A DNA stretch of 64,000 nucleotides from Acidobacteriota bacterium (GTDB taxonomy: Bacteria > Acidobacteriota > Vicinamibacteria > Vicinamibacterales > UBA2999). This document shows positions 1 through 64,000 of the stretch, piece by piece; within the stretch, counting starts at the first letter, position 1, and the number at the start of each line of letters is the position of its first letter. The position numbers were made by a program, and so were the translations under genes. The stretch covers positions 1-64,000 of the forward strand of contig JAUYQQ010000013.1 in assembly GCA_030697165.1 (NCBI GenBank), given 5' to 3'. Below the pieces are notes generated by a model, which did no database searches, was not told the origin of the DNA, and saw only the letters and a list, made by a program, of their open reading frames with translations.

Positions 1-73
1 CGGTCACCATCTCGCCTTCGACCACCGGTACCTCCGCACTCGGAGATACCAGAACTCCTTGCTCCTGCTCCAT
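1..73 (-). CDS. 5' end of an unidentified gene, probably the first gene of an IS21-like element
   Basis: A reading frame begins with ATG at complement 71-73 and runs off the left edge of the window after 24 codons (it begins MEQEQGVLVSPSAEVP). A strong ribosome binding site (AGGAGG) lies about 9 bases upstream of the ATG, so the start is convincing. The start sits immediately inside two 22-bp direct repeats that look like the subterminal repeats of IS21-family ends, so the product may be an IstA-type transposase. The visible N-terminus is too short to show a domain, and the family call is inferred from context only. Confidence 0.45.
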   Translation of the reverse strand, partial: MEQEQGVLVSPSAEVPVVEGEMVT

Positions 74-90
74 TCGAACCCTCCTCCTGG

Positions 91-141
91 AGGGGGTCAG
101 AATTAGTGTCGCAAGGGGGTCAATATCACTGTCGCTCTACA
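91..141. mobile_element. Terminal region of an IS21-like insertion sequence
   Basis: Two 22-bp direct repeats lie at 91-112 and 114-135 (agggggtca...tgtcgc, 18 of 22 bases identical), followed by a TGT end at complement 139-141. Multiple subterminal direct repeats and TG...CA ends are the known architecture of IS21-family elements. The body of the element would lie to the left, outside the window. The exact tip and any target duplication cannot be confirmed from one end. Confidence 0.5.
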
Positions 142-491
142 CGATGGCACGACGTGCGGTCAGACCGGGATCGGCGACGCCGGTGGGAAAAGATGGCGTG
201 GAACACGAGGGACGACCACGCGGGTGGTTCTCCGGTAAGGATGGATGCGCGCGGGCCCGGAATCGACCGAGCCGCCGTGATGAAAGTGTCGCGAACCGCT
301 GGCGCGAGGGCACTTAGGGGCGACCTGAGCCCCACTGGCCGAAGGCACTGTCCACCATCGCAGAGTGATCACGCCCTCTCTTCGCCTTCACCGGCTGATC
401 GTGTAGCATTGCACGCGATTACCTGGCTGAAGTCTGGATTTTGAGGGTTCTGAAGTGGTGACGGTCTATAGATTCGATTAGGTTCAAGCAG
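142..491. other. Intergenic region between the IS end and the Roco gene
   Basis: No convincing gene is seen in these 350 bases. An open frame at 106-444 on the plus strand crosses the IS end, is arginine-rich and has no recognisable domain or ribosome binding site, so I treat it as spurious. The promoter of the Roco gene is presumably in the right-hand, more AT-rich part, but no clear -35/-10 pair stands out. Confidence 0.5.
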
Positions 492-2927
492 TTGGCGACT
501 GCCCCGATGACCAAGAACGACACACTGCAGACCTTTCAGGAACTCATTCGCGCGGAAAGCCAAGGAATCTTGCGCGGGCCAGCGATCGAGCGCTGCGTTA
601 GGAAACTCGATGCGATAAAGAGCTTGGACCTTTCCGATGCGCACCTATCGTTCCTTCCAGCCGCCGTTGGCAAGCTTGCAAGTCTTGAGAGTCTGAACGT
701 CTCAGAGAACGCGATCGGTACGCTGCCTTCGGCCGTGTTCGATCTGTCCAATCTTCAGGAGTTGCGCTGTAACGGTTGCGACCTCACAGAAATATCAAGT
801 GACCTCAGCAGGTTGAATACGCTGCGGGTTTTGGATCTTGGCGACAACGGACTACTGAACGTTCCAAATGAGATCGGTCGCCTTAGGGGTCTCGAGTCGC
901 TGAACCTCCGCAACAATGGGCTTACGCAGTTACCAGACGGAATCGCATCCCTCGCGAAATTGAAATATCTGGACCTGGCAAACAATGGATTAACGAACCT
1001 CCCGGAGGGACTCTCAGATCTGCGGCTACTTGAACGCCTAGACCTCCGCGGCAACGCACTTAGCATTCCACCTGAAATGCTTCAACATACTGACGACCCC
1101 TCGTCAATTGTTGACTATTACTTCACGCACGAGCACGAGAGCCGGCGTTCTTTGAACGAAGCCAAGATTTTGCTGGTCGGACAGGGAAGCGTTGGCAAGA
1201 CTTCGCTCCTAAAGAGATTGGTTCACAACGCATTTGCAATTGACGAGCCCAAGACCGAGGGAATCAATATTCAAGCCTGGGCCGCAGAAGGCTCCGACAA
1301 CACGCCCACCATAAGGCTCAACCTCTGGGATTTTGGCGGACAGGAAATCATGCATGCGACCCATCAATTCTTCCTGACCCGTCGCAGCCTCTACTTGTTG
1401 GTGCTCGACTCGCGGAACTCGGACGCTGACAATCGCCTCGAGTACTGGCTGCGCATCATTCAGAGTTTCGGAGGTGAATCGCCCGTTGTCATCGTGGGCA
1501 ACAAGATCGACCAGCAACCATTAGACATTGATCAAACCACGTTGAGGGCCAAGTATCGGCAAATCAAGGCCGTCGTCGAAGTCTCCTGCCAAACCGGGAA
1601 GGGCATTCCGGCCCTGCGCCAGACCATTTCGCGCCTGGTAGCCGAATTGCCGCACGTGAACGACAAGCTGCCTGTGAGCTGGTTCGACATCAAAACCAAA
1701 ATGGAGCAGCTCGAAGTGGACTTCATGTCGCATGCTGACTATCAGCAGGTTTGTAGCGACCATGGGGTGTCACGCCGCAAGAGTCAGGACACGCTGCTCC
1801 GGTTTCTCCACGACCTTGGTCTTGTATTGAATTTCAAGGATGACCCAAGGCTGGAGGATACCAACATCTTGAAGCCAACCTGGGTCACGGGAGGGGTTTA
1901 CACGATTCTAAATTCCAACGAACTTTTCCATAGTCGCGGAGTCTTGCAGGTCGATCGACTCGACACGATACTCGACGCTGCTCGATATCCACAGCGCAAA
2001 CATCTTTTCATCATCGATGTAATGAGGAAGTTTGAGTTGTGTTTTGATTTCGAAGGCCAACGTGATCGTAAGGTACTGATCCCGGCTTTGCTTTCAAGGA
2101 CAGAACCGTACACAGGCGAGTGGGATGATTGCCTAGTGTTTCAATATACCTACAACGTTTTACCGGCGAGCGTAATCTCTCGTTTCATTGTCAGAACTCA
2201 CGCGTACATTCATGAGGGCACTGTCTGGAGAACAGGGGTGATGCTCGCCCACGTTGTCGCATTGCCGGCATCACTTGAGGCGAAGCCACAGTCGGCGATC
2301 AACTTCTATGCGATTGTTCGGGCGAACTTAGAAGACAGGTACATTGATATTCGGGTAAGAGGTAACCCTGCCGATGATCGACGGCTGCTACTCGAGATCA
2401 TTCGTTCGAACATGGAAGCCATTCACGAGACGATTCCAGGCTTACAGGTTCAAGAGAAACTCTCTGTCGCCGGGGAGGACGGCGTCGTGGTCGACTATCA
2501 GCATCTGCTAACACTGCGGTCTATGCGGATTCGCATGATCGTTCCCGAAGGCTCAGACAGGAGCGTCTCAGTGAACGACTTATTGAAGCAGGTCGAAACC
2601 GTCGAAGCTCTGAAGTCGCGAGAACGAGCTCGCAAAGAGCGCAAAAGACGTAGAGAACGTGAGCCGTCTGATTCACTTTCCCCTTGGAGAACAGGCGGCT
2701 TCTACCTGTTTGTGCTGCTTGTCGTAATGATCTCCGCCACTGTGCTGGCCGGTTATCTCCATTGGGCTCTGATTCCCATTGTCCTAGTGGTGACCCTGCT
2801 CTCTGTCTTACTAATTGGGGCGCTTCAATTGCGACATGACCAAAGGATTACCGACAAAAGCCTTGTTGACATCAGCCTCTCTGTGTTGAAGCAGCTACCT
2901 AAGTTCAAGGTTGGCAAAGATGCCTAA
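492..2927 (+). CDS. Roco-family protein: leucine-rich repeats, Roc GTPase, COR domain, C-terminal membrane anchor
   Basis: This 811-residue protein has about seven leucine-rich repeats (residues about 40-200, LxxLxLxxNxLxxLP pattern), then a Roc Ras-like GTPase (about 222-395) with P-loop GQGSVGKT near 230, switch II WDFGGQE near 277 and NKID near 337, then a COR region. A basic linker (KSRERARKERKRRRER) leads to two hydrophobic helices at about 735-780, so the protein is probably membrane-anchored facing the cytoplasm. Roco proteins are dimeric nucleotide-dependent switches; the bacterial role is mostly unknown. The start may be TTG at 492 or ATG at 507; neither has a good ribosome binding site. 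Its base composition is clearly lower in GC than the neighbours, which together with the adjacent IS end suggests horizontal transfer. Confidence 0.9.
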   Translation: MATAPMTKNDTLQTFQELIRAESQGILRGPAIERCVRKLDAIKSLDLSDAHLSFLPAAVGKLASLESLNVSENAIGTLPSAVFDLSNLQELRCNGCDLTEISSDLSRLNTLRVLDLGDNGLLNVPNEIGRLRGLESLNLRNNGLTQLPDGIASLAKLKYLDLANNGLTNLPEGLSDLRLLERLDLRGNALSIPPEMLQHTDDPSSIVDYYFTHEHESRRSLNEAKILLVGQGSVGKTSLLKRLVHNAFAIDEPKTEGINIQAWAAEGSDNTPTIRLNLWDFGGQEIMHATHQFFLTRRSLYLLVLDSRNSDADNRLEYWLRIIQSFGGESPVVIVGNKIDQQPLDIDQTTLRAKYRQIKAVVEVSCQTGKGIPALRQTISRLVAELPHVNDKLPVSWFDIKTKMEQLEVDFMSHADYQQVCSDHGVSRRKSQDTLLRFLHDLGLVLNFKDDPRLEDTNILKPTWVTGGVYTILNSNELFHSRGVLQVDRLDTILDAARYPQRKHLFIIDVMRKFELCFDFEGQRDRKVLIPALLSRTEPYTGEWDDCLVFQYTYNVLPASVISRFIVRTHAYIHEGTVWRTGVMLAHVVALPASLEAKPQSAINFYAIVRANLEDRYIDIRVRGNPADDRRLLLEIIRSNMEAIHETIPGLQVQEKLSVAGEDGVVVDYQHLLTLRSMRIRMIVPEGSDRSVSVNDLLKQVETVEALKSRERARKERKRRREREPSDSLSPWRTGGFYLFVLLVVMISATVLAGYLHWALIPIVLVVTLLSVLLIGALQLRHDQRITDKSLVDISLSVLKQLPKFKVGKDA

Positions 2928-3172
2928 CGCGGACAAAGGGCTTCTTCTGACCTTCTGTATTCGTCATTAGATCAAGGTCGGCCCACCTACTCTTCCCGCG
3001 CAAGCGCCGGCGCCGGCGCCACGATTTCCGTAAGCATTCAAGCGTCCCTCTAGAGCCAGTCAGCCGATCTCCAGAGGACGCGGTGCCGGATTATTTCGAT
3101 CCAGGAAACACTTGCGCCGGCCAAGGAATCGCTGCGTGCAGGCGTACATCACGCGTGAACCGTTTCGCATGA
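2928..3172. other. Gene-free junction between the Roco gene and the truncated regulator
   Basis: No gene is supported here. The winged-helix part of the DtxR-like gene that starts downstream would be expected in this stretch, but none of the frames encodes one. The region is therefore a candidate junction of an insertion or deletion. Confidence 0.5.
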
Positions 3173-3619
3173 CCGGCTCGCAAACCTTTCGCTAACCGCC
3201 TGATCGAACTGTTCCTCGTCCAGGTGATCGGCATGAAGTGGGACGAGGTGCACGACGATGCGGAGCAGATGGAGCACGTGGTGTCGGATCGCCTGATCGA
3301 ACGCATCGACGAGATGCTCGGGCAACCCGAAGTGGATCCGCACGGCGACCCCATTCCCACCGCCGAGGGCCACCTGCCGCATCGCACGCTCGAAAGCCTG
3401 CTGACCTGCCCGCTCAATACGCCGGTGACCGTCGCCCGCGTGACCGATCAGGATGCCGCGTTCCTGCAGTTCATCGAAGGCAACAACCTCAAGCCGGGCC
3501 AGACCATTGAAGTCGAAGCCCGTGACGAAGTCTCCGACAGCGTCCGTCTCAAGGGCGCCAACGACGAGCGCATCACGATCGGCGCGCGCGCTGCCTCGAA
3601 GTTGCTGGTTACCGAATAG
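3173..3619 (+). pseudogene. 5'-truncated DtxR/MntR-family metal-dependent regulator
   Basis: The frame from 3173 to the TAG at 3617-3619 matches the C-terminal two thirds of DtxR/MntR regulators: the end of the dimerisation helix (NRLIELFLVQVIGMKWDEVHDDAEQMEH), the conserved DPHGDPIP metal-binding loop, and a FeoA/SH3-like C-terminal domain (VARVTDQDAAFLQ... to ...ASKLLVTE). Homology continues upstream of the first possible start (GTG at 3224), but a TGA at 3170-3172 closes the frame and no winged-helix DNA-binding domain is found upstream. Full-length members have about 70-80 more N-terminal residues. A short product from GTG 3224 (131 residues) could dimerise but should not bind DNA. The loss sits at the border of the lower-GC Roco region. 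Confidence 0.75.
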
Positions 3620-4250
3620 CGTCGAGTACCGCCGACAGTTCGCGCGGGTGATCGAGGGTATACGGCGTGGCTGGCGCCGGGCCAAACTTGGCCGCCCCAA
3701 ACCCGTAGCGTGCCAGCACGAAGGGACAGCCCGCGGCTGCGGCCGTGTCCGCATCGGCAGGTGAATCCCCAACCAGGACGATCGGCTCAGAGGGTGCCAG
3801 CGTGCGCAGCGCGTTCAGGCCGGCGGGATCGGGCTTGCGCCCGTACTCGCCGTCGCCGCCGATGATGCGCGCGAAGAAGCCGCGCAGGCCGAGTGCTTCG
3901 AGCAAGCCGATCGCGGGGCCGAGCGGCTTGTTGGTCAAGACCGCCAGCGGCCCCCGCCGCACCGCGCGCGCCAGCTCCTCGCGGATGCCGGGGTACACCA
4001 CGGTGTGATCCATGAGCCGGCGATCGTAGATTCGCAGGAAGCGTTCGAGGGCGCCGGGCGTCTCGGGATCAAGTCCCGACTCGGTCAACGCGCGCTGCAC
4101 CAGCACCGGCGCCCCGTCGCCCACCATCGTCACGACCTGCGCGACCGCCAATGGCCGGGCACCGTAGCCCTGCACCAGCTCGCTGGCTGCTTCGCCGAGA
4201 TCGCGCGCCGAATCAATCAGCGTGCCGTCCAAGTCAAAGGCGATGATCAC
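3609..4250 (-). CDS. gph: HAD-superfamily phosphatase, phosphoglycolate phosphatase-like
   Basis: A cytoplasmic HAD hydrolase of about 213 residues. Motif I is FDLDGTLIDS at the very N-terminus, motif II LTNKP, the motif III lysine lies in GRKPDP, and motif IV is VGDSPADADTA. The cap is the small helical type found in Gph enzymes, which remove phosphate from 2-phosphoglycolate formed during DNA repair or photorespiration; substrate cannot be proven from sequence. I chose GTG at 4250 because an upstream ATG (4340) would add 30 unlike residues and collide with the divergent gene's start. The 3' end overlaps the truncated DtxR gene by 11 bases in convergent orientation. Confidence 0.85.
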   Translation of the reverse strand: MIIAFDLDGTLIDSARDLGEAASELVQGYGARPLAVAQVVTMVGDGAPVLVQRALTESGLDPETPGALERFLRIYDRRLMDHTVVYPGIREELARAVRRGPLAVLTNKPLGPAIGLLEALGLRGFFARIIGGDGEYGRKPDPAGLNALRTLAPSEPIVLVGDSPADADTAAAAGCPFVLARYGFGAAKFGPAPATPYTLDHPRELSAVLDAIR

Positions 4251-4338
4251 GACGAGGCGATCATAGTTCGTGTTGCCCGTCGGGAGGCCGGGTGGACCAC
4301 CTTGGCAGCCGACCGCCGGCGCGTGTAGACTCCCCCGC

Positions 4339-4686
4339 ATGCTGTCACGACGACACGTTGTTCAGGTGGGAGCGATCGCCCTGCTGAGTGCCCTTGCGCT
4401 GCCCTGCCGCATGCTCGCTGCGCAGCCACCCAATACCGCGGTTGTCACGTTGACGATTGAGGGCATGACCTGAGAGGGGTGCATTGCGCCAGTGCGGTCC
4501 GCACTGCTCTCCGTCAAAGGGGTCACTCGTGCCCAGGTCAGGCTCGAGAGCCACGAGGCCACCGTGACCTACGACCCGGCGCAAGCAACGATCGAGGACA
4601 TGATCAAGGCCGTGTCCGAAGCGCAAGGGCCAATCGGACAGGAATACACCGCTACCGTGAAGAAGGAGAAACCGGCATCCAATTGA
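4339..4686 (+). CDS. Selenoprotein: exported heavy-metal-associated (HMA/MerP-like) protein with Sec45
   Basis: Read through the in-frame TGA at 4471-4473, this gives one 115-residue HMA-domain protein. A signal peptide with a twin-arginine look (SRRHVVQ, then a hydrophobic run to LAA) is followed by a ferredoxin-like HMA fold: VVTLTIEGMT, then UGA, E, G, C (the GMTCxxC metal motif with the first Cys as UGA), then the conserved VRSALLSVKGV and the later ATVTYDP strand. Nothing is frameshifted and conservation continues unbroken past the UGA, so selenocysteine insertion is the best reading. A SECIS-like hairpin follows directly. HMA proteins bind soft metals such as Cu, Hg or Zn; Sec would strengthen binding of Hg(II) or redox behaviour. 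The gene diverges from the HAD gene and overlaps the kinase gene's 3' end by 35 bases. A nonsense mutation is the alternative. Confidence 0.8.
4471..4511 (+). promoter_or_regulatory. SECIS-like hairpin following UGA of the HMA selenoprotein gene
   Basis: A lower stem pairs GAGAG (4472-4476, starting inside the UGA codon) with CTCTC (4507-4511). An apical stem of seven perfect pairs joins 4490-4496 and 4500-4506 around GUC; opening the last pair gives the loop GGUCC. The apical loop begins about 24 bases after UGA, inside the 16-37 range described for bacterial SECIS elements, and a GU is present in the loop as SelB binding generally requires. Folding was done by eye. Confidence 0.65.
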
Positions 4687-7267
4687 GGACGACGCGCAAC
4701 TCTGAAAGCGCAGTCGCCGGTGAGGCGCTGGTGATCATCAGAAAACGCTCGTTGCCGCTCATCACGTCGTAGCCCGCGGCATCGAATGTGCCGGGCTCGC
4801 CCGCGGCGGCCAGGACCACGCGGCTCGGCTGGGGCGTACCGCCGGCCAGCGGCGCGGCGAGCAGCCGGCCTTCCGAACGATAGTAGAGCGCGCCGCCATC
4901 CCGGCGCCACACGGGTTCCGTCCCCCCCGTGACAGACACTCGACGCGCCGCGGCGGCCGGGCTCGTCGGCCGCAGGTAGACCTGCGGCTGGCCCGACTCG
5001 TTCGACACGTACGCGATCCAGCGACCATCTGGGGAGAACCGCGGCGCGCTTTCATCCGCTGTCGTGTTCATGAACGCGACGCGGTCTCCGCCGCGGCCGA
5101 GCAGCATGATGTCGCGGCCGGTCGAGGAATGCTGTTCCATGAAGGCCAGGGTCTGGCCGTCCGGCGACCACGACCCCGGGATCTGCAGCGACTCGCTCGG
5201 TGCCAGTCGCTCGGCGGACCCTTCCCCGTTCGCGGGCACGACGAACAGGTTCAGCGCGCCGTGGAGCGTGGACGCGAACGTCATGCGCTGGCCGTCGGCG
5301 GACCAGATTGGGGCGCGGTTCGCGGCCTCGAACGTCAGTTGCGTGAGCGCCCCGGTCGCCAGTTCATACGACCAGACGTGTTCGGCATTGTCGGCGACGC
5401 CAAGCAGGACGCGTCGCCCGTCGGGCGACAAGCGCGGGGTCACATACGCATGCAGCGGCGCGGCGAGCGGCGTCTGCTCATTGCCGTCGACCACGACCAG
5501 GCGCCGCGCCGCGGCCGAGAACGCCGGCTGATAGACCATCGCGCCCGACGGTGAGACCGCAAACTGCGCCGCGCCATCCACCGTCGTGGCCACCCGCTCG
5601 AGTGCCCGAACCGGTTTGCCGGTGACCGCCAGCCGTTGCGCGTCGAACGCGGCAATCCAGATGGCGCCATCGTGGGCATAGGCGAGGTGCCCCGACGAGA
5701 GGTAGCGCGGGTTGGTCCCACCCTTGAGCACCTCCGTCCGCCGGCCGCTGCTCAGTGAATACGCCACGATCGCGGCCTCATCCCATTCACCGACGGTACC
5801 AACGGTGAAGAGGATGGTGTCGCCGCCGGGAAGCGCCTCCGGCCATCGATGGCTGAACTCGCCGCGACCCACGTCGAGCTCGGTGGCGCGTGACGCAACG
5901 CCACCATCGGCGGAGACCCGCTGTAACGCGGCGCCAGTCGCCGCCGCAAAGACGATCGTGCCGCTGGTGCTCCAACTGCCGCCAAGGCCATCGGCCGCGT
6001 CGCAGATGACGACCGGCGGGCCGCCGCCGGCCGGCACCTTCTTCAGCCTGCCGTCGGCGAAGAAGGCCACCCATTGGCCGTCGGGCGAAAAGAACGGGCT
6101 GACCGCGCCGAACGTGCCCTGGAGCACGGATGCCGTCGCGGAATCGAGCGTCCGCCGCAGTAATTGGGTGGTGGCGCCGCGGCTGGCGGCGTAGACCACG
6201 GACCGGCCATCGGGCGCCATCGCGACCGCGCTGAGGGCCGTCGCGGCCAGCCGTTCGTCGTCGGGCAGCGCGATCGAGAACTTTACTTCGGTGGCCACGG
6301 CTGAAGGGAGCGGCCGCCAGGCGATCACCGCCAGGCCACCGAGAGCGGCGCCAGCCGCGACCCATGCCGCAGCGCGCATCCACGTGATGCGTCCTGCGGT
6401 GCCGCCCGGCGGCACGCCGGCCACGCCTTCGATCGCGGGCGGTTCTTCCAACTCCAGCCGCACATCGCCAATGTCTCGAAACCGGCGTCGCACGTCCTTC
6501 TGGAGACAGCGTTGCAACAGCCGCCGCACGTGCGGCGGCGTGTCCGGGGGCAGCGCCGACCAATCCGGTTCGCGCTCGAGAATGGCGGCGATGATGTCCG
6601 AGCGCGAGCCGCCGTCGAAGGCGAGGCGCCCGGTCAGCATTTCATACAGCACGCAGCCAAAGGCCCAGACATCGGTGCGGCGATCGACCGGTGCGCCGCG
6701 CGCCTGCTCGGGACTCATGTAAGGCGCGGTTCCGAGCACCGTGCCGCTGGTGGTCACCAGGGTCGAGTGGAGGGCCGCATCGGGGTTGTCGCTGTCCCTT
6801 CTCGCCAGGCCGAAGTCGAGAACCTTGACGTACCCGTCAGTGGTGATCTTGATGTTGGCCGGTTTCAGATCACGATGGATGACGCCGCGCTCGTGCGCGG
6901 CCTCGAGAGCCGCGGCGATCTGCGTGCCCAGTCGCAGCGCCTCGCCGCCAGTCACCGGGCCCCGGCGCAGCGTGTCGGCCAGTGTCTCGCCGCTCACCAG
7001 TTCCATGACGAGGCCGCAACTGCCGCCGAACTCTGCGAGTTCGTGCAAGGTGGCGACGTTCGGATGGTTGAGGGCGGCAAGAGCGCGGGCCTCCCGGCGC
7101 AGTCGGCTCAGGCTGTCAGGATGGTGGCAGAAGTCGGGATGCACCAGTTTCAGCGCGACCTCGCGGTGCAGGACCGTGTCGTGTGCCCGGTAGACCTCGC
7201 CCATGCCACCGGCACCGATGCCGCTGATGATTTGGTAATTGCCGAGCCGGGTCCCCGGGCTGAGCAT
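4652..7267 (-). CDS. Membrane-bound Ser/Thr protein kinase with C-terminal TolB/PD40 beta-propeller
   Basis: The 871-residue protein starts at ATG 7267, since MLSPGTRLGNYQII directly precedes the kinase glycine loop. The Hanks-type kinase domain (about 11-270) has GAGGMGEVYRA (18-28), the VALK lysine (40), HRDLKPAN (131-138), DFGLA (151-155) and MSPEQARG. A single hydrophobic helix follows near residue 300, then repeated PD40/WD40-like blades (SPDGRW, SPDGQ) fill the extracytoplasmic half. This architecture is common in Acidobacteria, where the propeller is thought to sense a ligand or cell-wall component and the kinase signals inside. Substrates are unknown. It lies divergently from the Sec-peroxiredoxin gene, 51 bases apart. 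Confidence 0.93.
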   Translation of the reverse strand: MLSPGTRLGNYQIISGIGAGGMGEVYRAHDTVLHREVALKLVHPDFCHHPDSLSRLRREARALAALNHPNVATLHELAEFGGSCGLVMELVSGETLADTLRRGPVTGGEALRLGTQIAAALEAAHERGVIHRDLKPANIKITTDGYVKVLDFGLARRDSDNPDAALHSTLVTTSGTVLGTAPYMSPEQARGAPVDRRTDVWAFGCVLYEMLTGRLAFDGGSRSDIIAAILEREPDWSALPPDTPPHVRRLLQRCLQKDVRRRFRDIGDVRLELEEPPAIEGVAGVPPGGTAGRITWMRAAAWVAAGAALGGLAVIAWRPLPSAVATEVKFSIALPDDERLAATALSAVAMAPDGRSVVYAASRGATTQLLRRTLDSATASVLQGTFGAVSPFFSPDGQWVAFFADGRLKKVPAGGGPPVVICDAADGLGGSWSTSGTIVFAAATGAALQRVSADGGVASRATELDVGRGEFSHRWPEALPGGDTILFTVGTVGEWDEAAIVAYSLSSGRRTEVLKGGTNPRYLSSGHLAYAHDGAIWIAAFDAQRLAVTGKPVRALERVATTVDGAAQFAVSPSGAMVYQPAFSAAARRLVVVDGNEQTPLAAPLHAYVTPRLSPDGRRVLLGVADNAEHVWSYELATGALTQLTFEAANRAPIWSADGQRMTFASTLHGALNLFVVPANGEGSAERLAPSESLQIPGSWSPDGQTLAFMEQHSSTGRDIMLLGRGGDRVAFMNTTADESAPRFSPDGRWIAYVSNESGQPQVYLRPTSPAAAARRVSVTGGTEPVWRRDGGALYYRSEGRLLAAPLAGGTPQPSRVVLAAAGEPGTFDAAGYDVMSGNERFLMITSASPATALSELRVVLNWMPVSPSSR

Positions 7268-7318
7268 GGCTACGGCAGAGTATAGACGGTCGTTCGTGTA
7301 TCCTATCGCCCGGCAGCC

Positions 7319-7867
7319 ATGGTCAAGATCGTTGTTTCCTCTCTCCTGCTGTTCGCGTGGATGGCCGCGCCGGGCTTGAGCGCTGCTCATCAGGTGGCCC
7401 TGAAGGTCGGGGACCAGGCACCACCGTTCACCCTCCAGGGGTCGGATGGGCGCACCTACCGGCTCTCTGACTACAGCGGCAAGCAAGTGGTCGTGCTGGC
7501 CTGGTTCGCGAAAGCCTTCACCAGCGGTTGAACCGCCGAGTGCAAGTCACTCCGTGAGAGTGGCGAAGAAATCCGGCGGTTCAACGTCACGCACTTTGCC
7601 GTCAGCGTCGACACCGCTGCGACCAACCGTGCGTTCGCCCAGTCGCTCGGCGTCGATTATCCGATTCTGAGTGATCCCACCAAGGCCGTGGCCACGGCCT
7701 ATGGCGTGGTCGATGAAGACCAGCCATTCGCGTCGCGCTGGACATTTTTCATCGGGCTCGACGGCCGCATCCTGCACATTGACAAGCAGGTCAATCCGGC
7801 AACGCACGGCAAGGTCATCGCCGCCAGGTTGGCCGAACTCGGCGTCCGGCGCCGCGGGGCGCCCTAG
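7319..7867 (+). CDS. Selenoprotein: exported peroxiredoxin-like (AhpC/TSA, Bcp-type) protein with Sec71
   Basis: Reading through the TGA at 7529-7531 yields a 182-residue thioredoxin-fold protein ending at TAG 7865. A signal peptide (about 1-22) is followed by VGDQAPPFTLQGSDG, then WFAKAFTSG-U-TAEC, which matches the peroxiredoxin FTxGCTxEC motif with the peroxidatic Cys replaced by UGA (Sec71) and the next Cys at 75. The fold continues with FAVSVDTAATNRAFAQSLGV, YPILSDPTKAVATAYGV and WTFFIGLDGRILHID. Family enzymes reduce hydroperoxides; Sec at the attacking position is known in Prx-like bacterial selenoproteins. A long SECIS-like hairpin starts at the UGA. The QueC-like gene follows 35 bases later on the same strand. 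A pseudogene is unlikely because the downstream half is fully conserved. Confidence 0.87.
7529..7583 (+). promoter_or_regulatory. SECIS-like hairpin of the Sec-peroxiredoxin gene
   Basis: A perfect 10-bp lower stem pairs TGAACCGCCG (7529-7538, beginning with the UGA itself) with CGGCGGTTCA (7574-7583). An apical stem of seven pairs joins 7546-7552 and 7558-7564 (one U-G) with pentaloop CGUGA (7553-7557). The loop starts 21 bases after UGA and carries GU. Geometry matches bacterial SECIS elements, which must sit inside the coding region right after UGA. The stem encodes ordinary conserved residues, so it is embedded in coding sequence. Confidence 0.75.
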
Positions 7868-7902
7868 GCGAAACGCCGAGTGCCGGCCGCCCTGCGCGAC
7901 GC

Positions 7903-8580
7903 ATGAACACGCTGGTCCTACTCTCCGGCGGGCTTGATAGCGCGGTGCTGGCCGCGCACGAAGCCCAGACGGCCACGGTGCAACCGGTGTACGTCAGCGT
8001 CGGGCTGGCGTGGGAGCCTGGTGAACGGGCGACGGTCGAACGGTTGCTGACGTCGCCGCGGTTCGCGGGCAAGCTCCTGCCGCTGGCGTGCGTGGAGTTC
8101 ACCATGCGCGACGTCTACCCGCCGGCGCACTGGGCCATTCGCGGGGTCCCGCCGGCCTACGACACTCCCGACGCAGACGCCTATCTCCAGGGACGCAACC
8201 TGGTGCTGCTGACCAAGGCCGCGATGGTCGCCGCCCGCAGCGGCGCGACCCGCATTGCGCTCGGGCCGCTGGCCGGTAACCCATTCCCCGACGCGCGGCC
8301 GGAGTTCTTCGCCGCCATGGCGGCCGCACTGAGGCTGGGACTCGATCATCCCGTCGAGATCGCGACTCCGTTCTTGAGCTGGGGCAAGGCGCAGGTGATT
8401 CGACGCGGTGTCGAGCTGGGCGTGCCGCTGGAACTGACCCTCTCCTGCATGAACCCGGCGGCCGCTGATGTCGTGCCGCGGCACTGCGGGCTCTGCAGCA
8501 AATGCCGTGAACGAAGGGCTGCGTTCGCCGACGCCGCCGTGAGCGATCCGAGCGAGTACGCCAATCCCTCACCACGCTAG
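7903..8580 (+). CDS. QueC-like 7-cyano-7-deazaguanine synthase family protein
   Basis: A 225-residue PP-loop protein. The ATP pyrophosphatase motif LLSGGLDSAVLA lies at residues 5-16, the QueC-type GRN motif in YLQGRNLVLLTKAA, and a C-terminal zinc site is present in SCMNPAAADVVPRHCGLCSKC (four Cys with CxxCxxC spacing). QueC converts 7-carboxy-7-deazaguanine to preQ0 in queuosine or 7-deazaguanine-DNA synthesis. No queD, queE or folE is adjacent, so this may be a paralogue with another role. It follows the Sec-peroxiredoxin gene closely and may share its transcript. Confidence 0.8.
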   Translation: MNTLVLLSGGLDSAVLAAHEAQTATVQPVYVSVGLAWEPGERATVERLLTSPRFAGKLLPLACVEFTMRDVYPPAHWAIRGVPPAYDTPDADAYLQGRNLVLLTKAAMVAARSGATRIALGPLAGNPFPDARPEFFAAMAAALRLGLDHPVEIATPFLSWGKAQVIRRGVELGVPLELTLSCMNPAAADVVPRHCGLCSKCRERRAAFADAAVSDPSEYANPSPR

Positions 8581-8682
8581 TGCTTCAAGCGGACGGCCGG
8601 TGGGCAACCATCTTGCAGGACTGATTGCGAAGGTTGTCGAACCGGCAACCGTTTGCTTCAACAGAATCACAAGGGATTGAAC

Positions 8683-8964
8683 ATGAACACTTTTGACACA
8701 ACTAAGCAGCACGCGGCGACCACCGAAGCGTGGCAGCACTCTGAAGGCAAGGTCGCGCGGACGATTGAACAGCAGACGGCCAAGCTGCCGTCGGACACGT
8801 TTCTGTGGGCGGCTGGCGGGGCGATGGGCGTGGCGCTGTTGCTACAGATGACCGGAAAGAAGCCGGCGAGCTTGTTCGTGGGCCAGTGGGCCGCGCCGCT
8901 GCTGCTCCTGGGCGTGTATAACAAACTCGTGAAGGTGGCGGGAACGGATCGCGTTCACGCCTGA
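8683..8964 (+). CDS. Small hypothetical membrane protein
   Basis: This predicts 93 residues from ATG 8683, which has AAGGGA about 8 bases upstream; a longer form from 8653 lacks such a site. The N-terminal half is polar (TTKQHAATTEAWQHSEGKVA). The C-terminal half holds two short hydrophobic segments (FLWAAGGAMGVALLLQM and WAAPLLLLGVYNKLV) that could form a hairpin in the inner membrane. I do not recognise a family. It stands alone between the QueC-like gene and a convergent secreted protein gene. Confidence 0.65.
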   Translation: MNTFDTTKQHAATTEAWQHSEGKVARTIEQQTAKLPSDTFLWAAGGAMGVALLLQMTGKKPASLFVGQWAAPLLLLGVYNKLVKVAGTDRVHA

Positions 8965-9017
8965 GCGTTGCGCAGTGCTGTCGGCCACCCGAGCTCGGGA
9001 GGCCGACAGTTCGAGTG

Positions 9018-9494
9018 TTAGTTCGGGCAGGTCGCGGCGACCATCTTGAGCGACGTCACGGACCAGTCAGCCTTGCCCTTGCCCATGGTCTCCTTGGCGA
9101 CCGTGTCGCCCTTGCCCATGGCCATTCCCATTCCGTTGTCGGGACCAGTCACCGAGACCTTGTGGCCAACGTGCTTGGCGAGGTCGACCGACGTGCTGGT
9201 GATGGCCATCGAGTGGGCCGTCGCGTCCTTGCCCATCTGGTTCTTGCCCGCCGGGTCCTTCTTCATCTCGCCGTGGCCGACCATCGGATCCTTCTTCATC
9301 TCCCCGTGGCCCATCGCCATCTCTGCGGTGACATGAGTCAGGGTGTAGCTGCCAGCGACGTCGCCGGCCGCGATACAACCCGTGTAGGTCTTGTCCTTGC
9401 CCATCGGCTTGGCCATCTTGTCCTGCGCGATGCCCACCTGGCTCATCGCCGCAATGGTGAGAATGGTCAGTGCGGGTGTCATCAAGTTCTTCAT
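9018..9494 (-). CDS. Secreted Met/Lys/Gly-rich hypothetical protein
   Basis: The 158-residue product starts at ATG 9494 with GAGGAG 7 bases upstream. A signal peptide ends around GIAQ. The mature part opens with DKMAKPMGKDKTYTGCIAAGD and holds two near-copies of MGHGEMKKDP in tandem, then more Met-Gly-Lys runs, and ends with VTSLKMVAATCPN. Two cysteines flank the repeat region and may form a disulphide. The Met- and His-containing repeats would suit weak metal binding, but this is a guess; the function is unknown. Confidence 0.75.
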   Translation of the reverse strand: MKNLMTPALTILTIAAMSQVGIAQDKMAKPMGKDKTYTGCIAAGDVAGSYTLTHVTAEMAMGHGEMKKDPMVGHGEMKKDPAGKNQMGKDATAHSMAITSTSVDLAKHVGHKVSVTGPDNGMGMAMGKGDTVAKETMGKGKADWSVTSLKMVAATCPN

Positions 9495-9669
9495 GTGCTC
9501 TCCTCGAACGAATGTCTGCCTGCGACGAAACTGTCGCCTTGCCAGTGAATGTCCGCCGTTGATCGGATCACGCCGATCGATTGCAACAACATGGCCATGA
9601 CAGGGCGGCACATCCGCTCGCGCACGGTCGAGGCGTGGCGTCGGCATTGACTGACGAGGAAGGCGCCTT

Positions 9670-9695
9670 CGACGCGACCTCGAGTGGTCGCGTCG
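9670..9695. terminator. Strong hairpin downstream of the hydrolase gene
   Basis: A perfect 10-bp stem (9670-9679 with 9686-9695) and a 6-base loop lies about 35 bases past the stop of the minus-strand hydrolase gene. No U-rich tail follows on either strand, so it may terminate poorly or act as an mRNA stabiliser. Confidence 0.4.
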
Positions 9696-9728
9696 TTGGC
9701 CGCGCTGCTGGTGCAGCGCGAGGTCGAG

Positions 9729-10628
9729 TTACTGCTGCAGGTGTGCGCGCATCGCGGTGATGGCCGCCGCGTTGGTGATCACACCGACGTGATCGCCGCC
9801 AGGGACTTCGATCAGGCGCGCGCCGGGGGATTGCTTGGCGAAGGTCACCGACAGCGGGTGAAGCGGATCGCCCGTGCCGGCAACCAGCAACGCCTTGTTG
9901 CCGCCCTTGGGCAAGCCGTTGACGGCCATGGCCGGCAGCGACTTCATGACGCCGACGAGTGAGCCGAGGTCGTTGCCCTTCATCGCCTGCGCGTTGACCA
10001 TGCCGGCCATCTCCGGCTTCATCGCCGGGAACAGCCACTTCATGAAGTTGGCGAGGCCGGCGCCGCCCTCGAGGTCGGCGATCCACTGCGCCGACTCCTT
10101 GCTGAAGGTGGCCGCGTCGGCGTAGAACGGACCCGCCACGAGCGTGGCGGTGCTGACCCGGTCGGGGTAACGGGCCGCGACGTTGGCGGCAATCAGCGCG
10201 CCCATGGAATGGCCGATCACGTGCGCCCGCGGGACTCTCAAGTGATCCATCAACCGGATCACGTCATCGACCATCTGCTGCCCGAAGCGTGCCGGCTCGG
10301 CGAACTTGCTGCTGCGGCCGAAGCCGCGGACATCAAGCGCGACCATCCGGTGGGTCTGCGGCAGCGCCTTCGCAACGCCCAGCATGCTCTCGAGCGCCGC
10401 ACTGTAGCCGTGAATGAGCACGACGGCATCGCCGGATCCCGCTTCACGGTAGCGCAGCGTGACGCCCTCGGCGGTGAACTGCTGGTCCGGCGCGGTGGCG
10501 AGTGCCGCTGGCGCCGGCGCCGTGGCGACCTGGGCTGGCGCGGCCTGGGGCGGCCGGCCCGCGGTCAGCACCGCGCTGGCAGAAAGGAGGCAGACGATGA
10601 CGGCAGCGGGGAGCGGCGTGATTCGCAT
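9729..10628 (-). CDS. Exported alpha/beta hydrolase
   Basis: A 299-residue alpha/beta-hydrolase from ATG 10628, chosen because MRITPLPAAVIVCLLSASAVLTA makes a good signal peptide. The oxyanion motif is HGYSA, the nucleophile elbow GHSMGA, the acid likely the Asp in AGTGDPLHP, and the histidine in GGDHVG. Conserved strands (VALDVRGFGRSSKF) place it near the epoxide hydrolase, haloperoxidase and esterase group; no specific substrate can be assigned. It lies 23 bases after the ATP-grasp gene on the same strand and probably forms an operon with it. Confidence 0.88.
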   Translation of the reverse strand: MRITPLPAAVIVCLLSASAVLTAGRPPQAAPAQVATAPAPAALATAPDQQFTAEGVTLRYREAGSGDAVVLIHGYSAALESMLGVAKALPQTHRMVALDVRGFGRSSKFAEPARFGQQMVDDVIRLMDHLRVPRAHVIGHSMGALIAANVAARYPDRVSTATLVAGPFYADAATFSKESAQWIADLEGGAGLANFMKWLFPAMKPEMAGMVNAQAMKGNDLGSLVGVMKSLPAMAVNGLPKGGNKALLVAGTGDPLHPLSVTFAKQSPGARLIEVPGGDHVGVITNAAAITAMRAHLQQ

Positions 10629-10651
10629 GGCGTGAGAGCCTAACACGACCT

Positions 10652-11671
10652 TCACCAGCGCGTTGCGCCCTCGGCCAGGCCCGACGGCACCATCATGGGC
10701 GTCTCGTCGGCGCGCTGCTGCTCGCGCTCGAGCCAGTCGGCCAGCCGCGCGAACGGATCGAACCCGAGCACGCGCGGGGCGTCGGCGACGAAGTTCGACA
10801 GCGCGTTGATGTCGTAGTAGTAACGCTGCCCATCGCGGTCGTCGACGAGGTACTCGACGCCGCCGATCTCGATGCCGGCCGCCGCCATGATCTTCTCGAC
10901 CTCGGCAATCACCTCCGCCGGCGGCGTAACGGCCTCCACCCGGAGGTTGTTCTTCGGTGCGTCAGCCGGGCAGGCGCCGCGGTTCAGCTCCACACCGTCG
11001 CTCGACTGGCAGATGTCCGCGGGGCACAGGTTGAACGTGTCGCCGGTGGTGTGCACGTTGATCGCATAAAGGAACCGGCCCTCCAGCACTTCGACGCGCG
11101 TGATGTGACCGCCACGCGCCGGGATGTATTCCTGGACCAGTGCGGTCTGGTCGAGGCCGAGCGGCACGCGGCCCTCGACCGATGCCCGCGCCAGGTCTTC
11201 AGGTGTGTCAAAGCGCACGATGCCCGCGCCGCTGCCGCCGATGTTGGCCTTCACCACCACTGGAAACCGCAAGCCGTCGGCCGCAGCCGGGGCCTCGCGG
11301 CCGTGATTGATCACGCGAGCCGCGGGAAACGGCAGGCCCAGGGCGCGCAGCAAGGTCAGCTGCTGCGCCTTCGAGGTCTCGAGCCGGAACGCGCGCGTGC
11401 CGTTGATGACGCGCACCCCCAAGTGCTCCAGGTGCACCAGGTAATTCTGCGTATAGAGGATGCTGTGGCCGGCATCGCGCAGGTAGGCCGACGGGCTCAT
11501 GCGATTGAGCACGAGCGAATAACCGGCTTCGTCGCGGCCGTCGATGTCGTACCAATGCCGCCGCGCGTCGATGCGCTCGTAGCGAATGCCGCGGCGGTCG
11601 AGTTCGGCAAACAGCGGCCGGAACCAGTCCTGGTGCTCGTGATAGATGCCGATGGGTCGTGTCGCTGCCAT
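10652..11671 (-). CDS. ATP-grasp ligase of the RimK/glutathione synthetase-like type
   Basis: A 339-residue cytoplasmic protein starting at ATG 11671 with AGGAGAA upstream. ATP-grasp features are VVVKANIGGSGAGIVRF (nucleotide-binding strand and flexible loop), ALVQEYIPARGGHITRVEVLEGRFLYAI, and the metal-binding end GGVEYLVDDRDGQRYYYDINALSNF. Such ligases join a carboxylate to an amine or thiol-containing substrate using ATP. The substrate is unknown. Its mRNA leader encodes a short peptide with four consecutive Cys codons followed by a terminator, which suggests control by cysteine supply. The hydrolase gene follows it. Confidence 0.85.
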   Translation of the reverse strand: MAATRPIGIYHEHQDWFRPLFAELDRRGIRYERIDARRHWYDIDGRDEAGYSLVLNRMSPSAYLRDAGHSILYTQNYLVHLEHLGVRVINGTRAFRLETSKAQQLTLLRALGLPFPAARVINHGREAPAAADGLRFPVVVKANIGGSGAGIVRFDTPEDLARASVEGRVPLGLDQTALVQEYIPARGGHITRVEVLEGRFLYAINVHTTGDTFNLCPADICQSSDGVELNRGACPADAPKNNLRVEAVTPPAEVIAEVEKIMAAAGIEIGGVEYLVDDRDGQRYYYDINALSNFVADAPRVLGFDPFARLADWLEREQQRADETPMMVPSGLAEGATRW

Positions 11672-11747
11672 GTCAATTCTCCTGCGCCGAGAAGGTAAGG
11701 TGCGGGGCACCGCACCGTGTGAAAACCGGAAACGCCAGCCGGGCCGC

Positions 11748-11792
11748 AGGGAAAAAGAAAACGGCCCGGAAAGCGGATGCCTTCCGGGCCGT
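11748..11792 (-). terminator. Rho-independent terminator in the leader of the ATP-grasp gene (attenuator)
   Basis: On the minus strand a perfect 11-bp GC-rich stem (arms 11782-11792 and 11761-11771, 10-base loop) is followed directly by TTTTCTTTTT at 11760-11751. It lies about 75 bases before the ATG of the ATP-grasp gene and after a short leader frame, so it interrupts the leader rather than ending a known gene. Confidence 0.75.
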
Positions 11793-11811
11793 TCTGAACT
11801 TTCGATCGTGA

Positions 11812-11834
11812 ACGTGATGCTTAGGAGATCACGT
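11812..11834 (-). promoter_or_regulatory. Hairpin over the stop codon of the Cys leader peptide
   Basis: ACGTGAT and ATCACGT pair perfectly (seven bp, 9-base loop holding the TAA stop of the leader peptide). In a ribosome-controlled attenuator this could be the pause or competing structure, since a ribosome finishing the leader would melt it. Confidence 0.45.
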
Positions 11835-11898
11835 GCATGTGTACAGACCGCGGCGCGGAGGCGACTGCCCCACAACAACAACACGCGCGGTTGAACAT
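11821..11898 (-). CDS. Cysteine-rich leader peptide (25 residues)
   Basis: A short frame from ATG 11898 to TAA 11821 encodes a 25-residue peptide with RACCCCG at residues 4-10 (four consecutive TGT codons) and SVHMHVIS at the end. It sits between a TTGACA box (complement 11941-11946) and the terminator at 11748-11792, then the ATP-grasp gene. This is the layout of amino-acid-responsive attenuators, in which ribosome stalling at scarce-amino-acid codons alters folding and allows read-through. No good ribosome binding site is seen, which weakens the case. Regulation by cysteine is inferred. Confidence 0.5.
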   Translation of the reverse strand: MFNRACCCCGAVASAPRSVHMHVIS

Positions 11899-11991
11899 GA
11901 CGATCACGATAGGGCGATGCTCACATGCTGGGCGGCCGCATGTCAAGCTGAGCGCACTCGTCTGTGCCTAATCGGTGCCTAATCGGTGGCC

Positions 11992-12933
11992 CTACCGTTC
12001 GATACGGATGGTGCCGTCGCCGGTCCGAATCCGCAGGGTCTTGCCGCCGTCGCCCATCTTCGATCGCAGGATGCGCCGGCGCTCGCGCCGATCGTCGCTG
12101 CCCTCGCCTTCGCGGCGCTCGTCGCGGCCGTCGTCGAGCAGCGGGTGAGACGAGCGCACCGAGCCGTCGCTGGTTTCGGCGTCGAGCTCGGCGCCAAACG
12201 CCGACGGCAGGGTCAGCGTCACGCTCCCGTCGCCGGTGGTGAGATCCCAGTTGTCGGTCATCACGGTGTCGGGGTCGATCTGCACGCGCACCGAACCGTC
12301 ACCGGTCTTCAGCCGCAATACCGACGGCTGCCCCTCGAAACCAATGCTGCCATCGTCGGTTTCCAGGTCGACCGTGCCGGTGACCTTGTCGAGCCGGATC
12401 GAGCCATCGCCGGAGCGCACCTGGATGTCGCCCGACAGGCGGGTGGCGGTCACGCTGCCGTCCGCGGTGTTGAGCACAATCTTGCCGTCGAGGGCCTCGG
12501 CGCGAATCGACCCGTCGCCGCTGCGAGCGACAAGGTTGCTGGCGCGCGGCACGGCCACCCGCAGGCGCGCCGTCGGCGAGATGTTCACGCCGAGGGTGAC
12601 GCCGCTGAAGCCGGCGCGCGACGGCCCGGTGACCTTCAACACGATCGTGTCGCCCTGCTGCGTGGCCTCGACCTTGATCTGATCGATGAGCGACTGCTCC
12701 ATGGCGCGCTTCTCGATCTCGACCTCCACCTCGGGCTTGTCCCACGAGTGGATTTCGATGGCGCCGTCCCACGTTTCGAGGTCGATCTGCGGCAGGCCGG
12801 TGACCTTGAACGACTTGGTCTCGCGGGCCGACAGGCCCTCGGTATTGAGGTTGACCTCGCACCCCGCCAGCAACGTCGACGCGAGTAGAAACGCGCCCGT
12901 GACGGGCAGTGAACGAGCGGACGTGAACCTCAT
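11992..12933 (-). CDS. DUF4097-family lipoprotein
   Basis: A 313-residue protein from ATG 12933. The N-terminus is a lipoprotein signal (FLLASTLLAGC, Cys about residue 22). The remainder is a repetitive beta structure with many DGSI/DGSV motifs (SGDGSIRAEAL, TADGSVTATR, SGDGSIRLDK, TDDGSIGFEG, TGDGSVRVQI, TSDGSVRSSH, TGDGTIRIER), typical of the DUF4097 right-handed beta-helix or adhesin-like fold. A charged, Arg/Asp/Glu-rich segment near residue 270-285 breaks the pattern. The function is unknown; the mature protein should be anchored in the outer or inner membrane facing the periplasm. Confidence 0.85.
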   Translation of the reverse strand: MRFTSARSLPVTGAFLLASTLLAGCEVNLNTEGLSARETKSFKVTGLPQIDLETWDGAIEIHSWDKPEVEVEIEKRAMEQSLIDQIKVEATQQGDTIVLKVTGPSRAGFSGVTLGVNISPTARLRVAVPRASNLVARSGDGSIRAEALDGKIVLNTADGSVTATRLSGDIQVRSGDGSIRLDKVTGTVDLETDDGSIGFEGQPSVLRLKTGDGSVRVQIDPDTVMTDNWDLTTGDGSVTLTLPSAFGAELDAETSDGSVRSSHPLLDDGRDERREGEGSDDRRERRRILRSKMGDGGKTLRIRTGDGTIRIER

Positions 12934-13022
12934 GAGCACCTCAGACACTGGGGGCCGTTCAGGTTGCCGGTGTAAATCGGCGTCAATCTGTGGCCTCAGG
13001 CAGATAGACGGACTGGTGGAGG

Positions 13023-14264
13023 TCAGTGTTCCCATACGGCCGACCCGGCGACGTAGGTCCGGCGAACCGCCAGGCCCGGGCCCAGCACCACGAGGTCGGC
13101 CATGCGGCCGGCGGCGATCGCCCCGACCTCGGCCAGCCCGAGCTCGGCCGCGGGGGTGGTCGAACAGAGACGGGCCGCATCGGTGAGGCTCACGCCGGCC
13201 TGCTGAACGAGCCGGCGAAACGCGCCATCCATGGTGAGCACGCTGCCGGCCAGGGTGCCGTCGGCGAGCTGGGCGCTCTGTGCGGTCACGATGATGTCCT
13301 GCTCGCCCAGCCGTGCCCGAGAGCCCGGCGGCAGCCCTGAGCCGGCCGTGCCGTCGGTGATCGCCATGAGCCGCCGCGCGGTCTTCGCGCGCATCGCCAG
13401 CGCGACGAGCGCCGGGTGCACGTGAACGCCGTCGCAGATGATCTCGGCGGCGACCGACTCTGATTCGAGCACGGCGCCGACCACGCCCGGCGAACGCGAT
13501 GTCGGCGCGGACATGCGATTGAACAGGTGCGTGGCCTGGCACGCGCCGGCCTCGATGGCCGCCTTCGCTTCATCGTAGCTGGCGCCGGTGTGGCCGAGCG
13601 AGACCCGGTGTCCAGCCGCCACCAACGCGCGCACCAACTCCAGGCCACCGGGCAGTTCCGGCGCCAGGGTGATGATCCCGGCCGCGTCGCGATGACGCGC
13701 GATCACGTCGAGAATGTCGAGCGCGCTGAATTCGCCATCCACCGGATCAACAGGCGGGACTAACGTCCCGCCGCGACGTGCCCCATCCCTAGGTTCCTGA
13801 TCACCCGGTCGCGGCGGCAGCCGCAGGCAGCGCCGCGGCTGCGCGCCGTTCCAGTCGGGGTTGATGAAGTTGCTTTCGAGATGCGCGGGCAGCACCCGCG
13901 CCGACCGCGGTGCGAGCGACCGCCGCGCCGCGGCGACCGCGGTCAGCAGGGCGGCCAGCGTCGCCGGGCCGCACGCCACCGACGTCGGGCAGAACGCGGT
14001 CACCCCGTACTTCGGCAGGCGGCCGGCCATGTCGGCGACGGCGCCGGCGCCATCAAGCGCGTCGATGCCCTCGATGCCGTGCACGTGAACGTCGATGAAG
14101 CCGGGCACGATCACCTGGCCGGAGCAATCGATGCGGGTCGCGCCGGCCGGTCCATCGACGGCGCGCGACCGGATGGCCTCGATGCGGCCGTCGCGAATCA
14201 CCAGCGTGCCTCGCTCGACGACGCGATCCGGCAGAACCAGGTCGGCGCCGGCGAGCACCATCAT
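13023..14264 (-). CDS. nagA: N-acetylglucosamine-6-phosphate deacetylase-like amidohydrolase
   Basis: A 413-residue amidohydrolase from ATG 14264, which overlaps the ROK gene stop as ATGA. The TIM-barrel metal motifs are GFIDVHVHG, HLESNF, LGHTGASYDEA, CQATHLFNRMS, CDGVHVHP and ITDG. NagA removes the acetyl group from GlcNAc-6-P in amino-sugar or cell-wall recycling. Two oddities are seen. The normally HLEGPF(L) motif reads HLESNF, and a stretch with RRGGTLVPP after residue 160 comes from a palindromic repeat (13753-13772) inserted in frame. The catalytic Glu, His and Asp positions seem kept, so activity is possible but not certain. Confidence 0.82.
   Translation of the reverse strand: MMVLAGADLVLPDRVVERGTLVIRDGRIEAIRSRAVDGPAGATRIDCSGQVIVPGFIDVHVHGIEGIDALDGAGAVADMAGRLPKYGVTAFCPTSVACGPATLAALLTAVAAARRSLAPRSARVLPAHLESNFINPDWNGAQPRRCLRLPPRPGDQEPRDGARRGGTLVPPVDPVDGEFSALDILDVIARHRDAAGIITLAPELPGGLELVRALVAAGHRVSLGHTGASYDEAKAAIEAGACQATHLFNRMSAPTSRSPGVVGAVLESESVAAEIICDGVHVHPALVALAMRAKTARRLMAITDGTAGSGLPPGSRARLGEQDIIVTAQSAQLADGTLAGSVLTMDGAFRRLVQQAGVSLTDAARLCSTTPAAELGLAEVGAIAAGRMADLVVLGPGLAVRRTYVAGSAVWEH
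13753..13772. repeat. Palindromic repeat inside the nagA coding sequence
   Basis: A perfect 8-bp stem (GGCGGGAC/GTCCCGCC) with a 4-base TAAC loop. The same 7-8-bp stem plus TAAA/GAAA-type loop recurs at 49908, 54924, 54961 and 56364. Here it is translated as part of RRGGTLVPP. Confidence 0.7.
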
Positions 14265-15166
14265 GCCGGCGGTCGCGCGGCCGCGCGGGCCGCGCCGATG
14301 GCGACGGCGTCGGCGCCGAGCGTGGACAGCACGATGCGCACGTGTTCGGACTGCGCCGGCCGCAGCCGGCGGCTGCATTCCAGGCGAATCGCCTCGAGCA
14401 TCATGTCGCCGGACGCGGCGATGGTGCCGCCGAGGACGACGGCCTCCGGATCGAGCATCGTCACCAGGTTGGCCACGGCCATGCCAACGTACTTCGCGGT
14501 GTCGCGGACCACCGAGATGCACACGCCATCGCCAACCCGCGCCCCCTGGAACACATCATCAGCGGTCAGGCGCGTGAGGTCGCCGCCGACGTTGTCGGCG
14601 ACCGAGGAGCGATCGCCCGACTTGATGCGCCACACCAGCCGGCGAACAATCCCGGCGGACGCCACTTCGGCCTCGAGGCCGCCGTAGCGGCGATAGTCTT
14701 CGCGTTCCACCGGGTTGAGTGCCAGCCAGCAGATCGAGCCGGCCAGGCCGTGCGCGCCAAGCCACGGTTCGCCGTTGATCAGGACGCCGGCCGTGACATG
14801 TTCGCCAATGGCGCAGGTGATGACCTGTTTCAGGCCGCGGGCCGCGCCGCACCATTGCTCGGCGATCGCAGCCGCGGTCCCGGCGGCAATCGGCACGGCG
14901 GCGCGCGCGCCCGGCGCCGCCTCGGCGAGCATGGCGGCGAAGTCGGCGGCTACGGGATCTCCTGGCTGCGGCAGCGCCACCGCACTGGCGGTGACCTTGC
15001 CGCCGGCGCCGGCCATGGCGCGCTTCACGGTGTCGCGCAGGGCATGGGCCGGATTGCCGGCAGCCGGCGGCAGGTGGCCGCGCGACAGCACCTGGCCGGC
15101 GTCATTGACGACGACCACGCGCGCGACCAGGTCCGAGAGATCGACGCCAAGCGTCAGTTCAGGCAT
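14261..15166 (-). CDS. ROK-family protein, probably catalytically altered
   Basis: A 301-residue member of the ROK sugar kinase/regulator family from ATG 15166. Family landmarks are MPELTLGVDLSD, VITCAIGEHVTAGVLINGEPWLGAHGLAG, and VANLVTMLDPEAVVLGG. Several active-site elements differ. The phosphate loop DxGGT reads DLSDLVA. The ENDxNxxA segment carrying the catalytic Asp reads PIAAGTAAA. The GHxxxxxxGxxCxCGxxGC zinc motif is absent. So kinase activity is doubtful; it may bind a sugar or regulate. It overlaps nagA by 4 bases and the DUF5615 gene by 8, which ties it to amino-sugar metabolism. Confidence 0.78.
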   Translation of the reverse strand: MPELTLGVDLSDLVARVVVVNDAGQVLSRGHLPPAAGNPAHALRDTVKRAMAGAGGKVTASAVALPQPGDPVAADFAAMLAEAAPGARAAVPIAAGTAAAIAEQWCGAARGLKQVITCAIGEHVTAGVLINGEPWLGAHGLAGSICWLALNPVEREDYRRYGGLEAEVASAGIVRRLVWRIKSGDRSSVADNVGGDLTRLTADDVFQGARVGDGVCISVVRDTAKYVGMAVANLVTMLDPEAVVLGGTIAASGDMMLEAIRLECSRRLRPAQSEHVRIVLSTLGADAVAIGAARAAARPPA

Positions 15167-15575
15167 GTTCGGGTTGCCAATCAGGGTGCGCGTGCAGCTT
15201 GCGGCCGTCGAGCGGCAACGGCGCACCGGTAAACAACTGTTCGTCGAGGCGCGCGAGCAACGCCGCCAGCCCGCGTTCGTCGGGGGCGGCCATCACCAGC
15301 ACGCCGCTGCCCTGCCCGGGCGGAAACCGCCGGTCGTCCAGGTAGTCGCGATCGAGCGTCACGAGCGTCCGGCGCAACTGTCGGGCCAGCCGGTAGTGCT
15401 CGGCATCACGGGCCCGGCGCAGGTCCGGATGATCCATCACGAACAGGACGTCCCAGCGCAACTGCTCGCGCATGAACCTGACGAGCCCCGCCGGCACGTT
15501 GGCGTCGGCATATACCCGCGTCCGCCCGGCCGCCGCGTCGGCCACCGGCCCCAACTCCGACCACAGGGTTCCCAT
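15159..15575 (-). CDS. DUF5615 PIN-like protein
   Basis: A 138-residue protein starting at ATG 15575. The opening VYADANVPAGLVRFMRE, the following Asp-rich segment (FVMDHPDLRRARDAEHY) and LVTLDRDYLD match DUF5615/Mut7-C-like PIN-like proteins, usually with acidic residues for metal and RNA binding. Such proteins are often toxin-like, but no antitoxin is adjacent here. It sits 10 bases after the deoxyhypusine synthase-like gene and overlaps the ROK gene, so it is part of that operon. Confidence 0.75.
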   Translation of the reverse strand: MGTLWSELGPVADAAAGRTRVYADANVPAGLVRFMREQLRWDVLFVMDHPDLRRARDAEHYRLARQLRRTLVTLDRDYLDDRRFPPGQGSGVLVMAAPDERGLAALLARLDEQLFTGAPLPLDGRKLHAHPDWQPEHA

Positions 15576-15585
15576 CGCCCAGGGG

Positions 15586-16716
15586 TCAGGCTTTGGCCTT
15601 CCCGCGTTTCTTGATCTGCTTTCGGGCCTCGCGCTCGAGGTCGGCGACGAGCGCCTCCCGTTGCGACAGCAGTCCCTTGCGCGGGCGGCGGCCGTTCTTG
15701 TGGCCGACCGCGTACTCGCAGAATAACGGGAACGCGATGGTCGAGTCGGCGTAGACCACCGCGGTGTCGGGCAGCACGCTCGGGTTCACCTTGCCCCAGC
15801 TCACCGCTTCGGCGGGCGTGGCGCCCGACAAGCCGCCCCACACCACCGAGTCGGTGGTGATCTGGATGAAGTAGTCGTTGCCGCCCTTGAGTATGCCGTA
15901 GACCTCCCACAGCGTGGGCTGGCCCTGCAGGTAGAAGTTTTTCGGCGAGCCGCCGCCGAGGATGACGCAGCCGTTTTTCTCGGCGGCGCGGATGATCGCG
16001 CACACCTCGTTGACGTCCTTGTTGGGATCGACCTGCAACGTGCTGCGGTTGATCAGTTCGTGGTAGGCCACGTTCATGCCGATCGAACTGTCGCCTGGCG
16101 ACGAGGTGTAAATGGGCACGCCGAACTTGACCGCCGAGGCGACGATGGAATACTTGGCGCACCCGGGCCGCACCTTCAACAGGTGCCGGCCGAGATGTTC
16201 ATGCATTTCGGCCGACGACATCGGCCCCTCGAGACCGCTCGAGACCAGGAAGTCGCGGATGAAGCTGTCGGTATCGAGCAGGACCTGCGCCGGAAACAGC
16301 ACGTCGTAGATGCGGATGACGCCTTCGTCGTAGAGCACGCGGTCGTCCACGAACGGCGAGCCGCGGCGGAGCGTGAAATTCAGGGCGTAGTGCAGATCGT
16401 GGTAGAGATTGGCGCCGGTGCTGATGATGAAGTCGATCAGGCCGCGCTCCATCAGTTCGATGACGCAGCCGCCCAGACCGGCCGGGGTCATGGCACCGGC
16501 CATCGTTAACGCGATGGTGGTGTTGCTTTTCTTGGCGAGCATCTTGTCGCCGTAAATCCGGCAGGCTTCGCCGAGCCGTGCCGCGTTGAAGGCCTGGAAC
16601 CCCTCGTCGATCAGCGTGCGGACGGCGGCGCTGCCCTTCGGCCGGTAGTAACGGATCGGCTTGCCCTTGAGGAATGACTTGGCCCCTTTGGGCGCGCCAG
16701 GGGTTCGGTATGGCAT
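15586..16716 (-). CDS. Deoxyhypusine synthase-like (bacterial DHS family) protein
   Basis: A 376-residue enzyme from ATG 16716. It keeps the Rossmann-like NAD core (FIISTGANLYHDLHYAL), GVPIYTSSPGDSSIGMNVAYHEL, VILGGGSPKNFYLQGQP, and SGATPAEAVSWGKV, in which the Lys (about 309) matches the lysine that forms the enamine or imine with spermidine. Archaeal and eukaryotic relatives make deoxyhypusine on eIF5A; bacteria lack eIF5A and their homologues are thought to make homospermidine or similar polyamines. Start of a four-gene operon with DUF5615, ROK-like and nagA. Confidence 0.88.
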   Translation of the reverse strand: MPYRTPGAPKGAKSFLKGKPIRYYRPKGSAAVRTLIDEGFQAFNAARLGEACRIYGDKMLAKKSNTTIALTMAGAMTPAGLGGCVIELMERGLIDFIISTGANLYHDLHYALNFTLRRGSPFVDDRVLYDEGVIRIYDVLFPAQVLLDTDSFIRDFLVSSGLEGPMSSAEMHEHLGRHLLKVRPGCAKYSIVASAVKFGVPIYTSSPGDSSIGMNVAYHELINRSTLQVDPNKDVNEVCAIIRAAEKNGCVILGGGSPKNFYLQGQPTLWEVYGILKGGNDYFIQITTDSVVWGGLSGATPAEAVSWGKVNPSVLPDTAVVYADSTIAFPLFCEYAVGHKNGRRPRKGLLSQREALVADLEREARKQIKKRGKAKA

Positions 16717-16856
16717 TGCTTCTAGACTATGCCAAAAACTGACGGCTCGCGGCCCGGGTTTCGGACACCGCCGACGGCTTTGGAGTAGCATCTGGTCTGT
16801 GATCAGGTCGCAGTATTACCGGACCGCGGGCACGCCGCCGGCCATTGAGGTGTCGC

Positions 16857-18203
16857 GTGGATGACCTGACGTTCGCGGCCCGCCGCAGCGCCGGCGGCAG
16901 CCACCGGGCCGAGCCGCCCGACGTGGAGGCGCGGTTCAAGAACCTGGTGCAGTCGCCGCTCAGGGCCGGCATCCTGCGGTTCCTGTCGGCGCGGCCGGAA
17001 GAAGCGTTCGACGCCGAGCACGTCATGCAGACCTTCGGCCGCATGCGGCTGGACGTCGAGAACTGCATCAACGAACTGGTCGAGTTCGGCGTCATCCGCC
17101 GTAATCCCCTTGATCCGCCCACCTACCAGGCGGTGCGGCCTGAGGCGGAGCCGGTGGCGAAGCTGCTCGACATCTTCCTCGAGGGCCGCGCCAACCTCGG
17201 CATCGAGGATGCGTCGCCGTCGGTGCAGCGTTTCCGCGAGATGATCGGCCGCGACGAGAAGATGCTGGCCATCTTCGAGTGGATTCGCACGGCGGCCAAG
17301 TCCGACATCTCGGTATTGATCCTGGGCCCGACCGGCGCCGGCAAGGAAGTGGTCGCGCGCATGATCCACGAGCTGTCGCGCCGCGGCCCCGAGAACTTCC
17401 AGGCCGTGAACTGCGCGGCGCTGCCCGACAGCCTGTTCGAGTCGGAACTGTTCGGCTACGAGAAAGGCGCCTTCACGGGCGCGCACGATCGCAAGCCCGG
17501 GCGGCTGGAACAGACCAACGGCGGCACGCTGTTCCTCGACGAGGTCGGCGACATGTCGCTGATGGCGCAGGCCAAACTCCTGCGGGTGCTCGAGGAACGC
17601 CGCTTCGAACGACTGGGCGGCAACAAGTCGATCCACGTCGACTTCCGGCTGATTTCGGCCACCAACCGCCCGCTCGACATGTTCGTCCGCGAGAGCCGGT
17701 TCCGCGAGGACCTGTATTACCGCATCAACGCGTTCGCGATCCGCCTGCCATCGCTGCGGGAGCGCGCGGTCGACATTCCCGTGCTGGCCAACCGTTTCCT
17801 CGCGCGCTACTGCGCGGCCAACGGCCTGCCACTCGACGCCAAACAGTTTTCGTCGGAAGCACAGGAGCTGCTGGCCTCGTACCACTGGCCCGGCAACATC
17901 CGCGAGCTCGAAAGCACGGTGTCGCGCGCGGCGCTGTCGGCGCCCGGCCGCTCGATTCGCGCCGCCGACATCGAGTTCCTGCATGGCCACGCCATGCCTC
18001 GTCCCGACGAAACCCCCAATCGCCTGCCGTCGCTGCGCGACTCGGAGCGGGCGCACATCATCCGCGTGCTCGAGGCCACCGAGTGGAACAAGCTGGAGGC
18101 GGCGAAGGTGCTCGACATCAGCCGCGGGACCCTCTACCGCAAGATCGACGAGTACGGGCTCGAACCCGCAGCAGGTTCGGGCCGGCGACGCGGCCGAAGC
18201 TGA
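16857..18203 (+). CDS. Sigma-54-dependent transcriptional activator
   Basis: A 448-residue activator. A winged-helix-like N-terminal domain (about 20-100: FKNLVQSPLRAGILRFLSARPEEAF... NELVEFGVIRRN) replaces the usual receiver. The AAA+ domain has Walker A GPTGAGKE (about 157), the sigma-54 contact loop GAFTGA (about 203) and Walker B LFLDEVGDM. A Fis-type helix-turn-helix ends the protein (LEAAKVLDISRGTLYRKI). The likely start is GTG 16857 with TTGAGG upstream; TTG 16845 is possible. The input signal and target genes are unknown. It diverges from the deoxyhypusine synthase-like gene by about 140 bases. Confidence 0.92.
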   Translation: MDDLTFAARRSAGGSHRAEPPDVEARFKNLVQSPLRAGILRFLSARPEEAFDAEHVMQTFGRMRLDVENCINELVEFGVIRRNPLDPPTYQAVRPEAEPVAKLLDIFLEGRANLGIEDASPSVQRFREMIGRDEKMLAIFEWIRTAAKSDISVLILGPTGAGKEVVARMIHELSRRGPENFQAVNCAALPDSLFESELFGYEKGAFTGAHDRKPGRLEQTNGGTLFLDEVGDMSLMAQAKLLRVLEERRFERLGGNKSIHVDFRLISATNRPLDMFVRESRFREDLYYRINAFAIRLPSLRERAVDIPVLANRFLARYCAANGLPLDAKQFSSEAQELLASYHWPGNIRELESTVSRAALSAPGRSIRAADIEFLHGHAMPRPDETPNRLPSLRDSERAHIIRVLEATEWNKLEAAKVLDISRGTLYRKIDEYGLEPAAGSGRRRGRS

Positions 18204-18561
18204 GCATTTCAGACACACCAGACAGTTCGCGATGTCGAACCAAGCACCGACTGTCACATAATGTCAGTTAGTGTCGTCCCAATAATAGCCATTAAAGGCA
18301 TGTTTGCACACTGAATCAGTGATTATTTTTCTTGTTAAACATAAGCGAAAAAACACTTTAGCTGAATAACATTCAGGCCCAGTGTCCGATCGTAGAAATT
18401 TTCTGTTGCGATATGACTTTATGGTCATGTATGCTCCTCAGGCCGTGAACAACAGTCGTCCCTACAAGCGTCCCATAAACTCGTCTCGAGGCTCGATCTG
18501 GTCCGCTGCGGAGACCGCTCGAGCCAAGGCGGTCTGGGGTTCTTAAGAAGAATCAGCGCAC
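18204..18561. other. AT-rich intergenic region before the c-di-GMP enzyme gene
   Basis: These 358 bases contain no gene. From about 18250 to 18430 base composition is strikingly AT-rich for this genome, with several T- and A-runs. A hairpin (AGACCGC/GCGGTCT, arms about 18512-18518 and 18529-18535, 10-base loop) lies just before the start of the next gene. I looked for a GEMM c-di-GMP riboswitch and do not see its conserved core. It may hold promoters and an untranslated leader. Confidence 0.4.
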
Positions 18562-21087
18562 ATGCGCTCCTTGCCGCTCGCAGCCCGAATCTATATCGGC
18601 GCCGTCGTTGCCGTTGGCGCCTTGCTCGTGGTGTGGCTCGGCCCGGACTCAACGTTTGACAGTCCCTACCTCTTCACCGTCCTCCTCCTAGCGTCGGCGA
18701 TCACCTCGGCGTTCAAGGTCAGCCTGCCGCTCGCCAAGAGCGGCTCGACGATGTCGGTGTCCTACGCGGTGGACTTTGCCGCGCTGCTGCTGCTTGGCCC
18801 GAACGAAACGATGATCGTCGCCGTCATCAGCGCGTGGAGCCAGTGCACCTTCCGCATGAAGGTGAAGAACCCGGTCTACCGCACGCTGTTCAGCATGGCC
18901 TGCCTGGCCATTACCGTGCAGGCCGCCGGCATCGCGTATTGGGCGCTTGGCGGCGTACCCGGCACGCTCGCCCACGACGTGCCGGGCATCGCCAGACCGC
19001 TCGTCGGTGCCGCGACGATGTACTTCGTGTTCAATACGTGCCTGATCGCGATCGCGGTGGCGCTGGCCACCAAGCAGCAGTTCTGGCCGGTCTGGAACCA
19101 GAATTTCCTCTGGAGCGCGCCCAGCTACTTTGTCGGTGCTGGCGCGGCGGCCATCGGCACCTGGGGCGTGATGACGGCGGGCATCTGGCTGGCGATCCTG
19201 GTCGCGCCGATCCTCTACCTTACCTACCGCACCTACAAGGTCTACCTCGGGCGCATCGACGACGAACGCCGCCACGTCGAAGAGATGGCCGACCTGCACC
19301 TGGCGACGATCGAGGCGCTGGCGCTGGCCATCGACGCCAAGGACCAGACGGCGCAGTCGCACATTCGCCGTGTCCAGGTCTACGCCACCGGCATCGCTCG
19401 CGGCCTGGGCATGTCCGACACCGAGATTCAGGGCGTGAAGACGGCCGCCCTCCTGCACGACATCGGCAAGCTCGCCGTGCCCGAGCACATCCTCTCGAAG
19501 CCCGGCCCGCTGACGCAGGAAGAGTTCCAGAAGATTCGCGTGCACCCGCAGGTCGGCGCTGAAATCATCAGCGCCGTGCCCTTCCCCTACCCGGTGGCGC
19601 CGCTCATCTTGAGCCACCACGAACGCTGGGACGGCAAGGGCTATCCGCAAGGCCTCAAGGGCGAGGAAATCCCGCTCGGCGCGCGCATCCTCTCGGTGGT
19701 CGATTACCTCGACGCGCTGACCTCGGACCGCCCGTACCACAAGGCCATGACGCACGAAGCCGCGCTCGCGTTGCTGCAGCAGGAAGCCGGACGCGCCCTC
19801 GACCCGACCGTGGTCGCCATGTTCTTGAAGATGGAAGTCGAGATGGCGGCCGCCGCCGGCACCATCGACACCGCGACGCCCCGGCGGCTGTCGCTCGAGC
19901 CGACCAACGAACGCGGACGGCCGGCCGTGGGGTTCCAGCCCGAATCGCCCAAGGGCAGCACCGTGTTCGAAGACATCGCGCTGGCGCATCGCGAAATCTA
20001 CGCGCTCTACGAGATCGCGCAGACCATGGGCACGAGCCTCGGGGTCTCGGACACGATGGCGCTGATCTCGTCGAAGTTGTCCAACCTGGTGCCGTTCTCG
20101 ACCTGCGCGCTGTTCCTGTTCGACGAAGAGTCCGACACGCTGCGCTGCCGGTTTGCCACCGGCGTCGAGGCCGAGGCGATCGGCACCATGTCGGTGCGCG
20201 CCGGCCAGGGCCTGACCGGCTGGGTCGCCCGCAACCGCCGGCCGCTGGTCAACGCGCGCCCGAGCGCCGAGTTCGAGGCGGCCGGTCTGACCGCCGTCGC
20301 CACCACCCTGCAGTCGGCGCTGGTGGCGCCGCTGGTGTTCAGCGACCGCTTCATCGGCACCCTCGCGGTGTACTCGACCCAGGGCGATTTCTACACCGAC
20401 GACCACCGCCGGCTGCTCGACCGGGTCAGCGAGCAGGCCTCCGCCGTCATCCATAACTCGATCGTCTTCGAGCAGACCCAGGAAGACTCGCTGACCGACC
20501 CGCTCACCGGGTTGCCCAACACCCGCTTCATGTTCATGCACCTGACGCGCGAACTCGCCCGCGCCGAGCGCCTGAAGGCGGAAGTGGCGCTGCTCGTCAT
20601 GGACCTCGACAGCTTCAAGGAAATCAACGACAACCACGGCCACCACGTCGGCGACCGGGCGCTGCGCGAGGTCGCCACGGTGTTGCGCTCGGGCATCCGG
20701 CCGTACGACATTTGCGTGCGCTACGCCGGCGACGAGTTCATCGTGGTGCTGTCGGGCTGCGGCGCCGAGGAAGCCGAGCGCAAGCGCCAGGAACTGCAGC
20801 GCACCGTCGACGATCTGCTGTTCGAGGCCCGTCCCGGACGCCGCCTGCCGCTGGCCATCAGCATCGGCGCGGCCATTTATCCGCAGGACGGCGAGAGCTA
20901 CGAAGCGTTGCTGGCCACGGCCGACAGCCGCATGTATCGGGACAAGTCGCGGCGCAAGCAGCGCGTGCAGGTCCAGCCCGCCGCCACCGGCACCGATGGC
21001 CTGCCCGCGGTGAACGTGCCGCTGCCGGCGCCGATCGCCGAAATCACCGAGATCGACCTGCAGCGGGCAGGATTCGGGGTGCTCTGA
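18562..21087 (+). CDS. Membrane HD-GYP / GAF / GGDEF cyclic-di-GMP enzyme
   Basis: An 841-residue protein. The first 220 residues form about seven hydrophobic helices, a MASE-like sensor. The HD-GYP phosphodiesterase has LLHDIGKL (about 300) and HHERWDGKGYPQG (about 355-365). A GAF domain occupies about 475-635. The cyclase domain carries RYAGDEF (about 722; AGDEF is an active variant) and the product-inhibition I-site RPYD five residues ahead. Thus it can both make and break c-di-GMP in principle. It stands alone, preceded by a long AT-rich leader region. Confidence 0.93.
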   Translation: MRSLPLAARIYIGAVVAVGALLVVWLGPDSTFDSPYLFTVLLLASAITSAFKVSLPLAKSGSTMSVSYAVDFAALLLLGPNETMIVAVISAWSQCTFRMKVKNPVYRTLFSMACLAITVQAAGIAYWALGGVPGTLAHDVPGIARPLVGAATMYFVFNTCLIAIAVALATKQQFWPVWNQNFLWSAPSYFVGAGAAAIGTWGVMTAGIWLAILVAPILYLTYRTYKVYLGRIDDERRHVEEMADLHLATIEALALAIDAKDQTAQSHIRRVQVYATGIARGLGMSDTEIQGVKTAALLHDIGKLAVPEHILSKPGPLTQEEFQKIRVHPQVGAEIISAVPFPYPVAPLILSHHERWDGKGYPQGLKGEEIPLGARILSVVDYLDALTSDRPYHKAMTHEAALALLQQEAGRALDPTVVAMFLKMEVEMAAAAGTIDTATPRRLSLEPTNERGRPAVGFQPESPKGSTVFEDIALAHREIYALYEIAQTMGTSLGVSDTMALISSKLSNLVPFSTCALFLFDEESDTLRCRFATGVEAEAIGTMSVRAGQGLTGWVARNRRPLVNARPSAEFEAAGLTAVATTLQSALVAPLVFSDRFIGTLAVYSTQGDFYTDDHRRLLDRVSEQASAVIHNSIVFEQTQEDSLTDPLTGLPNTRFMFMHLTRELARAERLKAEVALLVMDLDSFKEINDNHGHHVGDRALREVATVLRSGIRPYDICVRYAGDEFIVVLSGCGAEEAERKRQELQRTVDDLLFEARPGRRLPLAISIGAAIYPQDGESYEALLATADSRMYRDKSRRKQRVQVQPAATGTDGLPAVNVPLPAPIAEITEIDLQRAGFGVL

Positions 21088-21132
21088 TCAGGGATCAGGG
21101 ATCAGGGATCAGGGATCGGGGATCAGGGATCA
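21088..21132. repeat. Tandem GATCAGG-type repeat (left of the reductase gene)
   Basis: About five tandem copies of ATCAGGG (some with GGGG) run between the stop of the c-di-GMP enzyme and the stop of the reductase. The inverse complement array lies at the other end of the reductase (21848-21887). Confidence 0.75.
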
Positions 21133-21834
21133 GTAGTGGTCGGTGAGGATGTTGGCGTGTTGCACACCCACCTGCCGCAGTAACTGACGGGCGCCTTCCA
21201 CCAACTGCGGTGGTCCACAGACCAGGCAATGAGCGTCCAAGGACGGCAGGGCTAATCTCAACAAGTCTTCCTGGATCCGTCCGCGCCGCCCGTCCCACGG
21301 GCCATCGTCGGTGCGAGTCACGGTGAAGATTGCGGTCAGGCGGCCGGCCTGAACCAAGGCGTCGAGTTCGGTGCGGAAGGCGAACTCTTCAGGCGATCGC
21401 GCGCTGTAGATAAGGGCAATGGCCGGTCCCGGCGGTCGCGACAACCGCTCGATCAACATCGATCGTAAAGGGGCAATCCCGGTTCCACCCGCAACCAACA
21501 ACAATGGCGCGCGTTCAGCGGCCGCGGGCAGCGCGAAGGCACCAAAGGGCCCGTCGAGGTCTATGAGAGCCCCCGGCACCGCAAGCTCAAGATGGGGATC
21601 AAGGGCGCTGGCGTCATCAACTTGCGCAAGCAACTGTATGACGCCGGTCTTTGCGACTTCCCAGGGCGCGGAGGCGATCGAGTACGGCTTCCGCAGGGGA
21701 GAACCGTGCAACCCCACCATTACGGCCTGGCCCGCGACGAAGGTAAACACTGTGCCGGCCACGTCGAGATGGATGTGCCGCGTTCGTGGCGTCGCCTGGG
21801 CAACGTGACGAACCGGGACGCTGATTAGTGGCAC
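21130..21834 (-). CDS. Ferredoxin-NADP reductase-like FAD/NAD(P) oxidoreductase
   Basis: A 234-residue flavin reductase of the FNR superfamily. The FAD motif is RKPYSIAS, the phosphate-binding strand DGPFGAF, the NAD(P) motif VAGGTGIAPLRSM, and the C-terminal CGPPQLVEGA. There is no ferredoxin or Rieske domain, so it must hand electrons to or from a separate partner. Start GTG 21834; the ribosome binding site is weak. It is flanked on both sides by tandem ATCAGGG/CCCTGAT arrays in opposite orientation. Confidence 0.88.
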   Translation of the reverse strand: MPLISVPVRHVAQATPRTRHIHLDVAGTVFTFVAGQAVMVGLHGSPLRKPYSIASAPWEVAKTGVIQLLAQVDDASALDPHLELAVPGALIDLDGPFGAFALPAAAERAPLLLVAGGTGIAPLRSMLIERLSRPPGPAIALIYSARSPEEFAFRTELDALVQAGRLTAIFTVTRTDDGPWDGRRGRIQEDLLRLALPSLDAHCLVCGPPQLVEGARQLLRQVGVQHANILTDHY

Positions 21835-21847
21835 GAGGGTGACTATC

Positions 21848-21887
21848 CTAATCCCTGATCCCTGATCCCTGATCCCTGATCCCTGAC
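21848..21887. repeat. Tandem CCCTGAT repeat (right of the reductase gene)
   Basis: About five tandem copies of ATCCCTG, ending next to the stop of fabI. It is the reverse complement of the array at 21088-21132, so the two could pair over 700 bases in RNA or recombine to invert the reductase gene. Confidence 0.75.
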
Positions 21888-22661
21888 CTACATGCCGACG
21901 ATGTGATAGCCGGCGTCAACCATCAGCACTTCACCGGTAATGCCGCGGCCGGCGTTGCCGAGCAGGAACGCCGCGGCATCACCAACCTCCGACGTCTCGA
22001 TCGCCCGGCGCAGCGGCGCCTTCTCGCGGACCACGCCGAGGATCGACGAAAAACCGCCGATGCCCGCGGCCGCGAGCGTCTTGACCGGTCCGGCCGAAAT
22101 GGCGTTGACGCGAATGTTCTCGGGACCAAGGTCGGCAGCGAGATAGCGCACGGACGATTCGAGCGCCGCCTTGGCGACGCCCATGACGTTGTAATTCGGG
22201 AACACCCGGTCGCTGCCCAGGAAGGTGAGGGTGAGCACGCTGCCGCCGCCACGCTTCGCCATCAGCGGCTGCGCGCCGCGGGTCAGGGCAATCAGCGAAT
22301 ACGCGCTGATGTCGAGTGCCTGCTTGAAGCCCTCGCGCGAGGTCTTCACGAACCCACCGGTGATCTCCTCACGCGCCGCGAACGCGGCGCCGTGCACCAG
22401 GAAATCCAGCCCGCCGTGCTCCTGCTCGATCTTCTCGTAAACCGCGGCGATCTGCTCGTCGCTCGAGACATCACACGGCAACAACAACGGCTTGGGGTCG
22501 AGCGTGGCCGCGAGCTCGCCGACATGCTCTTCGAAGCGGCCCTGGTAGGTGAGAACGAGTTGCGCGCCCGCGTTCGCGGTGGCCTGCGCGATGGCCCAGG
22601 CCAGCGAACGGTGGTTCGCCACGCCGACGATGAGTCCAACCTTGCCGGTGAAGTCTGCCAT
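21888..22661 (-). CDS. fabI: Enoyl-[acyl-carrier-protein] reductase, NADH
   Basis: A 257-residue short-chain dehydrogenase of the FabI type. The start MADFTGKVGLIVGVANHRSLAWAIA shows the FabI-specific cofactor loop (G-x5-SLAWAIA), and the active site has Tyr and Lys in YNVMGVAK (the FabI Y-x6-K spacing). It also keeps VNAISAGPVKTLAAAGI and GEVLMVDAGYHI. It reduces the enoyl-ACP double bond in fatty-acid elongation. The ATG overlaps the stop of the upstream zinc-ribbon gene as ATGA, suggesting coupled translation. Confidence 0.95.
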   Translation of the reverse strand: MADFTGKVGLIVGVANHRSLAWAIAQATANAGAQLVLTYQGRFEEHVGELAATLDPKPLLLPCDVSSDEQIAAVYEKIEQEHGGLDFLVHGAAFAAREEITGGFVKTSREGFKQALDISAYSLIALTRGAQPLMAKRGGGSVLTLTFLGSDRVFPNYNVMGVAKAALESSVRYLAADLGPENIRVNAISAGPVKTLAAAGIGGFSSILGVVREKAPLRRAIETSEVGDAAAFLLGNAGRGITGEVLMVDAGYHIVGM

Positions 22662-23404
22662 CAGCGATTCTTTTTCCCGCCACGGCGACGGCGTCCGCCG
22701 CCCTGCCCCTGCCCCTGGCCTTGACCTTGACCTTGACCTTGACCCTGGCCTTGGTTCTGGCCCTGCTGACCGGGACCGCTGCCGTGCTCGCGGAAACGCA
22801 TGGGCCCAAGGTTGTCCTGGCTGCCGCCACCAGCGGCCCGGCGCCGGCCGCGAAACTTGCCGCCGCCGCCGGCATGGCGCTGCGCACCGCCGTTGTTGTT
22901 GCGGCCTCGGTTATTGAGCGACTGGATGGTGAATTCCGGAAGGGCGCGGGGAGCGGGGACCGCGCCTTCCAGCTTGGGAAAGGTGGCTCGAATCAGTGAC
23001 CGCCTGAACCCGCCTTCGCGATCCTGATCGTTGCCCGCCGGCTCGTCGCCGGCCGTGTTCTCGCTGGGCGGCGCAGGCGTCGGGTCGTTGACGACGGCCG
23101 CGGCGGCGAGGGGCTCAACGGTTGTTTCGGGAGTGGCTTTCGCCGGTGGGGGCGGGGCCTGGGGACGGGGCGCCGGTGCCTGCAGGCCATCCAGCACTTG
23201 CGTGAAGAGCGCCGGGGGCTGGGTCTTGCGGCGCGGCGCCGGGACCTTGGCCTCCTTATACTCGTGCTCGGCGTCGCAGCTGCCGCAGCGCGTGCGTTGG
23301 ATGGTGACGTCGACCATGGCCACGATGGCATGGTCGGTAATGCGGCGCTCGCGCGGACAATAGTCGTCCAGCACGTCGCCGGGCCGATACCGGCGGTCTT
23401 GCAT
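22661..23404 (-). CDS. Zinc-ribbon protein with a Gly-Gln repeat tail
   Basis: A 247-residue protein. The N-terminal 60 residues resemble a small zinc ribbon (DDYCPRERRITDH... RTRCGSCDAEHEYKEAK). The middle is Pro/Ala-rich and disordered. The C-terminal third is Gly/Asn/Gln/Arg-rich (RGRNNNGG, then a run of alternating Gln-Gly, ending RRRRGGKKNR), so it may bind RNA or DNA. The Gln-Gly run is encoded by tandem hexamers (about 22700-22760), prone to length change. Related proteins are seen in Acidobacteria, without known function. It overlaps fabI by one base pair of start and stop. Confidence 0.75.
   Translation of the reverse strand: MQDRRYRPGDVLDDYCPRERRITDHAIVAMVDVTIQRTRCGSCDAEHEYKEAKVPAPRRKTQPPALFTQVLDGLQAPAPRPQAPPPPAKATPETTVEPLAAAAVVNDPTPAPPSENTAGDEPAGNDQDREGGFRRSLIRATFPKLEGAVPAPRALPEFTIQSLNNRGRNNNGGAQRHAGGGGKFRGRRRAAGGGSQDNLGPMRFREHGSGPGQQGQNQGQGQGQGQGQGQGQGQGGGRRRRGGKKNR
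22706..22760. repeat. Hexamer tandem repeat encoding Gln-Gly
   Basis: Near-perfect six-base units (ccttga/cccctg family) repeat about eight times within the C-terminal coding region and translate as alternating Gly-Gln. Copy number is likely variable between strains. Confidence 0.7.
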
Positions 23405-23554
23405 GCAACTCCCCCGAAAACCCGATCGGCTTCCCGCCTAGCCGCGTCGGTACTGAACGTCTACTGCTTCGAACCGTTGGTCTATGGGCCGCGACACGAG
23501 AGCGGCCGGGTCGTGTTGAGTGCGGGAAGCGCCTGTTGGGTCGGAACGACCGCA

Positions 23555-23593
23555 GGGCGCAGGGCATCCGGAATATATCAGAGCCCTGCGCCC
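23555..23593 (-). terminator. Hairpin at the argH stop codon
   Basis: Perfect 11-bp stem (GGGCGCAGGGC with GCCCTGCGCCC, arms 23555-23565 and 23583-23593; 17-base loop) straddles the argH stop codon. No U tail is present, so it is at best a weak terminator of the argR-argG-argH transcript or a 3' stabiliser. Confidence 0.45.
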
Positions 23594-24966
23594 CGGGCAA
23601 GCCACGACCGCAGGTCGGCCAGCGCGGCCGCCACGGCGTCTGGATGGGTCGATTGCGGCGTCTTCCTGGCCCGCACCGACGCCGCCGCGGTCACCCGCTC
23701 CTTCACATCGTCACCAAACAGGTCGCTCGACTGGCGCCATTCCGGCAGTGACAGGGCCTCGAAGTCGCGCCCTTCCGACAGCAGCTTGCGAACCATGGCG
23801 CCGACCACTTCGTGCGATTGGCGGAACGGCATGCCGCGCGACACCAGGTAATCGGCCACGTCGGTGGCCAGCAACAACCCCGAAGCGGCGCGCCCGGTGC
23901 GGTCGGGATGGAGGCCCAGCTTGCCGATCACGGCGGCCGTGGCGTCGAGCGACACCGCGAGCGTGTCTTCGGAATCAAACAGCGGTTCCTTGTCTTCCTG
24001 CAGATCCTTGTTGTAGCCGGTCGGCAGTCCCTTCATGGTGATCAGGAAGCCGGTCAGGTGTCCGATGGCCCGGCCGGCCTTGCCGCGGACCAGCTCGAGC
24101 GGATCGGGATTCTTCTTCTGCGGCATCATGCTGCTGCCGGTCGCCGACGAATCGGCCAACTCGAAGAATCCGAATTCCTCGCCGGTCATCAGGATGAAGT
24201 CCTCGGCGATGCGCGACAAGTGGACCATCGACAGCGACACGGCGTGCAGGAAGCTGACGGCGAAGTCGCGGTCGGACGAGGCGTCCATGCTGTTGGCGAC
24301 GACGCGGGCAAACCCCAGGCGCGCGGCGAGGGCCGCCGTGTCAACCGCGTAGCCGGTGCCGGCGATCGCGCCCGACCCGAGCGGCAGCGCGTTGGCCTCC
24401 TCGCGCGCGATCTCGAGGCGGTGATGATCGCGGCGCAGCGCCGCGGCATGGCTCAACAGGAAGTGCGAGACCAGCACCGGCATGGCGCGGCGCATGTGGG
24501 TGTAAGACGGCATCAAGGCATCGCCGGCGCGCTCGGCTTGATCGGCAAAGGCCGTGATGGCCGCCCGCAGCTTCTGCTGCAGCAGCGGAATGCGGCGGCG
24601 CAAATACAAGCGCAGGTCGAGCGAGACCTGCTCGTTGCGCGAGCGCCCGGTGTGCAGGCGCCGGCCGGCATCACCCACCCGGGCGACGAGCTGACGCTCG
24701 ACAAAGCTATGCACGTCCTCGTCGTCGCCTGCGACCCACGCGGGATCGGTGCGGCCTTGTTCGAGGATCGCGGCCAGCGCCTCGGCAATGGCCTTGGCGT
24801 CGGCGGTGTCGAGCACGCCGGCGTCGGCCAGCGCTTCCGCCCACGCGATGCTGCCGGTGACATCGTCTTCAAATAGCCGGCGGTCGAACGGAAACGAGAC
24901 GCCGAAATCAAACGCCGCGGGATCGGGAGCCGAATCGAAGCGGCCAGACCAAAGGTGTTGGGACAT
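23578..24966 (-). CDS. argH: Argininosuccinate lyase
   Basis: A 462-residue enzyme of full length. It begins MSQHLWSGRFDSAPDPAAFDFG and shows the fumarase-superfamily signature GSSMMPQKKNPDP, plus THMRRAMPVLVSH and HTGRSRNEQ typical of ArgH. It splits argininosuccinate into arginine and fumarate in the last step of arginine synthesis. It follows argG after 19 bases and belongs to the argR-argG-argH unit facing away from the argC operon. Confidence 0.96.
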   Translation of the reverse strand: MSQHLWSGRFDSAPDPAAFDFGVSFPFDRRLFEDDVTGSIAWAEALADAGVLDTADAKAIAEALAAILEQGRTDPAWVAGDDEDVHSFVERQLVARVGDAGRRLHTGRSRNEQVSLDLRLYLRRRIPLLQQKLRAAITAFADQAERAGDALMPSYTHMRRAMPVLVSHFLLSHAAALRRDHHRLEIAREEANALPLGSGAIAGTGYAVDTAALAARLGFARVVANSMDASSDRDFAVSFLHAVSLSMVHLSRIAEDFILMTGEEFGFFELADSSATGSSMMPQKKNPDPLELVRGKAGRAIGHLTGFLITMKGLPTGYNKDLQEDKEPLFDSEDTLAVSLDATAAVIGKLGLHPDRTGRAASGLLLATDVADYLVSRGMPFRQSHEVVGAMVRKLLSEGRDFEALSLPEWRQSSDLFGDDVKERVTAAASVRARKTPQSTHPDAVAAALADLRSWLARGAGL

Positions 24967-25018
24967 GGTTCAGAGGTTCACGGGTTCAGAGGTTCAGAGG
25001 TTCAGGACGGTTCAGAGT
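24967..25018. repeat. Tandem TTCAGAGG repeat at the argG-argH junction
   Basis: Five or six imperfect copies of an octamer (ttcagagg, with ttcacggg and ttcaggac variants) span the short argG-argH gap and the last codons of argG, so the argG C-terminus (ending NRPEPLNL) is partly repeat-encoded. Confidence 0.65.
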
Positions 25019-26053
25019 TCGGCTGACAATGTAGCTGTGGCCCTTAAAGAGCTTCACACGAACGGTGCCGCTGACACCCTCCTGGATCGAGGCGACGTAC
25101 GCATCAAGGCCCTGGCGCAGGCGCCCGAACCACTCGCCACTGCCGAGCACACCGGCGTAAGCGGCCGACACCGCCGGCTGGAACCGGTTCAAACTGGCAG
25201 ACGAGGCGAGACGCTCGATCTCGCGGCGGGCATGGTGAAGCACGGCGGCGGCCGGCGCCTCGTGCAAGACGCGGGCGCGCGAGCCATTCTCGCGGGGCTT
25301 GACCCGATCGAACCGGCCCACGCCGTGCTCGCCGGCAATCGTGGAGAGGCTTTCGACCAGCTCGGCCGGGGTCATCGCCACGCCGTTGATGCCGGTGGGG
25401 GTCCCGCGCTCGAAGGTCAGCGTCACCGTCGCGGGCTCGTTCGGCGTTTGCCCCAGTGGCCGAGTGAGCGCAAAGGCCGACTCGGGCGGCTCAGCCGAGC
25501 CGTCATCGGCGGGCCGGCCGATAGTGCGTCCCCAGAGATTGGCATCGGCCCGATCGGCGCCGCCGACCGGCCTCGAAATGCCGAGGCGGTCGGCGTACTC
25601 GTCCACCTGCGCCGCCGTCATGCCGTCGCCACAGGCAATCGCCGTTAGCGATGGATCGAGGGCGCCGAGCGGCCGGTCGAGCCGGAGGCGATCGCGACCC
25701 GCGGAACCGTGCGCCACCAGGGTGGCACCCTCGATGCGGGCGATCTCCACCAGCTTCTGCGCAATCAGCGGCCGCGACAGCGCGGTGGCCATTGGATAGC
25801 GGCCATCGGCCATCGCATCGGCCCGCAGGGCCGGCCACGCGAAGTCGCGGACGAACTCCTCGCGCGCGTCAATCAGGTGCGCGCGCACGGCGCCAGCGGC
25901 CAGGGCACGGTCGCGAATCTCGGCCAGGTCAGTCGGCTGCCCCAGGTCGAGCGTCACGGCGACCACATCGGCGGCATGGCGCTCGGCCAGCCACGCAATC
26001 GCGACCGTCGACCGCAGTCCGCCGGAGTAAGCCAACACGATGGGTTTGGTCAC
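24986..26053 (-). CDS. argG: Divergent argininosuccinate synthase-like protein
   Basis: A 355-residue ArgG-family protein, shorter than the usual 400-445. The family is clear from LAYSGGL, ANLWGRTI, EPPESAF, FERGTPTGINGVAMTPAELVESL, HGVGRFDRVKPRE and ALVHEAP-like segments. Two active-site motifs are changed. The pyrophosphatase loop SGGLDTS reads SGGLRST, losing the conserved Asp. The HGxTGKGNDQVRFE region reads HGSAGRDRLRLD, losing the Gly-Asn-Asp-Gln part that holds aspartate and citrulline. It sits in the arginine operon with argR (GTGA overlap, GTG start) and argH, so function in arginine synthesis is expected, but a typical catalytic site is not seen. Confidence 0.8.
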   Translation of the reverse strand: MTKPIVLAYSGGLRSTVAIAWLAERHAADVVAVTLDLGQPTDLAEIRDRALAAGAVRAHLIDAREEFVRDFAWPALRADAMADGRYPMATALSRPLIAQKLVEIARIEGATLVAHGSAGRDRLRLDRPLGALDPSLTAIACGDGMTAAQVDEYADRLGISRPVGGADRADANLWGRTIGRPADDGSAEPPESAFALTRPLGQTPNEPATVTLTFERGTPTGINGVAMTPAELVESLSTIAGEHGVGRFDRVKPRENGSRARVLHEAPAAAVLHHARREIERLASSASLNRFQPAVSAAYAGVLGSGEWFGRLRQGLDAYVASIQEGVSGTVRVKLFKGHSYIVSRTLNRPEPLNL

Positions 26054-26499
26054 CTTGCCAGTTCCCTCAGCTTCTTCACGACCGCCAGCGCGTTCTTCGC
26101 ATCGCGGGCAATGATCAGGATGGTGTCGTCACCGGCGATCGTGCCCACCACCTCGGGCAGCCGCGCACGGTCGATGGCGATACCCAGGATCTGCGCCTGC
26201 CCTGCCCCGGTCCGCAGGACGATCAATTGCTGGACCGGCTCGATGTTGATCAAATACTCGGTGAGCGCCTTGCCGAGCGAGCCGAGGGCCGTGGTCGGCG
26301 GCGTCTCCTCAACCGCCGACGGCTGATATGCCCCATCGGACGAGCGCTTCAATAGTCCCAGCTCCTTGATGTCGCGCGACAAGGTGGCCTGCGTCACCAC
26401 GAACCCTCGCGCGGCGAGGCGCTGGCGCAGCTGTTCCTGGCTGCGCACGGCTTCGTGCTCGACGACGTCCTGGATGGCGGAGAGGCGCTGGGCTTTCAT
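26050..26499 (-). CDS. argR: Arginine repressor
   Basis: A 149-residue ArgR from ATG 26499. The N-terminal winged helix (IQDVVEHEAVRSQEQLRQRLAARGFVVTQATLSRDIKELGL) and the C-terminal hexamerisation and arginine-binding part (GAGQAQILGIAIDRARLPEVVGTIAGDDTILIIARD) are complete. The Asp pair in GDDT is the arginine contact. It should repress its own operon and the argC operon through the ARG-box-like sites at 26527-26592. First gene of argR-argG-argH. Confidence 0.95.
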   Translation of the reverse strand: MKAQRLSAIQDVVEHEAVRSQEQLRQRLAARGFVVTQATLSRDIKELGLLKRSSDGAYQPSAVEETPPTTALGSLGKALTEYLINIEPVQQLIVLRTGAGQAQILGIAIDRARLPEVVGTIAGDDTILIIARDAKNALAVVKKLRELAR

Positions 26500-26520
26500 G
26501 GTTATGCGTCTGAGCGAGCG

Positions 26521-26526
26521 ATTATA
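26521..26526 (-). promoter_or_regulatory. -10 element of the argR promoter
   Basis: TATAAT on the minus strand at complement 26521-26526, 22 bases before the argR ATG. No good -35 is found at the standard distance, consistent with a promoter governed by the overlapping ArgR site. Confidence 0.6.
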
Positions 26527-26544
26527 CATGGATATTCATTCATG
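26527..26544. promoter_or_regulatory. ARG box, operator for ArgR
   Basis: The minus-strand sequence CATGAATGAATATCCATG is a near palindrome and matches the ARG-box pattern TGAAT-4-ATTCA at 9 of 10 half-site positions. It abuts the argR -10 element. Confidence 0.65.
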
Positions 26545-26557
26545 CCGTGATGTTTTG

Positions 26558-26586
26558 TTGACTTGAGGCTGAGATATGTGTATAAA
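26558..26586 (+). promoter_or_regulatory. Sigma-70-type promoter of the argC operon
   Basis: TTGACT (26558-26563) and TATAAA (26581-26586) are separated by exactly 17 bases. Transcription would begin near 26593, only about two bases before the TTG start of argC, so the mRNA may be leaderless. Confidence 0.75.
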
Positions 26587-26592
26587 TATCCC
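26579..26592. promoter_or_regulatory. Second, weaker ARG-box-like site
   Basis: TGTAT-AAAT-ATCCC matches the TGAAT-WWWW-ATTCA pattern at seven of ten half-site positions and covers the argC -10 element, so ArgR binding there would block the promoter. Confidence 0.45.
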
Positions 26593-26594
26593 TC

Positions 26595-27617
26595 TTGGCG
26601 CATAACATTTCGTCTGAACAGCGGGCACCCATTCGCGTCGCGGTGGCAGGAGCTACTGGCTTCGCCGGCCAGGAATTGATCCGCCTGCTCGCGCGCCATC
26701 CGCAGGTCACCATCGCCGCGGCCACCGGTTCGCAGGCGACCAGCACCCCCCGCAGCCTACCGGCGCTGAAGCGCATTTGGGACGGCACGGTCGTGCCGCT
26801 CGATCCGGCGGCGCTCTCGGGCCAGGCCGATGCCGTGTTCCTGGCCCTGCCTGAAGCCGCGTCGGCCGACCTCGCGCCGGTGCTGCTGGCCGCCGGCCTG
26901 CGGGTCATCGACCTCTCGGGGGCGTTCCGCCTCCGCGACGAGACGTCGCGGTCGCGCTGGTATCCCGCAACCAAGTCGCTGCCCGCCGGCGTGGCTTACG
27001 GCCTGACCGAGTTCGAGGCCGAGGCGATTCGCACGGCGCGCCTGCTCTCCAATCCCGGCTGCTACCCCACCGCGTCGCTGCTCGGCCTGTTGCCGTTGCA
27101 GCGCGCCGGGCTGTTGCTGCCGGGCGCCGACGTCGTGATCGACGCCAAGTCGGGTATTTCGGGCGCCGGCAAGGCGGCGTCCGACCGCACGCACTTCTCC
27201 GAGAACCATGGCAGCGTGGCCGCCTACAACCCGTTCGGCCATCGCCACACGCCGGAAATGGAGCAGGCGCTCGGCCGCGGCGTCACGTTCGTGCCGCACC
27301 TGGTGCCGCTCGACCGCGGCCTCCTGGCGAGCCTCTACACGCGGCTGGTGGCGGGCACCACCACCGCGGCGGTCGCGGCGGCCTTCGAGCGCGCCTATGC
27401 CGACGCGCCCTTCGTGCGCCTCACCGGCGAGACGCTGCCGGAGATCAAGCACGTGGCGCACACCAACTTCTGCGACATCGGCTGGAAGGTGGATGAAGCC
27501 ACCGGCCGCGTGTTCGTGGTCAGCGTGATCGACAACCTGGTCAAGGGCGCCGCCGGGCAGGCCATCCAGAACTTCAACGTGATGTTCGGCCTCGACCAGA
27601 AGGCCGGCTTGCTGTGA
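26595..27617 (+). CDS. argC: N-acetyl-gamma-glutamyl-phosphate reductase
   Basis: A 340-residue ArgC. The Rossmann start VAVAGATGFAGQELIRLL, active-site Cys in SNPGCYPTA, AKSGISGAGK and the histidine in HLVPLDRGLLAS are all present. It reduces N-acetylglutamyl phosphate to the semialdehyde. The TTG at 26595 is the only convenient start and lies two bases from the predicted transcription start, so leaderless initiation is likely; there is no ribosome binding site. The gene overlaps argB as GTGA. Confidence 0.93.
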   Translation: MAHNISSEQRAPIRVAVAGATGFAGQELIRLLARHPQVTIAAATGSQATSTPRSLPALKRIWDGTVVPLDPAALSGQADAVFLALPEAASADLAPVLLAAGLRVIDLSGAFRLRDETSRSRWYPATKSLPAGVAYGLTEFEAEAIRTARLLSNPGCYPTASLLGLLPLQRAGLLLPGADVVIDAKSGISGAGKAASDRTHFSENHGSVAAYNPFGHRHTPEMEQALGRGVTFVPHLVPLDRGLLASLYTRLVAGTTTAAVAAAFERAYADAPFVRLTGETLPEIKHVAHTNFCDIGWKVDEATGRVFVVSVIDNLVKGAAGQAIQNFNVMFGLDQKAGLL

Positions 27618-28423
27618 AGCGCGCGGTGGTCCTGAAGCTCGGCGGTGAATTGCTCGAAGGCGCGGATCGGCTGAAGGCCATCAGCAAGGTCATCAACCAG
27701 GCCGCGAAGACCCGGCCGCTGATTGTGGTGCACGGTGGCGGCCGCGAGATCGACGCGTCGCTGGCGCAGGTCGGCATCCCGAAGCGCCAGGTCGATGGCC
27801 TGCGCGTGACCGATCCGGAGACGCTGGAGATCGTGGTCGCGGTGCTGGCCGGATCGATCAACACGCGGTTTGTGGCGGCCATCAACGCCGCCGGCGGCCG
27901 CGCCATTGGCCTGACCGGCGCCGATGCCGGCGTGGCGCCGGTGAAGAAGGCCGCACCGCACAAATCGACGAGCGGCGACAACGTTGATCTCGGCATGGTG
28001 GGGACGCCGGTGGCCAATGCCCCGACCCCGGCCTTGCTCGCGCTGCTGTGCAACGCCGGCTACGTGCCGGTGATTGCCTGCGTCAGCGCGTCGAAGGACG
28101 GGCAGTTGTTCAACGTCAATGCCGACACGCTGGCCGGCAGCCTGGCATCGCGGATCAAGGCCAAGCGCCTGGTGATTGCCGGCGCGACCGCCGGCGTGCT
28201 CGACAAGCGCGGACAGACCATCCCGCGCCTCAACAAGACCCACATCGCGAAGCTGGTCACCTCGGGCACCGCGAATGCGGGCATGGTCGCCAAGCTCACC
28301 GCCTGCGAGGCCGCCCTCACCGGCGCCAGCAGCGTGGTGATCATCGACGGGCGCGATGCGAAACGAATTGGCAAGGCCGTGGCGTTGCTGAAGACCGACG
28401 CCACGTCGAGGGTAGTGAAATGA
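27614..28423 (+). CDS. argB: Acetylglutamate kinase
   Basis: A 269-residue amino-acid kinase from GTG 27614. Motifs include VVLKLGGELL, VVHGGGREIDASL, QVDGLRVTD, GLTGADAG, NVNADTLAGSLA and the C-terminal GTANAGMVAKLTAC. It phosphorylates N-acetylglutamate. The family's arginine-sensing N-terminal helix is absent, so feedback control may reside elsewhere. Its stop overlaps the argD start as ATGA. Confidence 0.95.
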   Translation: MKRAVVLKLGGELLEGADRLKAISKVINQAAKTRPLIVVHGGGREIDASLAQVGIPKRQVDGLRVTDPETLEIVVAVLAGSINTRFVAAINAAGGRAIGLTGADAGVAPVKKAAPHKSTSGDNVDLGMVGTPVANAPTPALLALLCNAGYVPVIACVSASKDGQLFNVNADTLAGSLASRIKAKRLVIAGATAGVLDKRGQTIPRLNKTHIAKLVTSGTANAGMVAKLTACEAALTGASSVVIIDGRDAKRIGKAVALLKTDATSRVVK

Positions 28424-29646
28424 CCGTGACGACAACCCAGTCCGTGACCGCGCTCGAGGCGCAGCACGTGCTGCAAACCTATAAGCGGCAGCCGGTCGTG
28501 TTCGTGCGCGGCGAGGGCACCCGCCTGTTCGACGCCGACGGCCGGGCCTATCTCGATTTCATCTCGGGCATCGGCGTGGTCGTGCTCGGGCACGCGCATC
28601 CGGGCCTGGCCGCGGTGATTGCCGACCAGGCGAAGACCCTGGTGCACACCTCGAACCTCTATTACCACCCGCTGCAGGGCCAGTTGGCCGCGCGGCTGTC
28701 GGCCCTGTCGGGCCTGCAACGCGCGTTCTTCTGCAACAGCGGCACCGAAGCGGTCGAGGCGTGCCTCAAGTTCGCGCGCCGCTTCTGGTATTCGCAGGGC
28801 GTCAACAACCGCACGGCGTACGTCGCGCTCGAACACGGGTTCTCGGGCCGCACCATGGGCGCGCTGTCGGTGACGGCCAACGCGCACTATCGCGACCCAT
28901 TCGGACCGCTGATCCCCGGCGTCACGTTCGTGGCGCCGGGCGACATCGCCGGCCTCGAAGCCGCGGTCACCGAATCGACCGCCGCCATCATTGCCGAGCC
29001 CATCCAGGGCGAAGGCGGCGTGCGGCCGTTGCCGGCCGAGTTCGCGGCGGCGATCGCGCGCGTCACGAAGAAGACCGGCACGCTGCTGATCGCCGATGAA
29101 ATCCAGTGCGGCCTCGGCCGCACCGGCCGGCCGTTCCACTACCAGGCCCTGGGCTGGACGCCCGACCTGGTGACCGTCGGCAAGGCGATCGGCTCCGGCG
29201 TCCCGATCGGCGCGGCCCTGGTCGGCGAACACGTGGCCGCGCAGATCTTCGCCGGCGACCACGGCACGACCTACGGCGGCAACCTGCTGTCGACGCGCGC
29301 GGCCCTGTACGTGCTCGAGCAGCTGGAGGCGCTGGCGCCGCACATTCGCGAGATGGGCGCGCTGTTCGAGCAGCGGCTGGACGGCCTGCAGCGCAAGCAC
29401 CAGGTCGTCACCGCCGTGCGCGGTGCCGGCCTCATGCGCGGGCTCGAGCTCGCCGTCGACGCGCAGCCGGTCGTCGAAGCCGCGCTGCGGGCGGGACTGC
29501 TCGTGAACCGGACCGCCGAGCGCGTGGTGCGCATGCTGCCGCCGCTCACGGTGTCGGCCGCGGAGATTGAAGAAGCCATCGGCGTGCTCGATGGTGCGTT
29601 GGCGTCAGTCAAGGTCGAGGGATCGACGGTCGAGGTGAAGGCGTGA
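28420..29646 (+). CDS. argD: Acetylornithine aminotransferase
   Basis: A 408-residue class III PLP aminotransferase. It shows NSGTEAVEACLKFAR, EHGFSGRTMGALS, the Asp in LLIADEIQCGLGRTG, and the PLP lysine in TVGKAIGSG (about K255). It transfers amino groups between glutamate and N-acetylglutamate semialdehyde in arginine synthesis. Start ATG 28420 overlaps argB; the stop overlaps the next gene's possible GTG start. Confidence 0.94.
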   Translation: MTVTTTQSVTALEAQHVLQTYKRQPVVFVRGEGTRLFDADGRAYLDFISGIGVVVLGHAHPGLAAVIADQAKTLVHTSNLYYHPLQGQLAARLSALSGLQRAFFCNSGTEAVEACLKFARRFWYSQGVNNRTAYVALEHGFSGRTMGALSVTANAHYRDPFGPLIPGVTFVAPGDIAGLEAAVTESTAAIIAEPIQGEGGVRPLPAEFAAAIARVTKKTGTLLIADEIQCGLGRTGRPFHYQALGWTPDLVTVGKAIGSGVPIGAALVGEHVAAQIFAGDHGTTYGGNLLSTRAALYVLEQLEALAPHIREMGALFEQRLDGLQRKHQVVTAVRGAGLMRGLELAVDAQPVVEAALRAGLLVNRTAERVVRMLPPLTVSAAEIEEAIGVLDGALASVKVEGSTVEVKA

Positions 29647-30242
29647 CGATGCGAGTGGTAGTTGATAACGGACCGGGCAAGGGGCGGCGTCCCCTTGCGG
29701 CCGAGCGGAGCCGGCAGGCCGCCCCGGCCATTACGCTGCGGGCGGCGACGGCCGCCGACGCGCCGGCGCTGCACGCCTTGATCGCCGCGCACCTCGAAGA
29801 AGGGCGCCTGCTGCCGCGCACCCTCGGTGAACTGGCCGACCACGCGCCCCGCTTCGTCGTCGCCACCCGAGGCGAGGAGATCGTTGGCTGCGCCGAGCTG
29901 GCGCCGTTGTCGAAGGCGGTGGCCGAGGTGCGCTCGCTGGTGGTCAGCCGCCAGGCTCGCCAGACGGGTCTCGGCTATCGCATGGTGGACGAGCTCGGTC
30001 GTCGCGCGCGACGCGAAGGCTTCGAGCGGCTGACGGCGTTCGCCCACGACCCGCGATTCTTCGTGCGCCTTGGTTTCTCGATCGTCCCCCACACGTGGGT
30101 GCCCGAGAAGATCGCGCACGACTGCCATTCGTGCCCGCTGTTCCGCAACTGCGGGCAGTACGCCATCGTCCTGGACCTGGAACGTGCCCAGGCCCAGTCC
30201 GGTGCCGGCGCGCGCGCGACGGCGGGGGGCAGCCGTGGCTGA
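29643..30242 (+). CDS. argA: Short GNAT-type N-acetylglutamate synthase
   Basis: A 199-residue acetyltransferase. GNAT motif A is seen in VRSLVVSRQARQTGLGYRMVDEL, and the end HDCHSCPLFRNCGQYAIVLDL is characteristic of short ArgA-type synthases in operon with arg genes. It would make N-acetylglutamate from glutamate and acetyl-CoA, the entry step, although ArgJ can also do this. The start is GTG 29643 (overlapping argD) or ATG 29649. The first 30 residues (GPGKGRRPLAAERSRQAA) derive from a palindromic repeat and are not part of the fold. Confidence 0.85.
   Translation: MTMRVVVDNGPGKGRRPLAAERSRQAAPAITLRAATAADAPALHALIAAHLEEGRLLPRTLGELADHAPRFVVATRGEEIVGCAELAPLSKAVAEVRSLVVSRQARQTGLGYRMVDELGRRARREGFERLTAFAHDPRFFVRLGFSIVPHTWVPEKIAHDCHSCPLFRNCGQYAIVLDLERAQAQSGAGARATAGGSRG
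29677..29698. repeat. Palindromic repeat in the N-terminal coding region of the synthase
   Basis: GCAAGGGG pairs perfectly with CCCCTTGC (eight bp, 6-base loop). It lies at codons 12-19 of the GNAT gene and is translated, as for the repeats in nagA and the ALG1-like gene. Confidence 0.6.
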
Positions 30243-31446
30243 TATCCACCCCATCGCCGGCGGCATCACCGCCCCGGCCGGCTTCAGCGCCAGCGGACTC
30301 CACTGCGGCATCAAGGCCAGCGGCAAGCCTGATCTCGCCCTGGTGGTCAGCGACGTGACGGCGCAGGCCGCCGGTGTGTTCACGCTCAACCTCGCCAAGG
30401 CCGCGCCGCTGATCGTGTGCGAAGAACACCTCGCCCTGACCGGCGGACGGGCCCGCGCCATGGTCACCAACAGTGGCTGCGCCAACGCCTGCACCGGTCC
30501 GCAAGGCCTGGCCGATGCGCACGAGATGGCGGCGCTGACGGCCGCCGCGATCGGCTGCGACGCGCACGAGGTGCTGGTCGGCTCGACCGGCGTGATCGGC
30601 GTCAACCTGAAGATGGACAAGCTGCGCGCCGGCATTCCGCAGGCCGTCGCCGCGCTCAGTGACGACGGCGGCGCCGCGGCCGCGCGCGGCATCATGACGA
30701 CCGATCCGTTCCCGAAGGAGTACGCCGTCGAGGTGCGCACCGACATCGGCTCGTTCCGCGTCGGCGGCATGGCCAAGGGCTCGGGCATGATCGAGCCGCG
30801 GATGGCGACGATGCTGGGGTACTTGACGACCGATGCGACCGTTGACCCGGTGATGCTGTCGCGGGCGCTGTCCGACGCCTGCCGGTTCACGTTCAATGCG
30901 ATCACCGTCGACGGCGAGCCCTCGACCAACGACTGCGTGCTGGCGCTCGCCAACGGCCGCAGCGGCGTGGAGATTAGCGAGGACCTCTACCCCATGCTGT
31001 TCGAAGCCTTCCGGACCGTGGCCCACGAGCTGGCGCTCGGCGTCGTCCGCGGCGGCGAGGGTGCGACCAAGCTCATCGCCATCACGACGACTGGCGCCGC
31101 CACCGATGCCGACGCCTGGCTGGCCGCGCGCGCGATCGCCAATTCGCCGCTCGTCAAGACCGCCGTTCACGGCGGCGATCCCAACTGGGGCCGCCTGGTC
31201 GCGGCCGCCGGACGATCGGGCGCGGCCTTCGTGCTCGACGCCGCACGCGTGCAGATCGGGCCGCTGGTGCTGTTCGAGAACGGCCGGCCGTTCGACGAGC
31301 GGGCGCCGCAGGCGGCCGACTACCTGACCGGCAAGGACCTGGCGATCGAGGTCAACCTCGGCACCGGAGGCGCGCACACCGCGACGGTATGGACCTGCGA
31401 CCTGTCGGCCGAGTACGTGAAGATCAACGCCGAATACCGCACCTAG
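30235..31446 (+). CDS. argJ: Glutamate N-acetyltransferase / ornithine acetyltransferase
   Basis: A 403-residue ArgJ from GTG 30235, overlapping the synthase gene by 8 bases. It contains NSGCANACTG, LVGSTGVIG, and the self-cleavage motif KGSGMIEPRMATMLGY with nucleophile Thr about residue 192, followed by TVDGEPSTNDC and GGDPNWGRL. The protein splits into two subunits and recycles the acetyl group from N-acetylornithine to glutamate. Presence of both ArgJ and a separate N-acetylglutamate synthase gives two routes to the first intermediate. Confidence 0.95.
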   Translation: MADIHPIAGGITAPAGFSASGLHCGIKASGKPDLALVVSDVTAQAAGVFTLNLAKAAPLIVCEEHLALTGGRARAMVTNSGCANACTGPQGLADAHEMAALTAAAIGCDAHEVLVGSTGVIGVNLKMDKLRAGIPQAVAALSDDGGAAAARGIMTTDPFPKEYAVEVRTDIGSFRVGGMAKGSGMIEPRMATMLGYLTTDATVDPVMLSRALSDACRFTFNAITVDGEPSTNDCVLALANGRSGVEISEDLYPMLFEAFRTVAHELALGVVRGGEGATKLIAITTTGAATDADAWLAARAIANSPLVKTAVHGGDPNWGRLVAAAGRSGAAFVLDAARVQIGPLVLFENGRPFDERAPQAADYLTGKDLAIEVNLGTGGAHTATVWTCDLSAEYVKINAEYRT

Positions 31447-31460
31447 TTTTCACAAGAGGT

Positions 31461-31505
31461 CAGGAGGTAAGGAGATATTGTTTCTCCTGATCTTCTGACC
31501 TCCTG
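31461..31505. repeat. Long imperfect palindrome upstream of argF
   Basis: Outer arms CAGGAGGT (31461-31468) and ACCTCCTG (31498-31505) enclose inner arms GGAGA and TCTCC. The same AGGAG/CTCCTGATC style of palindrome recurs before pntA at 61263-61322, so it is a dispersed repeat rather than a unique regulator; it might still terminate the argC operon transcript. Confidence 0.6.
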
Positions 31506-31521
31506 TTTCGTAAGGACAGCC

Positions 31522-32445
31522 GTGCAGAATTTTCTCTCCATTCTCGATCTTGATCCCGACCGCCTGGCGAAAGTGCTGGCGCTGGCCGCGAAGCTGAAGC
31601 GCGAGCGCGTCAAGGGCATGAAGGCGCCCACCTGGAACGCCCTCAACGGCAAGCATGTCGGGCTGTTGTTCGAGAAACCATCCCTGCGGACCCGGGTCAC
31701 GATGACCATCGGCGTGCGGGAACTCGGCGGCGACATTGTCGAAATTCCGGCCGACGTGATGCACGCCGACCGCGAGCCCATCCAGGACGTGGCGCGGAAC
31801 CTGGAACGCTGGGTCGACGCCGTCGTCATTCGCACCTTCGCGCAGGAGCGGCTGTCGCAGATTGCGGAGATCACGCCGAAGCTTCACGTCATCAACGCGC
31901 TCAGCAACGAGGAGCACCCGTGCCAGGCGCTGGCCGACATGCAGACGCTGGCGGAACAATGGAGCTCGTTCGAGGGCCGGCGAATTGCGTTTGTCGGTGA
32001 CGGCAACAATGTGTGCACGTCGCTCGTGCACGTGGCCATGATGCTGGGCATGGCGGTGCACGTCGCCACGCCGAAGGGCTACGAGCTGCCGGACGAGGTC
32101 GTGGATCAGGCGGCCGCGGTGTCGCAGAAAGGCGCCGGCCTGACCGAGTTTACCGACCCCAAGGCGGCGGTGCGGGAGGTCGATGCGGTCTACACCGACG
32201 TCTGGACCTCGATGGGCCAGGAAGTCGAGTACGCCGACCGCAAGAAGCTGTTTCAGCGCTACCAGGTGAACGAGAACCTGATGGCGCTGGCGAAACCCGG
32301 CGCGCTGTTCATGCACTGCCTGCCCGCCCACCGCGGCGACGAAGTGACTGACGAAGTGATCGAATCGCCGATCTCGGTGGTGTTCGACCAGGCCGAGAAC
32401 CGGTTGCACGCGCAAAAGGCCCTCCTGGTGCAGATGCTCGCCTAG
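31522..32445 (+). CDS. argF: Ornithine carbamoyltransferase
   Basis: A 307-residue OTC from GTG 31522 with AAGGAC upstream. The carbamoyl phosphate loop is EKPSLRTR (Leu instead of Thr in the common STRTR), followed by HPCQALAD, VWTSMGQE (ornithine loop) and HCLPAHRGDEVTDEV. These point to true OTC rather than the acetyl- or succinylornithine enzymes. It converts ornithine to citrulline for ArgG. It follows argJ after 75 bases occupied by a palindromic repeat. Confidence 0.95.
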   Translation: MQNFLSILDLDPDRLAKVLALAAKLKRERVKGMKAPTWNALNGKHVGLLFEKPSLRTRVTMTIGVRELGGDIVEIPADVMHADREPIQDVARNLERWVDAVVIRTFAQERLSQIAEITPKLHVINALSNEEHPCQALADMQTLAEQWSSFEGRRIAFVGDGNNVCTSLVHVAMMLGMAVHVATPKGYELPDEVVDQAAAVSQKGAGLTEFTDPKAAVREVDAVYTDVWTSMGQEVEYADRKKLFQRYQVNENLMALAKPGALFMHCLPAHRGDEVTDEVIESPISVVFDQAENRLHAQKALLVQMLA

Positions 32446-32489
32446 CGGTGGGAACCGGCGCGCGCACGGCGACCGCGTACAATTGCGGC

Positions 32490-33635
32490 ATGTCCCGGCA
32501 GACGACCGAGCGACTGGGCGAGCTGCCTTCGGCTGAGCCGATGAGCCCGCGCGAGCGCCGCCGCGCGGTCACCTACCTCGTGACGGTCACCCTGCTGGTG
32601 GCCCTGGTCGTCCTGGCGGTGGTGTTCGATCAGTTCGCCGCGACCGGCGTGTTCCTGATCGTGTTCCTGTCCTTTGTGCTGGCCTACCTGATCGCGCCGG
32701 CGGTCGAGCGCCTGCGCTACGCGGCGGCACCTTCACGGCGGGGCCGGCCGCTCTCACGGGGGACCGCGGTGCTGGTGATCTACGGTCTCGTGGCCGTGGT
32801 GACATTTCCGCTTTGGGCGTTCGCGGGCCAACGCCTGGGGCCGGCGCTCGGGCGCATGTCGGTGCTGGTGCCGCAGCACACGGCGCGATTCATCGGGCAA
32901 CTCCGCGCCAGCGAAGGGTGGCATGACGCACTGGGCCTGCCGATGGCCGTGAATGCGCCGGTTGGCGCCACGACGCGCCGGGTGACGCGCAGCCTCGAAG
33001 GGGAGGCCCGGGCCCTCGGCGCCGAACTGATCGGCATCCGCAGCCTGGTGCCGTGGCTCTCCACGGTGCCGGTGGTGGCGTTCCTGCTGCTCACGCGCTG
33101 GCACCGGTTCCGCCGCTCGACCACCCGCGCGCTGCCGACGCCGCACCTGCAGTGGCGCGGCAACGAGTTCCTGCGCAACCTCAACCGCATTCTGGCCGTG
33201 TATACGCGGGCCCAGATCACGGCCGCCGTCCTGGTCGGATTCATGTGCTGGGCCGGGTTCGCGGCGCTCGGCCTGCCGTATCCGGGGACGCTGGGCATCG
33301 CCGCCGGCGTGCTCGAAATGGTGCCGCTCGCGGGCCCCCTGGTCGTCGCCGTGGTCGCCACCGGGATGGCGGAAGAGCGCGTCGTTGCCGTCCTTGTGTT
33401 CCTCGCCGGCTTGCGGCTGGTTCAGGACTACGCGATCTACCCGCGCCTGATCAGCCGCGTGATGCACCTGCATCCGGTCGCCGTGGTGCTGGCGCTGTGG
33501 GCGGGGGCCGCGATCGGTGGGATCGTCGGCGTCTGCCTCGCGATCCCGGTCGTCGGCATGGCGCAGGTCGCGCACCGCCACTGGCGGGAGTACCGCGAGA
33601 TCGAGGAGCTCGTGAGGGAACGGGCGGCGACTTGA
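32490..33635 (+). CDS. AI-2E / YdiK-type membrane transporter
   Basis: A 381-residue membrane protein from ATG 32490. The pattern of about eight helices, with a long soluble segment after the first pairs and the conserved GTLGIAAGVLEMVPLAGPLVVAVVATGMA, plus YPRLISRVMHLHPVAVVLALWAGAAIGGIVGVCLAIPVVG, matches the AI-2E family permeases. Substrates are uncertain; some members export autoinducer-2 or exchange Na+/H+. The stop abuts the stop of the convergent peptidase gene with no spacing. Confidence 0.88.
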   Translation: MSRQTTERLGELPSAEPMSPRERRRAVTYLVTVTLLVALVVLAVVFDQFAATGVFLIVFLSFVLAYLIAPAVERLRYAAAPSRRGRPLSRGTAVLVIYGLVAVVTFPLWAFAGQRLGPALGRMSVLVPQHTARFIGQLRASEGWHDALGLPMAVNAPVGATTRRVTRSLEGEARALGAELIGIRSLVPWLSTVPVVAFLLLTRWHRFRRSTTRALPTPHLQWRGNEFLRNLNRILAVYTRAQITAAVLVGFMCWAGFAALGLPYPGTLGIAAGVLEMVPLAGPLVVAVVATGMAEERVVAVLVFLAGLRLVQDYAIYPRLISRVMHLHPVAVVLALWAGAAIGGIVGVCLAIPVVGMAQVAHRHWREYREIEELVRERAAT

Positions 33636-35861
33636 TTACCGCCGGGTCCCTTGTGCCGGCGGCGCCTTCAAGTACTTGTCGTACCACGCCACCATGCGCT
33701 GCTCGAAGTCGATGCTCTCGGCCACGCTGTTGGGTGGCCGGTGGCCGCCGTTCACGTAGCGCACCCACTCCACTTCCTTCCCCAGCCGCCGCAGCGCGTA
33801 ATACAACTCGCGCGACTGGTTGGCAGGCACGTTGGGGTCCTGATCGCCGCTGATCGTCAGCAGCGGCGTCTTGACCCGGTCGAGCCGGAAGATGGCCGAG
33901 TGCTCGAGGTAGCGTTCCGGGTATTCCCACAGCGTGCCGCCAATGCGATCCTGGCTCTTCTCCGGGGCATGGGTGTTGCGAACGCCGAGGCGTTCGCTGT
34001 CGGTGTAGAAGCTCACCATGTTGACCTTGCCCGAGACATTGATGGCAGCCTTGAAGCGATCCGTCTCGGTCAACAGCAATACCGTGGCATAGCCGCCGTA
34101 GCTGGTGCCATGCACACCGAGCCGATCGGGATCCGCGATGCCCATGTCGATCAGCTTGTTCGCCGCCGCCGTGACGCCCTTGGCCCACGACTCGCCTGGC
34201 CGGCCCACCACCAGGTTCACGGACGGGTGAAACACGGCGTAGCCCTGCCCTGCCAGCAAGGCGGCGCGGCCATTGAAGCCGTTGTCGAAGAACGTCTCGT
34301 AGATCTCGAAGACTGTCGGATACTGCTTGCCCTTCTCGTATCCAACTGGATAGCGCAAGACGCCGTAGAGCACCTTGCCGTCGGCATCGCGGTACGAGAC
34401 CAGCTCCGAGGTCGGCAGCGCTGTCATCGACAGCCACGGGTTGAGGTCGGTGAGCTTCCGGACGTTCGTGAACGAGACGTCCGCGGCAAACACTTCCGCG
34501 GGGCGGGTGCCGTCGGACTTCTGGAACACGACGGTACTGCCATCACGTGACAGGCGGAAGCCCTGGTAGACACCGTGGTCCCGGATCAGGGGCGTCAGGG
34601 CCTTTGTTTTCAAGTCGAGTCGCGACAGGCCCCGCTCCCATCGATCGGGCTCGCCATACTGGACGAGCAGGGCGTCGCCGGCCGGCGTCCAATCGACGAC
34701 GGTGAGCCGGGGGTTGCGCTCCTCGTTCTTGTCGTCCAGGGTGAGCACGCGTTCGCGGGCACCATCGGCGACCGCGGCCACGTACCAGCCTTTTTTGCTG
34801 GTGATCAGCAGATGCGAGCCGTCGCGAGAGAACGAGGTCACCGAGAAGGCCTCGGCCTCGTCCTCGGTAGCCGGCTTGGCCGCCGGCTCGGTCTTCGGCC
34901 TCGGTGTCAGCGATCGCGGCTTCGTCTCATCGAGGCGCTGAACGAACACCTCGCCCTTGTCGGCGTACGCGAACGTACGTCGATCGTCCGACCACCGCGG
35001 CTGCGCGGTCTTCAGGGTCTTCGCCTCGAGGACGGTGCGCGCCGCGCCGCCCTGCGCCATGGTCCGCACGGCGTTGTCGGTGCCGAAGATCACGTCGTAA
35101 CTGGTCTTCTCGGTGCTGTCTTCAAGCCAGGTGACGAATGAGCCATCGCGCGCGAACTGGTAGTTGGTGATGGCGGCAGGCGCGAGCACGGCCACCTTGG
35201 CGCCGGTCGCCGGATCGATCTGGGCCAGCGCCCTGCGGCGGTTGGCGCGATTCATGGCGTCCCAATCCAGGAACGGGGCCGACGTCTGGACCACGACCGG
35301 ACCAGAGACCAGCGTCTTAAACGACGCCTGCGCGGCCCGGTCGTCGGCTGGATCGCGAAGCGCCACGAGCAGCCGGGCGCCGTCCGGCGTCCACGCCAGG
35401 TCCGAGTTGGCGGCCACTTCCGCGCCGGCGTGGCGCGGCACCGCCGTGAGCCGTCTGGCGCCGAGGTCGTAGATCCAGAGGGCCGTCGCCGGCAGGCCCG
35501 CGGCGTCCTCCGCGGCGGTCAGGATCGCCAGCCTCGATCCGTCGGGCGCGAAGGCCGCCGTCCGGACGTTCAGCAGGCCGGTGCCGACGCGGTCGGTGGC
35601 GCCGGTGACCGTATCGACCACTCGGACCTCGACCAGTGACGGCGCGAAGTAGGTCGGGTCGCCGTAGCGGCGATGGTTGGTCTCGGCATTGTCATACAAC
35701 CGGCGTGCCGCAAGCGCGACGCGCCGGCCATCCTCGCTCAGGTCGAGCACTGACGCCGTCGTGACCTTCAGCGTGTCTTCGGCGGAGATCGGCACACCGG
35801 TCTGCGCTGATGGCGACGACAGCGCCACGGTCACGAGTGCGAGCGCGGCAAACCTCTTCAT
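33636..35861 (-). CDS. Secreted S9 prolyl oligopeptidase-like peptidase
   Basis: A 741-residue protein with a signal peptide (MKRFAALALVTVALSSPSA) and an N-terminal propeller (many SPDGS, TPDGA, SRDGS blades). The C-terminal alpha/beta-hydrolase domain has the nucleophile in HGTSYGGYATV, the Asp in ISGDQDPNVPANQS and His in NGGHRPP. It likely cleaves peptides in the periplasm or outside the cell, one of several such peptidases in the region. It follows the hypothetical protein gene by only 2 bases. Confidence 0.92.
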   Translation of the reverse strand: MKRFAALALVTVALSSPSAQTGVPISAEDTLKVTTASVLDLSEDGRRVALAARRLYDNAETNHRRYGDPTYFAPSLVEVRVVDTVTGATDRVGTGLLNVRTAAFAPDGSRLAILTAAEDAAGLPATALWIYDLGARRLTAVPRHAGAEVAANSDLAWTPDGARLLVALRDPADDRAAQASFKTLVSGPVVVQTSAPFLDWDAMNRANRRRALAQIDPATGAKVAVLAPAAITNYQFARDGSFVTWLEDSTEKTSYDVIFGTDNAVRTMAQGGAARTVLEAKTLKTAQPRWSDDRRTFAYADKGEVFVQRLDETKPRSLTPRPKTEPAAKPATEDEAEAFSVTSFSRDGSHLLITSKKGWYVAAVADGARERVLTLDDKNEERNPRLTVVDWTPAGDALLVQYGEPDRWERGLSRLDLKTKALTPLIRDHGVYQGFRLSRDGSTVVFQKSDGTRPAEVFAADVSFTNVRKLTDLNPWLSMTALPTSELVSYRDADGKVLYGVLRYPVGYEKGKQYPTVFEIYETFFDNGFNGRAALLAGQGYAVFHPSVNLVVGRPGESWAKGVTAAANKLIDMGIADPDRLGVHGTSYGGYATVLLLTETDRFKAAINVSGKVNMVSFYTDSERLGVRNTHAPEKSQDRIGGTLWEYPERYLEHSAIFRLDRVKTPLLTISGDQDPNVPANQSRELYYALRRLGKEVEWVRYVNGGHRPPNSVAESIDFEQRMVAWYDKYLKAPPAQGTRR

Positions 35862-35863
35862 GG

Positions 35864-37114
35864 CTACTCCTTCACCCGCCGGGCGCGAATCAGCACCTGG
35901 ATCTCGTCGTTGCGCGGGTTCTCGTAGTAGAGCCGCTGGCGGCCGTCGGCATCCTGCGAGATGACGGCCGGAATCGAGTTGGCGACCACCGTCCAGCCGG
36001 CCGGCAGCACGACGGAGTTGCGAGGGCGGCCGAAGGCGCGGTCCCACACCAACTCCTCACCCTCCAATAAGTAGCGATTGGGATCGGTGTAGGTCTCGGT
36101 GATCCGCAACCTCGCGGATTGGCCCTGCTTCACGACCGGGAACGAGATCACGACGACCTGCGCCGTGTCGGCCAGCGGCTCGCCGGCATCAAGGCCACGC
36201 TTCTTGAGGTCGGCGCCGCTCAGGGTCTCGACTTTCAGTGCCTCGCCGGTATCGAGCAGCACGGCCGAGGGATTCGACACGGAACTGCCGGCGCGCACGA
36301 CGTTGAAGTAATGCCCGACGCCCGGCCGCGACTCGGTGTAGTCGTGGAACAGGTTGAACGAGTGCGTGGCCGGATCGTTTGGAAAATACACGATCTCGCG
36401 ATCCTGGTGCGCGCGGTCCGACAGACGGGCGGCCTGCGAGGCCATCGTCGTGGTCGCAGCGGCGCCACGGGTCGTCGGCAGCTTCTGGATGACGGGAGAC
36501 AACCCGGGCCTGGCGCGAATGACCAACGGCGCGGCCGCGGCGCTGGTGTTCATGAACGTGACCATCACGCGGCCGTCGGTGGTCGCCATGACCTGCGACG
36601 GCACGTTGCAGCTGATCAGGCGATACCCCGCCGGCAGGACCACGGCATTGCGGCGAATGCCGAGCGAGCGGTCGAAGACGATGGTGTCGCCGTCGCGGAA
36701 GTAGCTCTTGGCGTCCTGGTAGGTCTTGTCGATCAGGACGCGGGCCTCCCCGCCCTTCGGGACCGGCCGGGCCAGGTGGACCTTCAACCACTCGGTCTCG
36801 AGATCGGCGGTGGGGTGTCCCTCGGCGCGCGCCTGCTGGCCGGTGACGATCTCCCACTTGAGGGGCAGTCCCGTCGCCATGTCGGTGACGCGCTCGTCGG
36901 TGGCGACGCTGCCGCGGCGAATGGCATTGAAGAAAAACGGCGCGCCGGCCCTGGTCGCGGTTACTTCATAGAGGATTCTGAACTGCGCGGTGTCGGGCCC
37001 AAGCAGTTCGTAGCGCGTGTAGTCGTCTTCCTGGGTCTGGCGCTGGGGCGCCTGGGCCGAGGCCAGTGGGGCAGCCGCCAGGATGAAGATGGCCGCAAGC
37101 AGGTGTCGTCGCAT
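35864..37114 (-). CDS. Secreted hypothetical protein with two related halves
   Basis: A 416-residue protein with a signal peptide ending near SAQA. The two halves share the sequence RNAVVLPAGYRLISCNVPSQV and RNSVVLPAGWTVVANSIPAVI, followed by similar DGR...PLVIRARP and DGRQRLYYENPRNDEIQVLIRAR segments, so the protein arose by internal duplication. A likely extracytoplasmic beta fold; I do not recognise a family. It is the first gene of a pair with the S9 peptidase and may assist it. ATG 37114 or 37126 could be the start. Confidence 0.8.
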   Translation of the reverse strand: MRRHLLAAIFILAAAPLASAQAPQRQTQEDDYTRYELLGPDTAQFRILYEVTATRAGAPFFFNAIRRGSVATDERVTDMATGLPLKWEIVTGQQARAEGHPTADLETEWLKVHLARPVPKGGEARVLIDKTYQDAKSYFRDGDTIVFDRSLGIRRNAVVLPAGYRLISCNVPSQVMATTDGRVMVTFMNTSAAAAPLVIRARPGLSPVIQKLPTTRGAAATTTMASQAARLSDRAHQDREIVYFPNDPATHSFNLFHDYTESRPGVGHYFNVVRAGSSVSNPSAVLLDTGEALKVETLSGADLKKRGLDAGEPLADTAQVVVISFPVVKQGQSARLRITETYTDPNRYLLEGEELVWDRAFGRPRNSVVLPAGWTVVANSIPAVISQDADGRQRLYYENPRNDEIQVLIRARRVKE

Positions 37115-37129
37115 GCGGCGGATCATACG

Positions 37130-38044
37130 TCACCGCAGGCTCGCCAGCACCCACTGCGCAATTCGCTCGTCGGGCATCAGGGCCTGCGCCGGCATCGCGT
37201 ACGGCAACCCTTCGAGCCGCTTGCGAATCCCCTGCTCGATGCCACCGAACGACATCAGGTGCGGCACGATCAGCACCGTGCGGCCGGCGGCGACCTGCTG
37301 CGTGACGCGATCGCGCAAGTCTTTCGTCGCGGCCTCGCGCATGGCCGGACCGGCATCGTCGCGCACGGTCAGGTAGTCAACCGACGAGAACGGCGCGGCC
37401 GCCTGCACCTGCTCCGCGAGCACCTTCATGTCGTCCAGCCACCGCTGGTTGTCGTCGTCCGGCACCGGGCCGTGGGCGACGAGAATCACGGCCTCGCTCG
37501 CGGGCGTCTGGCTGATCGAACGCGCACGGTCGGCGAGAATCTGGGCAATCAGGGGATGACGGTTGAAGGCCGTGGTCATGCGCACGGGCACCGTCGTCGT
37601 GATGGGCGAAGCCGGATCCACGGCAGGCAAATGTGCGGCGTGTTCACCAGTCGCCGCGGCCGGCGCGCCGTGCGCCGAGTGGTCCATCTTCGCGAAGATC
37701 TTCAGGTCGGCCGGCGCCTCGGCTCGCAATCCGAGCAGGTACTCGGTGGAGGTAATCACCGAACTGTGAGACGACACGAACAGCGGCACCGCCACGATCG
37801 AGGTGACGCCGCGGGCAGTGAGCTTGTCGACCGCCGCCTGGATGGACGCGCGCGACGCCATGCCGAAGGCGACTTCGATCGGCTGGGTGGCATCGACCGC
37901 CCTGGCCACCGCGATGACGCGTTCGTTCCACTGCGGCTGCCCGCCGTGAGCCAGCAGCAGCACGCCGGACCGCTCCGGGACCTGCGCGCCAGCCGTGACC
38001 GCGACCGAGAGAACGACACCCAGAACCGACGACAGCACTCTCAA
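37130..38044 (-). CDS. Exported CbiX/sirohydrochlorin chelatase-like protein
   Basis: A 304-residue protein with a signal peptide. Two CbiX-like halves are seen: VLLLAHGGQPQWNERVIAVARAV...VAFGMAS...VAVPLFVSSHSSVI and VILVAHGPVPDDDNQRWLDDM...VLIVPHLMSFGGIEQGI. The metal His of the chelatase (AHG) is kept in both. A His-rich linker (MDHSAHGAPAAATGEHAAH) separates them. Cytosolic relatives insert Co or Fe into sirohydrochlorin; an exported version suggests metal or tetrapyrrole handling outside the cytoplasm. I chose TTG 38044 with GGGAG upstream; GTG 38038 is possible. It follows the PepSY gene after about 19 bases. Confidence 0.8.
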   Translation of the reverse strand: MRVLSSVLGVVLSVAVTAGAQVPERSGVLLLAHGGQPQWNERVIAVARAVDATQPIEVAFGMASRASIQAAVDKLTARGVTSIVAVPLFVSSHSSVITSTEYLLGLRAEAPADLKIFAKMDHSAHGAPAAATGEHAAHLPAVDPASPITTTVPVRMTTAFNRHPLIAQILADRARSISQTPASEAVILVAHGPVPDDDNQRWLDDMKVLAEQVQAAAPFSSVDYLTVRDDAGPAMREAATKDLRDRVTQQVAAGRTVLIVPHLMSFGGIEQGIRKRLEGLPYAMPAQALMPDERIAQWVLASLR

Positions 38045-38063
38045 TCGTTTCTCCCGCGAACGC

Positions 38064-39218
38064 TCATGCCGCGCGCACCTGTTCCACCGTGGCCTGCTGG
38101 CCGCGGCGCCGAATCCACGACCTGAACCGGCGACACGCGAGCGCCAGGCCGGTGTAGACCAACACCACGCTGCCAGCCGAGACGATGCCGGCGATGGTCT
38201 GGCCGGCGAGTCCGTAGAACTCCCCGGTGTGCGCAAACCGTAGCCATGATCGCGCGCGGCGGCCGGCGCTCAAGTCGGCGAACGTCTCGGCCTTGGTGAT
38301 GTCGCCGGTCACGCGATCGATGGTGAGGGTTGCGCGTTGCTGTGGCTGCCCGCCATAACCTTGGTCAACGGTCAGCGTCAGCGGCCTGCGGTCGGTGGAC
38401 AGCCGGACGGTCATGGTGCGCCACGCGGGCACCTGCGCCTGGGCACGCGACCACGCAGCATTGAGACCATTGGCGGAGACCGGCTCAGGCGCGCCCGGGC
38501 TCGCCGCCGGCGTCGCAGCAGCCGGGGGGCGATCGCCCGCCAGCCGATAGACCAGGTTGCTCGCCCACGGGTACGAGATGGGGACGGCGCCCGCCACTAC
38601 CACGGCGAGGGGCACCGCCGACCAGATGCCAATGACGTTGTGCCAGTTGAAGTCACGCGCCTTGGCGGGCAGTCCGCCGCGGAACCAGAGGACGGCCTTG
38701 AACTGAAGCCACGTCCAGACCCGTGGCAGCCAGAGATACATGCCGCTCAGGACGATGAACAGGAACGCGAGGTTGGCGGCGCCGGTCACCGCCTTACCGG
38801 TCGCCCGGCTGGCGTCCTGGAGGGCCAGGTAGCGGTGCCACACCGTCATGGTGCGGAAGAAGTTCCGCAAACCGCTCGGCGGTGCGCCGATGATGACGCC
38901 CGTGTACGGATCGACGAGCAGGGACGCGTTCCCTTCGAGGGTCACCGTGGCGGGCGCGGCCGGGTTGGCACGCAGGGTGACGCCGGTCGGCGCCACCCCC
39001 GGCCGGGCCTCGGCGACTTTCGCCAGCAGCGTCTCCGGCGGAAGATGGTGGGCGTCGAGTGAGGACGACGCCGTCCAGGCGCGGCGGTCGGCCCACTCGA
39101 GCATCTGCTTCTCGTAGGTGAGGGCCACGCCGGTGATCGACATGATGAGGACAACCACGCCGGCGGCGACGCCCACGATCAGGTGCATCCAGAAAATGGC
39201 GGAACGAAACGTCTTCAT
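38064..39218 (-). CDS. PepSY-associated (iron-regulated) transmembrane protein
   Basis: A 384-residue inner-membrane protein from ATG 39218. It has MHLIVGVAAGVVVLIMSITG, a PepSY-like periplasmic domain, then WHRYLALQ, ANLAFLFIVLSGMYLW, WHNVIGIWSAVPLAVVVAG, a second soluble segment and a final helix near IAGIVSAGSVVLVYTGLAL. Such PepSY_TM proteins are linked to ferric-siderophore reduction or iron uptake. A Fur-like palindrome lies in its promoter region, and the CbiX-like gene follows it. Confidence 0.9.
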   Translation of the reverse strand: MKTFRSAIFWMHLIVGVAAGVVVLIMSITGVALTYEKQMLEWADRRAWTASSSLDAHHLPPETLLAKVAEARPGVAPTGVTLRANPAAPATVTLEGNASLLVDPYTGVIIGAPPSGLRNFFRTMTVWHRYLALQDASRATGKAVTGAANLAFLFIVLSGMYLWLPRVWTWLQFKAVLWFRGGLPAKARDFNWHNVIGIWSAVPLAVVVAGAVPISYPWASNLVYRLAGDRPPAAATPAASPGAPEPVSANGLNAAWSRAQAQVPAWRTMTVRLSTDRRPLTLTVDQGYGGQPQQRATLTIDRVTGDITKAETFADLSAGRRARSWLRFAHTGEFYGLAGQTIAGIVSAGSVVLVYTGLALACRRFRSWIRRRGQQATVEQVRAA

Positions 39219-39228
39219 GGATTCAAGG

Positions 39229-39243
39229 TGAGACTCAGTCTCA
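39229..39243. promoter_or_regulatory. Fur-box-like palindrome upstream of the PepSY gene
   Basis: TGAGACT-C-AGTCTCA is a perfect 7-1-7 inverted repeat, the geometry of Fur operators, 10 bases before the PepSY gene start. A second, less perfect copy (TGAGAAT-T-GATCTCA) overlaps the pxpA start near 39292. Confidence 0.6.
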
Positions 39244-39291
39244 AGTTCTGAATCAGCATATGGCCGACTAAAATGGTCGGTCAAGAACAAA

Positions 39292-40077
39292 ATGAGAATT
39301 GATCTCAATTCCGATCTCGGCGAGTCATTCGGGCCCTGGCCCATGGGGGACGATGCCGCCCTGATGGCGAGCATCTCGTCGGCCAACGTCGCGTGCGGGT
39401 TCCACGCCGGTGACCCCGGCGCCATGCGCGCGACCGTCGCGCTGGCCAAGGCGAGCGGCGTCGCCGTCGGCGCCCACCCCGGCTTTCCGGACCTCGTCGG
39501 CTTCGGCCGCCGGGAGATGAAGGCCACGCCGCAGGAGGTGGAAGACTTCGTCGTCTACCAGGTCGCCGCGCTCGCCGGGATCGCCGCGACCCAGGGCGTA
39601 CGCCTGCAGCACGTGAAGGCCCATGGCGCGCTCTACAACATGGCCTGCCGCGACCGCGCGCTGGCCGGCGCCATTGCCCGTGCGGTGGCCGCCATCGACA
39701 AGAACCTGATTCTGTTCGGATTGCCTGGCTCGGAACTGATCAAGGCCGGCCGAGAGGTTGGGTTGCCAGTGGCCGCGGAAGTGTTTGCCGACCGCGCTTA
39801 CGAAGCCGATGGCTCGCTGGCCTCCCGCCAGAAAGCCGGCAGCGTGATTCACGACCAGGCGACCGTCGCCGCCCGCGCCGTCAAGATGGTGCAGGAGCGT
39901 CGGGTCGTGGCCCTGGACGGGTCGGAGATCGCGCTCGAAGCCGACACGATTTGCCTGCACGGCGATACCCCCGGGGCCGTCCAGTTGGCCCGGGCCGTCC
40001 GCGCCGGGCTCGAGGGGGCCGGGATCCAGGTTATGAACCTGGATGGTGGGCGATCGGTTGAGCGACCCCGTAAATGA
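39292..40077 (+). CDS. pxpA: 5-oxoprolinase subunit A (LamB/YcsF family)
   Basis: A 261-residue protein with the family signature DLNSDLGESFG at the N-terminus, SANVACGFHAGDP, GAHPGFPDLVGFGRR, and EVFADRAYEADGSLASR. PxpA with PxpBC opens 5-oxoproline to glutamate using ATP. No pxpB or pxpC is adjacent; they may lie elsewhere. It is divergent from the PepSY gene. Confidence 0.93.
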   Translation: MRIDLNSDLGESFGPWPMGDDAALMASISSANVACGFHAGDPGAMRATVALAKASGVAVGAHPGFPDLVGFGRREMKATPQEVEDFVVYQVAALAGIAATQGVRLQHVKAHGALYNMACRDRALAGAIARAVAAIDKNLILFGLPGSELIKAGREVGLPVAAEVFADRAYEADGSLASRQKAGSVIHDQATVAARAVKMVQERRVVALDGSEIALEADTICLHGDTPGAVQLARAVRAGLEGAGIQVMNLDGGRSVERPRK

Positions 40078-40081
40078 CTAA

Positions 40082-40113
40082 GGGCGGCGATCCCATTGCT
40101 GGAACCGCCGCCC
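40082..40113. terminator. Hairpin downstream of pxpA
   Basis: GGGCGGCG (40082-40089) pairs perfectly with CGCCGCCC (40106-40113) over a 16-base loop, four bases after the pxpA stop. An A-rich, not U-rich, tail follows, so termination efficiency is doubtful. Confidence 0.45.
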
Positions 40114-40256
40114 AAAAGTTGCCGCCAACCTGGCTCCCCCCAGCTACTACGGCACTCGCACCGTAGTAAACAGACTGGCGACAGCCACCACTAATCCAAA
40201 GTTCGTGCCGCGACTTTTCTGGCCGTTTTCGCAGGTTTCGCGAACGAGCCGTTGCA

Positions 40257-40280
40257 CGGCGCCGACAACTCTGTCGGCGC
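40257..40280. other. Hairpin between pxpA and the DGQHR gene
   Basis: GCGCCGAC pairs perfectly with GTCGGCGC over a 6-base loop, about 20 bases past the DGQHR gene's stop. The rest of the 220-base gap shows no gene. Confidence 0.4.
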
Positions 40281-40298
40281 GATCACGGTTTCTTCCGC

Positions 40299-41435
40299 CT
40301 ACCCTGCCGCCCCTTCGGGATACTGCAACGCCAGCCGCAGTTCCTTGGTCAGGTTGTCGACGGTCGTTCCCTGGCGCTTCCATGCGCCGTCGGTCTCGAA
40401 GCGCAGCGCGCCAATGCGGCGGCCCCACGGCGAGATAACGCGGCCAATGGCCCGGAAGTCAGTGCGATCGGCGTGCTGCTGGTCGATCTTCTGCAGCACG
40501 TCGGGCGCCACGCGAATGAACGCGCGCAGGGCGGTCGCCGACTTGACGCTGTACTTGCGGCCGTTCCACGCCGACTCGAAAATGCTGGCGATCTGCTTGA
40601 GGTAGTTGACGAAGAACTTCTTCGACTCCTCGCGGAACTCGGCACTCTTGCGCGCGCCACCCAAGGCCGCCTCGTCCGAGAAGAGCTTCTTGAGTTCCTG
40701 CGCCAGCGGCGCCTGGCCGACGCGGCCCTTGCCGACACCGAGCAGCTTGATCTCGCCGTGCAGGGGAGATTCCTCGCGATCGTTAAGCGCCCGCACCACG
40801 TCGTGGGCGGCCGCCAGGGATTCGTCCCGGTAGAGCTGACGTCCCGACAGCGACACCAGGTGCGAGGCGTTCAGCCGGGTGTGCTTGGCGTTAATCGTCA
40901 CGAACATCTGGACGATGTGGTCTTCGGGCACGCGGTCGAAGATGATCGCGGGCACGGTGAAGGGCTCGTCGCCGAACCGATCGATGTCGGCGTGCAGGGC
41001 GAGCAACCGGTGCTGGCCGTCGATGGCGCGCAGGATGCCCTCGCGTTCCGGGACTTTCAGGCGGCCAAGCGAGGACCCGCTCTCGGACGCCTCGAAGCTC
41101 AGCTTCTCATCGCAGGAAATGATGACGGCGCCGGGGATCGAGGGCAGGTCGCGGGCCTGCCGGCATTGCTCGTAATACTGCACGAGCTCATCAATCTTCT
41201 TTCGGATGATCTGGCGTTGGTACGCCTTCTCATTCGAGGCGATGCGGCGTTCGAGCAGGTCCCAGTTGATCTTGGATTGGGCGGCCTTCTTCTTGCCCCT
41301 GACGCCCGCCTGTCCCTGGTCCTGATAGCTCAACACCTCGAAACGCACGAGCTTGTCGATATCACTGGCGGTCAGGGAGGCCTGATAGAATTGCACGCCG
41401 AACTGCTGCATCCGGATAGCGGCTACGCTGATCAT
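40299..41435 (-). CDS. DGQHR-domain (DndB-like) protein
   Basis: A 378-residue protein from ATG 41435 (or 41411). The key motif LRAIDGQHRLLALHAD, with the following VPAIIFDRVPEDHIVQMFVTINAKHTRLNASHLV, identifies the DndB/DGQHR family related to ParB-like nucleases. DndB regulates DNA phosphorothioation operons; other members sit in DNA modification or defence loci. No dndACDE or dpd genes are adjacent, so this one is an orphan. Lys-rich segment GKKKAAQSK near the N-terminus could contact DNA. Confidence 0.85.
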   Translation of the reverse strand: MISVAAIRMQQFGVQFYQASLTASDIDKLVRFEVLSYQDQGQAGVRGKKKAAQSKINWDLLERRIASNEKAYQRQIIRKKIDELVQYYEQCRQARDLPSIPGAVIISCDEKLSFEASESGSSLGRLKVPEREGILRAIDGQHRLLALHADIDRFGDEPFTVPAIIFDRVPEDHIVQMFVTINAKHTRLNASHLVSLSGRQLYRDESLAAAHDVVRALNDREESPLHGEIKLLGVGKGRVGQAPLAQELKKLFSDEAALGGARKSAEFREESKKFFVNYLKQIASIFESAWNGRKYSVKSATALRAFIRVAPDVLQKIDQQHADRTDFRAIGRVISPWGRRIGALRFETDGAWKRQGTTVDNLTKELRLALQYPEGAAG

Positions 41436-41561
41436 AAAGAGGCAGATTCTATAATCGCCTCCGCGCCCGCTCAATGGCTTTTGCCCAATTCCGAGGGCGA
41501 TCGGGGCCTGTAATGGCCTTACTATTCTCTGTAAGTCACTGCATTTGAAGGGTTTACAAAA

Positions 41562-44393
41562 ATGATCGCCCTCCTCGACAGAAAAGCGTTATTTGGCCTT
41601 CTCTGCCTCTTCGCCGTGGCCCTTGGGACCAGTCCCGTGTCCGAATCGGCCCTTGCCGCTCAGGGCAGGCAAGCCAGGCCCGCGGCGGCGGCCGAAAACG
41701 ACGCCGCATTTGCCGAGTTCGTGAAGAAGGCCACCACCAGGCCGGATTTCCTGTCGCCGCTGGTCGATCACCTGCCCAAGAAGGCGGGAGTGCCGACGCC
41801 GAAAGACATCCTGGGCTACCACATCGGCACCGAAAAGAAGCTCACCTACGTCGCCGATCAGCAGCGCTTCTTCCGCACGCTCGAGAAGGCGCTGCCGGGC
41901 CGGTTCAAGACCGAGGTCGTGGCCAAGACCGAAGAGGGCCGCGACATCATGGTCGTGTACATCTCGTCTGAAGCCAACATCAAGAACCTCGAGGTCAACC
42001 GGCAGAATACGCGCCGGCTTGCCGACCCGCGCGGCCTGACCGACGCGCAAGCGCAGCAGCTGGTCGCCGCCACCAAGCCGCACTACCACGTCAGTGCCGG
42101 CCTCCACAGCGGCGAAACCAGTCCCCCGGAAGCGGTCATGGAACTGGCGTACCGGCTCGCGGTGAGCGAGGAGCCGTACATCCAGCAGATTCGCGACAAC
42201 GTGATCGTCAGCATCACCGGCGCCACCGACGTTGATGGCCGCGATCGTTATGTGGACTGGTACTACGCCTACAAGATCGACGAGCTGTACGACGGCGGCG
42301 AAAACTTCGGTGGCCCGCCCTACTGGGGCAAGTACGTCTTCCACGACAACAATCGCGACATCAACTACGGCGTCGACTCGCTGCGGGCGCACCTGACCTG
42401 GTACCTGAACTGGGTGCCGCCCATCTGGCACGACCTGCACGAGGCGCAGACGCTGCTCTACACGTTCAGCGGCCAGCCGCCGCAGAACGCCAACCTCGAT
42501 CCGATCCTCTACACGGAACTGCCGTTCTTCGCGAACTACGAAGTGACCAAGCTGACCGGCTACGGCATGCCCGGCGTCTGGCACTTCGGCTTCGTCGACA
42601 TGTGGTCGCCCGGCTACCTTGGCTTCGCCGCGGCCAACCACAACGGCATGCTGCGGATGTACGAGATCTTCAACCAGGGCGGCGCCAACACGAAGAAGGC
42701 GCGGTTGTCGGGCAACCAGACCACGCGGCAGTGGTACCGGCCCAACCCCATGCCAGCCGGCGAGGTCGACTGGTCGATTCGCAACTCGATCAACTACGCG
42801 CAGACCGGCGTCCTCACGGCGCTCGAACTGACCTCGAAGTTTCCGGCGATGGTGGTGGAGAACTTCTACAAGAAATCGGCGAATGCGGTGAAGAAGGGGG
42901 CTGACAAGCCGCCGCATGCCTTTGTGATCCCCGGTGGCCAGCGCGACCAGACCCAGGTCGATCGCGTGGCCAACCTGATCCGCCGCCAGGCCATCGAGGT
43001 GCATCGCACCACCGTCGAGATCAAGGTCAAGGACGGCACCTTCCCCGCCGGCTCCTACATCGTCAAGCTGAACCAGCCGTACGGGCCGCTGGCCAAGACG
43101 CTGCTCGAGAAGCAGACGTATCCGGATCCGGCGCTCGCCACTTACGACGACAGTGCGTGGACGATGGGCATGGCCAACAACATCGACGTCAGGACGATCG
43201 AGGACAAGGCCATTCTTGATACCCCGGGTGCCTTGCTGACGGCCGATGTGGTCACGGCCGGCCGCGTTGACAGTGCCTCGGGTGCCTCAGGTGCAGTGAC
43301 CGTCGTGAAGCACAACGGATCGCTCAACCTGATCACGTTGCGGTACCGGCTGAAGGACGTGGCGTTCAAGGGGGCCAAGGCGGCGTTCAAGATCGGCGAC
43401 GCCGAGTATCCGGCCGGATCGTTCATCATCGAGTCAGCGGGCGATCGGGTGCGCAAGGAAGTGGAGTCGCTGGGCCTCGTCGGTACGGCGATCGCGTCGG
43501 CGCCAACCGTCGACACCGTCAACGTCGACCTGCCGCGCCTGGCGATGTACACCACCTGGGCGAACACCGAGAAGGTGGGCTGGGTCCGCCTGGCCTTCGA
43601 CCGCTGGGAGATCCCATACGACTTGATCCACAAGGACCACGTCCAGGCCGGCGCCAGCCTGCGCGGCAAGTACGACGTGATCGTGATGCCGCACCAGACC
43701 AACAACGGCAAGTCGATCGTGTACGAGCAGCCCAAGCTGTCGAAGCCGCTGCCCTACAAGAAGAACGACAAGTTCAAGTCGCTGGGCTTCTACGCCGAGA
43801 CCGACGATGTGCGCGGCGGCATGGGCCTGGCCGGTGCGGCCGAGTTCCAGAAATTCGTGGACGAGGGCGGTGTGTTGATGACGCTGGGGGTGGCCAGCTA
43901 CTTCCCGGCCGATTTCGGCCTCGCCAAGGGCGTCGATGCCCAGAGCCCGGCACCTGGGTTTTATGCGCCCGGGCCGTATGTCACGAGCGAGATCCTGCTG
44001 CCCAATCATCCCGTGATGTTCGGGTATCCACAGAAGACGTTGCCGGTTCGTTACGCTGGGGGTCCGTTGCTGCAGGCCGGTCCGCCCGCAGGGTTCGAGC
44101 AGTTTGCCGGTTCGTCACCCACTCGCCCACAGGTGATCGCGCGCTTCACGGGCGGGGAAGCCGGCGTGGTGAGCGGCCTGATGCGCAACCCCGATCAGAC
44201 GCGGAATCGGCCCATGGTCGTGGACGCGGCGTCGGGTAAGGGTCGCGTGATCATGTTCGCGAACAATCCGATCTACCGCTGGCAGACGTTTGGTGAACAC
44301 GGCATGGTGTTCAACGGGCTGTTGTTCTGGAACGACATGCCGGCACCGGCAGGCGGTGAGAAGCCGGTGCCGACGGCACCGGGACAGCAGTAG
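41562..44393 (+). CDS. Secreted M14 family zinc carboxypeptidase-like protein
   Basis: A 943-residue protein with signal peptide. The M14 zinc motif HxxE is in GLHSGETSPPEAV, the third ligand likely in PPIWHDLHEAQ, and substrate-binding parts include FHDNNRDINYG. A long C-terminal region (about 470-940) carries beta-rich and class I glutamine amidotransferase-like segments (DVIVMPHQT, EFQKFVDEGGVLMTLG, PVRYAGGPLL). It belongs to a group of large M14 proteins frequent in Acidobacteria and related soil bacteria. It should act outside the inner membrane on peptides. Confidence 0.9.
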   Translation: MIALLDRKALFGLLCLFAVALGTSPVSESALAAQGRQARPAAAAENDAAFAEFVKKATTRPDFLSPLVDHLPKKAGVPTPKDILGYHIGTEKKLTYVADQQRFFRTLEKALPGRFKTEVVAKTEEGRDIMVVYISSEANIKNLEVNRQNTRRLADPRGLTDAQAQQLVAATKPHYHVSAGLHSGETSPPEAVMELAYRLAVSEEPYIQQIRDNVIVSITGATDVDGRDRYVDWYYAYKIDELYDGGENFGGPPYWGKYVFHDNNRDINYGVDSLRAHLTWYLNWVPPIWHDLHEAQTLLYTFSGQPPQNANLDPILYTELPFFANYEVTKLTGYGMPGVWHFGFVDMWSPGYLGFAAANHNGMLRMYEIFNQGGANTKKARLSGNQTTRQWYRPNPMPAGEVDWSIRNSINYAQTGVLTALELTSKFPAMVVENFYKKSANAVKKGADKPPHAFVIPGGQRDQTQVDRVANLIRRQAIEVHRTTVEIKVKDGTFPAGSYIVKLNQPYGPLAKTLLEKQTYPDPALATYDDSAWTMGMANNIDVRTIEDKAILDTPGALLTADVVTAGRVDSASGASGAVTVVKHNGSLNLITLRYRLKDVAFKGAKAAFKIGDAEYPAGSFIIESAGDRVRKEVESLGLVGTAIASAPTVDTVNVDLPRLAMYTTWANTEKVGWVRLAFDRWEIPYDLIHKDHVQAGASLRGKYDVIVMPHQTNNGKSIVYEQPKLSKPLPYKKNDKFKSLGFYAETDDVRGGMGLAGAAEFQKFVDEGGVLMTLGVASYFPADFGLAKGVDAQSPAPGFYAPGPYVTSEILLPNHPVMFGYPQKTLPVRYAGGPLLQAGPPAGFEQFAGSSPTRPQVIARFTGGEAGVVSGLMRNPDQTRNRPMVVDAASGKGRVIMFANNPIYRWQTFGEHGMVFNGLLFWNDMPAPAGGEKPVPTAPGQQ

Positions 44394-44409
44394 TTTTCAC
44401 CAGGCCGCA

Positions 44410-44955
44410 TCAAGCGCGGGCCGAGAGGTACTCGCGCATGAGCTCGGCATTGCGGTCGTTGGCCTTGAACCAGACGTCGGCAAAGAAACCGACCACGGGA
44501 ATCGATCCCAGCACGAGATCGACCATGACGTTGGCCAGCATCTTTGAAACGAGGGCTGAAGGCGGGCCGTAGCGAAGTGTGCGCGCGACCAGGGTCAACG
44601 ACACCGCGGTACCGGCCAGGTCGCCGACGACGGGTACGAGCCCGATGACCGCATCGAGCCCGATCTTCCCAATCACCGGGAGCGTGATCGCGCTGTCCAT
44701 GAGCCGGGCCACCCGATCGATGTGCGCGCCGAAGAAACGGTTCGCCTCATCCAGGGGAATGCCGGTGGCCTCTGCGTAGTTGGCCAGGTGGGTAAAGGTG
44801 CGGGCGGCTGCCGCCCCGACCCGCCGATCGACCTCGACGGCCATGCGCTCCGCGGTGCGCACAAACAACCATCGCGTCACGAGATAGCCGACGACGCTGG
44901 CGACCAGCGCGAACACGAACGCCGCCAGCAGCCACCACACGAAGGTTTCGAACAT
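44410..44955 (-). CDS. DUF4112 membrane protein
   Basis: A 181-residue protein with an N-terminal helix (FVWWLLAAFVFALVASVVGYLV) and the DUF4112 core IGLDAVIGLVPVVGDLAGTAVSLTLVARTLRYG, followed by VMVDLVLGSIPVVGFFADVWFKANDRN. The family is widespread but uncharacterised. It faces the convergent M14 peptidase gene and lies divergent from the next hypothetical gene. Confidence 0.9.
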   Translation of the reverse strand: MFETFVWWLLAAFVFALVASVVGYLVTRWLFVRTAERMAVEVDRRVGAAAARTFTHLANYAEATGIPLDEANRFFGAHIDRVARLMDSAITLPVIGKIGLDAVIGLVPVVGDLAGTAVSLTLVARTLRYGPPSALVSKMLANVMVDLVLGSIPVVGFFADVWFKANDRNAELMREYLSARA

Positions 44956-45005
44956 TACGCTCGATTATGCTCCGGCTGAACTAACATCGCCGACTAGGAT
45001 CCTGC

Positions 45006-45509
45006 TTGTTACCCGCAGAGCCGCCGCCGTCGCCCGCGTTGCCGGTTGTCGAAACCCGCCCGGCCGAACCCGCCTATACGCCACTGCTGCCTATCGAGCA
45101 GGCACAACCGACGGCTCCACCCGTCGACTTCAAGGTCGAAGTCATCGGCAACCTGCCCCTGCAGCTCAAGTTTGAAGACCTCACCCGTCTGTTGGGCCGC
45201 CGGCAGGCCAGACCCAGCTTCAACCGCACGTATCCCCCCACCATCCTGGAGCTGATCACCCTGGTCAAGCGCAACCCGGAGAAGCCGCGCGACCGGCCAT
45301 GGAACAGCATCAAGGCGTTGACCATGCGGTACGACGAAGCCACCGGCACGGTCTCGGTGGAGTACTGCGTCGAGCACTGCGGTCACGACCCGCGCACCGG
45401 CGCGTTCGAGCCGAGACGCCGGATGGCCTGGTACCACGCTCCCGAAGCCACGGTCGCCGTCAAGGTCGACAAGAAGTTGCGCGACCTGGCGAAGTACGCC
45501 GAGCGCTAG
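45006..45509 (+). CDS. Hypothetical soluble protein
   Basis: A 167-residue protein from TTG 45006 with AGGA about 8 bases upstream. A Pro-rich N-terminus (PPPSPALPVVETRP) leads to a domain with VEVIGNLPLQLKFEDLTRLLG, RTYPPTILELITLVKRNP, and a Cys pair VEYCVEHCGHDPRTGAFE. No signal peptide is seen. I do not recognise the family. GC-rich third codon positions support it being real. Confidence 0.6.
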   Translation: MLPAEPPPSPALPVVETRPAEPAYTPLLPIEQAQPTAPPVDFKVEVIGNLPLQLKFEDLTRLLGRRQARPSFNRTYPPTILELITLVKRNPEKPRDRPWNSIKALTMRYDEATGTVSVEYCVEHCGHDPRTGAFEPRRRMAWYHAPEATVAVKVDKKLRDLAKYAER

Positions 45510-45512
45510 CCG

Positions 45513-46811
45513 CTACTTGATCACCAGCAGCCGGTAGTTCGCCGGATGCAGGAACTGGATGCCCGCCTCGGTCAGGATGGCATCGTCCTCAATGGGAATC
45601 CGCAGCTTGGCGCCGCCCCACTCCGCGATCGGCGTATACGCGAAGTACTCGAACGCGAACATATGCTGCGCGTGCATCACGAAGGTGCTCTGGAGTGGCT
45701 GCCAGGTGGTGAGTGACGGCCCGATGTCGTGACCGGTGTTGCCGACCGGGTGGAACCCATAGGCCACGTCGGTCTTGTCATCCTGGTTGGGCCGATTGAA
45801 CTCGATCACGCCGAACCCGGCCGCGCGCAGCGCGGCGTCCATGTTCTTCATGGTCTCGTCGGCGCGCACGCCGATCTTGATCGCCTTCTTCAGGGCATCG
45901 CGCACCGAGACCGCCTTGTCGAAGGCCGCCTGGATGCTGGCGGGAGGCACGGTCTCGCCGGGCTTCAGCACATAGGCGACGCGCTTGACGTCGGTGCCGA
46001 AGTTCATCAACTGGACGCCCCAGTCAATCATCATCACGTCCCCCGGCTGGATGATGCGATTCGACGAGGTGGCGACAATTCCGTTGGGGCCGGTGACATA
46101 GACCGACGGCATGTCGAACTCGGAGCCCAGGGCGCGATCGAGCAGCCGATCCTGCAGCCACCACGCCACGTCCTCGAGGGTGGTCTTGCCAGGGGTGATG
46201 ACCTCGTTCGAGAGCGCCCGCTCGGTCAACTGGATGGCAATGCCCGCGGCCTCGCCGAATGCCACGATCTCGGTGGCGACGCGCGGCGACCGAAAGTCGA
46301 CCACCAGTTTCTCGGCACTCGTGAAGCGCGAGGCATACGGTTCGCCGAGTGTCTTCGTCAAGTGCGCGAGCATGGTCACCGACAGGCCGTCGGCCGGGCC
46401 GATCTCGTCCGACATGTTGAGGCCAATGCGCTTGGGGTCGCGCGCCTTGACGTGGGCCGCCAGCGTCGCGGCCGGGGCGATGATGTCGTACGCGCCCGAC
46501 TGCGAAATCATGTAGCCGCTCGGGCCGAGGGCGGCACGCTCAATCCGGTCGCCGCCGCGATCGGTGAAGACGTAGTAGCCGATGCCGGTCACGTAGCCGC
46601 GGCCCAGGTCCTTCCACAGCGGGTCGTAGTGGTTCTCCTTGACGGCCACAATCCACATGTCGATGCCGTTGGCGCGCATCGCGCGCGGCAGCACCTGCTC
46701 GAACTTGTCGAGACGGATCTGGCGCTCCATCTCCCATCGCCGGCGGGCTTCCTGCGCGAAGGCCGGCAAGGCCAGCACCATTACAAGCGTGGTAGTCAGC
46801 AGAATCTTCAT
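45513..46811 (-). CDS. Exported M24 family aminopeptidase P / prolidase-like
   Basis: A 432-residue protein with a signal peptide (KILLTTTLVMVLALPAFA). The pita-bread metal ligands are seen as the Asp pair in MIDWGVQLMNFGTDVKR, His in GNTGHDIGPSL, and Glu residues in AFEYFAYTPI and IPIEDDAIL. It likely removes N-terminal residues next to proline in the periplasm. It precedes the acyltransferase gene, 33 bases apart on the same strand, and overlaps nothing. Confidence 0.9.
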   Translation of the reverse strand: MKILLTTTLVMVLALPAFAQEARRRWEMERQIRLDKFEQVLPRAMRANGIDMWIVAVKENHYDPLWKDLGRGYVTGIGYYVFTDRGGDRIERAALGPSGYMISQSGAYDIIAPAATLAAHVKARDPKRIGLNMSDEIGPADGLSVTMLAHLTKTLGEPYASRFTSAEKLVVDFRSPRVATEIVAFGEAAGIAIQLTERALSNEVITPGKTTLEDVAWWLQDRLLDRALGSEFDMPSVYVTGPNGIVATSSNRIIQPGDVMMIDWGVQLMNFGTDVKRVAYVLKPGETVPPASIQAAFDKAVSVRDALKKAIKIGVRADETMKNMDAALRAAGFGVIEFNRPNQDDKTDVAYGFHPVGNTGHDIGPSLTTWQPLQSTFVMHAQHMFAFEYFAYTPIAEWGGAKLRIPIEDDAILTEAGIQFLHPANYRLLVIK

Positions 46812-46844
46812 CACAGAACCTCAAACAAGGGGATGCCTCGAAGG

Positions 46845-48005
46845 CTACTTCAAGACCGGCGCGAAGATGCGGAACGGGCCGGTGAGCTTCACGCCAGCCA
46901 TCAGGCGATCCTTCCACAGCACGATCGCATAGAGCAACAGGCACAGGGCCGCGGTCGCCACGAGCGACCAACCAATCGGCAACGCACGGCGCAGCGGCCG
47001 GGCGAGCAGGCCGTAGACCATCTCCACGTGAATCCAATATACGAAGAGCGACGATCGTCCCAGAGTTGCCGTCACCACGCCGGGTGGTGCCGACACATAG
47101 CTGCCCAGCCAGCGCGGCACGGCGTGATGAAACCAGTCGATCCCCCGTGCAACGGGCACCATCGCCGCGCAGATCCCCAGTCGAATGAAGAAGAAGGTCG
47201 GCGAGCTGGTCCAGAAGTTGGCGACCGGATAGATGGACGGTTGGAACGAGGCCGCGTAGCCGAGGCCAATGCCGGCCACGCCGGCGGCCAGTAGCGACCA
47301 CTGCAGCCGAATCTCCTGCGAACGCGTCCGGGCAGCGTGAATCACTTCCCCAACGATCGCCCCTGCCAGCAGGAATGCGGCCCACGGAAACAGCGCAAAG
47401 TTGGTCCGGCCTGGCAGCGGCCTGATGTAAGCCTCGAGCGGATCGGGCAGGACCGCCAGCACACCCGCCTCGCGAATCAAGGGCGTGGTCATCGTCACCG
47501 CCGTCGTCGCCACCGCGAACAGCACCAGGCGGGTGAGGCGCGCATCGGACACCCGCCACAGTAGCGCGGCGGCCATCATCGCCAGCCCCATGATGTTGAG
47601 GATGTCGACCTTCAGGAAGTTGCTGAGCGGCCCCCAACCGAGCAACTGCGATTGCAAACGGAACAGGAACGCCAGGGCCAGGACCTGGGCGCCGCGTGTC
47701 AACGCCAGCCGCGCCGCCCCGGCGTGGCCGATTGACGCCGAGCGCATGGCGGCGGCCAGTGACAGCGTCAGCCCGGCCAGGAACAGGAACAGCGGGGCGG
47801 CCAGGCCGTTGATGAAGACGATCTGCCGGTAGAGGCCGCCCTGGCGGTCACCGTCGCGCGTCCACGCGTCGGTGACGTGCGCCATCACCATCACGATCAC
47901 GGCGGCGCCGCGCAGCCAGTCGAGGTAGACCTTGCGCTCCGGTGCGCTCAGGCTCGGACCTCGAACGAGGTGTCCAGTGGGAGGTCCTGGCGCAGCGAGT
48001 GCCAC
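46845..48005 (-). CDS. Membrane acyltransferase (HGSNAT/YeiB-like, DUF1624)
   Basis: A membrane protein of about 386 residues with about ten helices. The opening YLDWLRGAAVIVMVMAHVTDAW, with the conserved Arg-Gly and His in the first helix, then NGLAAPLFLFLAGLTLSLA and the later TLGRSSLFVYWIHVEMVYG, matches heparan-alpha-glucosaminide acetyltransferase-like proteins, which acetylate sugars from the cytosolic acetyl-CoA pool. The only standard start upstream of the fold is GTG 48005, overlapping the OsmC gene by 58 bases; a CTG start nearer 47955 is possible. Confidence 0.8.
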   Translation of the reverse strand: MALAAPGPPTGHLVRGPSLSAPERKVYLDWLRGAAVIVMVMAHVTDAWTRDGDRQGGLYRQIVFINGLAAPLFLFLAGLTLSLAAAMRSASIGHAGAARLALTRGAQVLALAFLFRLQSQLLGWGPLSNFLKVDILNIMGLAMMAAALLWRVSDARLTRLVLFAVATTAVTMTTPLIREAGVLAVLPDPLEAYIRPLPGRTNFALFPWAAFLLAGAIVGEVIHAARTRSQEIRLQWSLLAAGVAGIGLGYAASFQPSIYPVANFWTSSPTFFFIRLGICAAMVPVARGIDWFHHAVPRWLGSYVSAPPGVVTATLGRSSLFVYWIHVEMVYGLLARPLRRALPIGWSLVATAALCLLLYAIVLWKDRLMAGVKLTGPFRIFAPVLK

Positions 48006-48352
48006 ACCGAACAGTACTTGTCGCGCGACAACTGGATGGCCCGCTCCATCGCCTGGTCCGGCACGGCACCGGTAATCACGAAGTGCATGGTGAAGCTCAC
48101 GAAGTGACGCGGCGGTTCCTCGCGGCGCGCGCCGGTGATGGTGGCGGCGAGGGCGGTGAATTCGTGACGGCCCTTGGTGATGATATCGGCCACGTCGATC
48201 GCCATGCAGCCGGCCAGCGCCATGGCCACGGCTTCGACCGGCGACGGTCCGGCGGTGCTCTTGCTATCGAGGACGATCTCGGTGGTGCCGGAACGGGCGG
48301 CAAAACGCAGGTCGCCCTGCCAGGTGAGGGTTGCGACGGTTGGCGGTTTCAC
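47948..48352 (-). CDS. OsmC family peroxide-reductase-like protein
   Basis: A 134-residue OsmC-fold protein from GTG 48352. The two redox cysteines appear in ALAGCMAIDVADI and DKYCSVWHSL, with GPSPVEAVAMALAGC typical of the family. These enzymes reduce organic hydroperoxides using small-molecule thiols or lipoate. The 3' end overlaps the acyltransferase gene. Confidence 0.88.
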   Translation of the reverse strand: MKPPTVATLTWQGDLRFAARSGTTEIVLDSKSTAGPSPVEAVAMALAGCMAIDVADIITKGRHEFTALAATITGARREEPPRHFVSFTMHFVITGAVPDQAMERAIQLSRDKYCSVWHSLRQDLPLDTSFEVRA

Positions 48353-48490
48353 CCTAGCAGTATAGGGAGAATTGCCCCACCTGCAACTCTGCGCTCAGCC
48401 GCACCGTCAAACATTTATCGCCGGTTCGGGACCACCGCGCGAAAGGACGGGCCTGATGGACTTCGACCTGATTCTGCCGGGGCGGCATCG

Positions 48491-49903
48491 ATGATCTCTG
48501 CACTGGCCCTGGCGGCACAGGTGGCACTCGCCCCCTGCGCCATCGACGGCGTGCCCGGCGAGGCGCGCTGCGGCAGCTATCGCGTGTGGGAAGACCGCGA
48601 TACCAAACAAGGCCGGCAACTCGACCTCTCCATCATCGTGCTGGCGGCGACGACGGCGGATCGGCGTCCCGATCCGCTCTTCGCGCTGGCAGGCGGGCCG
48701 GGTGACGCGCCGTCGTTCAACGCGCGTTTCTTCAGCCGCGCCTTCAGCGAGATCCGCAAGAACCGCGACCTGATGCTGATCGACTTGCGCGGCACCGGCC
48801 AGTCGGCGGCGCTCACCTGCCCTGAACTTGCGCAGCCAGGCCCCTCGGGTGCGTTCGACGCGGATCTGTTGAGCGTGGCAGCGGTGCGTGCCTGCCGCTC
48901 ACGACTGGCAGCCACGGCCGACCTCACCCGCTACACCACCGAGACCGCGGTGGACGACCTGGACGAAGTGCGGCAGGCGCTCGGCTACAAGCAGATCAAC
49001 CTGTACGGGACCTCGTACGGCAGCCGGGTCGCGCAGGTCTACATGCGGCGTCATCCCGCCAGCCTGCGGGCCGTCACCATGAAGGGCATCGTGCCGCCGT
49101 CGATGGCGATGCCCGAAACGCACGCGCGCGCGGGTGAGGAGGCGTGGCAGGCGTTGGTGGCCCGGTGCAACCTGGACGACAACTGCCGGCGCGCCTTCCC
49201 CACGCTCGACGCGGACTTCCGCGGGTTGCTCAGCAGGCTCGACAAGGCCTCACCCATGCTTACGCTGCCGGGTAACGCCGATCGGGCAGCGACGGCGGTC
49301 AAGGTGACGCGTGGACTGTTCGCCGAGGCCTTCCGCAACGTCCTCTACACGCCCGACGGCCTGGCCCAGGCGCCGAAGCTGGTCGCGCAATTGCTCGCGG
49401 GCGACGAGCGCGGCCTGACGGAAACCGCGCTGGCGGGGCGCACGGTTCTTGGCGGCAATCGCCTGGCCGCGGGCTTCTTCCTGTCGGTCACCTGCACCGA
49501 AGACATCCCGTTCCTCAGCAAGGACGCGCGGTCGCAGGCTGAGGGGACGTTCGGCGGCGACTACCGGCTGCAGCAACAGACGGCGGCCTGCGCCGAGTGG
49601 CCCCGCGGCACGGTGTCGAGCGCGCACGGCCAGCCCACCCGGTCGGCCGTTCCCACGCTGATGGTCTCGGGAGAGTTCGACCCGGTGACGCCGCCGGCGG
49701 GCGCCGACGAAGTGCTCCGCGGGTTGCCGAACGGCGCGCACGTCGTGATGCGCAACAACGGCCATCCCATTGGCAATGCGGAAGCGTGCATCAACGGCAT
49801 GTTCGCCGCGTTTCTCGAGACCGGATCGGCCGCGGGTCTCGACCGTTCGTGCGCCGCGGCCATTCCGGCACGGCCATTCCAGCTCTCGGGATCGAAGCCG
49901 TAG
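48491..49903 (+). CDS. Secreted alpha/beta hydrolase with TAP-like C-terminus
   Basis: A 470-residue hydrolase from ATG 48491, divergent from osmC. The N-terminal hydrophobic segment is short (ISALALAAQVALAPC), so it may be exported. Motifs are FALAGGPG (oxyanion), NLYGTSYGSR (nucleophile), FDPVTPP (acid) and NNGHPIG (histidine). This is the tripeptidyl aminopeptidase/proline iminopeptidase type. Cys-rich features (TCPELAQ, CRSRL, RCNLDDNC) suggest disulphides. Confidence 0.88.
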   Translation: MISALALAAQVALAPCAIDGVPGEARCGSYRVWEDRDTKQGRQLDLSIIVLAATTADRRPDPLFALAGGPGDAPSFNARFFSRAFSEIRKNRDLMLIDLRGTGQSAALTCPELAQPGPSGAFDADLLSVAAVRACRSRLAATADLTRYTTETAVDDLDEVRQALGYKQINLYGTSYGSRVAQVYMRRHPASLRAVTMKGIVPPSMAMPETHARAGEEAWQALVARCNLDDNCRRAFPTLDADFRGLLSRLDKASPMLTLPGNADRAATAVKVTRGLFAEAFRNVLYTPDGLAQAPKLVAQLLAGDERGLTETALAGRTVLGGNRLAAGFFLSVTCTEDIPFLSKDARSQAEGTFGGDYRLQQQTAACAEWPRGTVSSAHGQPTRSAVPTLMVSGEFDPVTPPAGADEVLRGLPNGAHVVMRNNGHPIGNAEACINGMFAAFLETGSAAGLDRSCAAAIPARPFQLSGSKP

Positions 49904-49907
49904 GGGT

Positions 49908-49921
49908 GGGACTTTAGTCCC
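49908..49921. repeat. Dispersed palindrome after the hydrolase gene
   Basis: GGGACT-TT-AGTCCC, a member of the small palindromic repeat family also found in nagA and near the ALG1-like gene. It fills the 25-base gap between two convergent genes. Confidence 0.6.
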
Positions 49922-49928
49922 GCCCAAC

Positions 49929-50525
49929 CTACTCCGAGTAAACGACCGTGCGGACGCTGCGGTGACGGTGCGCGAGTTCCGCCGGCAACAGCTTACTGAG
50001 GTAGACCTTGGACTCGGCGCTGTCGGCCGCGTTCGGCTCGTGCTTGACGACGTTGAAGTGCAGTTGCGCGAGGACGGCGCGCATGTCGTAGTAGCGGTTC
50101 TTGGTCTTGACGACCACTTCCTCGAAGCCGGCGGCGAGCGCCCACACTTCGGATTCTTCGGTCAGCGCGCGGAAGTGCCCCTGGCCACGCCAGTCGCGGC
50201 GCGTGCCGCCGATCCAGGAATACAAAATCCGGCGACCATCGAACGACACCGGACCGGTCAGTCGATCGACCAGGTCGCGGAGCTTCGGCACTTTCTCGTC
50301 ATGCCGGATCTCGTGAACGATCTTGTAGGACACCGGCACGAGCGCGCCCGAGGGATCATCGGGGAGCGGCGCCTCGGCCATCAGGATCAGCGATTCGCGA
50401 TCCTGCAGGCGTTCGATGATCTCGGTCGCCGTCTTGCGGCGCGGATACTCGCCGAAGTACTCCTCGATGTATTGGATCTCCAACGCACCGGGCTCGAGCG
50501 CGTACTGCTTGATCAGGTACTCCAC
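49929..50525 (-). CDS. GNAT-like acetyltransferase
   Basis: A 198-residue protein. The N-terminal part (LEIQYIEEYFGEYPRRKTATEIIERLQDR) leads to a GNAT core with YSWIGGTRRDWRGQGHFRALTEESEVWALAAGFEEVVVKTKNRYYDMRAVL, holding the acetyl-CoA-binding motif RxxGxG/A as WRGQGH. The substrate is unknown. It follows the sigma factor gene by 9 bases on the same strand. Confidence 0.7.
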   Translation of the reverse strand: MEYLIKQYALEPGALEIQYIEEYFGEYPRRKTATEIIERLQDRESLILMAEAPLPDDPSGALVPVSYKIVHEIRHDEKVPKLRDLVDRLTGPVSFDGRRILYSWIGGTRRDWRGQGHFRALTEESEVWALAAGFEEVVVKTKNRYYDMRAVLAQLHFNVVKHEPNAADSAESKVYLSKLLPAELAHRHRSVRTVVYSE

Positions 50526-50534
50526 GGGTTTGAA

Positions 50535-51839
50535 TTATACGAGATGCGTCAGCCGGGAACTGAGCCAGCGTTGCTCCGGGGTTGAGCGCGCCAGGGTCAG
50601 CGCCTCGCGGTAGCTGGCCACGGCCCGGGCCTGGTCGCCGGCCTCGCGCCACAATTCGGCCTCGACGGCGGGCAGCAGCGGATAGCGCGCGAGCACGGCG
50701 CGGCCGGCGATGCTGTCGAGCACGGCGAGCCCGGCAAGCGGTCCGTCAATGCGCGAGACGGCAATGGCGCGGTTCATCGCCACCACCGGCGAGCCGGTGA
50801 GCGCCAGCAGGTCGTCGTAGTACGTGACGATCTGCGGCCAGTCGGTGGCGTCCCACGACGGCGCCACGGCGTGGCAGGCGGCAATGCCCGCCTCGAGATG
50901 AAAGGCGCTAACGTGGTTGCCAGACGCCGCGCGATCGAGGGCGCGCAGGCCGGCGGCGATCGCCTCCCGGTCCCATCTGGCGCGGTCCTGGTCGCGCAAC
51001 AAGAAGAGCGTGCCGTCCGAATCGATCCGGGCGGGAAACCTCGCCGCGTGCAGCAGCATGAGCGACAGCAGCGCCCAGGCATTGGGCGAATCGGTCGCCG
51101 GATGCGCGGCGGCCAGCGAGGCCAGGCGAATGGCCTCGCCCGCCACATCGTCTCGCACCAGCGCGTCCCCAGAGGTCGCCACGTAGCCTTCGTTGAACAT
51201 CAGGTAGAGCGACTCGAGCACCGAATCGAGGCGCGCGGCGAGTTCGGCCGGCGCCGGCATGCCGAAGCCGACATCCTGATCGCGCAGGGTGCGCTTGGCG
51301 CGCACCAGTCGCTGCGCGATGGCGCTCTCCTGCGCCAGGAAGGCGCGGGCGATCTCGCCGACACTGAAGCCGCCCACGAGCTTCAGCGCCAGCGCCACCC
51401 TGGCGTCGGCGGCCAGCGCCGGATGGCAGGTCAAGAACAGCAAGGCGAGTTGGTCATCGTCCACCGGCGGCAGTTCGTCGCGCAGCGAGACCTCGGCCGG
51501 GGGCTGCGCGTCGGGTTGCGCCCGCATCAGCGCGGGTTCCTTGCCGGCGGCCATCTTCGCGTGCCGCAAGCGATCGAGCGCGCGGTTCCTGGCGACGAGG
51601 TAGAGCCACGCCTCCGGTTGATCGGGCACGCCGCGGAACGGCCACTGCTGCAGCGCGGCGATCAACGCGTCCTGAACGGCGTCTTCAGCTACCGCGAGGT
51701 GACGCGGCCCGAGCGTGCGCGTCAGCCGGGCGACCATCTGTCCCGCCTGGCGGCGGAACAGATGCTCAACAAGTGCAATGGAGTCGGGGGCCACCGTAGC
51801 AGAAACTGCAACAGAAACGGGGGTAACCGTGCCAGGCAC
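50535..51839 (-). CDS. ECF RNA polymerase sigma factor, ECF42 type with TPR C-terminus
   Basis: About 434 residues from a GTG near 51839 (GTG 51794 is also possible). Region 2 is in FRRQAGQMVARLTRTLGPRHLAVAEDAVQDALIAALQQWPFRGVPDQPEAWLYLVARNRALDRLRH, region 4 in LALALKLVGGFSVGEIARAFLAQESAIAQRLVRAKRTLR. The long C-terminal extension is TPR-like (helical Ala-rich repeats to the end). ECF42 sigmas are genetically linked to DGPF/YCII proteins, and one sits directly upstream here, which strongly supports the class. The DNA target and signal are unknown. Confidence 0.9.
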   Translation of the reverse strand: MPGTVTPVSVAVSATVAPDSIALVEHLFRRQAGQMVARLTRTLGPRHLAVAEDAVQDALIAALQQWPFRGVPDQPEAWLYLVARNRALDRLRHAKMAAGKEPALMRAQPDAQPPAEVSLRDELPPVDDDQLALLFLTCHPALAADARVALALKLVGGFSVGEIARAFLAQESAIAQRLVRAKRTLRDQDVGFGMPAPAELAARLDSVLESLYLMFNEGYVATSGDALVRDDVAGEAIRLASLAAAHPATDSPNAWALLSLMLLHAARFPARIDSDGTLFLLRDQDRARWDREAIAAGLRALDRAASGNHVSAFHLEAGIAACHAVAPSWDATDWPQIVTYYDDLLALTGSPVVAMNRAIAVSRIDGPLAGLAVLDSIAGRAVLARYPLLPAVEAELWREAGDQARAVASYREALTLARSTPEQRWLSSRLTHLV

Positions 51840-51841
51840 CG

Positions 51842-52189
51842 TTACGTGGGTTCGACCTCGCGGATTTCGATGGTGCCGAACTCGAGGTGCGGGCAGTCCT
51901 TGCTGAGATCGACCACCTCTTCGTAGCTGGCAGCTTCGACAATGAAAATTCCACCAATCACTTCGCGGGCTTCGGCGTAGGGGCCGTCGGTGACCTTCGG
52001 CGACCCCACCGCGCCGCGCAACACGCGCCCGGCGCCGTCGGCCAGCTTGTGGCCGTCCATGAGGCGGCCGTTGGCCTGGACCTTCTGCTTCCAGGCCACG
52101 TAGCGCTGGATGATCGCCTGGATCTCGTCTGGGCTGATGTCGGCCGGGAACGTCCCTGAGTCGTGCAAGAGCATAATGAACTTCGGCAT
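51842..52189 (-). CDS. DGPF-domain (YCII-related) protein
   Basis: A 115-residue protein starting at the ATG near 52189. It begins MPKFIMLLHDSG and contains the family's VTDGPYAEAREVIGGIFIVEAASYEEVVDLSKDCPHL. DGPF proteins partner with ECF42 sigma factors, and this gene sits 3 bases before the sigma start. Their role, perhaps sensing a metabolite or stress, is not known. Confidence 0.88.
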   Translation of the reverse strand: MPKFIMLLHDSGTFPADISPDEIQAIIQRYVAWKQKVQANGRLMDGHKLADGAGRVLRGAVGSPKVTDGPYAEAREVIGGIFIVEAASYEEVVDLSKDCPHLEFGTIEIREVEPT

Positions 52190-52347
52190 TGAATCTGTCC
52201 TCCTGCCTGGTGACGATCGAGGGTCGCGCGAATCGACAGGCTTCGTACCGGCACGACGACAAGGCCGGTGACAGAATAGCGTCATTTACTATGGGCCGTT
52301 CTTCGGGCTCAACTTCCACTGGGGCGTCGCAAAGGAGGCGGCGGGTC

Positions 52348-53241
52348 ATGATTCGACGAACTACCCTCACCGGGCCGACGACTCCCGTCGCGATGCTGAT
52401 GGCGGCGGCGATCGCCGTGGCGTCGAGCGGGTGTGGCCGAACGGAGCCGGCGCCTTCCGCGGGAACAGCGACGCCACAGGTCACGACCAAGCCCTCAGCG
52501 GCGCCCGCCTCGTCAGATCCGGTCTGGCACTACGAAGGGGCCGAAGGCCCAGAGCGCTGGGGGGCGCTCAGCCCGAAGTTCGCCACCTGCGGCGACGGGC
52601 GTTCGCAGTCGCCGGTGGATATCGCGGAGACCGTGATGGGCACCGACGTGCGGGCGTTGAAGACGAACCTGCTCCCCGGATCGTTGCGCATTGCCCACCA
52701 CGAACATGTCGCCGACGGCATCAACAACGGGCACACCATCCAGGTCAACGTCGAGGGCGCCGAGTCCCTGACCATCGGCAACGACACCTACGAGCTCGTG
52801 CAATACCATTTCCACAACGAGAGCGAGCACACGGTGAAGGGCCGGCACTACCCGATGGAGATGCACCTGGTGCACAAGGCCGCCGACGGCAAGCTCGCTG
52901 TCATCGGCGTCTTTATCGAGGAGGGCGCACCGAACCCGGCGTTCGACCCGATCTGGAACAACTTGCCGAACAAGAAGGGCGAGGAGAGCCACTATCCAAA
53001 CGCCAACGTGGACGTGGACAAGCTGCTGCCGACCAGCCGGGCGTCCTACCGGTACGACGGCTCGCTCTCCACGCCGCCGTGCTCCGAAGGCGTGCGCTGG
53101 ATCGTGATGACGACGCCGATCCAGCTATCGGGCGAGCAGATTAAGGCGTTTACCGCGATCATCCACGACAACAACCGGCCGACGCAGCCGCTCAATGGCC
53201 GTCTGGTGCTCACTGAATCGGTCGGCGCGGCACCTCGCTGA
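52348..53241 (+). CDS. Alpha-type carbonic anhydrase, lipoprotein
   Basis: A 297-residue protein from ATG 52348 with AAAGGAGG upstream. A signal peptide with a possible lipobox Cys (ASSGCGRTEP) leads to the alpha-CA fold: WGALSPKFATCGDGRSQSPVDI, the zinc His residues in VQYHFHNESEHTVKG and MEMHLVHK, and STPPCSEGVRW. It hydrates CO2 in the periplasm. The gene lies divergent from the DGPF-sigma pair and may be one of its targets. Confidence 0.93.
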   Translation: MIRRTTLTGPTTPVAMLMAAAIAVASSGCGRTEPAPSAGTATPQVTTKPSAAPASSDPVWHYEGAEGPERWGALSPKFATCGDGRSQSPVDIAETVMGTDVRALKTNLLPGSLRIAHHEHVADGINNGHTIQVNVEGAESLTIGNDTYELVQYHFHNESEHTVKGRHYPMEMHLVHKAADGKLAVIGVFIEEGAPNPAFDPIWNNLPNKKGEESHYPNANVDVDKLLPTSRASYRYDGSLSTPPCSEGVRWIVMTTPIQLSGEQIKAFTAIIHDNNRPTQPLNGRLVLTESVGAAPR

Positions 53242-53280
53242 CCTCGACAAGAAGCAGTTTCGGCGAGGTTCACCGCCGGT

Positions 53281-54891
53281 TCAGTAGTCCATGCCGAGCA
53301 CGCCGCCCTGGTCGTCCACGTCGAGCTTCTGGGCCTGGGGGACTTTGCCGAGGCCCGGCATCAGCATCATGCTGCCGGCAATCGCCACCACGAACCCGGC
53401 GCCGGCCGACAGCGACACGTCGCTGACGGTGAGCGTCCATCCCGAGGGCGCGCCCATCTGCTTGGGGTCGTCGGTGAACGAGTATTGGGTCTTGGCGATG
53501 CACACTGGTAACTCGCCGAAGCCCAGGGCCGCGAGCTTGGCCAGCCGCGTCTTGGCGGCCGGTTTGAACGACACCTTGGCGGCGCCATAGACCTTGGTGG
53601 CGACGGCGGTGATTTTCTCTTCGAGGGACTGCGCGGCCGAGTAGATCGGCTTGACCGCCGCCGGGTCGGAGGTGGCGGCCGCGGCCACGAGCTTCGCGGC
53701 AAGCTCCGTCATGCCCGCGCCGCCCTTGGTGTACCCCTCAGCCAGCGCGATGTCGGCGCCAATCGAGCGGCAATACTTCATCACCGTGTCGAGATCGGCA
53801 TCGCTGTCGCCGGGGAAGCGATTGAGCGCGATCACGGCCGGCACGCCCCAGCGCTTGAGGTTGTCGAGATGCCGCACCATGTTCGGGAAGCCCGGCTCGA
53901 GCGGGCCATCGGGCGATCCGCCCTGTGCACGCAGCGCCTTGAGCGTCACGATGACCGCCGCCGCCGCCGGCACGTGCCCGCACATCGGCATCACGATATC
54001 GAAGAACTTCTCGGCGCCCAGGTCGGCGGCGAAGCCCGTCTCGTTGACCACGTAGTCGGCCAGGTGAAGACCGATGCGCTGCGCCAGCACGCTGCTCGTG
54101 CCGTGCGCGATGTTGGCAAACGGGCCGCAGTGCACGATCGCCGGCGCCCCCTCGGTGGTCTGCACCAGGTTGGGCAGGACGGCGTCATTGAGCAACACCA
54201 TCATCGGCCCGACCGCCTTGAGGTCGGCGGCGGTGACGGCCCCGCCGTCGTAGTTGAAGGCGACGACAATGCGCGACAGCCGCTTGCGCAGATCGGCGCG
54301 GCCTTCCGATAACGCCAGGATCGCCATGATCTCGGACGCGGCGGTGATCACGAACCCGGTCTCACGGGCCGGGCCGCTCTCGCGGCCGCCAAGGCCGGAA
54401 GCAATGCGGCGCAGCGCGCGGTCGTTCATGTCCATACAGCGCGGCCACAAGATCTCCTGCGGATTGATCCTCAGGTCGTTGCCAAAATGCAGGTGGGTGT
54501 CGAGCAGCGCGGCCAACAGGTTGTGGGCGGCAGTGATGGCGTGGAAGTCGCCCGTGAAGTGCAGGTTGATCTTGTCGAGGGGCGCGAGCGAGGCCTGGCC
54601 GCCGCCGGTGGCGCCGCCCTTCATGCCGAACACCGGGCCGAGCGACGGCTCCCTGAGCGCGGCGATCGCATGGTGGCCGAGCTTCACCAACCCCTGCGTG
54701 ATGCCGATGGTGTTGACCGTCTTGCCCTCGCCGCTCGTGGTCGGCGTGATCGCCGTGACCAGGATCAGCTTGCCGCGGCGTGGAAACCGGTCGAGGGTCT
54801 CGAGGCGAATCTTGGCAATGGCGCGGCCGTACGGTTCGAGCAGGTCGTCGGACAGGCCGAGGCGCGAGGCAATCTCTGTGATGGGAAGCAT
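53281..54891 (-). CDS. fhs: Formate-tetrahydrofolate ligase
   Basis: A 536-residue monofunctional ligase. The P-loop is TPTTSGEGKT, followed by REPSLGPVFGMKGGATGGGQA and FNYDGGAVTAADLKAVGPMMVLLNDAVLPNLVQTTEGAPAIVHCGPFANIAHG, all typical of Fhs. It makes 10-formyl-THF from formate and ATP for one-carbon metabolism. It stands alone after convergent carbonic anhydrase, preceded by two palindromic repeats. Confidence 0.96.
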   Translation of the reverse strand: MLPITEIASRLGLSDDLLEPYGRAIAKIRLETLDRFPRRGKLILVTAITPTTSGEGKTVNTIGITQGLVKLGHHAIAALREPSLGPVFGMKGGATGGGQASLAPLDKINLHFTGDFHAITAAHNLLAALLDTHLHFGNDLRINPQEILWPRCMDMNDRALRRIASGLGGRESGPARETGFVITAASEIMAILALSEGRADLRKRLSRIVVAFNYDGGAVTAADLKAVGPMMVLLNDAVLPNLVQTTEGAPAIVHCGPFANIAHGTSSVLAQRIGLHLADYVVNETGFAADLGAEKFFDIVMPMCGHVPAAAAVIVTLKALRAQGGSPDGPLEPGFPNMVRHLDNLKRWGVPAVIALNRFPGDSDADLDTVMKYCRSIGADIALAEGYTKGGAGMTELAAKLVAAAATSDPAAVKPIYSAAQSLEEKITAVATKVYGAAKVSFKPAAKTRLAKLAALGFGELPVCIAKTQYSFTDDPKQMGAPSGWTLTVSDVSLSAGAGFVVAIAGSMMLMPGLGKVPQAQKLDVDDQGGVLGMDY

Positions 54892-54923
54892 AGGGGTATT
54901 CCCATCTTACTGTTTCAGGAAAG

Positions 54924-54978
54924 GTCCGGCTAAAGCCGGACGCTACAGGCCAGATCCCGGGTCCGGCGAAAGCCGGAC
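54924..54978. repeat. Pair of palindromic repeats upstream of fhs
   Basis: GTCCGGC-TAAA-GCCGGAC (54924-54941) and GTCCGGC-GAAA-GCCGGAC (54961-54978) are near-identical, the second changing only the loop. They are dispersed elements of the type seen elsewhere in the window. Confidence 0.75.
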
Positions 54979-54992
54979 ACCACATCGGTGGC

Positions 54993-56285
54993 TCACCCGC
55001 GCAGGACGGGGAGCGCGGTCGCCGGCCATTCCTCTTCCCACCGAACGGCGGGATTCTCGAACAGCCACGCGCGGGACCGGTTGAGCGTAGGCGCGGCATC
55101 GGCCGAGCGCGATGCGACCTGTACCAGCACCGCCGCCAGATCGCTGGGATCGCGAAACGTCAGGCCCTCGTGTCCCGACGTCAGCACTTCGCCGAGCACC
55201 GGGGCGTAATCGAAAGCGGCCACCGGCACCCCGGCACCACGAAAGTCGGCCACCTTCATCGGCAGGTCGAGGCCCGAGGACGACTGGTGCAGGCACAGGC
55301 CGAGGTCGGCCATGCCGATCAGCACGGGATAGTCTTTCGGCTCGAGCCACTGCGTCCGGACCGCGATGAGGCTGAACGAGCGGCGCGCGAGGCGCGCTTC
55401 AAACGACTCGCGAAGTGCACCCTTGCCGGTGAGAATCACGGCGAGCAAAGGAACCGGCGGATCTGCAGGAGCAGGCGGGTCTAACTTGTCCGCCGAAGCG
55501 CCCGGCGCGAAGGCGGAAGACCCGCCTCTACGACCGAGTTGACGCTCCGCGCGTTCGAGCGCCTCGAGCAGGAGGTCGAAATCCTCGTCTGGCGTCCAAC
55601 TGGTCGGACATACCACGAGGGGCAGGCGGTCCGCGCCAAGCGACGCCGCCTGGGCGAGCTTCGTCCACATCGCGACCGCCGCCGACGGCGCCGGACGGGT
55701 GAACGCGGCGGGCGGCCGATCGTAGACGACCGACGCGGCAATGCCGTAATTACTCGACAGCCAGGCCGCGAGCGCCTTGGAGACCGCCAGGTGCCCATCG
55801 GCGCGACGCGCCCATCGGCGCTCGCTTCGCGCCACCGCCTTCACGGCGCGATGTCGTTCGCCCAGGCGAACTGCCGCCACCGTGTGCGACAGGTTGTGCC
55901 AATCGATGACCAGGCGCGAGCCGCGCAGCCGCGCCACCAGCCACGCCACCGCCAGCGTGGGCACGGCGGGTGGATTCTGAACGAGGATCACGTCGGCCTT
56001 CGGCGCGCGCATCAGCGTGACCCACAGCCGGCGCGCCTGGCCCACGGCGCGCGCCATCGACCCAAACACAAACCGCCTGGTCCCACCCTTTGCCCGGCCC
56101 TTGAAGCTGTGATCCGGGAGGCGATGACAACGGATGCGCGGATCGGCGGCGAGGGCGGGCATGACGTCGGCGCCCTCGAGGCCCACCAGGTCGACATCGT
56201 GGCCGGCCGCGGCCAGCGACGCGGCGTGGTACTGCATCCGCGGGCTGCGGCCCAGATCTCCGAGTACGATAACGGCGGTCCGCAT
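54993..56285 (-). CDS. Glycosyltransferase resembling ALG1 beta-mannosyltransferase (GT33-like)
   Basis: A 430-residue transferase from ATG 56285. The N-terminus RTAVIVLGDLGRSPRMQYHAASLAAAGHDVDLVG matches the ALG1 signature, and RLVIDWHNLSHTV and VVCPTSWTPDEDFDLLLEAL fit the GT-B fold with ALG1-like C-terminal DLGLCLHQSSSGLDLPMKVADFRGAGVPVAAF. Eukaryotic ALG1 adds the first mannose to dolichol-PP-GlcNAc2. A bacterial version would act on a lipid-linked sugar on the cytoplasmic face. A repeat-derived stretch (SSAFAPGASADKLDPPAPADPP) is inserted near residue 280. It clusters with the ALG11-like and exporter genes. Confidence 0.82.
   Translation of the reverse strand: MRTAVIVLGDLGRSPRMQYHAASLAAAGHDVDLVGLEGADVMPALAADPRIRCHRLPDHSFKGRAKGGTRRFVFGSMARAVGQARRLWVTLMRAPKADVILVQNPPAVPTLAVAWLVARLRGSRLVIDWHNLSHTVAAVRLGERHRAVKAVARSERRWARRADGHLAVSKALAAWLSSNYGIAASVVYDRPPAAFTRPAPSAAVAMWTKLAQAASLGADRLPLVVCPTSWTPDEDFDLLLEALERAERQLGRRGGSSAFAPGASADKLDPPAPADPPVPLLAVILTGKGALRESFEARLARRSFSLIAVRTQWLEPKDYPVLIGMADLGLCLHQSSSGLDLPMKVADFRGAGVPVAAFDYAPVLGEVLTSGHEGLTFRDPSDLAAVLVQVASRSADAAPTLNRSRAWLFENPAVRWEEEWPATALPVLRG
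55474..55526. repeat. Multi-stem palindromic repeat inside the ALG1-like gene
   Basis: Outer arms GGCGGGTC (55474-55481) and GACCCGCC (55519-55526) enclose TCCGCC (55489-55494) and GGCGGA (55512-55517). The element is a whole number of codons and adds a stretch including SSAFAPGASADKLDP to the protein. Confidence 0.7.
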
Positions 56286-56363
56286 AGTGAAGGTAGTAGA
56301 CGCCCCCGGTGGCCGGAAGGTTCGTGCGCAGAATTTCGACCCAGCAAACTGGCTCACGTGGTG

Positions 56364-56381
56364 GTCCGCCTAAAGGCGGAC
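56364..56381. repeat. Palindrome between the two glycosyltransferase genes
   Basis: GTCCGCC-TAAA-GGCGGAC is the same family as the repeats near fhs, differing only in the stem sequence. Confidence 0.7.
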
Positions 56382-56400
56382 GCCACATCGGACCGAGGGT

Positions 56401-57573
56401 TCACGGCCGGTGCGGACGCGAGTCGACCGTATCGCGAATCACTTGCATGAACCGCTCGGCCGAGAACGCGCCACGCCGCTGCCGGAGCGCGGCGCGAAGG
56501 CCATCCTGCAACTGCGCATTCGCCAGCACGGCGCCAATCTTTGCCACCGCTTCGTCTGGACTGGCGTAGACGAGCCTGGCGTCGCCACCGACGATCTCGA
56601 CCTGTCCCCCTGAATCAGGCACGAACGTGATGCACCCGCCCTCGACCATTTCCGCGGCGGCCATACCGAAATGTTCGTCGCGCATGCCGTGAATGCCGTA
56701 GCGGGTGCGGCCAATCAACTCGAGGAGCGCAGCGCGCGTCAGGTCTTCGTGCAGGTGCAGCCATTGGTGCTGTCGAGTCAGGGCCATGATTCCCTCGTAG
56801 TGCGACCGCTCTGGGCCACGGCTGCCAATCAAGTGGAGCTCGACCTCCGGCGCCAGCGCGCGAACCCCTTCGATGATCGCCACCACCTTCTCAATCTCCT
56901 TCTCGGCGGCGAATCGGCCAATGCACAAGAAGGCGTTGTCACGCCGCTTCCACGGCAGGCCCTCGGCCGCCGCCGCGACCGGTGGCGGCAGCACCGAGAC
57001 GGCCACGTGCCCGTCCAGTTCGCGGATGCGGTCGGCGGTCCACGCCGAATTGGCGAGCGTGCGATTGCGGCGCACGCCGTCCAGTGAAAACCCGCTCAGG
57101 CGATCGCAGAGCGCGTAGTACCCGGCGAGCACGAAACGGGGGCGGTGGTACCAGCGGAGATCGGCGGCCGGGCGGGGCCGAAGCTGGCGTGGATAGTGGA
57201 CGTACTGGATGATGTCGCGGCCCAGGCTCGCTTCGTTCTCGGCGCTGATCACGACATCGAACCCCGGCGCGAGGCGCCTCGCCAGCCGCACGACGGCACT
57301 CCACCGCAGCAGCGCGGCGCTGACCGGCAGCAGCCGGGCAACCGACCGCCACACCCGCGAGACGGCGACCACTGTCACCTCGTCGTCGCCGATCGTTGTG
57401 CCGTAGGCACGGTTCACCGCCGCGAAGTCTGGCGGGTCCCAACAGGCCAGCCCAAGTCTGTGCGAGTCCTTCAGGGCTTGGATGATCCAGGCGGCAACGG
57501 CCTGGCTGCCGCCAGGCGGACGCAGGGTTGATTGGATAATCAGGACGCGCCGCCGGGCATCCCCTTCTGTCAT
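56401..57573 (-). CDS. Glycosyltransferase resembling ALG11 (GT4)
   Basis: A 390-residue GT-B enzyme from ATG 57573, overlapping the exporter stop as ATGA. It has RRRVLIIQSTLRPPGGSQAVAAWIIQAL, SLGRDIIQYVHYPRQ, a nucleotide-sugar part in ELIGRTRYGIHGMRDEHFGMAAAEMVEGGCITFVPDSGGQVEIV, with the GT4 EX7E-like arrangement DEHFGMAAAEM. The IQYVHYP and EHFG motifs resemble ALG11, which adds alpha-1,2 mannoses. The acceptor here is unknown. Confidence 0.82.
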   Translation of the reverse strand: MTEGDARRRVLIIQSTLRPPGGSQAVAAWIIQALKDSHRLGLACWDPPDFAAVNRAYGTTIGDDEVTVVAVSRVWRSVARLLPVSAALLRWSAVVRLARRLAPGFDVVISAENEASLGRDIIQYVHYPRQLRPRPAADLRWYHRPRFVLAGYYALCDRLSGFSLDGVRRNRTLANSAWTADRIRELDGHVAVSVLPPPVAAAAEGLPWKRRDNAFLCIGRFAAEKEIEKVVAIIEGVRALAPEVELHLIGSRGPERSHYEGIMALTRQHQWLHLHEDLTRAALLELIGRTRYGIHGMRDEHFGMAAAEMVEGGCITFVPDSGGQVEIVGGDARLVYASPDEAVAKIGAVLANAQLQDGLRAALRQRRGAFSAERFMQVIRDTVDSRPHRP

Positions 57574-59342
57574 GTCAGCTGGCGGAACCCGGGATCGGCC
57601 AGCAGATCCTGGTAGGTGCCGATGGCGGCGACCCGCCCGTCCTTCAAGTAGATCAACTGGTCGCAATCCTTCACGGTTGAGAGCCGGTGGGCGATGGCGA
57701 TCACCGTCCGCGAGCCGCGCACGGCGGCAATCGCCGCGGTCACCTCGCGTTCGGTCTGGTTGTCGAGCGCCGCGGTCGCCTCATCGAAGAACAGGATCGG
57801 CGGGTCGTGATAAAGCGCGCGGGCGATCGCGACACGCTGCCGCTGGCCGCCCGACAGGCGGACGCCGTCTTCGCCGATCACCGTCTCGAGCTTCTGGGGC
57901 ATCGCCGCCACCACGTCATCCAGCCGCGCCAACGCGATCGCCGCGGCGAGTCGCGCTTCGTCGATGCCACCGTCGGGAATACCAAACGCGATGTTGCGCC
58001 TCAGTGAATCGTCCAGGAGATACACGTCCTGCGAGACGTAGCCAAGCTGCCGCTGCCAGGCGCGCTCGCGCCCCTCGAGCGGCGCGCCATCAACCAGCAC
58101 CCGGCCGGTGGTCGGCGTCAGCAGGCCGAGCAGTACATCGACCAGGGTGCTCTTGCCGGCGCCGGTCGGGCCGACAATGCCTACCGATTGCCCGCGGCGA
58201 ATGGTCAGCGAGACGCGGTCGAGGGCCAGTGGGCCGTCATCCTCGTAGCAGTACGACACCTCGTCGCAGGCAAGCGTGTCGCGCAGCATCGGCGGCTCCG
58301 GCACGAAGGACGCGGCCGACGGCGCGCGCAATGCCCGCATGTCGGCGTCCATCTTCGCCACCCACGGGTGCGCTTCGCGGAGGTAGCCGACGTTCAACAT
58401 GATCCGATTGGCCGAGGGGATGACGCGGAAGCCGGTGTAGGCGAAGAGTGCCAGCACCGACACCGTATCGCCGCCAGAGGCATGGTCACGCATCACCAGG
58501 AAGACGACCAGCAGCATGCTGAACACGAGCGTGGTCTCGACCGCGTGCCGGGCCGCGCTGGCGGCCCACGACCGCCGCTGCTTCACCCGCGACAGGTCGC
58601 GCTTCACGTGGCGGAAGCGCTCCTCGAAGAACGGCTGCCGGCCCGACACCTTCACGTCCTTGATCGCGCCCAGGCTTTGCTGCAACACCTGCAGCTGCTG
58701 CTGCAGCAGCGTCCGTTCGGTTTCGCCAATTCGCTCCCAGGCGCGGCGGGTCAGGACAATCGGCGCGATCACGACGAGGAGCACGATCGCCACGGCGACG
58801 AGCGTGATCGGTGGCGCCGCTGACAGCAGCACCATGGCCAGCGCGGCAATGGTCACCGCCTCGGCCAGGATGTTGACGGCCGAGCCGCCGACCAGTTCGA
58901 ACGCGATGTCGGAGGCGCGCGTCATCGGCTGGATCAACGACGCCGACGCCCGCGTGACATGGAACCGGTAGTCGGCCGCCAGGTAACGCGCGAGCAGCCG
59001 CTCGGCCGCGGCCGCCGACGATCGAAAGATCACGCCCTGGCGGACCCACTCGACCCACGACAGGAAGAGCGCACGCGCCAGATAGAACGCGCCGACGCCG
59101 AGCGCCAGCGCCGCAACCATCGAGCGCGGGTCGTCGGCCGGCCACGCCTGCCAGATCCGCGACACCACCGGCGCGGTGCGCACTTGCTCGGGTTCGACGA
59201 CCAGGCGGAGCAGGCCGAAGGTGGCCAGGGCGCCGGCCGCCTCGATCAGGGCGCTCACGCTGACGAGCGGCACCAGAGTGAGCCACGGCCAGCGTTCGCG
59301 GGGCGCGAGCCAGCCGAGCACCGTGCGGACGTCGCGAATCAC
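57570..59342 (-). CDS. ABC exporter of the PglK/MsbA lipid-linked oligosaccharide flippase type
   Basis: A 590-residue half transporter with TM and ATPase domains fused. Six hydrophobic helices cover about 15-310. The ATPase has Walker A GPTGAGKST, signature LSGGQRQR, Walker B ILFFDEATAALD and the H-loop in AIAHRLS. PglK flips lipid-linked glycans in Campylobacter N-glycosylation. Its place upstream of two ALG-like transferases suggests it exports their product. GTG start at 59342. Confidence 0.88.
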   Translation of the reverse strand: MIRDVRTVLGWLAPRERWPWLTLVPLVSVSALIEAAGALATFGLLRLVVEPEQVRTAPVVSRIWQAWPADDPRSMVAALALGVGAFYLARALFLSWVEWVRQGVIFRSSAAAAERLLARYLAADYRFHVTRASASLIQPMTRASDIAFELVGGSAVNILAEAVTIAALAMVLLSAAPPITLVAVAIVLLVVIAPIVLTRRAWERIGETERTLLQQQLQVLQQSLGAIKDVKVSGRQPFFEERFRHVKRDLSRVKQRRSWAASAARHAVETTLVFSMLLVVFLVMRDHASGGDTVSVLALFAYTGFRVIPSANRIMLNVGYLREAHPWVAKMDADMRALRAPSAASFVPEPPMLRDTLACDEVSYCYEDDGPLALDRVSLTIRRGQSVGIVGPTGAGKSTLVDVLLGLLTPTTGRVLVDGAPLEGRERAWQRQLGYVSQDVYLLDDSLRRNIAFGIPDGGIDEARLAAAIALARLDDVVAAMPQKLETVIGEDGVRLSGGQRQRVAIARALYHDPPILFFDEATAALDNQTEREVTAAIAAVRGSRTVIAIAHRLSTVKDCDQLIYLKDGRVAAIGTYQDLLADPGFRQLT

Positions 59343-59402
59343 GCGGCCATCCCGGTCAGCACCGCGTGCACCGCGGGTCCATTTGAAAGCGTCTTAGCAG
59401 CG

Positions 59403-59888
59403 ATGGCCCAGTATAGGCTCAAGACCCAGCTGTTCGTGGCGCGCCCCCTGGAGGAGACCTTTGCGTTCTTCGCCGACGCCGGCAACCTGCAGAAGCTGAC
59501 GCCGCCGTGGTTGAGTTTTCGCATCCGGACGCCACAGCCAATCACGATGCGGCCCGGCACGCTGATCGACTACTTGATCGTGGTGCGGGGGTGGCCGGTG
59601 CCCTGGCGCACACGGATCAGCGACTGGACCCCGCCGGCCGGCTTCGTGGATGAACAGCTGTGGGGGCCGTACTGGAAGTGGCATCACACGCATGACTTCA
59701 GCCGCGTCGATGGCGGCACGCTGGTCACCGATACGGTGCTCTACTCGCCGATCGGCGGCGCGGTGATGCAAAGGCTGATGGTCAGGCGCGACCTCGAACG
59801 CATCTTCACGTATCGCCAGCACGCCATCCTCGAGCAGTTCAACGTCGACTCGCTCGAGCCCATCGCCGTCAGCATCGAGCGGATATAA
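59403..59888 (+). CDS. SRPBCC family protein
   Basis: A 161-residue protein from ATG 59403. It opens LKTQLFVARPLEETFAFFADAGNLQKLTPPWLSFRI and has DEQLWGPYWKWHHTHDFSRVDGGTLVTDTVLYSPIGG, typical of the SRPBCC ligand-binding fold (CYCLASE/COG4276-like). It probably binds a small hydrophobic molecule. It diverges from the exporter and is followed 11 bases later by the MATE transporter gene. Confidence 0.82.
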   Translation: MAQYRLKTQLFVARPLEETFAFFADAGNLQKLTPPWLSFRIRTPQPITMRPGTLIDYLIVVRGWPVPWRTRISDWTPPAGFVDEQLWGPYWKWHHTHDFSRVDGGTLVTDTVLYSPIGGAVMQRLMVRRDLERIFTYRQHAILEQFNVDSLEPIAVSIERI

Positions 59889-59899
59889 TTCCTGCGACC

Positions 59900-61234
59900 G
59901 TGCAGGACCTCACCACCGGCTCGCTCACCGGGCACCTTCTCAAGACCACCAGCTTCATGCTCGTCAGCATGGTTTTCCAGACGCTCTACGTCCTGGTGGA
60001 CCTGTTTTGGGTGGGACGCCTCGGCACCGACGCGGTGGCGGCGGTCGGCATCAGCGCCAACCTGTCGTTCGTCGTGCTGGCCCTCTCGCAGATGCTCGGT
60101 GTCGGCACGACCACCGTGGTCTCGCACGCGGCGGGCCGCAAGGAACACACCCAGGCGACCTACCTGTTCAACCAGTCGCAGGTGTTGTCGATGGCCGCCG
60201 GTCTCGTGTTCCTGGCGGTGGCGATGTACTACCGCACGGCCTACGCCGCCGCGCTCAGTGCCGATGTCACCATGCAGGCGCAAACCGAGGAATACCTGCT
60301 GTGGTTCATCCCGGCCATGGCGTTGCAGTTCGCGATGGTGGCCATGGGGGCGGCGCTGCGAGGCACGGGTAACTTCAAACCTGGCATGTACGTGCAGACC
60401 GGCACGGTGGTGCTGAACATGGTGCTCACCCCAATCCTGATTTTCGGGTGGGGACCGATCGGCGCCTACGGGATCGGGGGCGCGGCGCTGTCAACCTTGA
60501 TCGCGGTGGCGATTGGCGTCATCTGGATCTCGTTCTACTTCCTCAACCGCGATGCCTACCTGCACTTCCGCCTCGCCGACTGGGTGCCGGCGTTTCCGGT
60601 GTGGGGGCGAATGCTCAAGATCGGCCTGCCGGCAGGCGCGGAGTTCGCGATGATGGCCATCTACATGGTGGTGGTCTATTCGATTACGCGGCCCTTTGGC
60701 GCCGCCGCACAAGCCGGCTTTGGCATCGGCCTGCGGATTGTGCAGTCGGCATTCCTGCCGGTGGTGGCGCTCGGATTTGCCGTGGCCCCGGTCGCAGGCC
60801 AGAACTTCGGTGCCGGCAAGGGGCAGCGCGTGCGCCAGGCGTTCACGGTCGCGGCGTCGATGGCGGGGGGCGTGATGCTGGCGTCCGGCGTGGCGGTCTA
60901 CCTGGCGGCGACGCCGTTGATGGGGCTGTTCAGCGCCGACCCGGAGGTCATCCGCGTCGGCGTCGAGTACCTGCACATCGTGACGATCAACTTCGTCGCC
61001 TCGGGCATCACGTTTGTCTCGGCGAGCATGTTCCAGGCCATGGGTAACACCCTGCCGTCGCTGGCCACGTCGTTCCTGCGGCTGATGGTCGGGATTGTCC
61101 CCGCGGCGGTCCTGTCGTCACGGCCCGAGTTTGCGCTGACCTGGATCTGGTGGCTGACGGTGCTGTCCACCCTGCTCCAAATGGCGCTGAACCTCGTCCT
61201 GCTGCAGCGCGAGTTCCGGTTGAAGCTCGCCTAG
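59900..61234 (+). CDS. MATE family efflux transporter
   Basis: A 444-residue protein with twelve predicted helices. The MATE-type starting segment FMLVSMVFQTLYVLVDLFWVGRLGTDAVAAVGISANLSFV and the repeated second half QAGFGIGLRIVQSAFLPVVALGFAVAPVAGQNFGAGKGQRV are characteristic. It exports drugs or metabolites by Na+ or H+ exchange. Start GTG 59900. The palindrome before pntA follows. Confidence 0.93.
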   Translation: MQDLTTGSLTGHLLKTTSFMLVSMVFQTLYVLVDLFWVGRLGTDAVAAVGISANLSFVVLALSQMLGVGTTTVVSHAAGRKEHTQATYLFNQSQVLSMAAGLVFLAVAMYYRTAYAAALSADVTMQAQTEEYLLWFIPAMALQFAMVAMGAALRGTGNFKPGMYVQTGTVVLNMVLTPILIFGWGPIGAYGIGGAALSTLIAVAIGVIWISFYFLNRDAYLHFRLADWVPAFPVWGRMLKIGLPAGAEFAMMAIYMVVVYSITRPFGAAAQAGFGIGLRIVQSAFLPVVALGFAVAPVAGQNFGAGKGQRVRQAFTVAASMAGGVMLASGVAVYLAATPLMGLFSADPEVIRVGVEYLHIVTINFVASGITFVSASMFQAMGNTLPSLATSFLRLMVGIVPAAVLSSRPEFALTWIWWLTVLSTLLQMALNLVLLQREFRLKLA

Positions 61235-61262
61235 CGAGATCAAGGGACACGAGATCAAGAGA

Positions 61263-61322
61263 CAACAGGAGATAAGGAGTTCAGGAGTCAATTAAGGTTG
61301 CTCCTGATCTCTTGATCTCCTG
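61263..61322. repeat. Long imperfect palindrome upstream of pntA
   Basis: AACAGGAGAT (61263-61272) pairs perfectly with ATCTCCTGTT (61313-61322), with inner TCAGGAG (61281-61287) and CTCCTGA (61301-61307). The same theme occurs upstream of argF at 31461. It may terminate the MATE transcript. Confidence 0.65.
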
Positions 61323-61355
61323 TTACGACTTACTACCTATATAATTGCCACGCAC

Positions 61356-62912
61356 ATGAAGCTCGCTGTACCGAAAGAATGCCGCCCCGGCGAACGCCGC
61401 GTGGCGGTCACCCCTGAAAACGTCGCGAAACTCGTGAAGCTGGGCTTCAGCGTGGCCGTCGAACACGACGCCGGCGCCGGCGCCTCCTTCGGAGACGATG
61501 ACTATGCTGCGGCCGGCGCCGAGGTCATCACCGGCACGCGCGCCATCTGGCAGGCCGGCGACATCGTGCTCAAGGTGCAGCCGCCCGCGGCGCACCCCGA
61601 GTTGGGCGTGCACGAGGCCGAGCTCCTCCGCGAGGGCGGCACGCTCATCAGCTTCCTCTATCCCGGCAAGAACACCGACATCATCGAGCGGCTGGCGGCG
61701 CGCAAGGCAACGGCGATCGCGGTCGACCAGATTCCCCGCATCAGCCGCGCACAGAAGATGGACGCGCTGTCGTCGATGGCCAACATCGCCGGCTACCGCG
61801 CGGTGGTCGAGGCGGCCAGCTTCTACGGGCGGTTCTTCACCGGCCAGATGACGGCCGCCGGCCGCGTCGCGCCCGCGAAGGTGCTGGTGATCGGCGCCGG
61901 TGTCGCCGGGCTCGCCGCGATCGGCGCGGCGCGCGGCATGGGCGCGATCGTGCGCGCCTTCGACACGCGGCCAACGGTCAAAGAGCAAGTCAAGAGCATG
62001 GGCGCCGAGTTCATCGAGCTCAACGTCCAGGAAGACGGCGAGGGCACCGGCGGCTACGCCAAGGAGATGAGCCCGGCCTTCATCAAGGCCGAAATGGCGA
62101 TGTTTGCCGCGCAGGCGCGCGAAGTCGACATCATCATCACCACGGCACTGATTCCCAATCGGCCCGCTCCCATCCTGATCACCGAGGAAATGGTGCAGGG
62201 GATGAAAAAGGGATCGGTCATCGTCGATCTGGCCGCCGAGAACGGCGGTAACTGCGCGCTGACCGAGCCCGGCCAGGTGGTGCAGAAGTACGGCGTCCAC
62301 ATCCTGGGCTACACCGACCTGCCGAGCCGTCTCGCGCCAACCGCGAGCTTCCTGTTCGGGAACAACCTGACGCACCTGCTGGCGGACCTCGGCGGCGCGA
62401 GCCACTTCCACCTCGATCTGGCGGACGAAGTGGTGCGTGGCGCCCTGGTGCTGCGTGACGGCGAGTTGCTGTGGCCGCCGCCGGCACGGCCGCCGCTCCC
62501 ATTGCCTCCGGAACCCAAGGTGGTGGCCCCGCCGGCCGCCGCACAAGCGGCGAAGGCGCCGGCGTCGGCCGGCGTGGCCGGTCCGGTGTTCGCCTTGATC
62601 GCCGCGGTTGCACTCGTCGGCCTCGGCCTGGTCGCACCGCCGGCATTTCTCACGCACCTGACCGTGTTCGCGCTGTCGGTGGTGATTGGCTGGCAGGTGG
62701 TGTGGAATGTCACGCCGGCCCTGCACACGCCGCTGATGAGCGTCACCAACGCCATCAGCGGGATCATCGTGCTGGGCGGCATGTTGCAGTTGAACGGTCC
62801 GCTGACCTCGCCGGTGGTGCTCGTCGGCGCCGCGGCCATCCTCCTCGCCACCATCAACATCGTCGGCGGCTTCATGGTGACGCAGCGGATGCTCAGGATG
62901 TTCAGACGATGA
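61356..62912 (+). CDS. pntA: NAD(P) transhydrogenase subunit alpha, fused
   Basis: A 518-residue fused PntAA-PntAB protein. The NAD(H)-binding domain I has [49 protein letters not shown] and the Rossmann [29 protein letters not shown]. The C-terminal about 100 residues hold four hydrophobic helices ([34 protein letters not shown]). With PntB it moves hydride between NADH and NADP+ driven by protons. Its stop overlaps the pntB ATG as ATGA. Confidence 0.96.
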
Positions 62913-64000
62913 TTACGCTTCCTGAGACGCTCGTGACCATTGCCTACCTCGTGGCGGGCATCCTGTTCATCCAGAGCCTCGGCGGGTTGTCGAAGCAGGA
63001 ATCGGCGCGCCGCGGCAACCTGTTCGGCATTCTGGGCATGGCGCTGGCGGTCGGCGTCACGGCGTTCGGTCCGCACGCCGGCAATTACGCGATCCTGATC
63101 GGCGCGCTGGTCGTCGGCGGCGGCATCGGCGCCGCGATGGCCGCGCGGGTCGAGATGACCGACATGCCGCAACTGGTGGCCATGCTCCACAGCTTCGTCG
63201 GCCTGGCCGCGGTGCTGGTCGGGTTTGGCGGCACCCTCGATCCGGCCAACGTGCTGGTGGGGGTCGAGGCCACCATCCATGCGGTCGAAACCTACGTCGG
63301 CGTGTTTGTCGGCGCGATCACCTTCACCGGCTCGGTGATCGCGTTCGGCAAGCTGCAGGGCCTGATCGGCAGCAAACCGCTGCTGCTGCCGGCGCGCCAC
63401 GTGCTCAACCTGGTGGCGCTCGTCGCCTGCGTGTTCCTCGGATACCAGTTCGTCACGGCCGATCACGCCGCGGCGCTGCAGCCGCTGATCATTGCCACCG
63501 TGATCGCGTCATTGCTGGGTATTCACCTGGTGATGGCGATTGGCGGCGCCGACATGCCGGTGGTGGTGTCGATGCTCAACAGCTACTCCGGCTGGGCGGC
63601 GGCCTCGATGGGCTTCATGCTCGGCAACGACCTGCTGATCATCACCGGCGCGCTGGTGGGTTCGAGCGGCGCGATCCTGAGCTACATCATGTGTCACGCG
63701 ATGAACCGCTCGTTCATCAGCGTGATCCTCGGCGGCTTCGGCGCCGAAGAGGGCAAGGCCCCGGCCGCGGGCGGGCAGCCCGCCGGCGAGGTCAAGAGCA
63801 TCACTGCCGAAGAGACGGCGGAGTTGCTGCGCGACGCCAAGAGCGTGGTGGTGGTGCCCGGCTACGGCATGGCCGTGGCGCAGGCACAGCACCCGATGTA
63901 CGAGGTCACCCAGATTCTTCGCGGCAAGGGCGCCAACGTGCGCTTTGCCATCCACCCGGTGGCCGGCCGCCTGCCAGGGCACATGAACGTGCTGCTGGCC
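62909..64000 (+). CDS. pntB: NAD(P) transhydrogenase subunit beta, 3' end beyond the window
   Basis: The frame from ATG 62909 stays open to the last base, about 364 codons. It begins [28 protein letters not shown], then membrane segments ([51 protein letters not shown]), [15 protein letters not shown], and the NADP-binding domain III start [29 protein letters not shown]. All match PntB. The missing C-terminal part should hold the rest of the NADP site. Confidence 0.96.

Follow-up and report, generated by a model that had tools for sequence, protein, structure and literature searches.

A predicted exported selenocysteine-containing peroxiredoxin with a conserved apical SECIS hairpin in an Acidobacteriota bacterium

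The 64,000-nucleotide stretch of Acidobacteriota DNA analysed here (hereafter, the window) carries a gene that very probably encodes an exported selenocysteine (Sec) peroxiredoxin of the Bcp/AhpE type, in which an in-frame UGA is decoded by means of an RNA hairpin. Comparative evidence supports the decoding of UGA, the RNA signal, the family assignment and the fold, while our confidence in the statement as a whole, although high, is not higher because export, the reductant and the role of the second cysteine (Cys75) are inferred. The locus comprises the following features.

4652..7267, minus strand: Ser/Thr-kinase-like protein whose C-terminal half resembles a propeller, both parts named by eye; a recurrent neighbour in the clade of the window copy
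7319..7867, plus strand: Sec-peroxiredoxin gene, 549 bases, 182 residues, predicted Sec at residue 71, TAG stop
7319..7384, plus strand: predicted signal peptide MVKIVVSSLLLFAWMAAPGLSA, a hydrophobic stretch; cleavage site placed by eye
7529..7531, plus strand: Sec codon (TGA) at the peroxidatic position; TGA or a Cys codon at 114/114 homologous sites
7529..7583, plus strand: extended stem-loop with a 10-bp lower stem, perfect between 7529-7538 and 7574-7583; complete in only 2/81 UGA homologues
7541..7543, plus strand: TGC encoding residue 75, the invariant Cys at Sec+4 and putative resolving residue; Cys at 114/114 sites
7546..7564, plus strand: apical SECIS hairpin of 7 bp; arms 7546-7552 and 7558-7564, loop CGTGA at 7553-7557

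The frame 7319-7867 contains a single stop codon ahead of its terminal TAG, the TGA at 7529-7531. The sequence-only reading had placed this codon exactly at the attacking cysteine of a frame that is otherwise intact up to a normal stop, and both points were borne out: the translated context is AWFAKAFTSG-U-TAEC, with T68-S-G-U71 corresponding to the TxxU active site, and the frame is open throughout except for this one TGA. The AhpC/TSA domain PF00578 was recognised in the protein with an E-value of 3.4e-33 and 114.7 bits, against a Pfam gathering score of 26, and Redoxin PF08534 was also matched (E 2.4e-23). In the genome search, the match in the organism's own genome likewise carries one TGA. 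The expectation that gene callers would miss or split the gene is justified, since the standard code truncates the ORF at codon 70, and the redox enzyme of this branch is therefore easily overlooked.

Homologues were taken from 40 genomes and from a named genome collection, which was queried with an alignment of five Sec and two Cys rows; the best 80 of 495 related stretches were retained from the latter, and since they were chosen with a mostly Sec query, the proportion of Sec forms is not that of a fair sample. The 111 loci covered (L016-L045, L050 and L055-L134, including that of the window; L137 and L138 were left out, and one or two copies were covered in multi-copy genomes) contain 114 homologous sites, where TGA was found 85 times, TGC 28 times, TGT once, and any other codon never. 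The first site pattern was restricted to eight residues at the Sec position, followed by T-x-E/Q-C; a recount with any residue allowed at and after the site returned the same 114 sites in 111 loci, with the same codon counts. A sense codon other than Cys at this position, which had been named in advance as grounds for abandoning the selenoprotein, is absent from these sites. Removal of four repeats left 81 TGA and 29 Cys distinct sites.

These data bear on one alternative, namely that the TGA is a mutated TGC or TGT, arising through decay or a sequencing error, in a gene that is either dead or codes for Cys. A Cys codon does occupy 29 of the 110 distinct homologous sites, which favours such an origin, but the same TGA recurs at 81 distinct sites in several phyla, and this genome contains a further copy in which both the TGA and the hairpin are found again. 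Constraint also persists 3' of the TGA. Over codons +13 to +105 after it, the window gene and L017 differ at 14, 12 and 38 first, second and third codon positions, respectively; third-position differences from L017, L056 and L081 number 38, 41 and 45, compared with 12–18 at positions 1 or 2, and the corresponding figures are 44 versus 21 and 26 for L061 and 52 versus 22 and 23 for L018, while L082 is out of register in this span and uninformative there. Such a pattern indicates that the sequence downstream of the TGA is under purifying selection. Together with the occurrence of the complete hairpin only alongside TGA, described below, this makes a pseudogene or an error extremely improbable, and we proceed with the reading of the codon as Sec.

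The predicted RNA signal lies within the coding sequence just after the UGA, as is expected of a bacterial SECIS element, and is predicted to be bound by SelB. The sequence-only reading had proposed an apical stem-loop beginning 21 bases after the UGA; the hairpin itself was confirmed, with the correction that in the window 21 nt is the distance to the start of the loop, and the apical stem starts at 14 nt. All seven pairs are formed in 70 of the 81 distinct TGA genes, six pairs in nine, four in one and three in one, whereas no complete hairpin was found among the 29 Cys genes, four of which form six pairs. When the TGA set was resampled with synonymous codons (1000 draws), complete hairpins numbered on average 2.4 of 81, and at most 8. 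Pair 4 is G-C in 67 of the TGA genes, A-T in 10, G-T in three and unpaired in one; in the window it is A-T, formed by the codons TCA..AGT in place of the common TCG..AGC, and since all of these encode Ser, the protein is unaffected by the change, which is compensated in the RNA. Pair 5 is C-G in 71/81 and T-A in 8/81 of these genes, and Fisher tests for covariation at pairs 4 and 5 gave about 2e-10 and 3e-10, respectively, with shared ancestry ignored. The loop is mostly CGTGN and opens with CG in 78 TGA genes, GG in two and AG in one; its first codon is CGT in 74/81 cases, compared with 42 of the 430 Arg codons elsewhere in the same genes. The bSECISearch rule calls for a G among the first two loop bases, and the window loop, CGTGA, has it.

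The comparison indicates that conservation of the SECIS element resides in the 7-bp apical hairpin and not in the 10-bp lower stem. The latter, reported earlier as a perfect stem starting at the UGA, is present in the window, but all ten of its pairs form in only two of the 81 UGA homologues, and a conserved lower stem was rejected. A scan of the entire window with Rfam gathering thresholds yielded no match, and the hairpin was found by comparison instead. Remnants of the element were sought in the Cys homologues, and none of the 29 was significant singly at P < 0.05; as a set, they form a mean of 4.34 of the seven pairs versus 3.45 after resampling (maximum 4.14 in 1000 draws), a surplus that is only suggestive of SECIS remnants.

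The genome to which the window belongs (5.39 Mb, with a completeness of 100% as given by the tool) contains all components of the Sec-decoding trait, that is, selA (532.7 bits, cut-off 267.9), selB (309.3 bits, cut-off 242.25; a 666-residue frame, with the C-terminus matched separately), selD (354.7 bits, cut-off 125) and selC, the gene for tRNA-Sec (61.9 bits, Rfam gathering threshold 47). A tRNA-Ser also exceeds the Rfam cut-off for tRNA-Sec, at 50 bits, so that weight is carried by the ARAGORN assignment of tRNA-SeC with the anticodon TCA. The search for the sel genes had been set as the test that could refute UGA decoding in this organism, and the claim passed it. Taken with the codon and hairpin data, Sec decoding of this UGA appears near certain. 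The selD gene at L053 (G000:C8:377000-384000) has an in-frame TGA of its own, in the context SCAG-U-ASKL, and is itself a predicted selenoprotein.

Among the 40 genomes, including that of the window, 19 have the TGA form of the peroxiredoxin gene, 11 have the Cys form only, and 10 have no match of E 4.3e-32 or better, one of the latter (G036) having a more distant match that bears TGA. Scores over the cut-off were obtained for selB in 19/19 TGA-form, 5/11 Cys-only and 3/10 no-match genomes, and for selA in 18/19, 5/11 and 5/10, respectively; the TGA-form genome without a selA match, G005, is 85% complete. The difference in selB between TGA-form and Cys-only genomes has a Fisher p of 0.0008, with ancestry ignored.

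Another exported-looking Prx-like selenoprotein, with the motif SADW-U-PYC (UxxC) and a C-terminal domain, was observed at L135 (G000:C8:61500-65500) and L139-L142. The TGA is present in the window's own genome and in four relatives (5/5), and in all five cases a perfect potential hairpin, GCAGCTC-GTG-GAGCTGC, lies shortly after it.

Most of the named homologues of the window gene are from Acidobacteriota, Planctomycetota and Verrucomicrobiota; one bin carries the label Chloroflexi, and another is labelled simply as bacterium. In an even sample of the phylum, the family was detected at E 1e-40 in 32 of 199 genomes, 25 of which have a TGA within the match, at an unspecified position. On the tree of 110 rows, which is unrooted and whose bootstrap had not settled, eight Cys groups sit among Sec rows and the Sec/Cys state changes at least eight times, with five of the changes forced by starred branches. 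Counted by fewest changes, most of the switches would run from Sec to Cys, although the sample was selected by resemblance to queries that were mostly Sec.

The window copy falls into a six-row Acidobacteriota clade with support of 99/92, all members of which have Ala or Val instead of the active-site proline; Val is also found at this position in L020, outside the clade. The paralogue in the same genome, L050 (G000:C16:160200-166700, minus strand), also has TGA, with the hairpin in its common form, and belongs to a different clade, which means that two branches of the family coexist in this genome. Two neighbouring TGA copies were seen at each of L112 and L127, and a TGA copy side by side with a TGC copy at L032. 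In a search for plasmid carriage, no match to P0001 was obtained at E 1e-20.

The mature part was modelled with AlphaFold2 from 38 rows, Cys being substituted for Sec, and the mean pLDDT is 94.6. The Sec position is modelled at the start of a helix (mature residues 47-58) that also includes the Cys at Sec+4, and the nearest structures are Bcp, PrxQ and AhpE peroxiredoxins, with Z up to 22.9. In the corresponding alignment (A2), all 38 rows share the Thr at Sec-3, the Cys at Sec+4 and one Arg; we take this Arg to be the equivalent of the catalytic peroxiredoxin Arg. Cys75 is the sole Cys of the mature window protein. The proline of the PxxxTxxU motif is replaced by Ala64 in the window, the A2 rows having Pro in 32 of 38, Ala in four and Val in two. 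The N-terminus is hydrophobic, with a mean hydropathy of 2.4 over 11 residues, and 98 of the 110 rows pass a crude hydropathy test (five fail, and seven are unscorable). Export, as claimed from the window alone, therefore gains support from the family and is likely for the window protein.

An exported redox protein of this kind could also be a genuine selenoprotein whose main role is thiol-disulfide exchange in the folding of envelope proteins, and not the removal of peroxides. Such a role would agree with the probable export and the Sec-x3-Cys pair, with the weak scores against ResA/TlpA-type models, and with the lack of the active-site proline in the window clade. However, CxxC is absent from the protein, the Thr at Sec-3 and the Arg are strictly conserved in the alignment, and the closest structures are peroxiredoxins of the Bcp/AhpE/PrxQ kind. 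On balance, we consider the folding role unlikely, and peroxidase function, as judged from the family and the active-site residues, likely.

For the peroxidase, we propose the following course of events. SelB and Sec-tRNA(Sec) would read the UGA, guided by the apical hairpin 14 nt downstream in the coding sequence, and the Sec-containing protein would then be exported from the cytoplasm. There, Sec71, positioned by Thr68 and Arg140, would attack a hydroperoxide and be converted into a selenenic acid; Cys75, located in the same helix, may then resolve this acid as a selenenylsulfide, and some reductant would finally restore Sec71. The parts assigned to Cys75 and the reductant are inferred. Among the neighbours of the window gene viewed by eye, none was recognised as a reductant partner.

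The gene for the kinase-propeller protein is divergent from the peroxiredoxin gene, with 51 bases between the start codons. Kinase domains are encoded near the gene in 4/6 loci of the window clade and in 3/101 other loci (p about 1e-4, ancestry ignored), which makes the kinase–peroxiredoxin neighbourhood a lead. One could hypothesise that the protein is a peroxide sensor or relay coupled to this neighbour, and not a bulk scavenger. While the enrichment favours coupling, L056 shows only the propeller part, located downstream, a contig end truncates L081 on its upstream side, and such Ser/Thr kinases are common in these bacteria; we regard this possibility as a little less likely than the folding role. 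Still more doubtful is the extension that the whole window clade is a peroxide-sensing branch, in which a signal of oxidation in the envelope would be relayed to the kinase through the Sec-x3-Cys switch; it stems from the loss of the proline combined with the retention, as a neighbour, of a divergent Ser/Thr kinase with a presumably extracytoplasmic propeller.

Other neighbours were noted in passing. On the plus strand, an ORF at 7903-8580 with the start MNTLVLLSGGLDSAV begins 35 bases past the peroxiredoxin stop and is possibly co-transcribed with it; judged by eye from its SGGLDS motif, it is presumably of the QueC type. Inspection of the largest neighbour groups revealed a long upstream ORF on the opposite strand in nine loci, AsmA-like by eye. 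In L058, L060 and L062, from Planctomycetota, a redoxin-looking ORF with LCYRC lies directly downstream of the Cys form.

The comparison with known systems draws on parts of PMC1794560, PMC13188914, PMC12013277, PMC5029168, PMC9312934, PMC4807772, PMC5302317 and PMC5811025. Sec-peroxiredoxins are already in print, and the kind of enzyme described here is not new. Zhang 2006 (PMC1794560) lists 12 Prx selenoproteins with the site T/SxxU/C and counts four selenoproteins of three families in Acidobacteria; later reviews give the Prx site as TxxU, or as PxxxTxxU (PMC13188914), and cite a 2001 paper on the Sec-peroxiredoxin (PrxU) of Eubacterium acidaminophilum. The family may already stand in the supplementary tables of published selenoprotein surveys, possibly among the counted Prx. 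The table in PMC1794560, as far as consulted, gives no Sec-to-Cys change for Prx, and the present set could therefore be used to test that direction: the family is well sampled, has at least eight Sec/Cys switches, and once rooted could be informative. If the protein is exported, uncultured bacteria of three phyla would be using selenium-based chemistry beyond their cytoplasm. Two features set the active site apart from that of typical peroxiredoxins and can be tested, namely the Cys at Sec+4 and the absence of the proline.

The window protein departs from described enzymes in its proline position relative to the published motif, in its Cys spacing relative to the PrxQ of C. glutamicum, and in its score with the NCBIfam PrxU model. 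With the Sec Prx (TxxU; PF00578/COG1225; PMC1794560 and later reviews) and PrxU, it shares the AhpC/TSA fold, a peroxidatic Sec, the Thr at Sec-3 and UGA; it differs from them in being probably exported, in the Cys at Sec+4, and in having Ala for the PxxxTxxU proline (Ala or Val in its clade), and it scores 54.7 bits with the PrxU model NF040737, whose cut-off is 270. The PrxQ/BCP proteins have the same fold (Z 22.8 to Xylella PrxQ), whereas the window protein has Sec for Cys and attains 77.5 bits with the model NF006960, below the cut-off of 140; this is its best NCBIfam score, and no NCBIfam model reaches its cut-off. In the C. glutamicum PrxQ, according to PMC5811025, the resolving Cys lies five residues after the peroxidatic Cys, compared with +4 in the window protein; PMC5302317 describes the position of the resolving Cys as inconsistent across PrxQ, so that the +5 spacing is not a strict criterion. 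A limited literature search on the PrxQ resolving cysteine found no CXXXC-type PrxQ, which does not imply its absence from print. AhpE of Mycobacterium tuberculosis shares the fold, with 30-32% identity in structural alignments, and is a 1-Cys enzyme by the titles of 1xvw and 1xxu, in contrast to the invariant second Cys and the predicted peroxidatic Sec of the window family. The 'Prx-like thiol:disulfide oxidoreductase' selenoproteins (UxxC/UxxU) have PF00578 and a Sec redox site in common with the window protein, but the motif of the latter is TxxUxxxC and not UxxC, and the same genome encodes the UxxC protein (SADWUPYC) separately. By analogy, the window protein should work like the established Sec-peroxiredoxins.
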